From the NCBI GenBank assembly GCA_937969445.1, contig CALBVZ010000031.1, forward strand, positions 1 to 50,919: 50,919 bases of DNA, in the 5' to 3' direction. A program made the position numbers and the translations under genes. The notes below the pieces were generated by a model. That model had not been told where the DNA came from. It made no database searches and saw nothing but the letters and a program-made list of their open reading frames with translations. Origin of the DNA: an uncultured Octadecabacter sp. Lineage in GTDB: Bacteria > Pseudomonadota > Alphaproteobacteria > Rhodobacterales > Rhodobacteraceae. Positions 1 to 50,919 of this stretch are shown one piece after another (within the stretch, counting starts at the first letter, position 1; every line of letters begins with the position of its first letter).

Positions 1-857
1 CCTTGCTCACGGAACCATGCAACCAGATCCAGCTCAGCCTGATAGATTTCCTCGGAGGCGCGCAGTGCAGCAGCGTCAAGCACTTCACGCACGACAGCTT
101 CGTCATCACCAAGGCGGCCAAGCGCATCATCAGATGCAATCACCAGCAGGGAGTTCAGGATGTGACCTGTCAGGTTGATGTTGGTCTGCACTTCGTAGAA
201 CCGCTTGAACTGGATGGTTGGCAGCGGGTTTTCCTGTGCATCAACAACACCCTGCTGCAACGCGAGATAGACTTCGGAGAAGGCCATCGGCGTTGGGTTT
301 GCGCCAACAGCGTTCGGGAACATCAACATAACCGGAGAGTTCGGAACGCGGATTTTCAGGCCTTCCATATCCTCAGGTGTCAGGATCGGCTTGTTCGATG
401 TCACGTGGCGCTGGCCGTAGTAAACAAGGCCAAGAACCTGGTTGCCGGTGGCGTCGTGATAGCCGTCAGACAGTTCTGCGAACAGGTCACTGCCACGATA
501 GGACAGCCAATGATCCCAGCCGCGCATGATGAACGGATAGTCGGAAATCGCGATCGGGCCGTAGTAGCGCTCAACAAAGCTTGGGCCGGTATAGATGATG
601 TCAACTGCGCCAAGGCCAAGGCCTTCGTTGATTTCAACTTCTTTACCCAAGCTGGATGCTGGGAAAATGTTGATTTCAACGCGGCCCTCGGTGCGTGTGG
701 CAACTTCTTCGGCGGCCCATTCGGCGACCTGATGGTAGGCTGAGCCGGTCTCATAAACGTGAGCCCACTTCAGTGTCTCTTGTGCAAATGCAGCCGTTGA
801 ACCGGCCAGCGCAAAGCAGCCCGCAGCCACAATCGAGGTAAAGTTTCGAATCGTCAT
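1..857 (-). CDS. dctP: TRAP transporter solute-binding protein, DctP family (partial, C-terminus beyond left edge)
   Basis: Own translation of the minus strand from ATG at 857: MTIRNFTSIVAAGCFALAGSTAAFAQETLKWAHVYETGSAYHQVAEWAAEEVATRTEGRVEINIFPASSLGKEVE...GLKIRVPNSPVMLMFPNAVGANPTPMAFSEVYLALQQGVVDAQENP. Signal peptide plus typical DctP motifs. Absent from the ORF track because it runs off the edge. Confidence 0.93.
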   Translation of the reverse strand, partial: MTIRNFTSIVAAGCFALAGSTAAFAQETLKWAHVYETGSAYHQVAEWAAEEVATRTEGRVEINIFPASSLGKEVEINEGLGLGAVDIIYTGPSFVERYYGPIAISDYPFIMRGWDHWLSYRGSDLFAELSDGYHDATGNQVLGLVYYGQRHVTSNKPILTPEDMEGLKIRVPNSPVMLMFPNAVGANPTPMAFSEVYLALQQGVVDAQENPLPTIQFKRFYEVQTNINLTGHILNSLLVIASDDALGRLGDDEAVVREVLDAAALRASEEIYQAELDLVAWFREQ

Positions 858-933
858 AGTTCTCTCCCTTAATGCCCAAAAGTGGGCGGTATAGCCGTAA
901 CCGTCTCTCTGTCTCCTCCAAGAGAGTTGACGG

Positions 934-960
934 TAACTAGTATATCTAATATACAAGTTA
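934..960. promoter_or_regulatory. Candidate GntR operator palindrome between divergent dctP and the GntR gene
   Basis: TAACTaGTATATctaATATACaAGTTA: inverted repeat with one mismatched pair, in the divergent intergenic region. Confidence 0.6.
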
Positions 961-1022
961 ATGCCGAAAGCAAGCCATTTGCCGAACCGCTGTGGCTAGC
1001 CTAAACCAGACAGCTGAAACGA

Positions 1023-1805
1023 ATGACCAAAACAATGGATAGACATCAGTTGCCGAATTCAAGAAAACGCGCGAAAAACGCCGCGCCGACCAGTCAGGCG
1101 CGCTTTCGGTCCGGGGCCGCGCCCACGCTTGCAGAGAGCGAGTATGAAAAGCTGCGCGATCGTATCATATCGATGGAGCTGCTTCCCGGCGTTGCCATTT
1201 CTGAGACCGAATTGGCAGCGCAATCTGGTGTCAGTCGCACGCCCGTCCGTGAAGCCGTCTTGAGGCTGGCACGCGAAGATCTGGTCGAGGTTGCACCTAA
1301 GTCCGGAACTTTCGTGGCACGCATACCGGTTTCCGTTTTGCCAGAAGCACTTATCGCGCGTCGTGCGCTGGAAGGTGTGACAGCAGGCGCAGCGGCGCAA
1401 TATGCCTCTCGCAGTCAGGTTCTTGAATTGTACGCGCTTCTTGAAAGGCAGAAAGAATTTGCAGACCAAGGCAACTTTGACGGTTTTCACGTATCCGATG
1501 AAGCGTTTCACCAAAAGATTGCCGAGATTGGCCGTTTGCCCGGTCTTTGGATCATGGTTCAGCAAGTCAAGATTCAGATCGATCGCTTCCGCCGCCTAAC
1601 CCTGCCAGAACCTGGCCGCATGTCTATGGCGCTGGCAGAACACATTGACGTTGTATCCGCCATCGAAAGCAAAGAACCGGAAAGCGCGCGCCAAAACATG
1701 GAAATCCACCTGAATGGCCTGCAGCTGCATATTAAGAATGTCGTTGATGCCCATCCGGATTTCTTCATCCACGACGCAGACTTGAACGATCTGGTCAACG
1801 TCTAG
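1023..1805 (+). CDS. GntR family transcriptional regulator (FCD/FadR subfamily)
   Basis: N-terminal wHTH 'YEKLRDRIISMELLPGVAISETELAAQSGVSRTPVREAVLRLAREDLVEV' followed by an FCD-like C-terminal domain. Confidence 0.92.
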   Translation: MTKTMDRHQLPNSRKRAKNAAPTSQARFRSGAAPTLAESEYEKLRDRIISMELLPGVAISETELAAQSGVSRTPVREAVLRLAREDLVEVAPKSGTFVARIPVSVLPEALIARRALEGVTAGAAAQYASRSQVLELYALLERQKEFADQGNFDGFHVSDEAFHQKIAEIGRLPGLWIMVQQVKIQIDRFRRLTLPEPGRMSMALAEHIDVVSAIESKEPESARQNMEIHLNGLQLHIKNVVDAHPDFFIHDADLNDLVNV

Positions 1806-1852
1806 ACCCCCAATGCCCTAACGAGCACGTCCAGCTAACATCGGGAGTCACA

Positions 1853-2132
1853 ATGACCATAGATATTCGCCAAGTCTGCAGCCCTGCAGAAACTAAAACA
1901 TTCGATACGCAGAAACTGCGCGAAAATTACCTGACCGAGGACGTTTTCCGTGAGGGCGAAGTGACGATGACCAATAGCCACCTGGACCGCACAATCGTGG
2001 GCGGTGCTGTCGCCGGATTGGTCCATTCACAGCGGTGTGGGCACCGGGCGGTATAGCTTTATCTGGTCGATGGCTGGAGACAATCAGGACTTCACAGTTA
2101 TGGATTTTGTGCAAGTGGCGGACGTGCGCTGA
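1853..2132 (+). pseudogene. kduI: kduI (5-dehydro-4-deoxy-D-glucuronate isomerase) remnant with internal deletion and frame change
   Basis: N-terminal part [51 protein letters not shown] resembles the KduI N-terminus. From ~2014 in another frame, [38 protein letters not shown] resembles the KduI C-terminus. The central part is missing. Confidence 0.85.
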
Positions 2133-2433
2133 CAGCAAATCGGGGACTTCAAAAAATGCATTATTGTGCCCCAGCGAGAAATTGGACGACCTTTTGGGAT
2201 AGGCTTCCAGTGCCACGCCATTTTCGTGTTTGGGTTAGATCCTGGCCAATTGGACGGTTCCCTCCCTTTTTTTGGGGGGGGTAGAAAGCGATCGGGTTCA
2301 CCATGCAAACGATTTGCTTCGCAGACTCTGGCGATCTCGAGGCGTTTCCGCCCTTCGCCGCTCACCTGCGCAAAACACCTTCGGCTCGACAAGAAAAATG
2401 GCGATTACCAGCTTTGCTTTGGTTACGCGTGAC

Positions 2434-3246
2434 TTAGTGCTCTGCCAGTAGTTCACCCCGCTTCTGCTTTTGGATTGCGCGTTTCGACGTGATGGACGCC
2501 ACCAAGACCCCAATCGTTACCAAGCCAATGATGATCGTCGACAGGGCGTTAATCTCGGGGCTAACGCCAAGGCGCACTGACGAATAGATTTTGATCGGTA
2601 GCGTCGTGGCAGACGGACCAGCAGTGAATGATGCAATCACAAGGTCATCGAGTGACAATGTGAAAGCCAAGAGCCAACCGGACGCGACAGCAGGCGCAAT
2701 GATGGGAAGCGTGACGGACCTAAACGCGTCCCAAGGCGAGCAGCCCAAATCAAGTGCAGCTTCTTCTAAGCTTTCATCAAATGTTGCCATCCGTGATGAG
2801 ACAACAACGGACACGTAACACATTGAGAAAGTCGCATGCGCAAGCACGATTGTTGAAACGCCCCGGTCCATACCAACTGCGATGAACAACAGCAAAAGCG
2901 ACAAACCTGTAATGACTTCAGGCATCACGAGTGGTGCGTAGATCATTCCCGAAAATAGTGTCCGCCCTCGAAAGCGACCAGCACGTACAAGAACAAAGGC
3001 CGCCATCGTCCCTAAGACCGTCGCAATCGTAGACGAAATGAAACCCACTTTGAGGGTGACCCAAGCCGCGTCTAGGAAGGCTCTGTTTTGCATCAGCTCG
3101 CCGTACCATTTGGTCGAGAAGCCACCCCAAACTGATACGAGTTTCGATTCATTGAAGCTGAAGATGACCAAGACGATCATAGGGATATACAAAAATGCAA
3201 AACCGACCGTCAGTGAGACAACGTTGAACCAGGATGGTTTTTTCAT
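2434..3246 (-). CDS. potI: Putrescine/spermidine ABC transporter permease (PotI/PotC type)
   Basis: Multi-TM permease with 'EEAALDLGCSPWDAFRSVTLPIIAPAV' EAA motif; 4-bp overlap with upstream permease; pot gene order. Confidence 0.92.
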   Translation of the reverse strand: MKKPSWFNVVSLTVGFAFLYIPMIVLVIFSFNESKLVSVWGGFSTKWYGELMQNRAFLDAAWVTLKVGFISSTIATVLGTMAAFVLVRAGRFRGRTLFSGMIYAPLVMPEVITGLSLLLLFIAVGMDRGVSTIVLAHATFSMCYVSVVVSSRMATFDESLEEAALDLGCSPWDAFRSVTLPIIAPAVASGWLLAFTLSLDDLVIASFTAGPSATTLPIKIYSSVRLGVSPEINALSTIIIGLVTIGVLVASITSKRAIQKQKRGELLAEH

Positions 3247-4139
3247 TTGTTCTGCTCTCGTTGCATTTGCTCATTTCGTTGGAGCAAAACTATTGGGATG
3301 ATCAGAACCAGAAGCAAGATGACTGCCACCGCCGAGGCCAATGGCCAGTCACGGTTTGAGAAAAACTCTTCCCATAAGACCTTACCAATCATCAAGGTTC
3401 TTGAGCCGCCCAAGAGGGATGGGATCACGAACTCGCCCAAGGCTGGAATGAACACTAGGAAACACCCAGCAATAACACCTGGTTTGGACAAATGTACCGT
3501 GACAGACCAAAACGCGCTGATACGTGTGCAGCCCAAATCTTGGGCGGCTTCCAGCAGTGAACTGTCGAGCTTTTCGAGCGTTGCGTAGATGGGCAGAACC
3601 ATGAAGGGGAGGTATGTATAAACGATACCAATATAGACAGCGAGATTGGTATTCATGATGACCAGTGGATCGGAAATGGCACCTATCCACATCAGGAACT
3701 GGTTCAAAAAGCCGTCATTGGAAATGATGCCAATTAGGGCATAGATGCGGATCAGGAAGCTTGTCCAAAATGGCAAAATAATCAGCATCAGAAGGCTTGG
3801 CCGCCATTCTTGAGGTGCATTCGCAATCCCGTAAGCGAACGGAAAGCCAATAAGCAGCGTAAAGAAAGTCGCGAGAGCGGCGATCTTGAGGCTCGACCAA
3901 TATGCTTTAATGTAAAGTGCATCTTCAGTCAGGAAAACGAAGTTTTCAAAGTCGAGGGCGGACCAAAATTCCTTTATCCCAGACCAGCCTTCGCCCACTT
4001 CCAAAGTTGGCGTATAGGGCGGAATTGAATTCGCGTAATCAGACAGGGAAATCTTGAGGACGATCAGGAACGGAACCAAGAATAAGGCCAGAAGCCAAGT
4101 ATATGGAACACTAATGAGGAGGCGACGCGCAAGACTCAT
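3243..4139 (-). CDS. potH: Putrescine/spermidine ABC transporter permease (PotH/PotB type)
   Basis: Permease with 'LEAAQDLGCTRISAFWSVTVHLSKPGVIAG' EAA loop, between potG-like and potI-like genes. Confidence 0.92.
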   Translation of the reverse strand: MSLARRLLISVPYTWLLALFLVPFLIVLKISLSDYANSIPPYTPTLEVGEGWSGIKEFWSALDFENFVFLTEDALYIKAYWSSLKIAALATFFTLLIGFPFAYGIANAPQEWRPSLLMLIILPFWTSFLIRIYALIGIISNDGFLNQFLMWIGAISDPLVIMNTNLAVYIGIVYTYLPFMVLPIYATLEKLDSSLLEAAQDLGCTRISAFWSVTVHLSKPGVIAGCFLVFIPALGEFVIPSLLGGSRTLMIGKVLWEEFFSNRDWPLASAVAVILLLVLIIPIVLLQRNEQMQREQNK

Positions 4140-4148
4140 GATGCCCCC

Positions 4149-5279
4149 CTATGAAGCCAGAACAATACCAGCGGTATCTGTCCATGATAGCCAAACAGTG
4201 TCGCCCCAAGTAATCGAACGGCGAGAAATTCGGCGATTGTTAGCGATTTGTGATTTGATCAAAGCGCCGCTTTCAAGGCGCACATAGTATGTCGACATAT
4301 TGCCGAGGTACGCGATGTCTTCAACAATACCGCTGACGCGGTTGTGGCGGTCCATTGGTTCTTCGGTAAAGATGGCGACCTTTTCCGGACGGACAGCAAA
4401 CGCGCCTGAGGTTGATATACTTAGGTTTTCGCCCGCCATGCCACGAATTGCGGGCTTACCTTCACCCCAAGACAGTTCAGCAGTATCTTCCGCCAGTTGG
4501 GTGACCTGTCCTTCGATGATATTCACGTCACCGATAAAGTCAGCGACGTAAACGGAACTAGGCGCTTCATAAATGCGGTCCGGCGTGTCGACCTGTTTCA
4601 GCTTGCCGTGGTCCATTACGGCAATGCGGCTGGCAACGGTCATCGCTTCTTCTTGGTCGTGCGTCACGATGACAAATGTAGTTCCGGTCTTTTCCTGGAT
4701 GTCCATCAACTCAAACTGCGTTTCTTGGCGCAGTTTTTTGTCGAGCGCACCGAGCGGTTCGTCGAGCAAGAGCAACTTGGGCGCTTTGGCCAAAGCACGT
4801 GCGAGCGCCACGCGTTGGCGCTGACCGCCTGACATCTGGTGCGGCTTTCGGCTTGCGAATTTTTGAAGCTGAACGAGGCGAAGCATTTCTTCGACGCGGC
4901 CATCAATTTCAGACTTAGGCATATCGGATCGTTTCAACCCAAATGCTAGGTTTTGTGCAACGGTTAGGTGGGGAAACAATGCGTAAGATTGAAACATCAT
5001 GTTTACGGCGCGCTTGTTAGGCGGAATGCCGTTCATGTCAGTGCCATCAATCGTGATACGTCCATCGGTAACAGTTTCAAACCCGCCGAGCATTCGCATC
5101 AATGTTGTTTTACCGCAGCCTGACGGGCCGAGTAGGGCAAAGAATTCTTGCGGATAAATTTTCAGGTCAATGTCATCTATCGCAGTGAATGTACCGAAGC
5201 GCTTGGTCACATTTGAAAACTCGATGAGGGGTGTGGCGGTCTCATCTTCCCAAGGGGCAAAGGGTGCATCAGCGTTCAT
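4149..5279 (-). CDS. potG: Putrescine/spermidine ABC transporter ATP-binding protein
   Basis: Walker A GPSGCGKTT, signature MSGGQRQRVALARAL, Walker B LLLLDEPLGALD, C-terminal TOBE-like region. Start set to MNADAPFAPWEDE (5279) because the longer ORF overlaps potF. Confidence 0.94.
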   Translation of the reverse strand: MNADAPFAPWEDETATPLIEFSNVTKRFGTFTAIDDIDLKIYPQEFFALLGPSGCGKTTLMRMLGGFETVTDGRITIDGTDMNGIPPNKRAVNMMFQSYALFPHLTVAQNLAFGLKRSDMPKSEIDGRVEEMLRLVQLQKFASRKPHQMSGGQRQRVALARALAKAPKLLLLDEPLGALDKKLRQETQFELMDIQEKTGTTFVIVTHDQEEAMTVASRIAVMDHGKLKQVDTPDRIYEAPSSVYVADFIGDVNIIEGQVTQLAEDTAELSWGEGKPAIRGMAGENLSISTSGAFAVRPEKVAIFTEEPMDRHNRVSGIVEDIAYLGNMSTYYVRLESGALIKSQIANNRRISRRSITWGDTVWLSWTDTAGIVLAS

Positions 5280-5299
5280 TGGAAGTATCCTGTTGGAGG

Positions 5300-5324
5300 C
5301 GCATGGAGGCAACACCCCCATGCG
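5300..5324 (-). promoter_or_regulatory. Intercistronic stem-loop between potF and potG
   Basis: CGCATGG-N11-CCATGCG inverted repeat with no T-tract. Confidence 0.55.
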
Positions 5325-5355
5325 TTGGTTCTTATCGGCACTAATTCCGAAACGG

Positions 5356-6441
5356 TTAGGTTCCCGACTTAATCCGCGTCCACATTCGCGTAACGACCCG
5401 CTGAACGCGTGGTTCATACGGTGTGGCCGTGTAGAGGTTTCCGAGCGTTGTTTCGTCAGGGTAGATCGCAGGATCACCGATTACGTCTTCAAGCAAGAAT
5501 TCTTGCGAAGCGAGGTTACCGTTCGCGTAGTAGACGTAGTTAGATGCTGCAGCCATATTTTCGGCGTCCATGATAAAATTCAGGAACTTGTGTGCTGCTT
5601 CAGGGTTCGGCGCATCAGCTGGAATAGCCATTTGGTCGAACCACATTAAAGCACCTTCAGAAGGAGCGTTGTATGCGATTTCAACACCATTATCGGCTTC
5701 ATACGCGCGATCACGTGCTTGAAGAACATCGCCAGACCAACCGAAAGCAACGCAGATGTCACCGTTCGCAAGGGCGTTGATGTATTCAGAGCTATTGTAC
5801 TTGGCAACATAAGGCGCGACGGCAGTTAGGACCGGCTCTGCGAGTGCAAGAACATCGGGGTCTTGTGTGTCAGGTTCTTCGCCAAGATATGCCAGTGCTG
5901 CAGGGATGATCTCCGTCGGAGCATCCAGAAAGTAGACACCGCATTCGGCTAGCTTTTCCATGTTGTCAGGGTTGAAAATCAAATCCAGCGAACCGATTGG
6001 TGCATCTTCGCCAAGAACTTCAGTGACGCGATTGACGTTCACACCAATGCCGGTTGTGCCCCACATGTAGTTGATCGAATAAGAGTTGTCTGGGTCGTAC
6101 TGCGCCGTACGCGATTCAATAACATCCCAAAGGTTCGAGTGGTTCGGAAGCTGGTCCAGATCGAGCTGTTGGAACGCACCCGCTGTGATCTGACGCTGCA
6201 AGAAGTCGCCTGTCGGTACAACGAGGTCGTACCCGGAACTGCCAGCGAGCATTTTGGTTTCAAGTACTTCGTTGCTATCAAAAACGTCGTAAATGATTTC
6301 AATGCCGGTTTCTTCTTCGAATTGCTCCAGAAGGTCTTCGTCGATGTAATCGGACCAATTGTAGATCCGTACTTCTTCTGCAGAGGCAGCTTGCGATAGC
6401 GCGCAAAGTGCGATCGTTGACAGTGTGGTTAACAGTTTCAT
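5356..6441 (-). CDS. potF: Putrescine/spermidine-binding periplasmic protein
   Basis: MKLLTTLSTIALCALSQAASAEEVRIYNWSDYIDEDLLEQFEEETGIEIIYDVFDSNEVLETKMLAGSSGYDLVVPT: signal peptide and PotD/PotF hallmark sequence. Confidence 0.95.
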   Translation of the reverse strand: MKLLTTLSTIALCALSQAASAEEVRIYNWSDYIDEDLLEQFEEETGIEIIYDVFDSNEVLETKMLAGSSGYDLVVPTGDFLQRQITAGAFQQLDLDQLPNHSNLWDVIESRTAQYDPDNSYSINYMWGTTGIGVNVNRVTEVLGEDAPIGSLDLIFNPDNMEKLAECGVYFLDAPTEIIPAALAYLGEEPDTQDPDVLALAEPVLTAVAPYVAKYNSSEYINALANGDICVAFGWSGDVLQARDRAYEADNGVEIAYNAPSEGALMWFDQMAIPADAPNPEAAHKFLNFIMDAENMAAASNYVYYANGNLASQEFLLEDVIGDPAIYPDETTLGNLYTATPYEPRVQRVVTRMWTRIKSGT

Positions 6442-6463
6442 TGGCTTCTCCTTATTGGCCGGA

Positions 6464-6483
6464 AAACTTTTGATCAAAAGTTT
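6464..6483. promoter_or_regulatory. Perfect 20-bp palindrome in the potF / GntR divergent promoter region
   Basis: AAACTTTTGATCAAAAGTTT, 22 bp upstream of the potF ATG. Confidence 0.7.
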
Positions 6484-6556
6484 GACAAAAGCAAGTTTTT
6501 TTGCAAATCTTGATGAAAAGAGACGTATATTCGACACCCTTAAGTGGTCAAAATCG

Positions 6557-7234
6557 ATGCAAATTGACAAGAAAATGCCAGAACATCAGGCAGTCTACGA
6601 AACATTACGCGATAGGATTCTGTTGGGTCAGTTTGCACCAGGGCAACCGATGACCATACAGGGTCTTGCGGAAATGCTCGGCGTCGGGATGACACCAGTT
6701 CGCGAAGCTATCCGTCGCTTAACATCAGAAAGTGCTTTGGAAACTTTAGGTAATCGTCGCGTAATAGTGCCATTCCTTACGCAAATCCAGCTCCAAGACA
6801 TCTATTTTCTGCGATTGAAGATTGAACCTGAGCTCGCAAGAAGGGCAGCAAATAACGCTACAAAGCAGCAGGTGGAAAATCTCCGAGTAATTGACCGCGA
6901 AGTGAATGTCGCGATCGATGCTGGAGACGTCAGCGCATATCTAGAAAGTAACAAAGCGTTTCACTTCAATATCTATGCTATCGCCGACACTCCTATTCTG
7001 ACACGTGTCGTGCAATCGCTTTGGCTACAGGTTGGCCCAAGTTTGCGTGTTGTCTGCGGGCGCTATGGAACAGCGCGCCTTCCAGACAAACATCCCGACA
7101 TTTTACAGGCACTATTAGATGGCAGTGCTGACGCCGCAGAGGTCGCAATGCGGGAAGACATTGAACAGGGCATTATTCTCGTGGGTGAACCCCTTAAAGA
7201 CCAATTTGATCAAAATGCAGGTGAAGACCGATGA
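6557..7234 (+). CDS. GntR family transcriptional regulator (FCD type), likely polyamine-responsive
   Basis: 'QAVYETLRDRILLGQFAPGQPMTIQGLAEMLGVGMTPVREAIRRLTSESALETLGNRRVIV' wHTH plus FCD; divergent from potF; 3' end overlaps the puuA-like start. Confidence 0.9.
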   Translation: MQIDKKMPEHQAVYETLRDRILLGQFAPGQPMTIQGLAEMLGVGMTPVREAIRRLTSESALETLGNRRVIVPFLTQIQLQDIYFLRLKIEPELARRAANNATKQQVENLRVIDREVNVAIDAGDVSAYLESNKAFHFNIYAIADTPILTRVVQSLWLQVGPSLRVVCGRYGTARLPDKHPDILQALLDGSADAAEVAMREDIEQGIILVGEPLKDQFDQNAGEDR

Positions 7235-8619
7235 GCCGCCGTGAAGCAAAATCTACGACACTCGAATGGGTGACTGAGCTGCCAAGCCATTTTCAGGATT
7301 ATCTTGGAGCGCGCAGTATTGATGAAGTCGAAATTATCATTCCCGACATCGCCGGCACGTCCCGTGGTAAAGCCATGCCTGCTTATAAGTTCAAGCCGGA
7401 CGAAGCATTCTTTCTCCCGATCTCCTTGTTCTACCAGACGATCTCTGGGGAATACGTAGATATGGAAATCGAGAACCAATGGCTTGAGAAAGATGTAATG
7501 CTTGTGCCCGATATGGAGACAGCCACAGCTATTCCATGGGGTGAAGATCCATCCGTGCAAATTATTTGTGACATGAAAACGCGTGAAGGTGAAAACCTAG
7601 GAATCGCGCCGCGAAATGTTCTTCGCCGAATTTTAGACATTTATGCAGAGGAAGGCCTGACGCCCATCGTTGCGCCTGAGTTGGAGTTTTACTTAACAAA
7701 GCCCAACGTTGATCCAAATGAACCGATCGAGGCACCTATTGGTCGCACGGGTCGAAAAGGGTCCAGTAGCCAAGTTTATTCCATGGCCGCCGTTGATGAA
7801 TACGGGCCTGTCATCGACACGATTTACGACTTTGCAGAAGCGCAGGGCCTCAAAATAGATACTGTCATTCAAGAAGGCGGAGCAGGGCAGATCGAAATCA
7901 ATCTGCTGCATGGTGATCCACTCGACTTGGCAGATCAAGTATTCATATTTAAGCGCACGATCCGCGAGGCTGCTCTGAAAAATGGGATTTATGCCACGTT
8001 TATGGCAAAGCCGATGCGGGACGAACCGGGAAGTGCGATGCACATCCACCAGTCCATTCTAAACACAAAGACGGGCAAGAACATTTTCTCTGACGAAGAT
8101 GGCAACGCGACCGACGCATTCACTCATTTCATTGGCGGTTCCCAAAAGTACCTGATGCACGCAGTGCCATTGCTTGCGCCTTACGTGAACTCATACCGTC
8201 GGATCACGGTAGATGGTCAAAGCGCACCGGCCAATCTTGAGTGGGCGTCTGACAATCGGACAACGGGCCTGCGGGTGCCACATTCTGGGCCCGATGCCCG
8301 CCGTTTGGAAAACCGTGTTATTGGCATGGACTGCAACCCATATCTTGCGATCGCGACCTCTTTGGCCTGCGGATATCTCGGCATGAAAAACAAAACCATG
8401 CCGCGTGCGGAGGCCGTAAATGAGGTCTGGGAAACAGAGGATGCTTTGCCACCGGGCTTAAATGCCGCGTTGAGTCAATTTGAAGGTGCTACCGAACTTT
8501 GGGATGTCTTAGGGGTAGAATTCTGCCAACTGTTTTTAGACTTGAAGCGGGCTGAGAACGAAGAATACCAACGCGAGATTTCGCCATGGGAGCGGCAACA
8601 CCTGTTGTTGAACGTATAA
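7231..8619 (+). CDS. puuA: Glutamine synthetase family protein, gamma-glutamylpolyamine synthetase (PuuA) type, copy 1
   Basis: GS-like: 'TPIVAPELEFYLTKP', 'EGGAGQIEINLLHGDPLDLADQVFIFKRTIREAALKNGIYATFMAKPMRDEPGSAMHIHQS', 'RRLENRVIGMDCNPYLA'; polyamine context. Confidence 0.88.
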   Translation: MSRREAKSTTLEWVTELPSHFQDYLGARSIDEVEIIIPDIAGTSRGKAMPAYKFKPDEAFFLPISLFYQTISGEYVDMEIENQWLEKDVMLVPDMETATAIPWGEDPSVQIICDMKTREGENLGIAPRNVLRRILDIYAEEGLTPIVAPELEFYLTKPNVDPNEPIEAPIGRTGRKGSSSQVYSMAAVDEYGPVIDTIYDFAEAQGLKIDTVIQEGGAGQIEINLLHGDPLDLADQVFIFKRTIREAALKNGIYATFMAKPMRDEPGSAMHIHQSILNTKTGKNIFSDEDGNATDAFTHFIGGSQKYLMHAVPLLAPYVNSYRRITVDGQSAPANLEWASDNRTTGLRVPHSGPDARRLENRVIGMDCNPYLAIATSLACGYLGMKNKTMPRAEAVNEVWETEDALPPGLNAALSQFEGATELWDVLGVEFCQLFLDLKRAENEEYQREISPWERQHLLLNV

Positions 8620-9923
8620 TGAACCTCCTGTCCGTGAATGACAGAGCGGGGGCATACCCGCCTTCGTTTTACGCAAGCAACATTAAGCCCATCTCAGACG
8701 CTGACGCGATCCAAGGCGATTCAAGCTGCGATGTTTGCGTGATCGGTGGCGGATTTACGGGCCTTTCGACAGCGCTGCATTTGGCCCTAAAGGGCTATTC
8801 TGTAACCTTGCTTGAGGCGCAGCGCATTGGGTTCGGTGCATCTGGCCGAAATGGTGGTCAAGTCGGGCAAGGTCAACGCGTCGATCAAGACGACCTAGAA
8901 GATATGTTCGGCGAAAACCGCGCACGTGAACTTTGGGAAATCGGTATGCAAGCCGTGGAATGCGTACGTGATTTGTCCAAATCCGAATTGGTAGACGCTG
9001 ACTTCCATCCAGGCATCGTGCACGCCGATCATCGTGCGCGCTATGTTCCCCATTCCCGTGATTACGTTGAAAAGATGAACACAAAGTACGGGTACGAACA
9101 CATCTCATTCCTGGACAAGGAAGAGATGCAGGTGCTTGTCCAATCGAAAGCCTATCACGGCGGAAGTTTTGACACCCGCTCGGGCCATATTGATCCGTTG
9201 CAATTTGCACTAGGTCTAGCGCGAATTGCGCAGAAAACTGGTGTAAAACTTCATGAAGGTAGCCATGTCAGATCGATACAGAATGGAACGACGGCTGTCG
9301 TCAAAACGGATACTGCGCGGGTTTCTGCGAAGTATGTTGTCATGGCCTGTAATGGTTACATTGGTGATTTGGACAGGGATGTGTCGCGCCGTGTCATGCC
9401 GATCAACAACTATATCGTCGCAACTGAACCTTTGTCAGATGTGGATCGCGCCAAGGTTTTGACCAAGAATATCGCAGTGGCGGATACTAAGTTTGTGGTG
9501 AATTACTTCCGCTTTAGCGACGATAACCGTATGCTTTTTGGCGGTACTGAAAGCTATAGCTACAAGTTCCCCAAAGACATCGCGCGCAAGGTTCGCAAGC
9601 CAATGAGCGAGATCTTCCCACAACTCAAAGACGTAAAGATCGATTATGCGTGGGGCGGAACATTGGGCATCACCATGAACCGCTTGCCCCATTATGCACG
9701 GTATGGTGCGGGCAACGTTATAAGCATGTCAGGGTTTTCCGGTCAGGGTGTTGCGCTTGGCACGCTGTCTGGGCAGATCGCGGCCGACGCGATCGCAGGA
9801 CAGGCGGAACGGTTCGACATCATGTCACAAATTCCATCTCCCAAGTTTCCGGGTGGTCCACTTATGCGCCAACCACTGCTGATCTTAGCGATGCTGTGGT
9901 TTTCGATGCGCGACAAACTTTGA
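8619..9923 (+). CDS. puuB: FAD-dependent oxidoreductase (DAO family), PuuB-like, copy 1
   Basis: Rossmann 'DVCVIGGGFTGLSTALHLALKGYSVTLLEAQRIGFGASGRNGGQ'; TAATG overlap with the upstream gene. Confidence 0.86.
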   Translation: MNLLSVNDRAGAYPPSFYASNIKPISDADAIQGDSSCDVCVIGGGFTGLSTALHLALKGYSVTLLEAQRIGFGASGRNGGQVGQGQRVDQDDLEDMFGENRARELWEIGMQAVECVRDLSKSELVDADFHPGIVHADHRARYVPHSRDYVEKMNTKYGYEHISFLDKEEMQVLVQSKAYHGGSFDTRSGHIDPLQFALGLARIAQKTGVKLHEGSHVRSIQNGTTAVVKTDTARVSAKYVVMACNGYIGDLDRDVSRRVMPINNYIVATEPLSDVDRAKVLTKNIAVADTKFVVNYFRFSDDNRMLFGGTESYSYKFPKDIARKVRKPMSEIFPQLKDVKIDYAWGGTLGITMNRLPHYARYGAGNVISMSGFSGQGVALGTLSGQIAADAIAGQAERFDIMSQIPSPKFPGGPLMRQPLLILAMLWFSMRDKL

Positions 9924-9930
9924 GGGTCTT

Positions 9931-10275
9931 ATGAGTAAAGTTATTTCAGTCAATACGACTGGCATACCTGAGGCTGGCACAATTGGACCCGGGAAATTGA
10001 TCTCCGGTCAAAGCACGACAAAGCTTTGGCACGCGTTTTCGAATAGGTCTGATCAGTTTCATGTTGGCCATTGGAGCAGCGGCCCCTGCGAGCTGTCTGT
10101 GAGTTATACAGAAGACGAACTGTGTGTAATTGTTGAAGGCAGTGTGACATTGACCGGTGCTGACGGCACTGAAACACATCACGCCAAGGGTGATGCGTTT
10201 GTTATTCCGTCGGGGTTTTCTGGCGTTTGGAAATCCAATGAAGATGTCACCAAAATTTACGCAACATTTGAATAA
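9931..10275 (+). CDS. Small stand-alone cupin domain protein
   Basis: 114 aa, 'SYTEDELCVIVEGSVTLTGADGTETHHAKGDAFVIPSGFSGVWKS' cupin pattern. Confidence 0.8.
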   Translation: MSKVISVNTTGIPEAGTIGPGKLISGQSTTKLWHAFSNRSDQFHVGHWSSGPCELSVSYTEDELCVIVEGSVTLTGADGTETHHAKGDAFVIPSGFSGVWKSNEDVTKIYATFE

Positions 10276-10307
10276 AGTTACAATGAAATCTGAGATCGAC
10301 ACATCTC

Positions 10308-11678
10308 ATGAAAGATAAGGCGGGCAACGTGGTTTCTAAAGATACGCAAAACTGGCTGGCGAAGCACCCTGAAATCGACGCGATCACGGTCGCGCTGTGC
10401 GATATTAACGGCGTCTTGCGCGGGAAGCGTATTCCGCTTTCGCAGCTGGGCAAGCTTTTGGACGGCGGAATACGGATGCCGCAATCGATTTGCACGGTTG
10501 ATATCTGGGGGCGCGATATCGAAGTCAGTGAACTTGTCTTTGAAAGCGGTGATGCAGATGGCGTTTGTACCGTCACCGAACGCGGTCTAATCGAGCGATC
10601 GGATGGCGTTGCTACTTCGGCAATGTTTCAGGTGACGTTGAATCTAGAAGATGGCACGCCTTTAACAACCGACCCGCGTCACGCACTCGAAAATGTGGTG
10701 AAACGCCTTGATGCCAAAGGGCTGACGGCTGTTGTGGCAACTGAACTTGAGTTTTATCTGACAGAGATGATTGATGGTGTGGCGCATGCCCCAATCTTGC
10801 CTAACGCGCAGCTGCCCACCACGAAAGGTAACGTTCTGTCTGTAGCAGAATTGGATATCGTAAGCGCGTTTCTAGATGATGTTTATGCAGCCTGCCGTAT
10901 TCAAGATATTCCTGCTGATTCCGCAATCTCAGAAGCTGGCGCAGGCCAGTTTGAAATCAACTTGCTTCATTCTGCGGACCCGTTGAAGGCCGCCGATGAT
11001 GCGTTATTGTTCAAAAATATCGTCAGGCAAATGGCACGAAAGCATGGATTTTGTGCGACCTTTATGGCCAAGCCATTCGGTGATCAGGCCGGCAGTGGGA
11101 TGCACGTTCACTTTTCCATGCTCGATAAGGATGGGAACAACGTCTTTGATGACGGCACCGAATTAGGTTCCGACACATTGCGGTTCGCGGTCGCCGGTTT
11201 GTTGGGCGCAATGCAGGAAAGCACTTTGATTTTCGCGCCCCACCAGAACAGCTATAGACGGATGCGTCCTAATTCCCATGCACCGACTAACGCTGCTTGG
11301 GGCTATGAAAACCGCACCTGTGCGATCCGAATTCCGGGTGGACCAAACGCAGCGCGGCGTATCGAACACCGCGTCGCGGGCGCGGATGCGAACCCGTATT
11401 TGGTGCTGGCTGTTATCCTTGGGGCGGCGTTGATCGGCATTGATGCGCAGGTTGCGCCATCGGCCCCAATTTCAGGCAGTGCATATGACGTTGGCGCTCC
11501 AAGTCTGCCGATGGATTGGTTGTCAGCCATTACTGAATTTGAGCAGGGCAAGACTATGATCGATGTGCTTGGCCCGCAATTGGTGAAGCTATTTTCGCAA
11601 GCTAAGCAACAAGAAATCCAACACTTTCTAAGCATTGTTCCCGATGTTGAGTACCACGCCTATCTGGAGACCGTTTGA
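10308..11678 (+). CDS. Glutamine synthetase family protein (PuuA-like), copy 2
   Basis: 'TAVVATELEFYLTEM', 'EAGAGQFEINLLHSADPLKAADDALLFKNIVRQMARKHGFCATFMAKPFGDQAGSGMHVHFSM'. Confidence 0.88.
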   Translation: MKDKAGNVVSKDTQNWLAKHPEIDAITVALCDINGVLRGKRIPLSQLGKLLDGGIRMPQSICTVDIWGRDIEVSELVFESGDADGVCTVTERGLIERSDGVATSAMFQVTLNLEDGTPLTTDPRHALENVVKRLDAKGLTAVVATELEFYLTEMIDGVAHAPILPNAQLPTTKGNVLSVAELDIVSAFLDDVYAACRIQDIPADSAISEAGAGQFEINLLHSADPLKAADDALLFKNIVRQMARKHGFCATFMAKPFGDQAGSGMHVHFSMLDKDGNNVFDDGTELGSDTLRFAVAGLLGAMQESTLIFAPHQNSYRRMRPNSHAPTNAAWGYENRTCAIRIPGGPNAARRIEHRVAGADANPYLVLAVILGAALIGIDAQVAPSAPISGSAYDVGAPSLPMDWLSAITEFEQGKTMIDVLGPQLVKLFSQAKQQEIQHFLSIVPDVEYHAYLETV

Positions 11679-12985
11679 TGGCCGTCTTGCACAGCTATTC
11701 CGGTAATGGCGAACACACGACAAGCTATTACGCGGCTTCAGCCAACACGCGCGCATTGCGGCCAGCACTTGTGGGCGATCAGACATTCGATGTGTGTGTT
11801 GTCGGTGCCGGTTATTCAGGCCTGTCCACGGCCCTGCACCTTGCCGAGCAAGGTCACAACGTCGCGATTGTCGAAGGCGCGCGCATCGGGTGGGGCGCAT
11901 CTGGTCGTAATGGGGGTCAAGTCGTCAACGGCTTGAACGCGTCTTTGCAAACCATCAAACGCCGCTATGGCCAAGATACGGCAAACTTTGTCGCGGGTTT
12001 GGTGATGGAAGGCGGCGAGATCATTCGCGAGCGCGTCGAAACTTACGACATTCAATGTGACTACAAACCGACAAACCTGTTCACCGCCTGCACCGATGCC
12101 CACATGCAGGAGCTCGAAGAACGTTTGGAGTTGTGGCAGGGCTACGGTTTGAACACGCAAGAAATGGTGTCGAAAGGTCAAATCGGAAAATACGTCGGAA
12201 CGGACATGTACGCGGGTGGAATGATCGACCATTCGGGGGGGCACATGCACCCGCTGAACCTAGCTTTGGGCGAAGCAGAGGCATTCGAAAAGAATGGCGG
12301 TGCAATTTTTGAAATGTCGGTTGTAACAGATGTCGATTATGAGGCCGCGCGCCCTGTCGTGAAAACCGCAACAGGTACGATCACATGCAAAACCGTCGTT
12401 CTTTGCGGCAACGCGTATCTGGGCAAAGTTGTGCCAAAGCTGACGTCCCGCGTTATGCCTGTGTCGACGCAAATTATGGCGACCGAACCGCTAAGCGAAG
12501 AAATGGCCAACCGCCTGTTGCCGACCGATACCTGTGTCGAAGATATTCGCTATATTTTAGACTACTACCGCTTGTCTGCAGACAAGCGTCTGCTGTTTGG
12601 AGGTGGGACTGTTTATGGTGGCGCAGAGCCAAGCGACATCGAAGCCAAGTTGCGCAAGAACATGAACAAAGTCTTCCCAGAGCTGGCGAATACAAAAGTG
12701 GAATACGCTTGGAGCGGTAATTTCGCGCTGTCATTTAGCCGCGTTCCGCAAATGGGGCGCCTAAACAACAACACCTATTTCGCACATGGATATTCAGGTC
12801 ATGGCGTCACAGGATCACACACATTTGGTCGGATTTTGGCGGAAGCCATTTCTGGCGATGCAAGCCGCTATGATGTATTCGAAAAAGTGCCATACATCCC
12901 ATTCCCAGGTGGCCGCATGTTCCGCGTGCCGTACTCGATGATCGGATCATGGTACTACGGCTTCAAAGATAAATTCGGATTGTGA
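11678..12985 (+). CDS. FAD-dependent oxidoreductase (DAO family), PuuB-like, copy 2
   Basis: 'DVCVVGAGYSGLSTALHLAEQGHNVAIVEGARIGWGASGRNGGQVVNG'; TGATG overlap with the upstream ligase. Confidence 0.87.
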   Translation: MAVLHSYSGNGEHTTSYYAASANTRALRPALVGDQTFDVCVVGAGYSGLSTALHLAEQGHNVAIVEGARIGWGASGRNGGQVVNGLNASLQTIKRRYGQDTANFVAGLVMEGGEIIRERVETYDIQCDYKPTNLFTACTDAHMQELEERLELWQGYGLNTQEMVSKGQIGKYVGTDMYAGGMIDHSGGHMHPLNLALGEAEAFEKNGGAIFEMSVVTDVDYEAARPVVKTATGTITCKTVVLCGNAYLGKVVPKLTSRVMPVSTQIMATEPLSEEMANRLLPTDTCVEDIRYILDYYRLSADKRLLFGGGTVYGGAEPSDIEAKLRKNMNKVFPELANTKVEYAWSGNFALSFSRVPQMGRLNNNTYFAHGYSGHGVTGSHTFGRILAEAISGDASRYDVFEKVPYIPFPGGRMFRVPYSMIGSWYYGFKDKFGL

Positions 12986-12992
12986 GAACATA

Positions 12993-13961
12993 ATGTCAGA
13001 CAATGGTGATCAAGCGTTTCGCAAGAACGACCCCAAAGGCCGCTGGTTTGAAATGACATATGGCGGTGCGGTAAGTTTCTTACGCCGTACGTATAGCCGG
13101 GACCTGAACGGTGTCGATGTGGCTGTCTTGGGCGTGCCCTATGACAATGCCGTCACGTATCGTCCGGGCACACGATTGGGTCCGCGTGCGATCCGTGCGG
13201 CATCGGTCCAATTGGCAGAGCTCAAAGCGTTTCCGTGGGGGTTTGACCCATTTGATACGCTGAACGTCGTTGATTTTGGGGACGTCATGCTTGACCCGCA
13301 TCACCCTGAAACCGTGCATCCTGCGATCCATGCGCAGGCGGCAGACATTATCGAAACTGGGACAAAACTTTTGACGATGGGTGGGGATCACTCAATCGCT
13401 TACCCGCTCATCAAAGCGCACGCAGAAAAACATGGGCCAGTCGCGCTTATCCAGTTTGATGCACATTGCGACACGTGGGAAGATGACGGCATTGCAATGG
13501 ACCACGGCACAATGTTTGCACGCGCGGTGGCTGATGGCATCATTGATCCGTCTAAATCCACGCAGATCGGTCTGCGAACCTACAACGATAGTGACCACGG
13601 CTTTGAAATTCTAAGCAGCCCTTGGGTTCACCGTCATGGTATTCACGCAGCAATCGATGTTGCCAAAGAGCGCGCTGGCGATGCTCCGGTCTATGTCAGT
13701 TTTGATATCGACGGGCTTGATCCTGCGTTTGCCCCTGGAACGGGTACGCCAGTTCCGGGAGGTTTGGCGTCATGGCAAGGTCTTGAGGTTATCCGCGGGC
13801 TTGGCGATCTAGATCTGGTCGGTATGGATATTGTTGAAGTATCTCCACCATTTGACACATCTGAAATCACGGCATTGGCCGCGGCGCATGTCGCGCATGA
13901 TTGGTTATGTGTTCTGGCCGAAAAAGCCGGTGCAAAAACCGCCAAAGTTGGACGAACATAG
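12993..13961 (+). CDS. speB: Agmatinase / ureohydrolase family protein
   Basis: Mn-binding motifs GGDHS, DAHCD and SFDIDGLDPAFAPGTGTPVPGG. Confidence 0.88.
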   Translation: MSDNGDQAFRKNDPKGRWFEMTYGGAVSFLRRTYSRDLNGVDVAVLGVPYDNAVTYRPGTRLGPRAIRAASVQLAELKAFPWGFDPFDTLNVVDFGDVMLDPHHPETVHPAIHAQAADIIETGTKLLTMGGDHSIAYPLIKAHAEKHGPVALIQFDAHCDTWEDDGIAMDHGTMFARAVADGIIDPSKSTQIGLRTYNDSDHGFEILSSPWVHRHGIHAAIDVAKERAGDAPVYVSFDIDGLDPAFAPGTGTPVPGGLASWQGLEVIRGLGDLDLVGMDIVEVSPPFDTSEITALAAAHVAHDWLCVLAEKAGAKTAKVGRT

Positions 13962-13971
13962 GAAACGCACA

Positions 13972-14652
13972 ATGAAAATCGGTATCCTTCAAACTGGCCG
14001 GGCACCTGAAAGTTCGGTCGAGAAACACGGCGACTACGACGAGTTTTTCAAACGTTATCTCGACGGTCGCGGTTTTGAATTCGTCACCTATGAAGTGCTT
14101 GATGGGGAATTTCCTGTTTCACCGCAAAGCGCGGATGGCTGGCTAATCACAGGTTCCCGCTTTGGGGCGTATGAAGATCACGATTGGATTCCACCGCTTG
14201 AAGAACTTCTACGAAATATTTTCGCCGCAGGCCTACCAATTTTTGGGGTATGCTTTGGACACCAGATTTTGGCGCAAGCACTTGGTGGTAAGGTCGAAAA
14301 GTTTGACGGAGGATGGTCCGTCGGTCCAACCGCGTACAGAAGCAGCCAATTTGGCGATCAGAAAATGATTGCGTGGCACCAAGATCAAGTCACGAAACGC
14401 CCCGAAATGGCTGAAGTTGTCGGGTCGTCAGATTTTTGCGAGAACGCGATCCTTGCCTACGGTGACCAAGCATTGACCATCCAACCGCATCCCGAATTCA
14501 CGGCGGACTTTATGGGTGATTTGTTGAAAGCACGTGGTGAGACATTGCCGAAACAAATTAGGGATGGCGCGGTGGCAGCAATTGCAGACCCACTGACGCG
14601 CATCAGTTTTGCGGACGAAGTTGAAGCGTTTTTCAAGAAACCCCGTTCCTGA
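13972..14652 (+). CDS. Class I glutamine amidotransferase (GATase1)
   Basis: 'FGVCFGHQILAQALGGKVEK' nucleophile elbow and 'QPHPEFT' His/Glu pair. Confidence 0.87.
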   Translation: MKIGILQTGRAPESSVEKHGDYDEFFKRYLDGRGFEFVTYEVLDGEFPVSPQSADGWLITGSRFGAYEDHDWIPPLEELLRNIFAAGLPIFGVCFGHQILAQALGGKVEKFDGGWSVGPTAYRSSQFGDQKMIAWHQDQVTKRPEMAEVVGSSDFCENAILAYGDQALTIQPHPEFTADFMGDLLKARGETLPKQIRDGAVAAIADPLTRISFADEVEAFFKKPRS

Positions 14653-14663
14653 ATTCGTCGCCG

Positions 14664-15950
14664 ATGAATCATACCTCATCTTATTATGCCGCCACGGCCA
14701 ATGCGAAAGCGGTGTTTCCACAGCTGTCCACTGACATTGCCGCTGATGTGGTAATCGTTGGCGGTGGGTTTACGGGTGTGGCAACTGCACTTGAATTGGC
14801 AGAACGCGGGCTATCTGTGGTGTTGTGCGAAGCCAATAAAATTGGCTGGGGTGCAACCGGCCGCAATGGCGGACAAATCACCGGCAGCCTGTCTGGCGAT
14901 AAAGCGATGGAACGCGAATTCCGTCGAACGATTGGCGACAAAGCGGCCGATTTCGTTTGGAATCTGCGCTGGCGCGGTCACGACATTATCCGAAAACGCA
15001 TCGAGAAATACAAAATTGATTGCGACTTGCGCTTTGGGCAGATGCAAACGGCGCTGACAAAAGGGCAATTGGCCGACCTGGAAGACATCTATGTAACGGG
15101 ATGTCAGCGTGGGATGTCTGAAGACCTCGAGATGATTCCCGAGGCGGGAATGCCCGACTACCTCGAAACAGATCTCTATATCGGCGGGTTGTTGAACCGC
15201 AAAAACATGCACGTGCATTCGCTGAATTTCTGTTTAGGACAGGCGGAGGCTGTAGTCTCATTAGGCGGAAAAGTCTTCGAAAATAGTGAAGTCATCAATA
15301 TCGAGCATGGCCCAAACCCTGTGGTCCGAACCAAAAACGGTTCTGTGCGCGCAGATAAAGTTATGCTTGCTGGAAATGCCTACCACCTACTTGAACAGAA
15401 AAAACTGCGTGGAAAGTTGTTTCCTGCGTCTTTGGCGAACATGGCAACAGCGCCGTTATCGAAAGAAGATGCCGCCGCAATCAACCCGCATAACCTTGCG
15501 GTTTATGACGGGCGTTTTGTCTTGGACTACTACCGTTTGACCGCGGACAATCGCGTAATGTTTGGTGGTGGAACAAACTATTCTGGGCGCGATAGTCACG
15601 ACGTCGCACGTGAGTTGCGCCCCGCATTGGAACGCACTTTTCCACGCCTAAAGGACATCGAGATCGACTACAGTTGGTCAGGCATGGACGGAATTATTCT
15701 AAACCGAATTCCACAGGTCGGACGCATTGGATCCAACGTGTTTTATGTCCAAGGTTACAGTGGGCACGGCATCGCACTTAGTCACATTCTAGCGGAACTT
15801 ACGGCCCAATGTATCTGCGGAGAGCCTGACGATTTTATAGTGTTCGAAAACTGCAAACACTGGAACCTGCCTGTCGGTAGAACAATTGGAAGTATGATGA
15901 TTGCTGTCGGAATGGCATATTATAAGTTGCGCGATAAACTCGAAGTCTAG
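14664..15950 (+). CDS. FAD-dependent oxidoreductase (DAO family), PuuB-like, copy 3
   Basis: 'DVVIVGGGFTGVATALELAERGLSVVLCEANKIGWGATGRNGGQ'; N-terminal HTSSYYAATAN resembles copy 2 (HTTSYYAASAN). Confidence 0.87.
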   Translation: MNHTSSYYAATANAKAVFPQLSTDIAADVVIVGGGFTGVATALELAERGLSVVLCEANKIGWGATGRNGGQITGSLSGDKAMEREFRRTIGDKAADFVWNLRWRGHDIIRKRIEKYKIDCDLRFGQMQTALTKGQLADLEDIYVTGCQRGMSEDLEMIPEAGMPDYLETDLYIGGLLNRKNMHVHSLNFCLGQAEAVVSLGGKVFENSEVINIEHGPNPVVRTKNGSVRADKVMLAGNAYHLLEQKKLRGKLFPASLANMATAPLSKEDAAAINPHNLAVYDGRFVLDYYRLTADNRVMFGGGTNYSGRDSHDVARELRPALERTFPRLKDIEIDYSWSGMDGIILNRIPQVGRIGSNVFYVQGYSGHGIALSHILAELTAQCICGEPDDFIVFENCKHWNLPVGRTIGSMMIAVGMAYYKLRDKLEV

Positions 15951-16021
15951 CTCTCGCTTCAACGGCCAATCATATGAAGTCGAGCCTGTCGTAATTGGAA
16001 ACAGAGAAGGATTGTCGCAAG

Positions 16022-16690
16022 ATGGAATTAAATGCAGATTTTACCAAGCGCGCCTTGGTTCATGCAGAGAAAATAGAGTGGGTGGCGTCACCGATGGTTG
16101 GGGTCGATCGCCGTATGTTGGACCGGATTGGCGATGAAGTGGCCCGTGCGACGTCAATTGTTCGCTATGCACCGGGTAGTTCATTTTCGGCTCACACGCA
16201 TACCGGTGGCGAAGAATTTATCGTCCTTGATGGTGTTTTCCAAGACGAGCATGGCGACTATCCAGCCGGCACTTACGTTCGCAACCCACCCACAACGGCC
16301 CACACCCCTAGTGCTGCAAATGGATGTATCATCTTTGTGAAACTTTGGCAGTTTGACTTGGCGGATCGAAATCAATTCCGCAAAAATATGGCAGAAGAAC
16401 TGGGCCCAGAGGTCGATGGTCAACGCATCGCGGTTTTGCACGCTGATCAACGTGAAACTGTGACGTATCGCACGCTTGCACCAGAAACTGAGATCACGCT
16501 GAGAGAAATGGGCGGTATCGAGCTTTTGCTACTCGCGGGCGATTTGGTGGAAATGGGCGATCAATTGTCAAAGGGGTCGTGGCTACGTCTGCCAAGTGGG
16601 GACGTCTTGAACGTTAAAGCCGGGCCCAACGGTGCGAAGTTGTGGATCAAGACTGGCCATCTATCATTTGCAAAGGCCCCCGAAGTTTAG
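16022..16690 (+). CDS. Cupin domain protein, ChrR-type
   Basis: '[49 protein letters not shown]' as in ChrR-like cupins; two cupin-like halves. Confidence 0.8.
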
Positions 16691-16766
16691 AAAACTGCTG
16701 CGCATTTGGAAATGATACCAATCGGGTTGCCAACCTCGTGATCGGCTAGAGACCCGTTATGTTTGC

Positions 16767-16790
16767 GCGCGCCCCAAATGTGGGGCGCGC
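16767..16790. terminator. Hairpin between convergent genes, possible terminator
   Basis: GCGCGCCCCA-AATG-TGGGGCGCGC 10-bp stem followed by weak agaatttt. Confidence 0.55.
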
Positions 16791-16804
16791 AGAATTTTAA
16801 GGGG

Positions 16805-18304
16805 TTACTCCATCACTGGGATAGAGAACTCGCCGCCTTCTTTAATACCTGACGGCCAGCGCGCGGTGACGGTTTTTGTCCGTGTGTAGAACTTGAACGC
16901 GTCCGGGCCGTGTTGGTTCAGATCACCAAAGGCAGATTTTTTCCAACCGCCGAATGTGTGGTATGCCAACGGCACGGGGATCGGAACGTTTATGCCAACC
17001 ATGCCGATATTAATCCGGTTCGCAAAATCGCGCGCTGTGTCGCCATCGCGTGTGTAGATCGCTGTGCCATTGCCGTACTCATGGTCCATCGCAAGGCTAA
17101 GCGCCTCCTCATAAGATTGGGCACGTACCGTCGTTAGAACAGGTCCGAAGATTTCTTGCTTGTAGATGTCCATGTCTTTCGTCGCATGGTCAAACAGGTG
17201 CGCACCGACAAAGAAGCCGTCCTCATAGCCTTGCAGGTTGAAGTTGCGACCGTCCACGACAAGTTTCGCACCTTGATCAATGCCCGTCTGAACCAGACGT
17301 TCGATGTTTGCTTTGGCTGCGGCTGTCACAACAGGACCATAGTCCACATCTGTACCTGACGTGTATGGGCCAACCTTTAGGGCTTCTACACGTGGGATTA
17401 GTTTTTCGATCAAGCGATCAGCGGTCTCATCGCCAACCGGGACCGCGACAGAAATCGCCATGCAGCGTTCGCCTGCAGCGCCGTAGCCTGCACCAATCAA
17501 TGCGTCAGCCGCTTGATCCAAGTCTGCGTCAGGCATGATGATCATGTGGTTCTTTGCGCCACCGAAACACTGAACCCGCTTGCCGTTTGCACAGCCACGT
17601 CCGTAGATGTATTCCGCGATTGGAGTAGAGCCAACAAAGCCAATGGACTCGATGATGTCATTGTCGAGGATAGCATCCACAGCACCTTTGTCGCCATTCA
17701 CAACCTGCAAGATCCCCTTAGGAAGACCTGCCTCTTCCATTAGCTCAGCTAACATCAACGGAACAGATGGTGCGCGTTCAGATGGCTTCAGGATGAACGC
17801 ATTACCGCATGCGATTGCCGGAGCAAACATCCACATTGGGATCATCGCAGGGAAGTTAAACGGCGTGATGCCGGCGCAAACGCCAAGTGCTTGCTTCATC
17901 GAATACATGTCGATGCCTGGGCCAGCGCTGTCCGTGAAGTCACCCTTTAGAAGTTCAGGCGCGCCAATACAGTATTCAACAACTTCGAGGCCGCGCTGTA
18001 CGTCACCTTTTGCGTCAGGGATGGTCTTGCCGTGCTCGCGGCTAAGGGCTTCGGCCAACTTATCCATGTCGCGGTTCAAAAGGCCTGCAAAGGCCATCAT
18101 TACACGGGCGCGGCGCTGCGGGTTAACAGCCGCCCAAGCAGGCTGGGCTACGGCTGCAACTTCAATTGCAGCGTTCATTTCTTCGGCGCTGGCCAACGGA
18201 AGCCGCGCTTGGACTTCACCAGTTGCAGGGTTGAACACATCAGAGAAGTTCCCCGAAGTGCCCTTTGTGTGCGCGCCGTTAATGTAGTGCGATAGTTCTT
18301 GCAT
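16805..18304 (-). CDS. mmsA: CoA-acylating methylmalonate-semialdehyde dehydrogenase
   Basis: ALDH fold; 'GVCAGITPFNFPAMIPMWM', 'GAAGERCMAISVAV' active-site Cys, 'FGGWKKSAFGDLNQHGPDAFKFYTRTKTVTARW' typical of MmsA. Confidence 0.93.
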   Translation of the reverse strand: MQELSHYINGAHTKGTSGNFSDVFNPATGEVQARLPLASAEEMNAAIEVAAVAQPAWAAVNPQRRARVMMAFAGLLNRDMDKLAEALSREHGKTIPDAKGDVQRGLEVVEYCIGAPELLKGDFTDSAGPGIDMYSMKQALGVCAGITPFNFPAMIPMWMFAPAIACGNAFILKPSERAPSVPLMLAELMEEAGLPKGILQVVNGDKGAVDAILDNDIIESIGFVGSTPIAEYIYGRGCANGKRVQCFGGAKNHMIIMPDADLDQAADALIGAGYGAAGERCMAISVAVPVGDETADRLIEKLIPRVEALKVGPYTSGTDVDYGPVVTAAAKANIERLVQTGIDQGAKLVVDGRNFNLQGYEDGFFVGAHLFDHATKDMDIYKQEIFGPVLTTVRAQSYEEALSLAMDHEYGNGTAIYTRDGDTARDFANRINIGMVGINVPIPVPLAYHTFGGWKKSAFGDLNQHGPDAFKFYTRTKTVTARWPSGIKEGGEFSIPVME

Positions 18305-18366
18305 GATATCCTCCAGAATTGATTGGGGAGATGTTAGGTTTGCGCTAATGCGCGTGGAAGAGAAAA

Positions 18367-19319
18367 ATGCGCAATGTTCCTTGCAATAGTATCGGTGCTG
18401 AATTGGACAATTGGGATGATCTTAGGGTCTTTTTGGCCGTGGCTCGTGCAGGAAGCCTGAATGGTGCTGCCCCCTCGCTAAAGATGGATCCGGCGACTTT
18501 GTCGCGACGGATTCACCGACTTGAAAAACGGCTGGGCGCGACGCTTTTTGTGAAGTCATCACATGGGTATTTGCTAACCAATGATGGCAAGCGAGTTCAG
18601 GATGAAGTCGAAGTCGCTGAGGGGCCGCTTATCCGCGCCATTGAACCTGGTCAGTCGGACCCAAAAGGGCTGTCGGGGCAAATCAAAATTGGGGCACCAG
18701 ATGGTATGGCAAATTTTGTTTTGCCACAGGTGACACAAGAGATAATGGCAGAAAACCCAGCGCTTGAAATCCAAATTGTTGCGTTGCCTCGTATCTTCAA
18801 CCTGTCCAAGCGCGAGGCCGATATCGCGGTTTCCGTTGCGAGACCCGCAGCAGGTCGGCTGTCTGTTAAAAAATTTCCGACTACGAATAACACTTGGCAG
18901 CAACGCAAAGTTACCTTGACGGAGCAGGGCCACTTCGCGATGTCGCTGATCTCAAAAACCATCGATTAATCGGTTACATTCCCGACCTTGTTTTCTCAGC
19001 GGAACTCGATTTTTCTGCATTGCTAAACGGCCAATCCCCAACCCTGATTTCGAATTCAACGTCGGTTCAACTAAACTGGGTGAGTGCAGGTGCTGGCCTA
19101 GCCGTTGCCCACGATTCTGCGATCCCTCATTTTCCAACGGTTCAAAGGATTCTAACGCGTGAATTCTCACTTATGCGAACGTTTTGGTTAATCCGGCACG
19201 AGGACGATAAAAGGGTAGGGCGGCACGCGCAATTTGCCCGAACCCTTAAGAGAAAGCTGAGCGACGAAATCTCGCGGCTTGAGAAGCAGGTCGTAGAAAA
19301 CTGCCAGCCGATGCGCTAA
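18367..19319 (+). pseudogene. LysR family transcriptional regulator, inactivated by frameshift plus stop
   Basis: HTH and first effector half in frame 18367-18969 (NWDDLRVFLAVARAGSLNGAAPSLKMDPATLSRRIHRLEKRLG...). The rest lies in the -1 frame (HLAATQSYLDGAGPLRDVADLKNHRLIGYIPD...). The break is at an A6 run (18868-18873), with an in-frame TAA at 18888-18890 in the downstream frame. Confidence 0.82.
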
Positions 19320-21565
19320 TCTCGCTTTTGCACATCCACCATAGCTGTGTGTGCGCTACATCCTTGTCCCAGTTTCGACGTGCCGACATCTATAGTCAGG
19401 ACATTTGGGTTTCCGTCGGGGTCGATTTTCTGCTCGGTGTCTCCGTACCAAGCACCAGTCGGTAAGGCGACGACATCCAACAAGATTTCAGTCGAAACGA
19501 AAACTCGGGCCAGGCAACGACCACGTGCATTGAATACCTTAACGATATCGCCAGTCTTTAGGCCACGTTGGTTCGCATTTGAGGGATGCATCACCAACGT
19601 TTCAGGCCGCGCACCTTCAACGTCCGCCAATGCACATTCCATCTGGCTATGCAGTTTGTCACCGGGCTGTGGTGAAACAAGGTGAAGTGGTGACTGGGGC
19701 GTCGCTTGGCCTAACCATTCACTTGGAGGTAGCCAGACAGGATGCCCGGGGCAGTCATCATATCCAAACCCATCAACGGTTTCGGAGAAAATTTCGATCT
19801 TACCAGACGGCGTGTGGAGCGGGTTGCCATCGGGATCTTCACGAAAGATCGTCAAAAATGATTTTTCTGGTGTGTCGACCTTCAACGGCAACCGAACCCA
19901 ATTTCGTTCACGCAATTCGTCAAAGTCAGGTACGTCGATACTCGTGGTCTGAGCGTGTTCTTCAAACCGTCGGTAGAGGTGACGCAGCCAGCCTTCAGGG
20001 TCGCGGCCTTCGGTAAAAGCGTCAGCAATACCCATGCGCTTGGCAAGTCCCGTGAAGATCGCGTAGTCGTCCTTCGCCTCACCAACTGGGGGAATTAACT
20101 GCGGCATGTTGAACAAATAGTTGTCGAGGTTGCTGCGTCCAATGTCTTCGCGCTCATAGGGGGTGGTTGCAGGGAAGACGATGTCAGCCCGTTTCGCCGT
20201 AGCCGTCCACCACGGTTCGTTAACAATAATGGTCTCGGGTCGTTTCCATGCGTTATTCAATCGATTCAGGTCTTGGTGATGGTGGAACGGGTTACCGCCG
20301 GCCCAGTAAACCAGCCGGATATCCGGATATTTCGATCGCTTTCCGTTAAAGTCGTACTCTTGCCCTGGATACATCAACATGTCCGCGATGCGCGCAACAG
20401 GGATGACGTCGCTAATTGGGTTCGTTCCCTGCGGCAGAGTAATCCCTTGCATCCGCTGTAACGATTTTCCGATGCCGCCAATTGCACCGTAACCGTACCC
20501 GACACCGCCACCTGGTAAGCCAATTTGCCCCAACATCGCAGCCAATACCGCCGACATCCAATAGGGCTGTTCGCCGTGCTCTGCCCGCTGAAGGGACCAC
20601 GCAACGGTTATCAATGTACGCGTCGTCGCGATTTGTTGCGCGATCTCGCGAATTTTCTCTGCCGGAAGCCCACATAGCGGGCTGGCCCATTCTGGTGTTT
20701 TGGGTTGCCCGTCACGTTCGCCCATTAAGTATGGCCTAAAGCGATCAAAACCTGTGGTGTAACGATCTAGAAACGCGCGATCTGTGAGGCCGTTCTCTTC
20801 AAGGTAGAATGCCAGTGCCAACATCAATGCTGTGTCTGATGCTGGCTTTGTTGGCATCCACTCGCATCCTTCGGGCGCATCAGTGCTTTGTGGGCCGATG
20901 TTGATACAACGTTTGCCTTGTGCGGCGAACTTTTCGAACCACGACCCAGTTTCATGTTCGGTAATGCCCCCCATGCTCACCTGAGAGTTCTTGGGGTTCA
21001 CGCCACCAAACATCAAAAGGGTTTGGGTGTGCTCTGCGATGGTTTCCCAGCTGTCTTGTGACCCATAGGTGTATTTAAGAAACGGGACACCGAAAACATG
21101 CGGCATGATTGCCTGTGCGCAGCCGGTTGAATAGCTGCCAAACGACGACACATAGCCACCGGCTGTGTTTAGAAATCTGTGAATTTGGCTCAATGCGTGA
21201 TGGAAACGACCTGCAGATGCCCAACCGTAGGATCCCCCGAAAATCGAACTATTTCCGTGATCTTTTCGAATACGATCAATTTCCTGGGCGGCAATGTCCA
21301 ATGCCTCATCCCACGGAAGTTCAACAAACGTATCACTTCCGCGATCAGTCGTGTTTCGATTGTCGAGCCAACCTCGCCGAATAGATGGACGCAAAACGCG
21401 ACTAGAATGATGGACCGCTTTTGGTAGAATATCCGAGATGCCTGTCGGCTCGCGATCGTTGGCAAAAGGTTTCGTTCCAACAATTTTGTTGCCGTCGGTC
21501 AAAACCTCGAAAGCACCCCAATGACTTGAGGTGACCTTGCCCGTTTTCTTTCCTGTGCACGTCAT
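19316..21565 (-). CDS. bisC: Molybdopterin-dependent oxidoreductase, BisC/TorA/DMSO reductase family
   Basis: 'WGAFEVLTDGNKIVG', 'SYGWASAGRFHHALSQIHRFLNTAGGYVSSFGSYSTGCAQAIMPHVFG', 'MNEPWW'-type and C-terminal molybdopterin-binding 'QPGDKLHSQMECA' motifs. Confidence 0.9.
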   Translation of the reverse strand: MTCTGKKTGKVTSSHWGAFEVLTDGNKIVGTKPFANDREPTGISDILPKAVHHSSRVLRPSIRRGWLDNRNTTDRGSDTFVELPWDEALDIAAQEIDRIRKDHGNSSIFGGSYGWASAGRFHHALSQIHRFLNTAGGYVSSFGSYSTGCAQAIMPHVFGVPFLKYTYGSQDSWETIAEHTQTLLMFGGVNPKNSQVSMGGITEHETGSWFEKFAAQGKRCINIGPQSTDAPEGCEWMPTKPASDTALMLALAFYLEENGLTDRAFLDRYTTGFDRFRPYLMGERDGQPKTPEWASPLCGLPAEKIREIAQQIATTRTLITVAWSLQRAEHGEQPYWMSAVLAAMLGQIGLPGGGVGYGYGAIGGIGKSLQRMQGITLPQGTNPISDVIPVARIADMLMYPGQEYDFNGKRSKYPDIRLVYWAGGNPFHHHQDLNRLNNAWKRPETIIVNEPWWTATAKRADIVFPATTPYEREDIGRSNLDNYLFNMPQLIPPVGEAKDDYAIFTGLAKRMGIADAFTEGRDPEGWLRHLYRRFEEHAQTTSIDVPDFDELRERNWVRLPLKVDTPEKSFLTIFREDPDGNPLHTPSGKIEIFSETVDGFGYDDCPGHPVWLPPSEWLGQATPQSPLHLVSPQPGDKLHSQMECALADVEGARPETLVMHPSNANQRGLKTGDIVKVFNARGRCLARVFVSTEILLDVVALPTGAWYGDTEQKIDPDGNPNVLTIDVGTSKLGQGCSAHTAMVDVQKRD

Positions 21566-21589
21566 GGGTTTTCCAAATTCTACGAACTG

Positions 21590-21604
21590 TTTGCAGGCTG
21601 CAAA
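21590..21604. promoter_or_regulatory. Palindrome upstream of the bisC-like gene
   Basis: TTTGCAG-G-CTGCAAA, 25 bp upstream of the ATG at 21565. Confidence 0.4.
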
Positions 21605-21811
21605 AAATACCTGAAATTAGTCTATGTTCTTTTTGGTGCCGGTACTGTCAATCGATCTTATCTCGAAATACGCATGCTTAGGGAATACACTCGGTTTCTT
21701 TAATCGAAGGGCTTAATGCGCGAAGCCGTGAGTGTGGCGTTTCTAGCCCATCAAGCAGGCTAAAGTATTGACACGTTCCAATCTGTTGACTTTCGATCTG
21801 GATTGTCGTTT

Positions 21812-21831
21812 ATTTCTGTTATGACAGAAAT
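21812..21831. promoter_or_regulatory. 20-bp palindromic candidate operator (copy 1) overlapping the GbsR start codon
   Basis: ATTTCTGT-TATG-ACAGAAAT. The spacer contains the ATG at 21821. Confidence 0.75.
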
Positions 21832-22381
21832 TGCAGATATTAATGATTCTTCCGCCAAGGCACAGTTTGTCTTGTATTGGGGTGACATGGGCAGCCAATG
21901 GGGCGTTAACCGTTCCGTGGCGCAGATACATGCGCTGTTGTTTCTCAGTGTGAACCCATTGAACGCCGAAGAGATCGCAGACCAACTTGCGATTGCGCGT
22001 TCAAATGTTTCAAACTCTCTCAAAGAACTTGTCGGGTGGAAACTGATCCGCCGTGTTCCTGTTCCCAATGACCGCCGCGAACATTTTGTCGCTGAGGTGG
22101 ATGTGTGGGAAATGGCGATGCGCATCGCGCAGGGCCGTAAGGAACGCGAGATTGATCCAGCGATGTCAGCCATTGATAATTGTGTCCAACAGGCTGTGAA
22201 TGAACCAGGCCTTGATCCAATCGTTTTGGGCCGGATGCATGAGATGCAAGATTTTCTGAAGACTGCCGATCGCTGGTCTTCGCAAATGTTAAACGTACCT
22301 AAATCTAAGCTGAATATGCTGATGAAGATGGGCGATAAGGTTTTTTCTCTGCTCAAGTTGACAGGGAAAAAGACTGAATAA
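21821..22381 (+). CDS. GbsR/MarR family transcriptional regulator
   Basis: 'YWGDMGSQWGVNRSVAQIHALLFLSVNPLNAEEIADQLAIARSNVSNSLKELVGWKLIRRVPVPNDRREHFVAE' GbsR-type wHTH. Start placed at MTEIADIND. Confidence 0.88.
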   Translation: MTEIADINDSSAKAQFVLYWGDMGSQWGVNRSVAQIHALLFLSVNPLNAEEIADQLAIARSNVSNSLKELVGWKLIRRVPVPNDRREHFVAEVDVWEMAMRIAQGRKEREIDPAMSAIDNCVQQAVNEPGLDPIVLGRMHEMQDFLKTADRWSSQMLNVPKSKLNMLMKMGDKVFSLLKLTGKKTE

Positions 22382-22407
22382 ATTACGACCACTTTTTTTG
22401 CCCATGC

Positions 22408-22427
22408 ATTTCTGTCCATACAGAAAT
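22408..22427. promoter_or_regulatory. 20-bp palindromic candidate operator (copy 2) upstream of the DUF4166 gene
   Basis: ATTTCTGT-CCAT-ACAGAAAT: same 8-bp arms and 4-bp spacing as 21812-21831. Confidence 0.75.
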
Positions 22428-22455
22428 TAAAGACCAAACAGAATAAGGTGGCACA

Positions 22456-23097
22456 ATGAAAGCCAGTAATTTCTCAATTCATACCAATCCTGATGATCGG
22501 TTTGCCAAACTGGCGGGACGCAAGGCGTGGGACAGTTTGCGCCCTGCTGTGCGCAAGCGATTTGGCAAACGTTTGAATGGTGGCGTTAGCGTCACCTACC
22601 AAGGAAAAGTTGTTTCGATGCAGATGAATCTAGCTGGACGCATTCTTGCACACGCAGCCCGCATGATCGGCGCACCTTTGCCTTATGATTTGTCTTCTGT
22701 AGATCAACCCGCTGTGGTGACCGTAACCGAAGACATCGCCGGAAGCGGCCAGTTTTGGATCAGGCAATACGGGCGAAAAGCAGGTTTCCCGCAAGTTGTT
22801 CACAGCTCAAAGCGATTTGCAGGGTCGACCGGCCTTGAGGAATACATCGGCTACGGCATCGGCATGGCGTTAAACATTAGCGCCGAAGGGCAGGACCTTT
22901 TGTTCAAAAGTGATCACTATTTTCTGCAAGTCCTTGGGCGACGCATACGTCTTCCGCGGGCCCTAAGCCCAGGCGCATTGGTTATCGGTCACCATGACAT
23001 CGGGAACGGACAGTTCCGGTTTTCACTAGACCTGCGCCACCGCCTATTTGGGCAAATGATTTCCCAAGACGCAATATTTCAAGATGGAAAAGAGTAA
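22456..23097 (+). CDS. DUF4166 domain-containing protein
   Basis: 213 aa; C-terminal 'FRFSLDLRHRLFGQMISQDAIFQD' typical of DUF4166. Confidence 0.72.
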   Translation: MKASNFSIHTNPDDRFAKLAGRKAWDSLRPAVRKRFGKRLNGGVSVTYQGKVVSMQMNLAGRILAHAARMIGAPLPYDLSSVDQPAVVTVTEDIAGSGQFWIRQYGRKAGFPQVVHSSKRFAGSTGLEEYIGYGIGMALNISAEGQDLLFKSDHYFLQVLGRRIRLPRALSPGALVIGHHDIGNGQFRFSLDLRHRLFGQMISQDAIFQDGKE

Positions 23098-23100
23098 GCA

Positions 23101-24594
23101 ATGGACAACCCAATTCTCTGGAGCCTGATCTCGGTACAAGTTTTCATGGGCGCATTTGATACGCTTGTGCATCATGAAGGCACCGAGCGTCTGGCATGGC
23201 GCGCCTCACAAAAGCACGAGCTGCGCCTGCACGGTGTGCGCAACTTTTTCTATGCATTAATATTCATGACCTTTGCGTGGTTAGAACCCCACGGTGTATT
23301 CACCACCATTCTGGCCAGTATCTTAGCAATTGAGGTTCTGATTACGCTTTGGGATTTTGTCGAAGAAGACCTGACCCGCAAACTGCCCGCAACCGAACGG
23401 ATTAACCATACATTGCTGGCGCTGAACTACGGCGCGATCCTTGCGCTCGCTGCACCCTACCTTTGGGAGTGGGCATTCCTACCAAGCGGGTTAGTCCCCG
23501 TCAGTTACGGTTGGTGGAGCATCATGGCGACCGTATCTGCGATTGGCGTCGGGGTTTTTAGCGCGCGCGATCTATTGGCTGCGGCACGTAGTGACCGGCT
23601 TGACCGGGGTGATCCCGCCGCTTTGGTTGAAGCACTAAAACCATGCCAACACATCCTGATCACAGGCGGTACCGGCTTCATCGGTTCGCGTCTGGTCGAG
23701 GCCCTTGTTGCGGCCCGCCATCACGTCACTGTCCTCACTCGCGACGTGCAAAAGGTTGATCAGCTTAACCATCCAGTGCGTGTCATCGCCAACTTCGATT
23801 TGATCGAAAATGACGAGCAATTTGATGCCATCGTGAACCTTGCTGGCGATCCCGTGGCAAGCGGTATCTGGACGGCAAAGAAACGCGCAAGAATTATCAG
23901 GTCGCGTGTTGAAATGACCCGTGCAGTGCATGCGTTGATCGCGCGGCTCAATCATAAGCCAGAGTGTTTGGTAAATGGTTCCGCAGTTGGATGGTATGGC
24001 CTACAAAATGATGGCGACGACGCAAAGCTGACCGAGGAAGCCCTAGCGAAACCCGCCTTCGTCCATGATGTTTGTGAAGCTTGGGAGCAGGAAACTCTCC
24101 CTATATCAGCGCAAGGTGTGCGGGTCGTGATCCTGCGGATCGGGCTAGTTCTGGGTGTCGACGGCGGAATGCTTGCCAAGTTACTGACTCCGTTCGAATT
24201 TGGCGGTGGAGGGATTATGGGGAATGGCAGGCAATGGATGCCGTGGATCGAACATGACGACATGATCCGAGTAATCGCTTTTGCAATCGCGACTCAAAGT
24301 ATCGCGGGCCCCGTGAACGCTGTTGCACCAAAGCCAGAACGGAACGAAGCGTTCTCCCGGGGTTTGGCCGCCGCTTTACACCGCCCACTGTGGCTGCGGT
24401 TCCCTCATTGGCTGCTTTCGGGTGCGCTTGGTGACTTGGGGCGCGAAACCATGTTGGGTGGACAGCGCGTGGTACCGATGCGGCTAAGTGAAGTTGGTTT
24501 TGTCTTTCGCTACGACACTCTCGCACCAATGTTACGTAAGATTACTGGGTCGAAAGACACAGGTGGTACTAGATCTAAGTGGCGAAACATCTGA
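23101..24594 (+). CDS. TIGR01777-type NAD-dependent epimerase with N-terminal membrane domain
   Basis: Hydrophobic N-terminal ~160 aa, then 'ILITGGTGFIGSRLVEALVAARHHVTVLTRD', 'NLAGDPVASGIWTAKKRARIIRSRVEMTRAV', C-terminal DUF1731-like region. Confidence 0.87.
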   Translation: MDNPILWSLISVQVFMGAFDTLVHHEGTERLAWRASQKHELRLHGVRNFFYALIFMTFAWLEPHGVFTTILASILAIEVLITLWDFVEEDLTRKLPATERINHTLLALNYGAILALAAPYLWEWAFLPSGLVPVSYGWWSIMATVSAIGVGVFSARDLLAAARSDRLDRGDPAALVEALKPCQHILITGGTGFIGSRLVEALVAARHHVTVLTRDVQKVDQLNHPVRVIANFDLIENDEQFDAIVNLAGDPVASGIWTAKKRARIIRSRVEMTRAVHALIARLNHKPECLVNGSAVGWYGLQNDGDDAKLTEEALAKPAFVHDVCEAWEQETLPISAQGVRVVILRIGLVLGVDGGMLAKLLTPFEFGGGGIMGNGRQWMPWIEHDDMIRVIAFAIATQSIAGPVNAVAPKPERNEAFSRGLAAALHRPLWLRFPHWLLSGALGDLGRETMLGGQRVVPMRLSEVGFVFRYDTLAPMLRKITGSKDTGGTRSKWRNI

Positions 24595-24727
24595 TATTCC
24601 GGCAAGCTTCAGGATTGCTGAGATCGAACAATCGGCGGCCTGATGCGCCTAATCTAGTTGAACTGTTACGATGGTCACCCCAAACCTGATTTGAAAAATC
24701 GCGAAGATCCTGTGAGAAGTTGCCTTT

Positions 24728-26308
24728 ATGAACGCCCGTCCGAACATCGTTGTAATTGTCGCAGATCACGTTGCCTTTGCGGGACACTATGGTCAGGAGC
24801 GTTACGACTATCGTTGGCCATCGCTTGAGCGTATCGCGAAACGCGGGGCTTGGTTTGATCGGGCCTATGCTATCACTCCAGTTTGCACACCATCGCGCGC
24901 CAGTTTCCTAACTGGAAAGCGTCCAGATAAGCATGGGTTGCGTTGGAATTCAGAGTACCCAATCCCGCACAACCGCAAAGAATTCCGCGATGATGAAGAA
25001 CTATACGCATCGCATTTGGCGAAAGCCGGGTATGATAACTACTACTTTGGCAAGTGGCACTGTGGCGTCAATAAGACGGCCGAAGACTATGGATTAAAGG
25101 GCTGGAGCCTGCCTGAGTACGGAAATCTCTATGCCTGCGATGCTTATAAAAAATACCTCAAGAAGATTGGCGAAGATCAACCGCGCTGTCGTATCGAACA
25201 TCACTTGTTGCGTCCTGAATTGGACAACAAAGAAGTCTTGATGGACCCATCAGAGCCTTGGGATTACATGGATGGTGCTGGCGTTCTTTTGGGGTCGTCT
25301 GAAGTCAATGAGCAGTTCTTTGTTGCGAACCTAGCCTGTGATCAGCTGACGCAGTTGCGCGATACCGATCAGCCTTTTTCGATGGTTGTCAGTATGTGGG
25401 GGCCACATCACCCCTATTATCCAAGCCAGGAATTCGCTGACCTAATCAACCCGTCAGATATTCCGACCTACCCGAGCTTTGACGAAGACTTATCAAGCAA
25501 ACCGTGGCGATACCGAGTGCAACGCGATTTGCGCTGCCAACATCGCGCATTTGAGCGTTGGCCAGATTGGGAGACGTGGCAAAAGGTTCTTGCGCGTTGC
25601 TATGCTGCTGGCCTGCAAACGGATGCTGCCATTGGCCGAATTGCCGATAAACTTGACGCGCTGGGTTTGGCGGACAACACCTTGTTCGTTGTGACCGCGG
25701 ACCATGGGGACGGGATCGCTGCACATGGTGCCGGTTGGGACAAATACTCCACGTTCTCGGAAGAGGTCGGGCGCATTCCATTGGTCGTGAATTACCCTGC
25801 TAAGATCGTACCTGATCAGCGGGTAACAGCACCTGTAAGTCTGTTAGACGTTACCGCGACTATTCTCGACGCGGCAGAGGTCGAAGACCTATCGCATCCG
25901 CTGCCGATTGATGGCGAAAGTCTTGTTGGTATTGCAGATGGAAGTTGTGAACGCACAGCGCTGATCTGCGATCACTTCGGGCATTCCGGAGACATCAGCT
26001 TTCAGAAAATCCTGTATCGAGATGGATGGAAGTATGTGTCTGTTTGGGGGGACGACGACGAACTATATTGTCTCGACAACGATCCCTTTGAATTGAATAA
26101 TCGGCTTAACGATCCAGACACATTTGATCGCCAGAATATCATGCGTAGACAGATTGCAGATCATATAGTTGACCGGCGCGAAGTTAGACGCGCATGGCAG
26201 CCTGCTGAGTTTTGGGAAGACGGAATCGTTTTCTCTTCACCAGAATGGCCGCGCGAAGAGGTATTGCAGCTCTATAAGTTGCGCACACAACTTGCTGATA
26301 AATTGTAA
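24728..26308 (+). CDS. Type I sulfatase / alkaline phosphatase-superfamily hydrolase
   Basis: 'RPNIVVIVADHVAFAGHYGQ', formylglycine-type signature CTPSRASFLTGKRPDKHG, 'YYFGKWHCG', 'VVTADHGDGIAAHG'. Confidence 0.9.
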   Translation: MNARPNIVVIVADHVAFAGHYGQERYDYRWPSLERIAKRGAWFDRAYAITPVCTPSRASFLTGKRPDKHGLRWNSEYPIPHNRKEFRDDEELYASHLAKAGYDNYYFGKWHCGVNKTAEDYGLKGWSLPEYGNLYACDAYKKYLKKIGEDQPRCRIEHHLLRPELDNKEVLMDPSEPWDYMDGAGVLLGSSEVNEQFFVANLACDQLTQLRDTDQPFSMVVSMWGPHHPYYPSQEFADLINPSDIPTYPSFDEDLSSKPWRYRVQRDLRCQHRAFERWPDWETWQKVLARCYAAGLQTDAAIGRIADKLDALGLADNTLFVVTADHGDGIAAHGAGWDKYSTFSEEVGRIPLVVNYPAKIVPDQRVTAPVSLLDVTATILDAAEVEDLSHPLPIDGESLVGIADGSCERTALICDHFGHSGDISFQKILYRDGWKYVSVWGDDDELYCLDNDPFELNNRLNDPDTFDRQNIMRRQIADHIVDRREVRRAWQPAEFWEDGIVFSSPEWPREEVLQLYKLRTQLADKL

Positions 26309-26346
26309 TTTGCTTCAGCCCAAAGGAAAAAGTGCGTGCTAACAAA

Positions 26347-26370
26347 GCCCTCTTCAGGGCGCTCTTTTTG
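26347..26370 (+). terminator. Probable terminator downstream of the sulfatase
   Basis: GCCCT-CTTC-AGGGC followed by gctcttttt. Confidence 0.5.
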
Positions 26371-26459
26371 CGCGAACATTTTTTGTCAATGATACCTATC
26401 GTTGTGCTATGGGGGCCTGGGCGGATATAACTTCCGCAGGGAAAGCGAATGGATTGGGT

Positions 26460-26798
26460 ATGCGTCAGGGCACAACAGACCTGATGATTGAGTTTGCCGT
26501 TGCGTGTTTGGCAACCGAAGATCATCGACGTATCAAGAAATTGGTGCGCGAGATGGCACAGGCCTGGCCGAACGAGGCCGCGCTAGGCATCGCATTTGCG
26601 ATCACATCAGCGGCTTCAACGTTTGAGGAAATCGTGGATACGCAAGCGTCGTCGAAGTCGGCGCAATTGGGCTTTCGACTGGCGGCATTGGTCGCGGCAG
26701 ATATTTATGCGATTCAAGAGATGGGTCAAACTCCTGCTAAGGCGCAGGATTTACTGCATTTTTGGCGGCGCGTTGATCCGTACTTCTTAGACGTTTAG
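26460..26798 (+). CDS. Hypothetical helical protein
   Basis: ORF MRQGTTDLMIEFAVACLATEDHRRIKKLVREMAQAWPNEAALG...; no family recognised; convergent overlap with the next gene. Confidence 0.5.
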   Translation: MRQGTTDLMIEFAVACLATEDHRRIKKLVREMAQAWPNEAALGIAFAITSAASTFEEIVDTQASSKSAQLGFRLAALVAADIYAIQEMGQTPAKAQDLLHFWRRVDPYFLDV

Positions 26799-27261
26799 GC
26801 GATGTACTAGCTAGGCGCCACGAGGTTGCATCTGCGGAGACTTCAGAAGTTGTCTCGCATATGGTTTCAATAGGTTCGCCCGCTTCATCCTCCTCGACCA
26901 GCGTGTCGAGGATGTCCTTCGCGGTTTCGACGGCCTTTTTGGTTTTGCCGAACATGCCCGGCACCCCGCCACCCGGATACATCGGATGTACGGCGGTCGC
27001 GCTACCTGCGATCGGTACTTTGATGATGTTTTGATTAACCAGTTCACCCATCAAAGCGTTCGCTTGTTCAGGGCTGACTCGCAGCCATTTCTGGATAAGT
27101 GCTGGGCTCGCTTGGTTGTGCGCGCGGGCGTATAGCGCCGCCCAGCCGACCTGAAAGGTATTGACTGGGGCTTTGACCACTGGGACGGCCATAGCGGGCA
27201 GGGGCAAGACTGGGATCACAGCCGCTGCTCCGGCGGAACGGAGAAAATCACGTCGTTTCAT
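26737..27261 (-). CDS. Tat-exported hypothetical protein
   Basis: N-terminus MKRRDFLRSAGAAAVIPVLPLPAMA resembles a twin-arginine signal; remainder unknown. Confidence 0.65.
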   Translation of the reverse strand: MKRRDFLRSAGAAAVIPVLPLPAMAVPVVKAPVNTFQVGWAALYARAHNQASPALIQKWLRVSPEQANALMGELVNQNIIKVPIAGSATAVHPMYPGGGVPGMFGKTKKAVETAKDILDTLVEEDEAGEPIETICETTSEVSADATSWRLASTSPKRLRSTDQRAAKNAVNPAP

Positions 27262-27330
27262 GAGTGATAGATGGGTATGGATTGTTGACCTTTTAAGGGG
27301 GAAAGCCCGCTCTGTATTCCCCGCAAATGG

Positions 27331-28065
27331 TCAGACCATGCGAATGACGTCTTTATCAATCGACAGCATGTAGCCGCGCCGCGCGATGTTGCGCACAAGG
27401 AGCTCGGACATCATTTGGTTGCCAAGCGTGTCACGCAAACGTTTGATCCGTGTGGCACCTGCAGCTTCTTCGCAGTCAGATGATGGACGGCCAGAAATAA
27501 CGCCTTCGATTTCAGCGCCGGTCAATACTTCGTCGTCCATGCGGGCTTCGGCCAAGACGGAAAGCGTTTCGATCGCGGCATCGGTCAGTTTGAATTCGAA
27601 GTTGTTTAGATAGACCATGTTTTGATCGCGTGAGATCAGAAGCGAGTTCACCTCAATCCCTTTGCGTTCGATCTGCCCCATCCTACGGTTCATCGCGATA
27701 AGCATCACAAGGAAAGCCACAGCGGCGACGAGCAACGCAGTCGCAAAAATCAAAAGCACGAAAATCACAAAGCGATAGCTGTCGAGCGTAGCAGAAAATG
27801 CCGTGCCCGATTGCGCGAGGATTTCCAGTAGTTTGATTTCTGCCTGACCCGTAAGCGAGGCATTCTCGACAAACAGCGCTTCGACGCGGGCATTAAATGC
27901 ATTGGCGTCTGGCAAGTTAAGGAACAACAAAACAGCCGCCGTGAACAAGATAACCACGATGGCTGCAATTCCGCCAATGACAATACGATTGCCCGTCTGA
28001 CGTGCTTCAATAGCGGAGGTAGTATTCGCCTGCACTGTTCCGTCTCTCCTCAAGACCTGCGTCAT
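27331..28065 (-). CDS. Two-TM membrane protein with C-terminal OmpR/PhoB-like winged helix
   Basis: TM segments 'IVIGGIAAIVVILFTAAVLLFLNL' and 'FVIFVLLIFATALLVAAVAFLVMLIAM', then 'LNNFEFKLTDAAIETLSVLAEARMDDEVLTGAEIEGVISG...RIKRLRDTLGNQMMSELLVRNIARRGYMLS'. The start could instead be a GTG at 28035. Confidence 0.72.
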   Translation of the reverse strand: MTQVLRRDGTVQANTTSAIEARQTGNRIVIGGIAAIVVILFTAAVLLFLNLPDANAFNARVEALFVENASLTGQAEIKLLEILAQSGTAFSATLDSYRFVIFVLLIFATALLVAAVAFLVMLIAMNRRMGQIERKGIEVNSLLISRDQNMVYLNNFEFKLTDAAIETLSVLAEARMDDEVLTGAEIEGVISGRPSSDCEEAAGATRIKRLRDTLGNQMMSELLVRNIARRGYMLSIDKDVIRMV

Positions 28066-28288
28066 CGAAGACGCCTTCTATACTTAACAACTGCCAATCA
28101 TCGGCAGAAAGGCGCGGGGCCAGTTCAGCGCGTGCGCCTTCTGACGTACATGCGCCCATGATCTCTGCAACACCGTAGTGCAGCCGGAGAGGATCGTCAC
28201 GCTTGGCTTTGTAGTCAGCATAACACGCGGCCTGCGCCGATGCGGACAACATTACAAACGTGAGTGTGAGAGTAAGAATACGTTTCAT
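28007..28288 (-). CDS. Small secreted hypothetical protein
   Basis: MKRILTLTLTFVMLSASAQAACYADYKAKRDDPLRLHYGVAEIMGACTSE: clear signal peptide and two Cys in the mature part. Confidence 0.65.
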   Translation of the reverse strand: MKRILTLTLTFVMLSASAQAACYADYKAKRDDPLRLHYGVAEIMGACTSEGARAELAPRLSADDWQLLSIEGVFDDAGLEERRNSAGEYYLRY

Positions 28289-28453
28289 ACCGCGAACATG
28301 CATTGGGTGGTGTTGTTATTCAATATCCGTAACGCCTTTGCATGCTGAAAGCCAATAACGCCGCCCCGTTATTGAGAGACATTCGGCCCCCGCAGCATCG
28401 TTGGTTCATATCAGGCCGTCACACAGAACGGCGAAACCCGAAAGGACCATCCA

Positions 28454-28894
28454 ATGTTTGTTCGCTCACTTAAAACGACGTTCACCGCAGGCCTTCTCGC
28501 CACAACTTTGGCTTTAACGGCTGTTGTCCCAAATAGCGCCGCCGCGCGTATGTCAGACGAGGACATCGCAGCAATTCTTGGATTGCTGGTTATCGGTGCC
28601 GCCATTCACAATAGTCGCAGATCGGACGCCACACCTGTCGCTCCGTCACGCCCGCAGCCGACAACAACCCGTGGATGGCGTGTTCTGCCAGCTGACTGCA
28701 TTCGAAATGTAACGCGTCGGAACGGCAACACGATCCGCATGTTCGGCCAGCGCTGCCTTAACAACAACTACGCCCATGTTAACCGCCTGCCAGAAGCTTG
28801 CCACGTTCGCGTTCGCACTGAGAATGGTCAACGCCGTCAGGGTTACCGCGTTCGTTGTTTGCGTGACGCAGGATTCCGCACCAACCGGCACTAA
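28454..28894 (+). CDS. Secreted hypothetical protein
   Basis: Signal-like N-terminus; mature part 'RGWRVLPADCIRNVTRRNGNTIRMFGQRCLNNNYAHVNRLPEACHVRVRTENGQRRQGYRVRCLRDAGF' with Cys pairs. Confidence 0.7.
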   Translation: MFVRSLKTTFTAGLLATTLALTAVVPNSAAARMSDEDIAAILGLLVIGAAIHNSRRSDATPVAPSRPQPTTTRGWRVLPADCIRNVTRRNGNTIRMFGQRCLNNNYAHVNRLPEACHVRVRTENGQRRQGYRVRCLRDAGFRTNRH

Positions 28895-28940
28895 GGCCGG
28901 GGCGGACATCGGGTAGCCGCCCCCAGCGGTTACTCATCTA

Positions 28941-28978
28941 GAGGCAGGGGGGAGGACATGGCCCCCTGCCTCTTTTTT
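28941..28978 (+). terminator. Rho-independent terminator
   Basis: GAGGCAGGGGG...CCCCCTGCCTC followed by TTTTTT. Confidence 0.85.
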
Positions 28979-29101
28979 ATGTCGAATATGATTGGTCTTT
29001 GCAGTCAGTGCATGACGGAATTGCACGGGTGCCCCTATCTGGATGGGTAAGAATACCTTACCTATGACCACAAGGAATCGATTGATCTGAAAGGACAGAC
29101 C

Positions 29102-29260
29102 ATGATCCAAGACCGTTTGACAGCCAAGTTTTTGGCGGTCCCGCATATTAAAAAGAACGATGTGAAACCGCTTAAGGCAGTGCCAGCCAAGCGTAAGGCG
29201 GCACCAGCGACTGATTTTTATACTCGTGGTCGTAGTCTATTCGGTACTTTCTGGCTCTGA
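29102..29260 (+). CDS. Small ORF, 52 aa basic protein
   Basis: AAAGGACAG RBS-like sequence then MIQDRLTAKFLAVPHIKKNDVKPLKAVPAKRKAAPATDFYTRGRSLFGTFWL*. Below the ORF-track length cut-off. Confidence 0.5.
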   Translation: MIQDRLTAKFLAVPHIKKNDVKPLKAVPAKRKAAPATDFYTRGRSLFGTFWL

Positions 29261-29289
29261 GGCTTGCAGCCTCGACCCGTGTTTGAGAC

Positions 29290-29919
29290 ATGGGGTGGAT
29301 GAGCACATTTGAAGCCACCGGCCCCGATTTCACATTTGAACAAGACCTGGTCGCCCGCGGCGCATTGCGCATTGCGGGTGTCGATGAAGTAGGGCGCGGC
29401 CCATTGGCTGGCCCCGTCACTGCAGCCGCCGTGATCCTTGACCCGTCCAACATCCCAGATGGACTAAATGACAGTAAGAAACTGACCGCGAAACGCCGCG
29501 AGGCGCTTGAACCGCTGATCTTAGCGAACGCGCAAGTATCGATCGCCCATGCGACCGTCGAAGAAATAGATGAAATCAATATTCTACGCGCCAGCCATCT
29601 GGCGATGGAAAGGGCTGTGGCCGGATTAGGTGAAGTCGATCATGCCCTTATTGATGGAAACATGATCCCCGGTGGGCTGGCAGTTCCCGCGACAACAATC
29701 ATCAAAGGTGACGCCCGTTCTTTGTCCATCGCGGCGGCTTCAATTGTGGCCAAAATATGTCGGGATCGGATCATGGTGGATTTGGCGCAACAGTACCCTG
29801 GGTACGGTTGGGAGACGAACGCAGGATATGGATCAAAAAGTCACATATCTGCACTTCAAAATTTGGGGGTTACCCCACACCATAGACGATCATTCAAACC
29901 CGTCCACAATATGTTGTGA
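29290..29919 (+). CDS. rnhB: Ribonuclease HII
   Basis: 'IAGVDEVGRGPLAGPVTAAAVILDP', 'LNDSKKLTAKRREAL', 'IIKGDARSLSIAAASIVAKICRDRIM', 'YPGYGWETNAGYGSKSH'. Confidence 0.96.
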   Translation: MGWMSTFEATGPDFTFEQDLVARGALRIAGVDEVGRGPLAGPVTAAAVILDPSNIPDGLNDSKKLTAKRREALEPLILANAQVSIAHATVEEIDEINILRASHLAMERAVAGLGEVDHALIDGNMIPGGLAVPATTIIKGDARSLSIAAASIVAKICRDRIMVDLAQQYPGYGWETNAGYGSKSHISALQNLGVTPHHRRSFKPVHNML

Positions 29920-29941
29920 CAAGCATATTTTCTAACCCTTT

Positions 29942-29980
29942 GATTCAATAAAGTTTTTGACTGCGAATCGCCTTTGACTC
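29942..29980. promoter_or_regulatory. Cluster of three GANTC (CcrM) sites upstream of ccrM
   Basis: GATTC 29942-29946, GAATC 29965-29969, GACTC 29976-29980 in the rnhB-ccrM intergenic region. Confidence 0.85.
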
Positions 29981-30017
29981 ACATTGAGGTCAACAAACGA
30001 GCGGATAACCGCCGTGA

Positions 30018-31154
<1,137 letters not shown>

Positions 31155-31218
31155 ACCTACACACAGTTTACAAGTTTACCGCCTGTGCCTGCGGCCCAAT
31201 AGCCGTGGCACCACTTAC

Positions 31219-31254
31219 CCCCCGTCGGTCGCAAGACCTGACGGGGGTTTTTTT
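31219..31254 (+). terminator. Rho-independent terminator after ccrM
   Basis: CCCCCGTC GGTC GCAA GACC t GACGGGGG followed by TTTTTTT. Confidence 0.88.
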
Positions 31255-31323
31255 CTGTGTTAGTTCCCTCGTGACGTTAGGCAAATTCCACGCCATAAGG
31301 GGCCAAGTTTAACGAGGATCAAA

Positions 31324-32328
31324 ATGGCGAAAATTCTTCTAACGGGCGGCGCGGGTTATATCGGGTCGCACACGTATCTGGCGCTTGTTGAGGCCGGATT
31401 TGAAGTTGTGATCCTGGACAACTTTTCTAATGCGAAGACTGATGTTCCGAACCGTTTGCAAGATATCGCTGGCAGTTCCGTCGACTTGGTTGAAGGCGAT
31501 GTTTTAGATCGCACAGTGCTGGATGCGCTATTTGCGGACCACAAGATTGACGGCGTCGTACACTTTGCAGCCCTTAAAGCGGTCGGTGAAAGCGTCCAGA
31601 AGCCACTGGACTACATGAACACGAACGTTGGCGGTTTGCTGAACCTGCTTGCTGCGATGGATCGCGCTGATGTGCGGCGTATCGTGTTCTCGTCCTCTGC
31701 GACGGTTTACGGCGACACGAACGTGCAGCCGATCCCAGAAGAACATGCACGCACATACACGTCACCCTATGCGTTCACCAAGATCGCGGGTGAGCAAATA
31801 CTTGAACAGCTTACAGATGATTGGGCTGTTGGTATTTTGCGGTATTTCAATCCAGTTGGTGCGCATAAGTCCGCGATCATTGGCGAAGACCCTGAAGACA
31901 TTCCGAACAACTTGGTTCCATACATGGCCAAGGTCGCGACGGGTGAGCTGGCAGAGCTAAGCGTGTTTGGGGACGATTATGACACTCCAGACGGAACAGG
32001 TGTGCGTGACTATATCCACGTGGAAGACCTTGCTGACGGGCATGTGTTGTCGCTGAAGTCGCTAATCGAAACGGGCGAAAGCCATACGGTGAACCTCGGC
32101 ACTGGCGAGGGTTCGTCTGTTTTTGATGTTATCAAGGCATACGCGGATGCCTGTGGACATGACTTAGCGTATAAGATTACGCCACGGCGTGACGGGGATG
32201 TAGCTGCCCTGACTGCGCGTCCTGAAAAGGCGAAAACGGTTCTTGGCTTTGAAGCAAAGCGCACACTTGCTGACATGTGCACGTCCAGTTGGGCATGGGT
32301 TAGTGGACAGCGTAAAAACTCACACTAG
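31324..32328 (+). CDS. galE: UDP-glucose 4-epimerase
   Basis: 'ILLTGGAGYIGSHTYLALVEAGFEVVILDNFSNA', 'SSSATVYGD', 'YFNPVGAH', 'DGTGVRDYIHVEDLADGH'. Confidence 0.95.
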   Translation: MAKILLTGGAGYIGSHTYLALVEAGFEVVILDNFSNAKTDVPNRLQDIAGSSVDLVEGDVLDRTVLDALFADHKIDGVVHFAALKAVGESVQKPLDYMNTNVGGLLNLLAAMDRADVRRIVFSSSATVYGDTNVQPIPEEHARTYTSPYAFTKIAGEQILEQLTDDWAVGILRYFNPVGAHKSAIIGEDPEDIPNNLVPYMAKVATGELAELSVFGDDYDTPDGTGVRDYIHVEDLADGHVLSLKSLIETGESHTVNLGTGEGSSVFDVIKAYADACGHDLAYKITPRRDGDVAALTARPEKAKTVLGFEAKRTLADMCTSSWAWVSGQRKNSH

Positions 32329-33473
32329 CGAGGCAGCGGGTTCGTGGCGTTTTTATACGGCGTCCAGTCTTCGATTTCCGGATAATATTTCTTGCGCCAT
32401 GCACGCACGCGCGGATTCATGATCCGTAGCCAGACAGGTGGCACCATCGCCGCCATCGTCATCACCGGATAGCCATAGGGCAGTTGCGGTGCCTCATCTT
32501 CATCGTAGGTTTGCAGCAATGGAAAACGGCGATCAGGTTTGTAGTGATGGTCTGAATGGCGTTGAAGGTTAATCAGCAGCCAGTTGGACGCAAGTTGTGA
32601 CGCGTTCCAAGAATGGCGCGGTAGAACATGTTCGTATTTTCCGTCCCCAAGGTGTTTTCGGGTTAGGCCGTAATGTTCGACGTAGTTTACGATTTCCAGC
32701 TGCCACATAGAAATGAAAGCTTGGTATGCGAACAGGCCAAGCCCGATCCAACCACCGATCCAAACTGCGATCGTGATCATAACGATTTGCAAAGCGGCAT
32801 ATCGCCAGAACGGGTTGGAGCGGTGATGCCAGGGCAGGTTCTTGCGTGCCAACATCGCGGCTTCTGCTTTGAATGCTGAAACGGGTTGTTGATGAAGGAC
32901 GCGGAAGAAATACTTGTGGAAACCCTCATTGTAGCGGGCTGTTACGGGGTCGCGTGGGGTGCCAACATACCGATGATGCACCAACAGATGCTCGCTTCGG
33001 AAATGCGAATAAAGCGACATTGAAAGCAGGATGTCAGCAAGCCAACGCTCAAATTTTGGTTTCTGATGGGCAAGTTCGTGGGCGTAAACGATACCGATTG
33101 TACCAGACATCACGCCAAGCCCGAAGGCGAGGCCGATCAGTTCCCAGACGTTCAGGTGCCCCGATGCTGTGACGTACCAAATGATACCAAAGAGGGTCAC
33201 AAACTGTAGCGGTGCCCAAATTATCGTGACAAGGCGATACCAAAATAGTTCGCCTTCAGATGTTTCTAGATCCGCATTGGCGTCATAGGTCCCTGCAATC
33301 GCGTCGATTGCGGTGAACAAATACCATGTCATGATCGGCATCAAAAACACCGTCCAACCGCCATAAATCGCCTCGATCCAAGCGACAGGAACGAGGCCGA
33401 CGGAACACCAGAACGGGGCCGCGCGTGTTATGCGGGCCATGTTAGTGGGCGATACGATAGGGAAAGATGTCAT
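32325..33473 (-). CDS. alkB: Alkane 1-monooxygenase (AlkB family)
   Basis: His-box motifs HELAHQK, EHLLVHHRYVGTP, LQRHSDHH and NYVEHYGL. Confidence 0.92.
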   Translation of the reverse strand: MTSFPIVSPTNMARITRAAPFWCSVGLVPVAWIEAIYGGWTVFLMPIMTWYLFTAIDAIAGTYDANADLETSEGELFWYRLVTIIWAPLQFVTLFGIIWYVTASGHLNVWELIGLAFGLGVMSGTIGIVYAHELAHQKPKFERWLADILLSMSLYSHFRSEHLLVHHRYVGTPRDPVTARYNEGFHKYFFRVLHQQPVSAFKAEAAMLARKNLPWHHRSNPFWRYAALQIVMITIAVWIGGWIGLGLFAYQAFISMWQLEIVNYVEHYGLTRKHLGDGKYEHVLPRHSWNASQLASNWLLINLQRHSDHHYKPDRRFPLLQTYDEDEAPQLPYGYPVMTMAAMVPPVWLRIMNPRVRAWRKKYYPEIEDWTPYKNATNPLPR

Positions 33474-33518
33474 GACAAACTCCGGTTTGGGCGGAGTATA
33501 GCGCTTCGCGGGTTACGC

Positions 33519-34571
33519 TCAAACATGGCGTAGCGTCGCGTTGGCGATTGTGTAAGCCTTTTGCATCACGGTGGGGAGGGCGGTGGCGTCAAATTCCTCT
33601 TCGGGAATGAAGTGCCCACGATCTGGAACTGCATCCACCGGCAGCCAAGCGGTTTGAACCCTTAAGATCAGGTGGAAATGTGTGAACGTGTGGCGTGCGT
33701 GTTCATTTAGTTCAGTCCAATCTGTCGAATACGGAGATGCACCATTAGGGTCTTCGTTCCATTCGGTTGTTGGCCACCCAAGCATGCCACCTAGAAGTCC
33801 TTTGTCGGGACGCGTTTCCAGCAACCACGCGCCATCTGCACGCCGTGCGATATAGGCAATGCCAGTGCGTGTTGGTTTGGGTTTCTTTGGGGTTTTCTTG
33901 GGTAATTCCAACTGCGTTCCAGCAGACTGTCCATCACATTCTTTGCGAATAGGACAGATGTCGCAGGCCGGATTCTTAGGTGTGCAAACCGTTGCGCCAA
34001 GATCCATCACCGCTTGGGCGTAATCGCCGGGTCGATCGCTAGACGTATGGCGCTGGGCGTATTTCATGAAAACAGGCTTGGCGGCGGGCAGGGGTGTGTG
34101 ATCATCATACAGTCGCGCCATAACGCGTTCGACGTTGCCATCGAGTACGGTTGACGGCTCATCGAATGCAATCGCTGAGATCGCGGCGGCAGTATATGGG
34201 CCGATGCCGGGCAATTCGATGAGGGCATCGTAAGTTTGCGGGAAAATTCCAGCGTGATCCTGAACCACGGTCCGGGCGCATTTCAAAAGATTGCGCGCCC
34301 GAGCGTAGTAGCCGAGACCAGCCCACGCCGCCATCACATCGGCATCCTTTGCCGACGCGAGGCCTGCAATGGTTGGCCAAAGGGTTGTGAACTTTTGATG
34401 GTATGCCCGAACGGCGGCGACGGTTGTCTGCTGAAGCATCACTTCCGACAACCAAACTGCGTAAGGATCGGGGCGTTTTCCGGCTTTTCGCGCAGCCGGC
34501 ATCACACGCCATGGCATTTCGCGGGCATGGATATCGTACCAGTCTAAAAGGGCGTTCGTTATGTCACGCAA
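33519..34571 (-). CDS. mutY: A/G-specific adenine glycosylase
   Basis: 'DPYAVWLSEVMLQQTTVAAV', 'LPGIGPYTAAAISAIAFDEP', Fe-S cluster 'CTPKNPACDICPIRKEC'. Confidence 0.95.
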   Translation of the reverse strand: MRDITNALLDWYDIHAREMPWRVMPAARKAGKRPDPYAVWLSEVMLQQTTVAAVRAYHQKFTTLWPTIAGLASAKDADVMAAWAGLGYYARARNLLKCARTVVQDHAGIFPQTYDALIELPGIGPYTAAAISAIAFDEPSTVLDGNVERVMARLYDDHTPLPAAKPVFMKYAQRHTSSDRPGDYAQAVMDLGATVCTPKNPACDICPIRKECDGQSAGTQLELPKKTPKKPKPTRTGIAYIARRADGAWLLETRPDKGLLGGMLGWPTTEWNEDPNGASPYSTDWTELNEHARHTFTHFHLILRVQTAWLPVDAVPDRGHFIPEEEFDATALPTVMQKAYTIANATLRHV

Positions 34572-34639
34572 TGTTTATGACCTATTAAGCTTGGTTTCTC
34601 TGGCGTTGTTGTGCCAGAGGTTTAGACTAGCGTACAAAG

Positions 34640-35155
34640 ATGAAACAGCCACGTCCTCATAGCACCACGCGCGGATTCTCTCGTGCTGTCACCCTGATGC
34701 AAAAACGCATTCGTGGGGCAACCGAAACGCGTGGGTTCGCGCAATCACGTGTTTTGACCCATTGGGCTGAGATTGTTGGCGAAGCCACCGCCAAAATCGC
34801 GCATCCGGTTGATGTTGGCTATGCCAAGGGCGGGTTTGGCGCGACACTGACGGTTCTGACTTCCGGCGCACAAGCGCCGATGCTTGAGATGCAGAAAGAG
34901 CAGATTCGCGAAAAGGTGAATGCGTGTTATGGATATAACGCGATCGCGCGCATACGTATCACGCAGACAGCGGCCACAGGATTTGCTGAGGGACAGTTGG
35001 CGTTCGACCACGGTCCCAAAACACCACGCGGCCCTAAACCAGAAGCACAGGCGGCAGCCAAAGACCTTGCCGAACCTGTCGAGAATGAAGACTTACGCTC
35101 CGCCCTCGCGGCATTGGGCGCAAACGTAATTAGTAAACGTCCTACAAAGACATAA
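34640..35155 (+). CDS. DUF721 (DciA-like) domain protein
   Basis: 'QSRVLTHWAEIVGEATAKIAHPVDV...GATLTVLTSGAQAPMLEMQKEQIREKVNACYGYNAIARIRITQ'. Confidence 0.85.
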   Translation: MKQPRPHSTTRGFSRAVTLMQKRIRGATETRGFAQSRVLTHWAEIVGEATAKIAHPVDVGYAKGGFGATLTVLTSGAQAPMLEMQKEQIREKVNACYGYNAIARIRITQTAATGFAEGQLAFDHGPKTPRGPKPEAQAAAKDLAEPVENEDLRSALAALGANVISKRPTKT

Positions 35156-35179
35156 AATTCACACCTGAAAGAAGACCTG

Positions 35180-35845
35180 ATGAACAAATCTGTCCTAACT
35201 TCCGTTGCTGCTGTTGCCATTGTCGCCGTTGCAGGTGGCGCTTGGTTCATGAACCGCACACCAGCAAATGCTGAAACCGCAAGCATTGTCGCTCCTGATG
35301 CCATGAATGAGTTTGATGTCGTTGAAATGATCCAAGGCAATCCTGACGCCGCGGTTCAAGTTGTTGAATACGCATCCTACACTTGCCCGCACTGTGCGAA
35401 CTTCCACGCAGATCAGTATCCTCAGATCAAAGAGAACTACATCGACACGGGTTTGATCGGGTTCACATACCGCGAAGTCTATTTTGACCAGCCGGGCCTG
35501 TGGGCGTCTATGGTTGCCCGTTGTGGTGGCGAGATGCGCTTCTTTGGCATTACGAACCTGCTATTCGAAAACCAGCAAGACTGGGCACGTGCCGGAGATG
35601 GTGCAGCAATCGCGCAGTCATTGCGTAACATTGGTAAGGTCGCTGGCTTGTCAGACGAAGAACTCGACGTTTGCATGACGGATGCAGACAAAGCGCAAAC
35701 ACTTATGGCTTGGTATCGCACGAACGGCGACGCAGACAACGTTCAGGGCACGCCGACGTTCCGCATCAACGGCGAAGAGTACTCCAACATGACCTATGCG
35801 GACTTCGCTGAGGTTCTTGACGAAAAGTTGGCTGAAGCTAACTGA
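35180..35845 (+). CDS. DsbA family thiol:disulfide oxidoreductase
   Basis: Signal-like N-terminus; 'VVEYASYTCPHCANFHADQYPQIKENYI' CPHC active site; 'VQGTPTFRINGEEY'. Confidence 0.92.
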   Translation: MNKSVLTSVAAVAIVAVAGGAWFMNRTPANAETASIVAPDAMNEFDVVEMIQGNPDAAVQVVEYASYTCPHCANFHADQYPQIKENYIDTGLIGFTYREVYFDQPGLWASMVARCGGEMRFFGITNLLFENQQDWARAGDGAAIAQSLRNIGKVAGLSDEELDVCMTDADKAQTLMAWYRTNGDADNVQGTPTFRINGEEYSNMTYADFAEVLDEKLAEAN

Positions 35846-36969
35846 TGACGCCACTCGCTGGCTTAAAAGTCGTTGAGCTGGCCCGCATTCTGGCGGGCCC
35901 TTGGGCTGGTCAATTGTTTGCCGATATGGGTGCTGAGGTCATAAAGGTCGAAGCGCCGAGTGGCGACGATACCCGCACATGGGGCCCTCCGTTTATTGAA
36001 CACGACGGTGAGACGTCAGCGGCGTATTTCCACGGGTGCAATCGCGGCAAGAAGTCGGTCGTGATTGATTTTCGTACCGAAGCTGGCAAAGCCGCGCTGC
36101 TGTCGTTGCTTAGCGACGCAGACGTCATAATCGAGAATTTCAAAGTCGGTGGACTAGCGAAATATGGGTTGGACTATGCGACCCTTAAGGAAAGCCACCC
36201 GCGGTTGGTTTACTGTTCGATCACCGGTTTTGGCCAAGACGGACCGTATGCGGCGCGCGCGGGTTACGACTATATCATCCAAGGTATGTCAGGTCTGATG
36301 TCTGTCACGGGTGAACCCGATGGCCAGCCGCAAAAGGTTGGCGTGGCGGTGACTGATATCTTGACGGGTCTCTATGCAAGCAACGCTATTTTGGCGGCTG
36401 TGCATCAACGTCACCAGACGGGGCGTGGGCAACAAATTGACCTCGCGCTTTTGGACGTTGCTGTTGCGACGACAGCAAATCAGGCGATGAACTATCTGGC
36501 GACCGGTACCTCCCCAGAACGGCTCGGAAACGCACACCCGAACATCGTTCCGTATCAGGTTTTCGAATGTGCGGATGGGCATGTGATTATTGCTGTTGGC
36601 AATGACGGGCAGTTCCGGAATTTCTGTAAGGTGTTGGGTGCCGAAGAACTGGCCGATGAATCGCGTTTCGCGACCAACCCTGCACGTCTCGAAAATCGCG
36701 ATGTATTGGTGCCGATTCTGGCCGACAAAATGCTAGCTTGGACAAAGTCGGATGTTATGGCGGCTTGCGAGGCGAATGGTGTTCCCACAGGCCCTATTAA
36801 CACGTTTGAAGATGTGTTTGCGGACCCGCAAGTTATCGCACGCGGGCTAAAGCTGGACATTGATGGCGCGCTTTCAGTTCGCCCGCCGATCCGGTTTTCG
36901 GACGCTGAGCTTTCGCTTGATCGACCGGCACCAAAGTTAGGGCAAGATCAGGATATTATTGGGGAGTGA
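35845..36969 (+). CDS. CaiB/BaiF CoA-transferase family protein
   Basis: 'LKVVELARILAGPWAGQLFADMGAEVIKVEAPSGDDTRTWGPPF' class III CoA-transferase signature. Confidence 0.93.
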   Translation: MTPLAGLKVVELARILAGPWAGQLFADMGAEVIKVEAPSGDDTRTWGPPFIEHDGETSAAYFHGCNRGKKSVVIDFRTEAGKAALLSLLSDADVIIENFKVGGLAKYGLDYATLKESHPRLVYCSITGFGQDGPYAARAGYDYIIQGMSGLMSVTGEPDGQPQKVGVAVTDILTGLYASNAILAAVHQRHQTGRGQQIDLALLDVAVATTANQAMNYLATGTSPERLGNAHPNIVPYQVFECADGHVIIAVGNDGQFRNFCKVLGAEELADESRFATNPARLENRDVLVPILADKMLAWTKSDVMAACEANGVPTGPINTFEDVFADPQVIARGLKLDIDGALSVRPPIRFSDAELSLDRPAPKLGQDQDIIGE

Positions 36970-37942
36970 TCCCAATCTGGGCAAGCTTTGCATCAAGCAA
37001 CGTCCAGTCCGACACAGACAACCGCACGGGCAATACAGAAACCTTTGCGCGGAACGCATCGGGTAGACGCACAGCGTCTTTCTCAGTCGTCACGAGGTTA
37101 AGGCCCCGCGTTTTCGCCTCTGTCTCCAGTCGCGTTAATAAAGCGTCGGTGAACGGCTGATGATCATCCAATGCCTCACCTCTTACCACGTCAGCACCCA
37201 GTCCCTTTAGTGTCGCAAAAAACTTTTCGGGGTGTCCAATTCCTGCAAAGGCAAGCACGCGTTGACCTTGCCAAGGCATGCCCGTTGGTAAGGGGTCCAG
37301 CTGCCCATCAAGGCGGGCGCAATTTGACGGCAAGGCAGGCTGAAACGCATTGCGTGCGTGCGCTGGACCGATCACCAACATCGCGTCCGCGCGTGCAAGC
37401 CCACGATCGGCCGGCTCTCGCAAGGGTCCCGCCGGAATTGTGCAGCCGTTGCCAAACCCTTTGACGGCATCAACAGTTACGATGCTAAGATCTTTGAACA
37501 CGCGGGGATTTTGAAAACCGTCATCCAGAAGGATCAACGTCGCACCCGCGCCTTCAGCCGCCATAACCCCAGTCGCGCGATCCTTTGAGACCCAAGTTGG
37601 CGCGAATTGCGCGAGCAGCAGAGGTTCATCACCAACGTCTGCCGCACGGTGCTCGCTTGGGCTAACCAACACCGGCCCTTCCAACGCACCACCGTAGCCG
37701 CGACTGACGATATGGGGTGTTTGGCCCATTTCAATCAGCTTTTGCGCCAAAGCGATTGCAGTTGGCGTTTTACCTGTACCGCCAGCATTAATGTTTCCGA
37801 TGCAAATGACTGGAACTTTTGCGTGATGCTTTGGCGTTTGCCTGACGCGTCGCGCAGTTGCAGCGGCGTAGAGCATTCCAAGCGGTGACAAGAGAAAAGA
37901 TAGCACAGCTTTGTTGCGGTACCAGAAAAGTGGTGGTCTCAT
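36956..37942 (-). CDS. lpxK: Tetraacyldisaccharide 4'-kinase
   Basis: 'VPVICIGNINAGGTGKTPTAIALAQKL', 'HIVSRGYGG', 'LILLDDGFQNP', 'VTTEKDAVRLP'. Start at MRPPLFWYRNKAV. Confidence 0.94.
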   Translation of the reverse strand: MRPPLFWYRNKAVLSFLLSPLGMLYAAATARRVRQTPKHHAKVPVICIGNINAGGTGKTPTAIALAQKLIEMGQTPHIVSRGYGGALEGPVLVSPSEHRAADVGDEPLLLAQFAPTWVSKDRATGVMAAEGAGATLILLDDGFQNPRVFKDLSIVTVDAVKGFGNGCTIPAGPLREPADRGLARADAMLVIGPAHARNAFQPALPSNCARLDGQLDPLPTGMPWQGQRVLAFAGIGHPEKFFATLKGLGADVVRGEALDDHQPFTDALLTRLETEAKTRGLNLVTTEKDAVRLPDAFRAKVSVLPVRLSVSDWTLLDAKLAQIGITPQ

Positions 37943-39054
37943 TGAGCGTCCCCAGCGTTTTCGCAATGCCGTACAGCGTCCTGAACGAGGCTGTTGATGA
38001 CCTCGGCATTGTGCGTGATTTCCGCCCATCCAGCCATTGCCATGCGCGCAGTTTGCTCAGGCGAAATCAACGCACCAACAGCAATGCCAAGTTCGCCAGC
38101 TGTTCTGATTTCACGGCAAGCTTGCGCCTCTGACAGACGAACGTAGCGCGATTCGTGCGGCGCCTTTCGCGGACCGTGAATAATTGCCGATCCAAGAACA
38201 ATAGGCTCAAACGGTGACGCCGCATCGCCGCTGCCAAGCGTCCCACCCATAAAAGTTAGCGGCGCAATCCGATACCACAAACCAAGCTCTCCCTCGATGT
38301 CAGCGACGTAGGCTTGCTGTTCCGGCATCGGGCTATCGCCCTGCGAACGCACACCCACTTTCAAGCCTGCTTCGCGCAGTGTCTCGGCTAATTGTTGGCC
38401 ACTATCAACGTCGCGCGGCGCAATGATCATCAACAACCGGTGGCTTTTGCGGCTGGCTGATAAATGCGCGGCGGCCATGTGTTTTACCTCGTTTGGAACC
38501 ACATCAGCAGCAAACCAAAACGGACGTGTTCCTAGTGCTTCGACAAGAACGGTAAGTTCATATTGGTTGTGGGGAAGGGCGATGGGTTCTTCCAAGATCG
38601 GGCCGGTGGCGGTTACTTTGTCCCGCGAAACACCGCCACGAATAAGACGGGTCGCCGTTGCGCCATCAGCGGTCAAAATCCGCGAGAACGGAACCGCCGC
38701 GTTGCGCGATGCGCCAGGCAACCAACGTGATCCGCCGGTAAACAAGGTGCTGACGCGTGCATTTATCAGGGTCGCGCCGATCTCGTTTTTCGCGACAAGA
38801 CGTAACAGCACAGGACGAATTGGCCCCCCATTCCAGATCAAAAACTGTGGCTGCCATCGTGCAAGAAAATCGCGTGTTCTGGCCGGGCTGTCAGTCGGGA
38901 CTTGTACCACTTCAACGCCATCCGGCACGTCTGCAAAAGACGGTATGATGTCCTCGGAAGCGGTGATCAGAACGTCATTATGGTCCAGAAACCGAATTGC
39001 GAGTGAAAGAGTTGTGGTGACTTCGTCTGCGTCGCCGCAATGAACCCAAATCAC
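37939..39054 (-). CDS. waaA: Kdo transferase (WaaA/KdtA)-like glycosyltransferase
   Basis: 'FMGGTLGSGDAASPFEPIVLGSAIIHGPR' and 'LINARVS' as in WaaA; next to lpxK; N-terminus divergent. Confidence 0.82.
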   Translation of the reverse strand: MIWVHCGDADEVTTTLSLAIRFLDHNDVLITASEDIIPSFADVPDGVEVVQVPTDSPARTRDFLARWQPQFLIWNGGPIRPVLLRLVAKNEIGATLINARVSTLFTGGSRWLPGASRNAAVPFSRILTADGATATRLIRGGVSRDKVTATGPILEEPIALPHNQYELTVLVEALGTRPFWFAADVVPNEVKHMAAAHLSASRKSHRLLMIIAPRDVDSGQQLAETLREAGLKVGVRSQGDSPMPEQQAYVADIEGELGLWYRIAPLTFMGGTLGSGDAASPFEPIVLGSAIIHGPRKAPHESRYVRLSEAQACREIRTAGELGIAVGALISPEQTARMAMAGWAEITHNAEVINSLVQDAVRHCENAGDAQ

Positions 39055-39069
39055 CGCCCCAATTCCCGC

Positions 39070-39312
39070 TTAGCCGAGTTCTTCGGTCGAAGAGGCTTCA
39101 ACACCTTCTTCGCGCAGCCGATGAATGTGCGCGATGAAGTAACGCATATGCGCGTTGTCGACTGTCTTTTGTGCTTCGGATTTCCACGCGTTGAACGCAG
39201 TCTCGTAGTTTGGGAACATGCCAACGATGTGAATGTCTTCGACATCCTTAAATGCATTTTTGGTTGGATCGATGAGTTCGCCGCCAAAGACGAGGTGAAG
39301 ACGCTGAGACAT
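39070..39312 (-). CDS. DUF4170 domain-containing protein
   Basis: MSQRLHLVFGGELIDPTKNAFKDVEDIHIVGMFPNYETAFNAWKSEAQKTVDNAHMRYFIAHIHRL. Confidence 0.82.
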   Translation of the reverse strand: MSQRLHLVFGGELIDPTKNAFKDVEDIHIVGMFPNYETAFNAWKSEAQKTVDNAHMRYFIAHIHRLREEGVEASSTEELG

Positions 39313-39378
39313 AGGGCACCTGTGGGTCAAATTACGTTGCAGCGACCCTATGGCTTAGGGCGCGAATGGTAAAGCGTA

Positions 39379-40149
39379 TCAGGCAAGTGCTTCGATAAGT
39401 GCCGCGTGAATTCCGCCTGCTGCGACGGTACCGTTTATTTGCGGATGCGGATTATTGAAAATGGCCGTTTTACCGGCTTGGTCGCTCGCGGTGCCGCCAG
39501 CCTCAGAGACGATTAGCATACCGGCAGCAACGTCCCACTCCCACGTCGGACGCAGCGTGAGCATTCCGTCAAACCGACCCTCGGCGACTAACGCAAGACG
39601 ATACGCAAGCGAAGAGCGGAACGCACGCTTAAACGGGGGTGCTGTGGTTGCCCAGTATTTTGGATCCATGTTTGGCTTGGAAGACAGGACCGTCGCGGTA
39701 TCGATAGGTTTATCCCCTGGCGCAAAAAGGGGTGCGCCGTTTAGCGACGCACCGCCACCCAATGTTGCCGTATACATCGCGTCCCGCATAGGAAGGTAGA
39801 CGACCGCTGCGGTGACGATGCCATTCTCAGTTACCGCCAATGAATGCGCCCAATCTTTGCTGCCTTCGATGAACGAACGTGTCCCATCGATAGGGTCGAT
39901 GATGAACTGGCGGTCTGTTTTTAGGCGTCCGTCGCCGTCTTCGGTTTCTTCTGACAACCAGCCGTAATCTGGCCTTGCGCCTTGCAGGTCTGCAGAAAGT
40001 TGGCGGTTCACATGCAAGTCGGCCTCGGTCACGGGGCCTTGGCCGTCGGATTTTTCCCAAATCTCGGGCGAGGCATTGAAATACCCTCGCGCGATGTCGC
40101 CCGCAGATCGTGCGGCGTCGATCAAAAGTTTAAGGTCAGTGTTAGGCAC
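39379..40149 (-). CDS. Inositol monophosphatase family / 3'(2'),5'-bisphosphate nucleotidase-like
   Basis: 'PVTEADLHVNRQL', 'LSEETED', 'IDPIDGTRSFIEGSKDWAHSLAV', 'EWDVAAGMLIVSEAGG'. Confidence 0.9.
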   Translation of the reverse strand: MPNTDLKLLIDAARSAGDIARGYFNASPEIWEKSDGQGPVTEADLHVNRQLSADLQGARPDYGWLSEETEDGDGRLKTDRQFIIDPIDGTRSFIEGSKDWAHSLAVTENGIVTAAVVYLPMRDAMYTATLGGGASLNGAPLFAPGDKPIDTATVLSSKPNMDPKYWATTAPPFKRAFRSSLAYRLALVAEGRFDGMLTLRPTWEWDVAAGMLIVSEAGGTASDQAGKTAIFNNPHPQINGTVAAGGIHAALIEALA

Positions 40150-41488
40150 CGGCGAGTGTCATCCCGTCGATCATCAACGATGGAATGACCCGACTGAAAT
40201 GTGTTCGTGCATCGTTCGCGGGTATAATCCGCGCCAGCATATCGTGCAGGTTACCGGCGACCGTACATTCGTTTACAGGGTAAGAAATTTCGCCATTTTC
40301 AATCCAAAAACCAGATGCACCGCGTGAATAGTCACCTGTGTTGGGGTTGATCGTTGACCCGATCATCGAAGTGATAAGCAGCCCTGTTCCCATGTCTTTG
40401 ATGATGTTGGCAGGGCTTTGTTCGCCTTGCGTCAGTGTTAGATGTGAAACAGATGGCGACGGCGGGCCGGATGTGCCGCGGGATGCTGAACCAGTGCTTT
40501 GAAGCCCAAGTTTGCGGGCAGTGGCGAGGTCCATTGTCCAACCCGTGAGTACGCCATCATCGATGATTTTGCGTTCAGCCGTTGGAAGGCCCTCACCGTC
40601 AAACAAGCGCGATCCGGCAACGCGGGCGCGGTGTGGTGTTTCGATCAGGTTCATGCCTTTCGGCAAAACCTGCTTTCCATCTTTTCCAAGCAACCAAGAC
40701 GATCCCCGTGCGATCATCGCGCCGTTGCTAGCGGCCAGTAGGTGGCCGATTAAGGATGACGCGATACGTTCATCAAACAAAACCGGATAGGTGCCTGTTT
40801 TCGGTTTGCGAGCGCCGTGTCGTGCAACAGCGCGTTCCCCCGCGATGCGACCAATCTCAGCCGCGTCGCGCATGTCGGAGAGGTGGATGCGGCTGTCAAA
40901 ATCATAGTCGCGCTCCATTCCAGTTCCGCTTCCTGAAATCGCAACAGAGCTAAGCGAGTGGCCTGTGCTTTCGGAACCGCCTGAAAAACCATTGGAGGCA
41001 GCCAGATGGGCCTGACGGCGACCGTAAGTTGCAGACGTAGACTGAACCTGCGCAACGCCATCGACGGCCATCGCTGCTGCCTCGGCGATGCGGGCCTGCT
41101 CTTCCAGCCACTTTGGATCGGGCTCATCATTTGCATCAACGAGGTCCAAACGCGTCGCATCAATGTCGGTCGCCAGCTGGTTTGCGTCCGCGATACCAGC
41201 GTGTGGATCTTCTGGTGCTTCGTTCGCCATCGCGACGGCACGTGCGGCCATTTCCTCGACGGTGCGATCACTGATGTCAGATGCGGAAACGTTGGCAGAG
41301 CGATACCCAACAAAAACCCGCAAACCGATGTCCGTGCTTTCGGATCTTTCCGCCTGTTCAAGCACGCTGTTGCGCACGTCAATTGATACAGAGGTACCAG
41401 CAACGGCAACTGCATCGGCGCTATCAGCGCCCGCAGCTTTGGCGGCATCAATCAATCGGTGTGTGAGGTCTGCAAGTGTTTTGGTCAT
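40142..41488 (-). CDS. pmbA: TldD/PmbA family protein
   Basis: 'GLRVFVGYRSANVSASDIS', 'GASGFWIENGEISYPVNECTVAGNLHDML' PmbA/TldE C-terminal motif. Confidence 0.92.
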   Translation of the reverse strand: MTKTLADLTHRLIDAAKAAGADSADAVAVAGTSVSIDVRNSVLEQAERSESTDIGLRVFVGYRSANVSASDISDRTVEEMAARAVAMANEAPEDPHAGIADANQLATDIDATRLDLVDANDEPDPKWLEEQARIAEAAAMAVDGVAQVQSTSATYGRRQAHLAASNGFSGGSESTGHSLSSVAISGSGTGMERDYDFDSRIHLSDMRDAAEIGRIAGERAVARHGARKPKTGTYPVLFDERIASSLIGHLLAASNGAMIARGSSWLLGKDGKQVLPKGMNLIETPHRARVAGSRLFDGEGLPTAERKIIDDGVLTGWTMDLATARKLGLQSTGSASRGTSGPPSPSVSHLTLTQGEQSPANIIKDMGTGLLITSMIGSTINPNTGDYSRGASGFWIENGEISYPVNECTVAGNLHDMLARIIPANDARTHFSRVIPSLMIDGMTLAGA

Positions 41489-41588
41489 GTGACGTCCTTT
41501 ACTTGCCTCAGGACGTAATGTGAGACGAGGCGACCCGCAAGTGTAGGCCGCCTCGAAATGTTGTTACAGAAGGCGTTAAGCCCAAAGT

Positions 41589-43094
41589 TTACTGAAGTCG
41601 TTGGCCGTTGGCCAAAACGTGCCCTTCGCTGTTCACTTCAAGAACAGTTTCCAGCATGTCGTCGCCAACAGGCGTGGCGAACATACCCATCATCATGCGT
41701 GGCATCATCAGATCTTCTTCAGGAATTATACCCATCGCAACCAGCTTATCCATCAGCGCGTTCGCACCGTTTAGGTTAACGGTTACTGTCCCTTCAGGGC
41801 GCGCAATACCCGGAATTGTCTGGAAATCGGTCCAGTCAAACGTCATCGCACCGGTGGCCGTTGCTTCAGCGCCGACAGCGGCAATGCGCAGGTTTTCGAT
41901 GGTTACTTCGTCAACTTCGATTGGTGGAGGCCCCATCAGACCGACCATCGCTGCGATGTCGAGCAGGTCCATACCGTTCGTGCCCAAACCGGTGATGTCG
42001 AATGAAATCTCTGCAGGATCGCGTGGCAATTGGCCTGCTGGATCAATCATGCCCCAGATAGACTCGCCAATGGTAACGTCCTTCAGGCCCGTCGCGATGC
42101 GGAAATCTTGTGGCTCATCAGATGCATTCAACGGAACGTCATAGTCCATTGAAAGCGCGCCGATGCCAAGATCTAGCTCACCTGGGAACAGCATCGGTTC
42201 AAACATTGTCATCGCAAAGGAATTTGCTTCGCCGTTCATAGCGAGACCTTCCTCAGTGAAGGAAAGTGTAAACTCTTGCGCGCCAGTTGATGTTTTCTGG
42301 GTGTTGATGACATCACCATCCAGCGTGGTTTCTGTCGAAGACGAATTGCCTTCTCCAGTGCTTCGGGCGACCACAGACAAACCGTTTCGAAGCGCTTCAG
42401 ACAAGTTCATGATGTCAGAACCGCCAACCTGGAATGTCGCGTCGATTGAAGACGTCATCGGCTGGGTGATTTGCTGGCTGCGCGACGTGATATTGTCGAC
42501 GTTGAATGTGAAGTCCGCTTCTGATGCGCCGACTTCTGTATCGGCTGTGTATGTAATCAGGTTGCCTTCTGTCACTTGGGACGTGCCACCCCAGTTGGCG
42601 AGGGTCATGAAACCTTCAACGGCGATTTTCTCGAGGCCGGTTGCACCGTCTACGGTAACGTCGCCAATTTCGAAACGCAGGTTGTTGCCTTCGGAAACGT
42701 ACGCGATGTCACCTGGGTTGCCTGACGCAGTTACTGTGTAACCATCGTGGGTCATGGTTGCCGTCGCGCTAAAGCTGCCTTCGCCCTGCGCGCCGCCTGC
42801 GACGGTGAGCGTCATCGGGGATGGGTATTCGATCGTTACAGAACCGTCGCCGTTTTCAATCATCGACACTGCGTCAGTCTTGATCTGAAAGCTCGCGATG
42901 CCTTCTGGGAGAATGACGTTGATCTCTGGGTTAACCAGCTGATCACCAGAAATTTCACCGCTCAATGTAGCGCCCATTCCAGCGTACAATGCTTGCTGGT
43001 TTGACCATACATCTGCTGCGTTTACATCTGCCATTGCTGGCGCTGCGAGGGCAGTGGAAAGGGCGATAAAACTCGTCGCCAAACGATACGTCAT
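41589..43094 (-). CDS. DUF2125 domain-containing protein, paralog A
   Basis: Signal peptide; C-terminus MGIIPEEDLMMPRMMMGMFATPVGDDMLETVLEVNSEGHVLANGQRLQ, near-identical in layout to the paralog next door. Confidence 0.78.
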   Translation of the reverse strand: MTYRLATSFIALSTALAAPAMADVNAADVWSNQQALYAGMGATLSGEISGDQLVNPEINVILPEGIASFQIKTDAVSMIENGDGSVTIEYPSPMTLTVAGGAQGEGSFSATATMTHDGYTVTASGNPGDIAYVSEGNNLRFEIGDVTVDGATGLEKIAVEGFMTLANWGGTSQVTEGNLITYTADTEVGASEADFTFNVDNITSRSQQITQPMTSSIDATFQVGGSDIMNLSEALRNGLSVVARSTGEGNSSSTETTLDGDVINTQKTSTGAQEFTLSFTEEGLAMNGEANSFAMTMFEPMLFPGELDLGIGALSMDYDVPLNASDEPQDFRIATGLKDVTIGESIWGMIDPAGQLPRDPAEISFDITGLGTNGMDLLDIAAMVGLMGPPPIEVDEVTIENLRIAAVGAEATATGAMTFDWTDFQTIPGIARPEGTVTVNLNGANALMDKLVAMGIIPEEDLMMPRMMMGMFATPVGDDMLETVLEVNSEGHVLANGQRLQ

Positions 43095-43106
43095 GGTTTG
43101 TCTCCT

Positions 43107-43142
43107 AAAAAATGTGCGGCGCCTGAACCATTCAGACGCCGC
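43107..43142 (-). terminator. Intrinsic-terminator-like hairpin in the leader of DUF2125 paralog A
   Basis: Minus strand: GCGGCGTCTGAA tgg TTCAGGCGCCGC ACA TTTTTT directly followed by AGGAG RBS and ATG at 43094. Confidence 0.8.
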
Positions 43143-43165
43143 TAAAATGTTACTCTTGTTGAATT

Positions 43166-44677
43166 CTAACGAAGTCGCTGACCATTTGCGAGAAGGTGAC
43201 CTTCGCTGTTCACTTCAATCGTCGAGGTAAGCATATCGTCGCCAACAGGCGTCGCGAACATGCCAAGCATCATACGTGGCATCATCGCTTCTTCTTCCGG
43301 GATCAGGCCCATTTGAATGAGCTTGTCGACCAACCCGTTCACACCGTTGATTGCAAAATCAACTTTGCCTTCAGGGCGCGGCAGGCCGTCGAATGTTTCA
43401 AGATCGCTGTTGTCGAAAGTAAACGCGCCTTCCCCCGTAATTTCGGCACCCGCACCGCGAACCGTTAGCTCAGTAATCTGGGCACCGTTAAGCTCACCAG
43501 GAATGTCGGACATCATCGCGGCTTCTTGCTGCGCTGGATCAAGGAAATCGAAGAACGGCGTAACTTGCGCATCTAAGCCAAGGGCAATTGTCAGCGCATC
43601 ACGCGGCAGAATGTTCTGAGGATCCGCCATGTTCCAAATGGCATCGCTGACCGCGAGATCGGTGAAGTCGAATGCCAAACGCGCGTCACGCGGGCCATCT
43701 TCGCTTTGGCTCAGCGGGATTTGGAAATCGAAGCCGTATTTGCCCATTGATACATCAAGCGGGAAGGGAATTTCTTCCGGGATCAGCATGCTGATGTTAA
43801 TATCGTGAGATTCACCAATGTAGGCGATGCCATCAATATCCATGTCAAAGCCAAGTGAGCCGCGATCAACAGACGCGGTTCCTGATGCAGCTTCTCCATC
43901 AACGTCAATGTCAAACGCATAGCTGACAGCGCCAAAGGTGTATCCACCCTCGAGCGCCAAACCGTCGACGAACGGAGGCATCTCTGCCTCCATGTCCATA
44001 TCCATCGGCGTGGCGATGTTTGCGAACATATCAAGGTCAGCAAGGTCAGCGTTCGCGCTTACGATCCCGTCACCGTCAATCTCGTTGAACAGAATATCGA
44101 TATCGAGAGCGCCAACATTAAACGCGTAAGCGATGCGTGTCAGGTTGTCGGACTTTACCGAATACGTGCCCGCAAGGTCGATCATCGCGAACATAGCGTC
44201 CTTCAGTTCAACTTCCTCGCCCGCCTGACCTTCAAGGCTATCAACGCTGATCGCATATCTGTCAGCTTTGATGTCATAAACCATCGCCTCGGGGTCGCCG
44301 GATACATTCAGGACCATGCCTTCATGCTCGACAGCAAGGTTAACCGCGGAAGGATCGCCATATTCTGGTGTGAAATTCAGTTCGATTGGGTAGTTGTCCG
44401 GCACCGTAATTGTGACCGTGCCGTCGCCATTTTCCACGAGCATGATGTCACCAAGGTTTGCGGAAACCGATGCTTCATCATCAGACATTTCGATTTTTAC
44501 GTCAGATATTGTCAGCGTATCACCAGACATATCTTCACCACTTGTGGTGAATCCTTGGCCGTAAACTTCCATTTGGTCGGTCCAATTGTCCCACACTTGC
44601 TGAGCTGTGACATCTGCTGTCGCGGTGGTACCGCACAAAACAGCGGCGATGATTGCGGAATGGCGAATGCTCTTCAT
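43166..44677 (-). CDS. DUF2125 domain-containing protein, paralog B
   Basis: Signal peptide; C-terminus MGLIPEEEAMMPRMMLGMFATPVGDDMLTSTIEVNSEGHLLANGQRLR. Confidence 0.78.
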   Translation of the reverse strand: MKSIRHSAIIAAVLCGTTATADVTAQQVWDNWTDQMEVYGQGFTTSGEDMSGDTLTISDVKIEMSDDEASVSANLGDIMLVENGDGTVTITVPDNYPIELNFTPEYGDPSAVNLAVEHEGMVLNVSGDPEAMVYDIKADRYAISVDSLEGQAGEEVELKDAMFAMIDLAGTYSVKSDNLTRIAYAFNVGALDIDILFNEIDGDGIVSANADLADLDMFANIATPMDMDMEAEMPPFVDGLALEGGYTFGAVSYAFDIDVDGEAASGTASVDRGSLGFDMDIDGIAYIGESHDINISMLIPEEIPFPLDVSMGKYGFDFQIPLSQSEDGPRDARLAFDFTDLAVSDAIWNMADPQNILPRDALTIALGLDAQVTPFFDFLDPAQQEAAMMSDIPGELNGAQITELTVRGAGAEITGEGAFTFDNSDLETFDGLPRPEGKVDFAINGVNGLVDKLIQMGLIPEEEAMMPRMMLGMFATPVGDDMLTSTIEVNSEGHLLANGQRLR

Positions 44678-44694
44678 GGAATGGCTCTCTATTC

Positions 44695-44730
44695 AAAAAA
44701 ATGTTGCGCAGAGCTTTTCAAGTCTGCGCA
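44695..44730 (-). promoter_or_regulatory. Intrinsic-terminator-like hairpin in the leader of DUF2125 paralog B
   Basis: Minus strand: TGCGCAGA cttgaaaagc TCTGCGCA ACA TTTTTTT, then ~17 nt to ATG at 44677. No minus-strand gene lies directly upstream. Confidence 0.72.
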
Positions 44731-44806
44731 GTAGGGTCAAGGTCAGGAAAACGTTACGGCATGTCTTAACATAGTACTGCGGGCGCAGTTTTCGAGAGGA
44801 TCGAGC

Positions 44807-45556
44807 ATGGATTTGAAGAACAAGGTTGTTTTGATCACGGGCGCAAGTCGCGGCATTGGTGCGGCCAGTGCGCGGGCTTTCGCCGACGCGGGTGCGAAGG
44901 TCGCGTTGGTTGCGCGTTCCGGTGCCCAAATAGCGGAACTGGCCGCTGAAATTGGCGATGCGGCAATCGCCATTCCGTGTGACGTGTCGTCCTTTGATGA
45001 CGTTGTGCGCGCGATTGGTGAAACGGTTAGCGCCTTTGGGCCGCTTGATGTTTTCATCGGTAACGCTGGTCTTCTGGACCCGATCAGTCACTTGGCAGAG
45101 GCCGATCCCGATGCATGGGGCAAAACGATTGATGTGAACCTTAAGGGGGTTTTCAACGGGATGCGGGCTGCGATGCCTGATATGATCAAGCGCGGCAAAG
45201 GAACAATTATTACGATTTCTTCGGGTGCCGCCCATGGCCCTGTTGAAGCCTGGTCGTCCTACTGTTCGTCTAAGGCAGGCGCCTACATGCTGACGCGATG
45301 CGCGGACAAAGAAGCCCGTGAACACGGGTTGCGCATTCTGGGCTTGTCCCCCGGCACTGTCGCGACTGACATGCAGCGCGACATCAAGGCGTCGGGAATC
45401 AACCCTGTTAGCCAGCTTGAATGGAGCGATCATGTCCCACCCGAATGGCCCGCAAGAACGCTTGTGTGGATGTGTAGCGAAGAAGCTGATGAATTCTTGG
45501 GTGACGATGTTTCCCTGCGCGACGAACGCGTACGCAAGAAGGTTGGCTTGATATGA
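44807..45556 (+). CDS. SDR family oxidoreductase
   Basis: 'VVLITGASRGIGAASARAFADAG', 'GNAGLLDPI', 'SSGAAHGPVEAWSSYCSSKAG'. Confidence 0.94.
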   Translation: MDLKNKVVLITGASRGIGAASARAFADAGAKVALVARSGAQIAELAAEIGDAAIAIPCDVSSFDDVVRAIGETVSAFGPLDVFIGNAGLLDPISHLAEADPDAWGKTIDVNLKGVFNGMRAAMPDMIKRGKGTIITISSGAAHGPVEAWSSYCSSKAGAYMLTRCADKEAREHGLRILGLSPGTVATDMQRDIKASGINPVSQLEWSDHVPPEWPARTLVWMCSEEADEFLGDDVSLRDERVRKKVGLI

Positions 45557-46158
45557 TTGATGCAATCGTTTCCGACGGTGCGTTGACGCTCAAGATCAAC
45601 CGCCCCGACAAAGCGAATGCCTTAACCGAAGCCATGCTATCTGAGCTTGCTGACTGCGTTGAACGCGCTGACCAGCCCGTGCTGGTTATCACCGGCGTCG
45701 GTAAAGTATTTAGCGCAGGTGCCGATCTTGATGATGTGCGTGGCGGGACGCTGGCGACTTCGACTGAATGGGAGCGCCTTTCGTCTGCGGTGGCATCATT
45801 CAAGGGCCTTAGCGTTGCATCGTTGAACGGGTCCTGTGCGGGTGGTGCATTGGGAATGGTGCTGGCCTGCGATCTGCGTATTGCCGTTGAGACCGCGAAG
45901 TTCTTTTACCCTGTGATTAAGATTGGCGTGCTGCCACAGCCTTCTGACCCAAATCGGATGCGTGCGTTGATCGGTCCGTCGGCAACGAAACGCATATTAC
46001 TGACAGGCGCTAAAATTGATGCACCTGAGGCCCTCGCGATCGGGTTGATTGACCAGATCAGCGACGCAAACCTTGCAGCTGATACCATTGATCTTATCGA
46101 ACCCGCGCTGAAAGCGAGCCCAACACAAGTTAAAGCAATCAAAGCACTGATCGGTTGA
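45553..46158 (+). CDS. Enoyl-CoA hydratase/isomerase family protein (short)
   Basis: 'LKINRPDKANALTEAML', 'VFSAGADLDDVRGG', 'VASLNGSCAGGALGMVLACDLRIAVETAKFFYPVIKIGVLP'. Confidence 0.88.
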   Translation: MIDAIVSDGALTLKINRPDKANALTEAMLSELADCVERADQPVLVITGVGKVFSAGADLDDVRGGTLATSTEWERLSSAVASFKGLSVASLNGSCAGGALGMVLACDLRIAVETAKFFYPVIKIGVLPQPSDPNRMRALIGPSATKRILLTGAKIDAPEALAIGLIDQISDANLAADTIDLIEPALKASPTQVKAIKALIG

Positions 46159-46202
46159 TGATGCCCGTTTTAATGAAAGCCCACGTGGTGTAATGGAACA
46201 AT

Positions 46203-47516
46203 ATGAATGATCTTTTGAACACCGCCCTAAGCTACGTGATGCCGGTCTTTGAATTCGCGATAGCTTGGATGATTGACCCCGCGAACTGGGTGCAGTTTGC
46301 CCTTTTGGTTGGTGCTTACTTTGCTGCGGTATTCATTACCCGTAAGTCCAACCCGCGGATCACGAAGCTACTGACGCCGGCCAAAGACAGCTCCACGATC
46401 CTTTCACATGCTCGGCGGTTCATCCTGATTTTCCTTCCACTGCTTTTGCCGCTTTTGGCGTTTGGATTGACAGCGATTGGCGAACAAGTAACCCGTTCGA
46501 TTTTTGGCTCAGGCGAAGTCATTGCGTTCGGTAAGCGCGTCTTCCTGTTCCTCGCAGCGCGGGCTTTTGTGCGCGACATGCTCAGCGATCCATTGTTGAA
46601 AATGATCGGCAAGTTGGTTCTTGTTCCGTTAGCAGCGGTCTATGCGCTGGGCTTTCTTGATCCAGTTCTCGCATGGCTCGAAGCGACGGTGGTACCCTTG
46701 GGTAATATGTCGTTTTCTGTGTTGGGGCTTTTGCGGTTTCTTGTGGTCGCGACGATCATGTTTTGGCTTGGCCGTTGGTCCAACGACCAAAGTAGCGCGA
46801 TCATTGAAAAGCAGGAAATGCGGCCTGCAACACGGCAGTTGGCCGCCAAAGCGACCGAAATCGCGATCTTTGGCGCTGCATTTTTGGTGGCGATGAACAT
46901 CGCAGGTGTTCCACTGACATCACTTGCGGTTTTAACCGGTGCGCTTGGTGTTGGTATCGGTTTTGGTCTTCAAAAGATTGCTTCGAACTTTGTGTCGGGC
47001 GTTATCCTGCTGCTCGAGGGGCAGGCGACTGTCGGTGACTATGTTGAGCTTGATGGCGGTGAGGCCGGCACGATCGTTAAGATGACAGCGCGTGCTGCTA
47101 TTTTGGAAACATACGACGGTAAATGGATTGTTGTCCCGAACGAAGACTTCATTGTTACGCGTGTTATCAACTATTCCGATAGTGGTTCCGCGAACCGGTA
47201 TGACGTCACCTTTTCCGTGAGCTATGACACGGACATCAACAAAATCCCTGACATCGTTGTGCCCGCAGTTGCCGCGCTTGATTTTGTGCTGAACGACCCG
47301 ATGCCACCTGATGTTGAGCTAGAGAATTTTGGCGACAGTGGGATCGATTTTATCGTCGAGTTCTGGGTCAATGGTATCGATGATGGCCGCTACAAGTATC
47401 GCAGCCATGTGCGTTTCGCTGTTTGGAATGCGCTTAAGGATGCTGGCATTGAAATTCCGTTCCCGCAACGTGTCGTCGAAATTAAGGGTGGATTCCCCGC
47501 TGGTTTGACTGAATGA
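46203..47516 (+). CDS. Mechanosensitive ion channel, MscS family
   Basis: 'TGALGVGIGFGLQKIASNFVSGVILLLEGQATVGDYVELDGGEAGTIVKMTARAAILETYDGKWIVVPNEDFI'. Confidence 0.95.
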   Translation: MNDLLNTALSYVMPVFEFAIAWMIDPANWVQFALLVGAYFAAVFITRKSNPRITKLLTPAKDSSTILSHARRFILIFLPLLLPLLAFGLTAIGEQVTRSIFGSGEVIAFGKRVFLFLAARAFVRDMLSDPLLKMIGKLVLVPLAAVYALGFLDPVLAWLEATVVPLGNMSFSVLGLLRFLVVATIMFWLGRWSNDQSSAIIEKQEMRPATRQLAAKATEIAIFGAAFLVAMNIAGVPLTSLAVLTGALGVGIGFGLQKIASNFVSGVILLLEGQATVGDYVELDGGEAGTIVKMTARAAILETYDGKWIVVPNEDFIVTRVINYSDSGSANRYDVTFSVSYDTDINKIPDIVVPAVAALDFVLNDPMPPDVELENFGDSGIDFIVEFWVNGIDDGRYKYRSHVRFAVWNALKDAGIEIPFPQRVVEIKGGFPAGLTE

Positions 47517-48676
47517 CCGACGCTTTGATTATCGGCGGCGGCCCCGCCGGATTGATGGCGGCTGAAGTTTTGTCAGCGGCAGGACGTTCTGTCGTTGTTG
47601 CGGAAGCAATGCCGACTGTTGGTCGCAAGTTCTTGATGGCGGGAAAGTCCGGCTTGAACCTAACGAAGGCAGAACCAAAACCCGCGTTCAATGCGGCGTA
47701 TGGTGATGCTTCAACAGCTCTTTCTGACATATTATCTGCATGTGGCCCCGATGATGTTGTCGCTTGGGCCGAAGGGCTAGGGCAAGATGTTTTTACGGGA
47801 TCGACCGGTCGTATTTTTCCCAAACAGATGAAGGCTTCTCCGCTGTTGCGCGCGTGGCTTACGCGGTTGGTGGGTCAAGGCGTTACGATCAATACACGCT
47901 GGTGCTGGACTGGTTGGGACGGCGATATCGCTATGTTTGACACGCCTGATGGCCCTGAAAGAATAACCGCGAAAACAACAATTCTTGCGATGGGCGGCGC
48001 AAGCTGGAAACGCCTTGGCTCTGATGGACGTTGGGCCAAACATTTTTTGGGTGATGTCGCCCCGTTTCAACCTGCAAACATGGGGTTTTCCTTCGACTGG
48101 TCAACCCACATGACCCAGCACTTTGGTGCAGCGGTTAAGGGAACAAAGTTGACAGCTGGCAACACAACATCCCGTGGTGAATTCATCATTTCCAGCAAAG
48201 GCATCGAAGGCGGCGGCGTCTATATGGTGTCTTCCGCTGTTCGCGATGGATCACAGCTGAGTCTGGACCTTTTGCCTGAGATGTCCGTCGATGCGATCGC
48301 GGCCAAACTAGATGCGCCAAAGGGAAAACAATCGACCGCTAACATGCTGCGCAAGGCGTTAAAACTGGATCCAGTTAAACGCGCTTTGTTGAACGAGCTT
48401 GGCCGAAATTTAGACGCACCCCTTGCGCAGAAAATTAAGGCCCTGCCATTTCCAACGCTCACACCGCGCCCGATTGATGAGGCGATCTCAACGGCAGGTG
48501 GCGTTCGGTTTGATGCCCTAACTGACGACCTTATGCTCAAGTCGCACGAGGGGGTCTTTTGCGCTGGTGAGATGCTCGACTGGGAAGCGCCGACAGGTGG
48601 CTATTTGATCACCGGCTGCCTGGCTACGGGACGATGGGCCGGGCTTGCAGCTGCGCGACACCTTCAGACGTCGTAA
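47513..48676 (+). CDS. HI0933-like / TIGR03862 family flavoprotein
   Basis: 'DALIIGGGPAGLMAAEVLSAAGRSVVVAEAMPTVGRKFLMAGKSGLNLT', 'TAGGVRFDALTDDLMLKSHEGVFCAGEMLDWEAPTGGYLITGCLATGRWAG'. Confidence 0.92.
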   Translation: MTDALIIGGGPAGLMAAEVLSAAGRSVVVAEAMPTVGRKFLMAGKSGLNLTKAEPKPAFNAAYGDASTALSDILSACGPDDVVAWAEGLGQDVFTGSTGRIFPKQMKASPLLRAWLTRLVGQGVTINTRWCWTGWDGDIAMFDTPDGPERITAKTTILAMGGASWKRLGSDGRWAKHFLGDVAPFQPANMGFSFDWSTHMTQHFGAAVKGTKLTAGNTTSRGEFIISSKGIEGGGVYMVSSAVRDGSQLSLDLLPEMSVDAIAAKLDAPKGKQSTANMLRKALKLDPVKRALLNELGRNLDAPLAQKIKALPFPTLTPRPIDEAISTAGGVRFDALTDDLMLKSHEGVFCAGEMLDWEAPTGGYLITGCLATGRWAGLAAARHLQTS

Positions 48677-49668
48677 TAGTCGCGATACCAGTCAACGAAG
48701 GCTTTAACGCCCGTTTCGATGTCCGTTTTTGGGGAATACCCTGTGAGCTTTTGCAAAAGTGCACCATCAGCCCATGTCGCTGGAACGTCACCGGGTTGGA
48801 TGTCCATGAAGTTCTTCTCGGCGGGCAATCCAGTCGCTTTCTCAATGGCCTCAATGAACGCCATCAACTGCACAGGTTCGCCGTTGCCGATATTCACGAT
48901 CCGGTGCGGCGCAACGGGGGAAAGGCTGTCGTCATCCGGCACCACGTCTGAACGTTCTGGCGCTGCGTCCAACAACAGATGAATTCCGCGAACAAGGTCC
49001 GTGACATAAGTAAAATCGCGGGACATATCGCCATGATTGTACACATCAATCGGGTCGCCGTTCAGTACTGCTTTCGTAAACTTGAAAAGCGCCATATCGG
49101 GACGCCCCCAAGGGCCGTAAACCGTGAAAAATCGAAACATCGTCGTCGGGATGTCGTAAAGATGGGCGTAGGAGTGCGCCATGACTTCGTTCGATTTCTT
49201 GGTCGCCGCATAGAACGACATTTGCGTGTCGGCCTTGTCCGTTTCAGCGTAAGGCATCTGCGTGTTCGCGCCGTAAGCCGAAGACGTGGACGCCAATAAC
49301 AGGTGCTTAACGGGTGTCGCGCGCACGGCCTCAAGTAGATTGAAGGTCCCGATGATGTTGGCCTCAACGTATGAGCGCGGCTCATCGATGGAATAGCGCA
49401 CGCCTGCTTGCCCAGCCAAGTGCACAACAAAATCCGGCTTTTCCGCTGCAACGAGGTCCATCAACACTCCGTCTGCTTCGAGGCGATCATTAACCGCTTT
49501 GAATGCCTTGGACTGCAATAGGTTTGCTTGCCGCCGTTCCTTTAACCGGACATCGTAGTAGTCCGTCATCGCGTCAAACCCGATGACGTCAAACCCTTCC
49601 GCGAGCAGAAGTTTGCAAAGGTGATAACCGATGAATCCTGCTGATCCGGTGACGAGTACCTTAGGCAT
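48664..49668 (-). CDS. NAD-dependent epimerase, UDP-glucuronate 4-epimerase type
   Basis: 'VLVTGSAGFIGYHLCKLLLAEGFDVIGFDAMTDYYDVRLKERR', 'YAATKKSNEVMAHSYAHLYDIPTTMFRFFTVYGPWGRPDMALFKF'. Confidence 0.93.
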   Translation of the reverse strand: MPKVLVTGSAGFIGYHLCKLLLAEGFDVIGFDAMTDYYDVRLKERRQANLLQSKAFKAVNDRLEADGVLMDLVAAEKPDFVVHLAGQAGVRYSIDEPRSYVEANIIGTFNLLEAVRATPVKHLLLASTSSAYGANTQMPYAETDKADTQMSFYAATKKSNEVMAHSYAHLYDIPTTMFRFFTVYGPWGRPDMALFKFTKAVLNGDPIDVYNHGDMSRDFTYVTDLVRGIHLLLDAAPERSDVVPDDDSLSPVAPHRIVNIGNGEPVQLMAFIEAIEKATGLPAEKNFMDIQPGDVPATWADGALLQKLTGYSPKTDIETGVKAFVDWYRDYYDV

Positions 49669-50919
49669 CAGGACTCACCCTCAGTTTTGGGTTCCAGCGG
49701 TGTGCGGCCGATAGAGATGTATGCGTCAAAGCCCGCACGCTTAGCGTCTTTCGTAGAATAGATATTACGCAAATCGGCCATGCGCGGTGTTGTCATGTGC
49801 TTCGCCATTCGTTTGAGGTCGAGACCGCGGAATTCGTTCCATTCCGTAAGGATTACCACAAGGTCGGCGTTACGCGCGGCTTTATATGCATCCTCTACCC
49901 AGTTTACGCCGGGCAGTAACGCTTCGCCCTCGTGCTTACCTTGAGGGTCAGTCACGCGCACTTTGGCGCCGCCACCGACAAGTGCCGGAATAATCGTCAA
50001 TGCAGGCGCGTCGCGCATGTCATCGGTATTGGGTTTGAACGTGACGCCAAGAACGGCAACAACCTTGCCGTTAAAGCTGCCATCACACAGGTCGAGAAGC
50101 TTATCGACCATGCGGCGTTTGACCTCTTCGTTGACCTTGATCACGGCCTCGGTGATTTGCATCGGCACCGCGTGCTCTTGGCCGATACGTGCTAAAGCTT
50201 TGGTATCTTTTGGAAAACAAGATCCGCCATAGCCTGGGCCAGCATGCAAGAACTTGTTGCCGATACGCCCATCAAGGCCCATACCTTTGCTGACTTGCTT
50301 GATGTCTGCGCCAGTGCGTTCGCACAGTGCAGCGATCTCGTTGATGAACGTAATCTTCGTGGCAAGAAACGCGTTGGCCGCGTATTTGATCATTTCCGCG
50401 CTTTCGAGATCGGTAATGACGATGGGAAAATCGCGCAAAAACAGCGGACGGTAAACGTCGTTCATGACGTCCCCAGCGCGATTGGATTGCACGCCAACAA
50501 CAACACGATCAGGGCGCATGAAGTCATCAATGGCGGCACCTTCGCGCAGGAACTCCGGATTGGACGCGACGTCGAATTCGAGTTCAGGGTTGGTTTTGTG
50601 AACGACTTGTTTGACCTTGCGATTGGTACCAACAGGGACCGTCGATTTGGTCACAATGACAGTGTAATCCTTCGCGGCGAGGGCGATTTCCTCAGCCACC
50701 GCCATCACGAATGTGAGGTCTGCATGCCCGTCACCACGGCGCGTTGGCGTTCCAACGGCGATGAAAACAGCTTCTGCGCCATCGATTGCGGCAGTCAAAT
50801 CCATTGTAAACGTCAGGCGCCCTGCGTCGACATTCTTGGCCATAAGTTCTTCGAGGCCAGGCTCATAAATTGGAACTTCACCAGCCTCCAGTTTGGCAAT
50901 CTTGGCGGGGTCTTTGTCG
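49668..50919 (-). CDS. ugd: UDP-glucose 6-dehydrogenase (partial, N-terminus beyond right edge)
   Basis: 'VFIAVGTPTRRGDGHADLTFV', 'GPGYGGSCFPKDTKAL', 'VLGVTFKPNTDDMRDAPAL'. The frame stays open to the right edge (DKDPAKIAKLEAGEVPIYEPGLEELMAKN), so the ATG at 50843 is internal. Confidence 0.94.
   Translation of the reverse strand, partial: DKDPAKIAKLEAGEVPIYEPGLEELMAKNVDAGRLTFTMDLTAAIDGAEAVFIAVGTPTRRGDGHADLTFVMAVAEEIALAAKDYTVIVTKSTVPVGTNRKVKQVVHKTNPELEFDVASNPEFLREGAAIDDFMRPDRVVVGVQSNRAGDVMNDVYRPLFLRDFPIVITDLESAEMIKYAANAFLATKITFINEIAALCERTGADIKQVSKGMGLDGRIGNKFLHAGPGYGGSCFPKDTKALARIGQEHAVPMQITEAVIKVNEEVKRRMVDKLLDLCDGSFNGKVVAVLGVTFKPNTDDMRDAPALTIIPALVGGGAKVRVTDPQGKHEGEALLPGVNWVEDAYKAARNADLVVILTEWNEFRGLDLKRMAKHMTTPRMADLRNIYSTKDAKRAGFDAYISIGRTPLEPKTEGES

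Follow-up and report, generated by a model that had tools for sequence, protein, structure and literature searches.

Conserved operator-like palindromes predict an autorepressor at a DUF4166/TIGR01777 gene cassette of an uncultured Octadecabacter

A regulator gene, a DUF4166 gene and a gene encoding a membrane-domain TIGR01777 protein were identified in the window, which is the whole stretch of 50,919 nucleotides analysed here from an uncultured Octadecabacter sp. Two palindromic sites lie among them (Table 1). The regulator carries a winged-helix MarR DNA-binding domain (Pfam MarR_2, 1.2e-12), and its best PDB match is Mj223 (1ku9, E 5e-10), the template used to model GbsR (PMC6207618). The identities originally proposed for the second and third genes are confirmed by Pfam and NCBIfam. 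On the opposite strand, the cassette adjoins a molybdopterin S/N-oxide reductase-like gene (19316-21565; TIGR00509 bisC family, below its cut-off). A sulfatase-family gene (24728-26308) with a sub-threshold likeness to choline sulfatase lies just downstream and is not conserved with the cassette.

Table 1. Genes and predicted regulatory features of the cassette, with positions in the window.
Feature	Position	Strand	Evidence
-35 element TTGACT of regulator promoter	21786-21791	+	58/58 orthologues have TTG exactly 35 nt ahead of the start-codon A; 48/58 have TTGAC
Outer left half-element TGTC (consensus TRTC)	21804-21807	+	15-18 bp left of site 1 centre: C 53/58, T 45/58, T 44/58; mirrors GAYA
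-10-like element TTTATT, 17-bp spacer, overlapping left operator arm	21809-21814	+	sequence and position logo; inferred promoter
Operator site 1 (predicted), spacer holding regulator start codon	21812-21831	+	exact 7-4-7 core in 52/58 orthologues
GbsR/CydE-type regulator of the MarR family (186 aa) with conserved Cys121; transcript probably leaderless	21821-22381	+	profile matches, orthologue alignment
Outer right half-element GATA (consensus GAYA)	21836-21839	+	15-18 bp right of site 1 centre; GAY also conserved beside site 2
A/T tract TTTTTTTG, probable promoter element of DUF4166 operon	22393-22400	+	columns 18-25 left of site 2 centre, W-tract plus G, 46 loci
Operator site 2 (predicted), upstream of DUF4166	22408-22427	+	<=2 mismatches in 46/58 loci, left arm TTTCT[CG]T
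Extended part downstream of site 2, GACC ... ACAGAAT (outer element and additional right half-site)	22432-22444	+	15-16 bp from centre: G 42/46, A 41/46; 22/24 bp from centre: C 36/46, G 42/46
DUF4166 protein, 213 aa, predicted beta-barrel	22456-23097	+	PF13761 E 8e-35; model pLDDT 90.5
Membrane-domain and TIGR01777 SDR protein, 497 aa	23101-24594	+	TIGR01777 2e-92; SDR part like SDR39U1 4b4o

The structural model of the DUF4166 protein shows a weak resemblance to nitrobindin/lipocalin-like barrels (best E 4e-3; TM 0.42 by query and 0.55 by target), which is taken as a lead only. The 497-aa protein ends in a domain with the fold of TIGR01777/SDR39U1 SDR proteins (4b4o, 3oh8); this domain matches human SDR39U1 with NADPH. 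Unlike these proteins, the 497-aa protein also has an N-terminal helical membrane domain, which is conserved and contains invariant His, Glu and Asp residues. No Pfam family above cut-off was found for the N-terminal ~180 residues. The invariant residues of this domain (23101-23640) are H24, H25, E29, E40, H44, D85, E88, E89, E99 and H103, including HHE-x2-E and E-x3-H types at helix ends. They are placed near the ends of predicted helices 1-4, on what would be a single membrane face, and a metal (di-metal) or cofactor site is possible on this model.

The 20-bp palindrome ATTTCTGT-N4-ACAGAAAT occurs as exactly two exact copies in the window, site 1 (ATTTCTGTTATGACAGAAAT) and site 2 (ATTTCTGTCCATACAGAAAT), as the original prediction had placed them. 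With <=3 mismatches allowed, these two sites are the sole matches in the window; dinucleotide-shuffled windows gave a mean of 0.17 matches, and none of the 100 shuffles gave two. No other exact copy was found in the 2.36 Mb genome bin, which is 74% complete, so that additional sites elsewhere in the organism are possible. At <=2 mismatches, 12 places were found in this genome versus 13 for a reversed-pattern control, showing no excess over background beyond the two exact sites. The genome-wide search suggested with the original prediction thus returned the two cassette sites and background. The relative G003 (two contigs, 99% complete) has one exact and one 1-mismatch copy, both at the cassette locus.

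A scan of the genome collection retrieved 61 regulator loci, and a start-codon-anchored alignment was built from the window and 57 close orthologues (n = 58). The core of site 1, TTTCTGT-N4-ACAGAAA, is exact in 52 of them. Its spacer supplies the regulator start codon, as had been claimed: the ATG at 21821-21823 opens the 186-aa MarR_2-type protein. The left arm is non-coding and nearly invariant across orthologues, so protein sequence cannot explain the conservation there. In the coding part, all 58 genes use ACA as codon 2, a codon that accounts for 62 of the 351 Thr codons in the rest of these genes. Given the invariant TTG at -35 and an SD-like sequence ahead of the ATG in 1/58 orthologues, the regulator transcript probably starts at the ATG and is leaderless, with the operator covering the -10 and +1 positions. 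Occupancy of site 1 would then block transcription initiation. The proposed autoregulation by occluded initiation is supported by the conservation of site 1 and is sharpened in this way to initiation of transcription. The site 1 promoter was missed by a scan for consensus promoters, since its -10 element lacks the required A at position 2; the cross-species alignment was used instead. At two loci (L017, 5001-5003; L060, 1716-1718), ATA replaces ATG in the spacer, giving a more symmetric palindrome (TTTCTGTTATAACAGAAA), and no ATG, GTG or TTG lies close upstream of it in L060.

Site 2 usually lies 16-34 nt past the regulator stop, with a left arm TTTCT[C/G]T and a right arm ACAGAAA in 46 of the 58 loci (<=2 mismatches). 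The left arm is often TTTCTCT, which makes the palindrome imperfect. The conservation of both palindromes in syntenic relatives, proposed as a check, is therefore found across the orthologous loci (58 for site 1, 46/58 for site 2). The A/T tract, TTTTTTTG or AAAAAATTTG, is located 18-25 bp left of the site 2 centre. It appears as a T-run or AnTn at a fixed position in the 46 loci, with a -35, an UP element or a bend as candidates. Site 2 was not recovered at <=2 mismatches in 12/58 loci, where DUF4166 often stands closely behind the regulator; because of this spacing, DUF4166 is likely co-transcribed with the regulator in several of these loci (e.g., Yoonia).

Conservation extends beyond the core palindromes. 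The TRTC and GAYA elements left and right of site 1 are symmetric and lie about one helical turn from each core half-site. GAY recurs in non-coding DNA to the right of site 2 (G 42/46 and A 41/46 at 15-16 bp from the centre), and both sites share a C and a G located 22 and 24 bp to the right of the centre. These outer elements may be contacted by the wing or by a second dimer.

Among the 25 genomes with an orthologue, an exact site is present at the cassette locus in all except G076, in which site 1 has one mismatch. In an independent survey of 121 relatives, exact sites were found in seven: the window's genome, G003, G011 and G021, the last two each with a GbsR paralogue, and three strays (G102, G121 and G144), around which no promoter-like context was seen by eye. 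Genomes with a related regulator have the site, and just 3 of the other 117 relatives surveyed contain an exact copy. Extra exact sites were also identified away from the cassette. Anderseniella G071 has one over the start codon of an unlinked DCC and Sdh-like-DUF4166 operon (L089), and the Hyphomicrobiaceae genome G075 has one ahead of an unlinked operon of a membrane protein and DUF4166 (L092). Yoonia and Loktanella have extra exact sites in the plsY-gshA interval, in which a GbsR paralogue is kept in other genomes (L085, L086, L091 and L093). One extra exact site in G082 (L090) has no gene assigned to it. Some genomes have these kinds of genes in cis and others have them after a remote site, and of all the computational evidence this pattern speaks most strongly for the regulatory assignment. 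The predicted control of the DUF4166/TM-TIGR01777 genes through site 2 gains support from the retention of this site, from the unlinked DUF4166 operons with extra sites and from the CydE footprint on the same palindrome type. The loci of the plsY interval (L083, L085, L086 and L127; L091 and L093) show TTTCTG-type palindromes with a GbsR paralogue that is flanked by plsY and genes for small membrane proteins and has a glutamate-cysteine-ligase-like gene nearby; in Yoonia and Loktanella the site is kept there with no evident adjacent paralogue.

MarR-type genes often adjoin unrelated genes, and the two sites could be bound by another regulator while the MarR protein acts elsewhere or on another motif. 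However, the sites co-occur with the present regulator and are nearly absent from the remaining relatives surveyed. The operator variant also follows the regulator group, being TTTCAGT-N4-ACTGAAA in L082 and of TTTCAG type in most cyd loci, and the homologue CydE protects the same type of palindrome (PMC6096048). Binding by another regulator thus appears quite improbable. The palindromes might otherwise act in translational control, as RNA hairpins hiding the start codon or ribosome site, since site 1 could on paper form an 8-bp stem that places AUG in its loop, and site 2 folds as a stem. Folding is, however, no better than that of shuffled sequences (z -0.47 for site 1 and -0.92 for site 2), the minimum-energy fold at site 1 is not the hairpin, and given the -35/-10 promoter the left arm of site 1 would be untranscribed. 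At site 2, TTTCTCT opposite ACAGAAA breaks the stem yet is conserved, and CydE binds duplex DNA of the same type (PMC6096048). The hairpin explanation is not supported by the folding scores, and we consider it very improbable.

In a tree of 92 regulators, cydAB-linked members form a clade with support of 100/100 and plsY-linked members a clade with 100/99, and DUF4166-linked members fall in several other clades. cydAB is absent from the gene neighbourhoods of the orthologue clusters. Of the features of the CydE/CioR group, a TTTC[AT]G-type 7-4-7 palindrome in the promoter is present at the cassette locus, and adjacent cydAB is not. GbsR/CydE-type genes lie directly ahead of cydAB at L084, L087, L088, L123-L126 and L130, in several alphaproteobacterial families. 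Apart from L130, each of these has a palindrome of the TTTCAG or TTTCTG type that matches or resembles the CydE footprint; that of L087 is identical to the CydE palindrome, and those of L084 and L123-L126 are close.

The closest characterised relative of the regulator is CydE, a GbsR-type cytochrome bd repressor, not the choline-sensing GbsR. The original prediction is borne out in calling the regulator GbsR-type, as the MarR_2 and Mj223 matches indicate, but its reference to the choline/betaine group does not stand, with CydE and CioR being nearer. A choline/betaine-responsive GbsR/CudC regulator, with the choline-sulfatase-like gene in its unit, is scarcely plausible: CudC is the top NCBIfam match (E 2e-11) and the adjacent sulfatase matches choline-sulfatase TIGR03417, but they score 43.8 bits against a cut-off of 218 and 171 against 433, respectively, the sulfatase is not a conserved neighbour, and the aromatic cage that defines the osmostress group is missing in CydE-type proteins (PMC6207618). 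This candidate was rejected on the CudC score and the gene context. No betaine synthesis or Opu transporter genes adjoin the cassette, whose conserved neighbours are DUF4166 with TM-TIGR01777 or DCC/Sdh-DUF4166.

The composition of the cassette varies among lineages. In most roseobacters and in Roseibium, the conserved unit is regulator, DUF4166 and TM-TIGR01777. In relatives from Litoreibacter, Loktanella and Roseobacter, the third place is taken by DCC (DUF393) and an Sdh-like-DUF4166 fusion, and in Yoonia the regulator and DUF4166 stand alone, followed by unrelated genes. The DUF4166/TIGR01777 arrangement proposed originally holds for most roseobacters and Roseibium; elsewhere the predicted target set has DCC and Sdh-DUF4166, or a polyketide-cyclase-like membrane protein, in place of TM-TIGR01777. 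The flanking genes of the cassette vary between loci, a close regulator was found in 2 of 19 surveyed same-genus genomes, and Stappiaceae nest within the roseobacters in the regulator tree. For these reasons, the unit (21786-24594) has probably moved horizontally as a cassette.

Collectively, a GbsR/CydE-type autorepressor that acts at both sites, on its own gene and on the DUF4166/TM-TIGR01777 operon, is the very likely explanation. The operator and autorepressor assignment, predicted from conservation, is well supported. The regulator would bind TTTCTGT-N4-ACAGAAA as a dimer. At site 1, the bound protein would cover the -10 element and the transcription start of its own leaderless gene, switching off its own transcription, and at site 2 it would cover the promoter of the DUF4166/TM-TIGR01777 operon. 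Some signal would release it, and the regulator and the module would be switched on together. The points against this explanation are the imperfect site 2, for whose promoter no -10 element could be assigned, its non-recovery in 12/58 loci, the exceptions to Cys121 and the ATA in L017 and L060.

Cys121 is present in 56/58 orthologues and in most of the other tested DUF4166-linked regulators, including L082, and in none of the cydAB- or plsY-linked paralogues. It is missing in both Novosphingobium orthologues, which precede a polyketide-cyclase-like membrane protein, and in L107 and L108, which keep the site. The conserved Cys121 suggests thiol sensing, and its oxidation or ligation would be the leading candidate signal; a thiol switch is our most economical guess. 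The module, made up of the barrel protein and a membrane-anchored NAD(P) SDR, probably works as a redox or lipid-modifying unit associated with the membrane, with a DCC thiol-oxidoreductase and a saccharopine-dehydrogenase-like fusion as the counterpart elsewhere. More speculatively, and in our judgement rather unlikely, the DUF4166-linked regulators would form a redox-sensing GbsR branch with a Cys121 thiol switch, controlling an undescribed membrane redox-stress or lipid-repair system. Its components may include the barrel protein, the DCC thiol-oxidoreductase, the NAD(P) Rossmann enzymes and the new membrane domain with a possible di-metal site.

In the literature searched, DUF4166 was named in no paper found. 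Nothing was found there on GbsR with operator or autoregulation, TIGR01777 or DUF393 with saccharopine dehydrogenase, nor on control of the DUF4166/TIGR01777/DCC module. The main text of PMC6207618 contains neither 'DUF' nor 'epimerase'. The kind of regulation is already known from GbsR/CydE autorepressors and leaderless repressors; the interesting part is the target module with its signal and chemistry, which are unreported in the literature searched. A widespread uncharacterised gene set is now tied to a specific predicted operator and repressor, opening the DUF4166 inducer and regulon to ordinary genetics in cultivated roseobacters. The CydE operator type is extended to regulators of a different target module. 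A start-codon-embedded operator in a probably leaderless gene is kept over several alphaproteobacterial families, and the site 1 segment cleanly illustrates how operator, promoter and coding sequence can be combined in a single stretch of DNA.

Leaderless autorepressor genes include those of AcuR, TetR of Tn1721 and lambda CI. In Rhodobacter sphaeroides acuR, the leaderless start was experimentally mapped, and the gene is autoregulated through an inverted-repeat operator that overlaps the promoter (PMC3017554). AcuR has the leaderless autorepressor design predicted for the present regulator, and both occur in Rhodobacteraceae. Unlike it, AcuR is a TetR-family protein with the operator TAATAGAC-N6-GTCTATTA, responds to acrylate and controls DMSP genes (PMC3017554). 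GbsR, OpcR and OpuAR of Bacillus are repressors of the same GbsR subfamily of MarR regulators, but they sense choline or betaine by an aromatic cage, which defines the osmostress group, and have osmostress target genes; CydE-type proteins are without the cage (PMC6207618). CydE of Alishewanella sp. WH16-1 belongs to the same protein family as the present regulator and is an autorepressor of cydEAB. Its DNase I footprint, TATTTCAGAAATTTCTGAAAGTTCA, was also bound as an isolated site and contains TTTCAGA-N4-TCTGAAA (PMC6096048). The 7-4-7 layout and the TTTC-N-G half-site are common to the CydE and present operators, and the CydE arms have A for T at positions 5 and 7. The target of CydE is cytochrome bd, with derepression by sulfate reported (PMC6096048), whereas the present regulator adjoins DUF4166. 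CioR of Chromobacterium violaceum is a second cytochrome-bd autorepressor of the CydE kind; its operon encodes cytochrome bd, and an indirect cyanide response through metals was proposed for it (PMC11837568).
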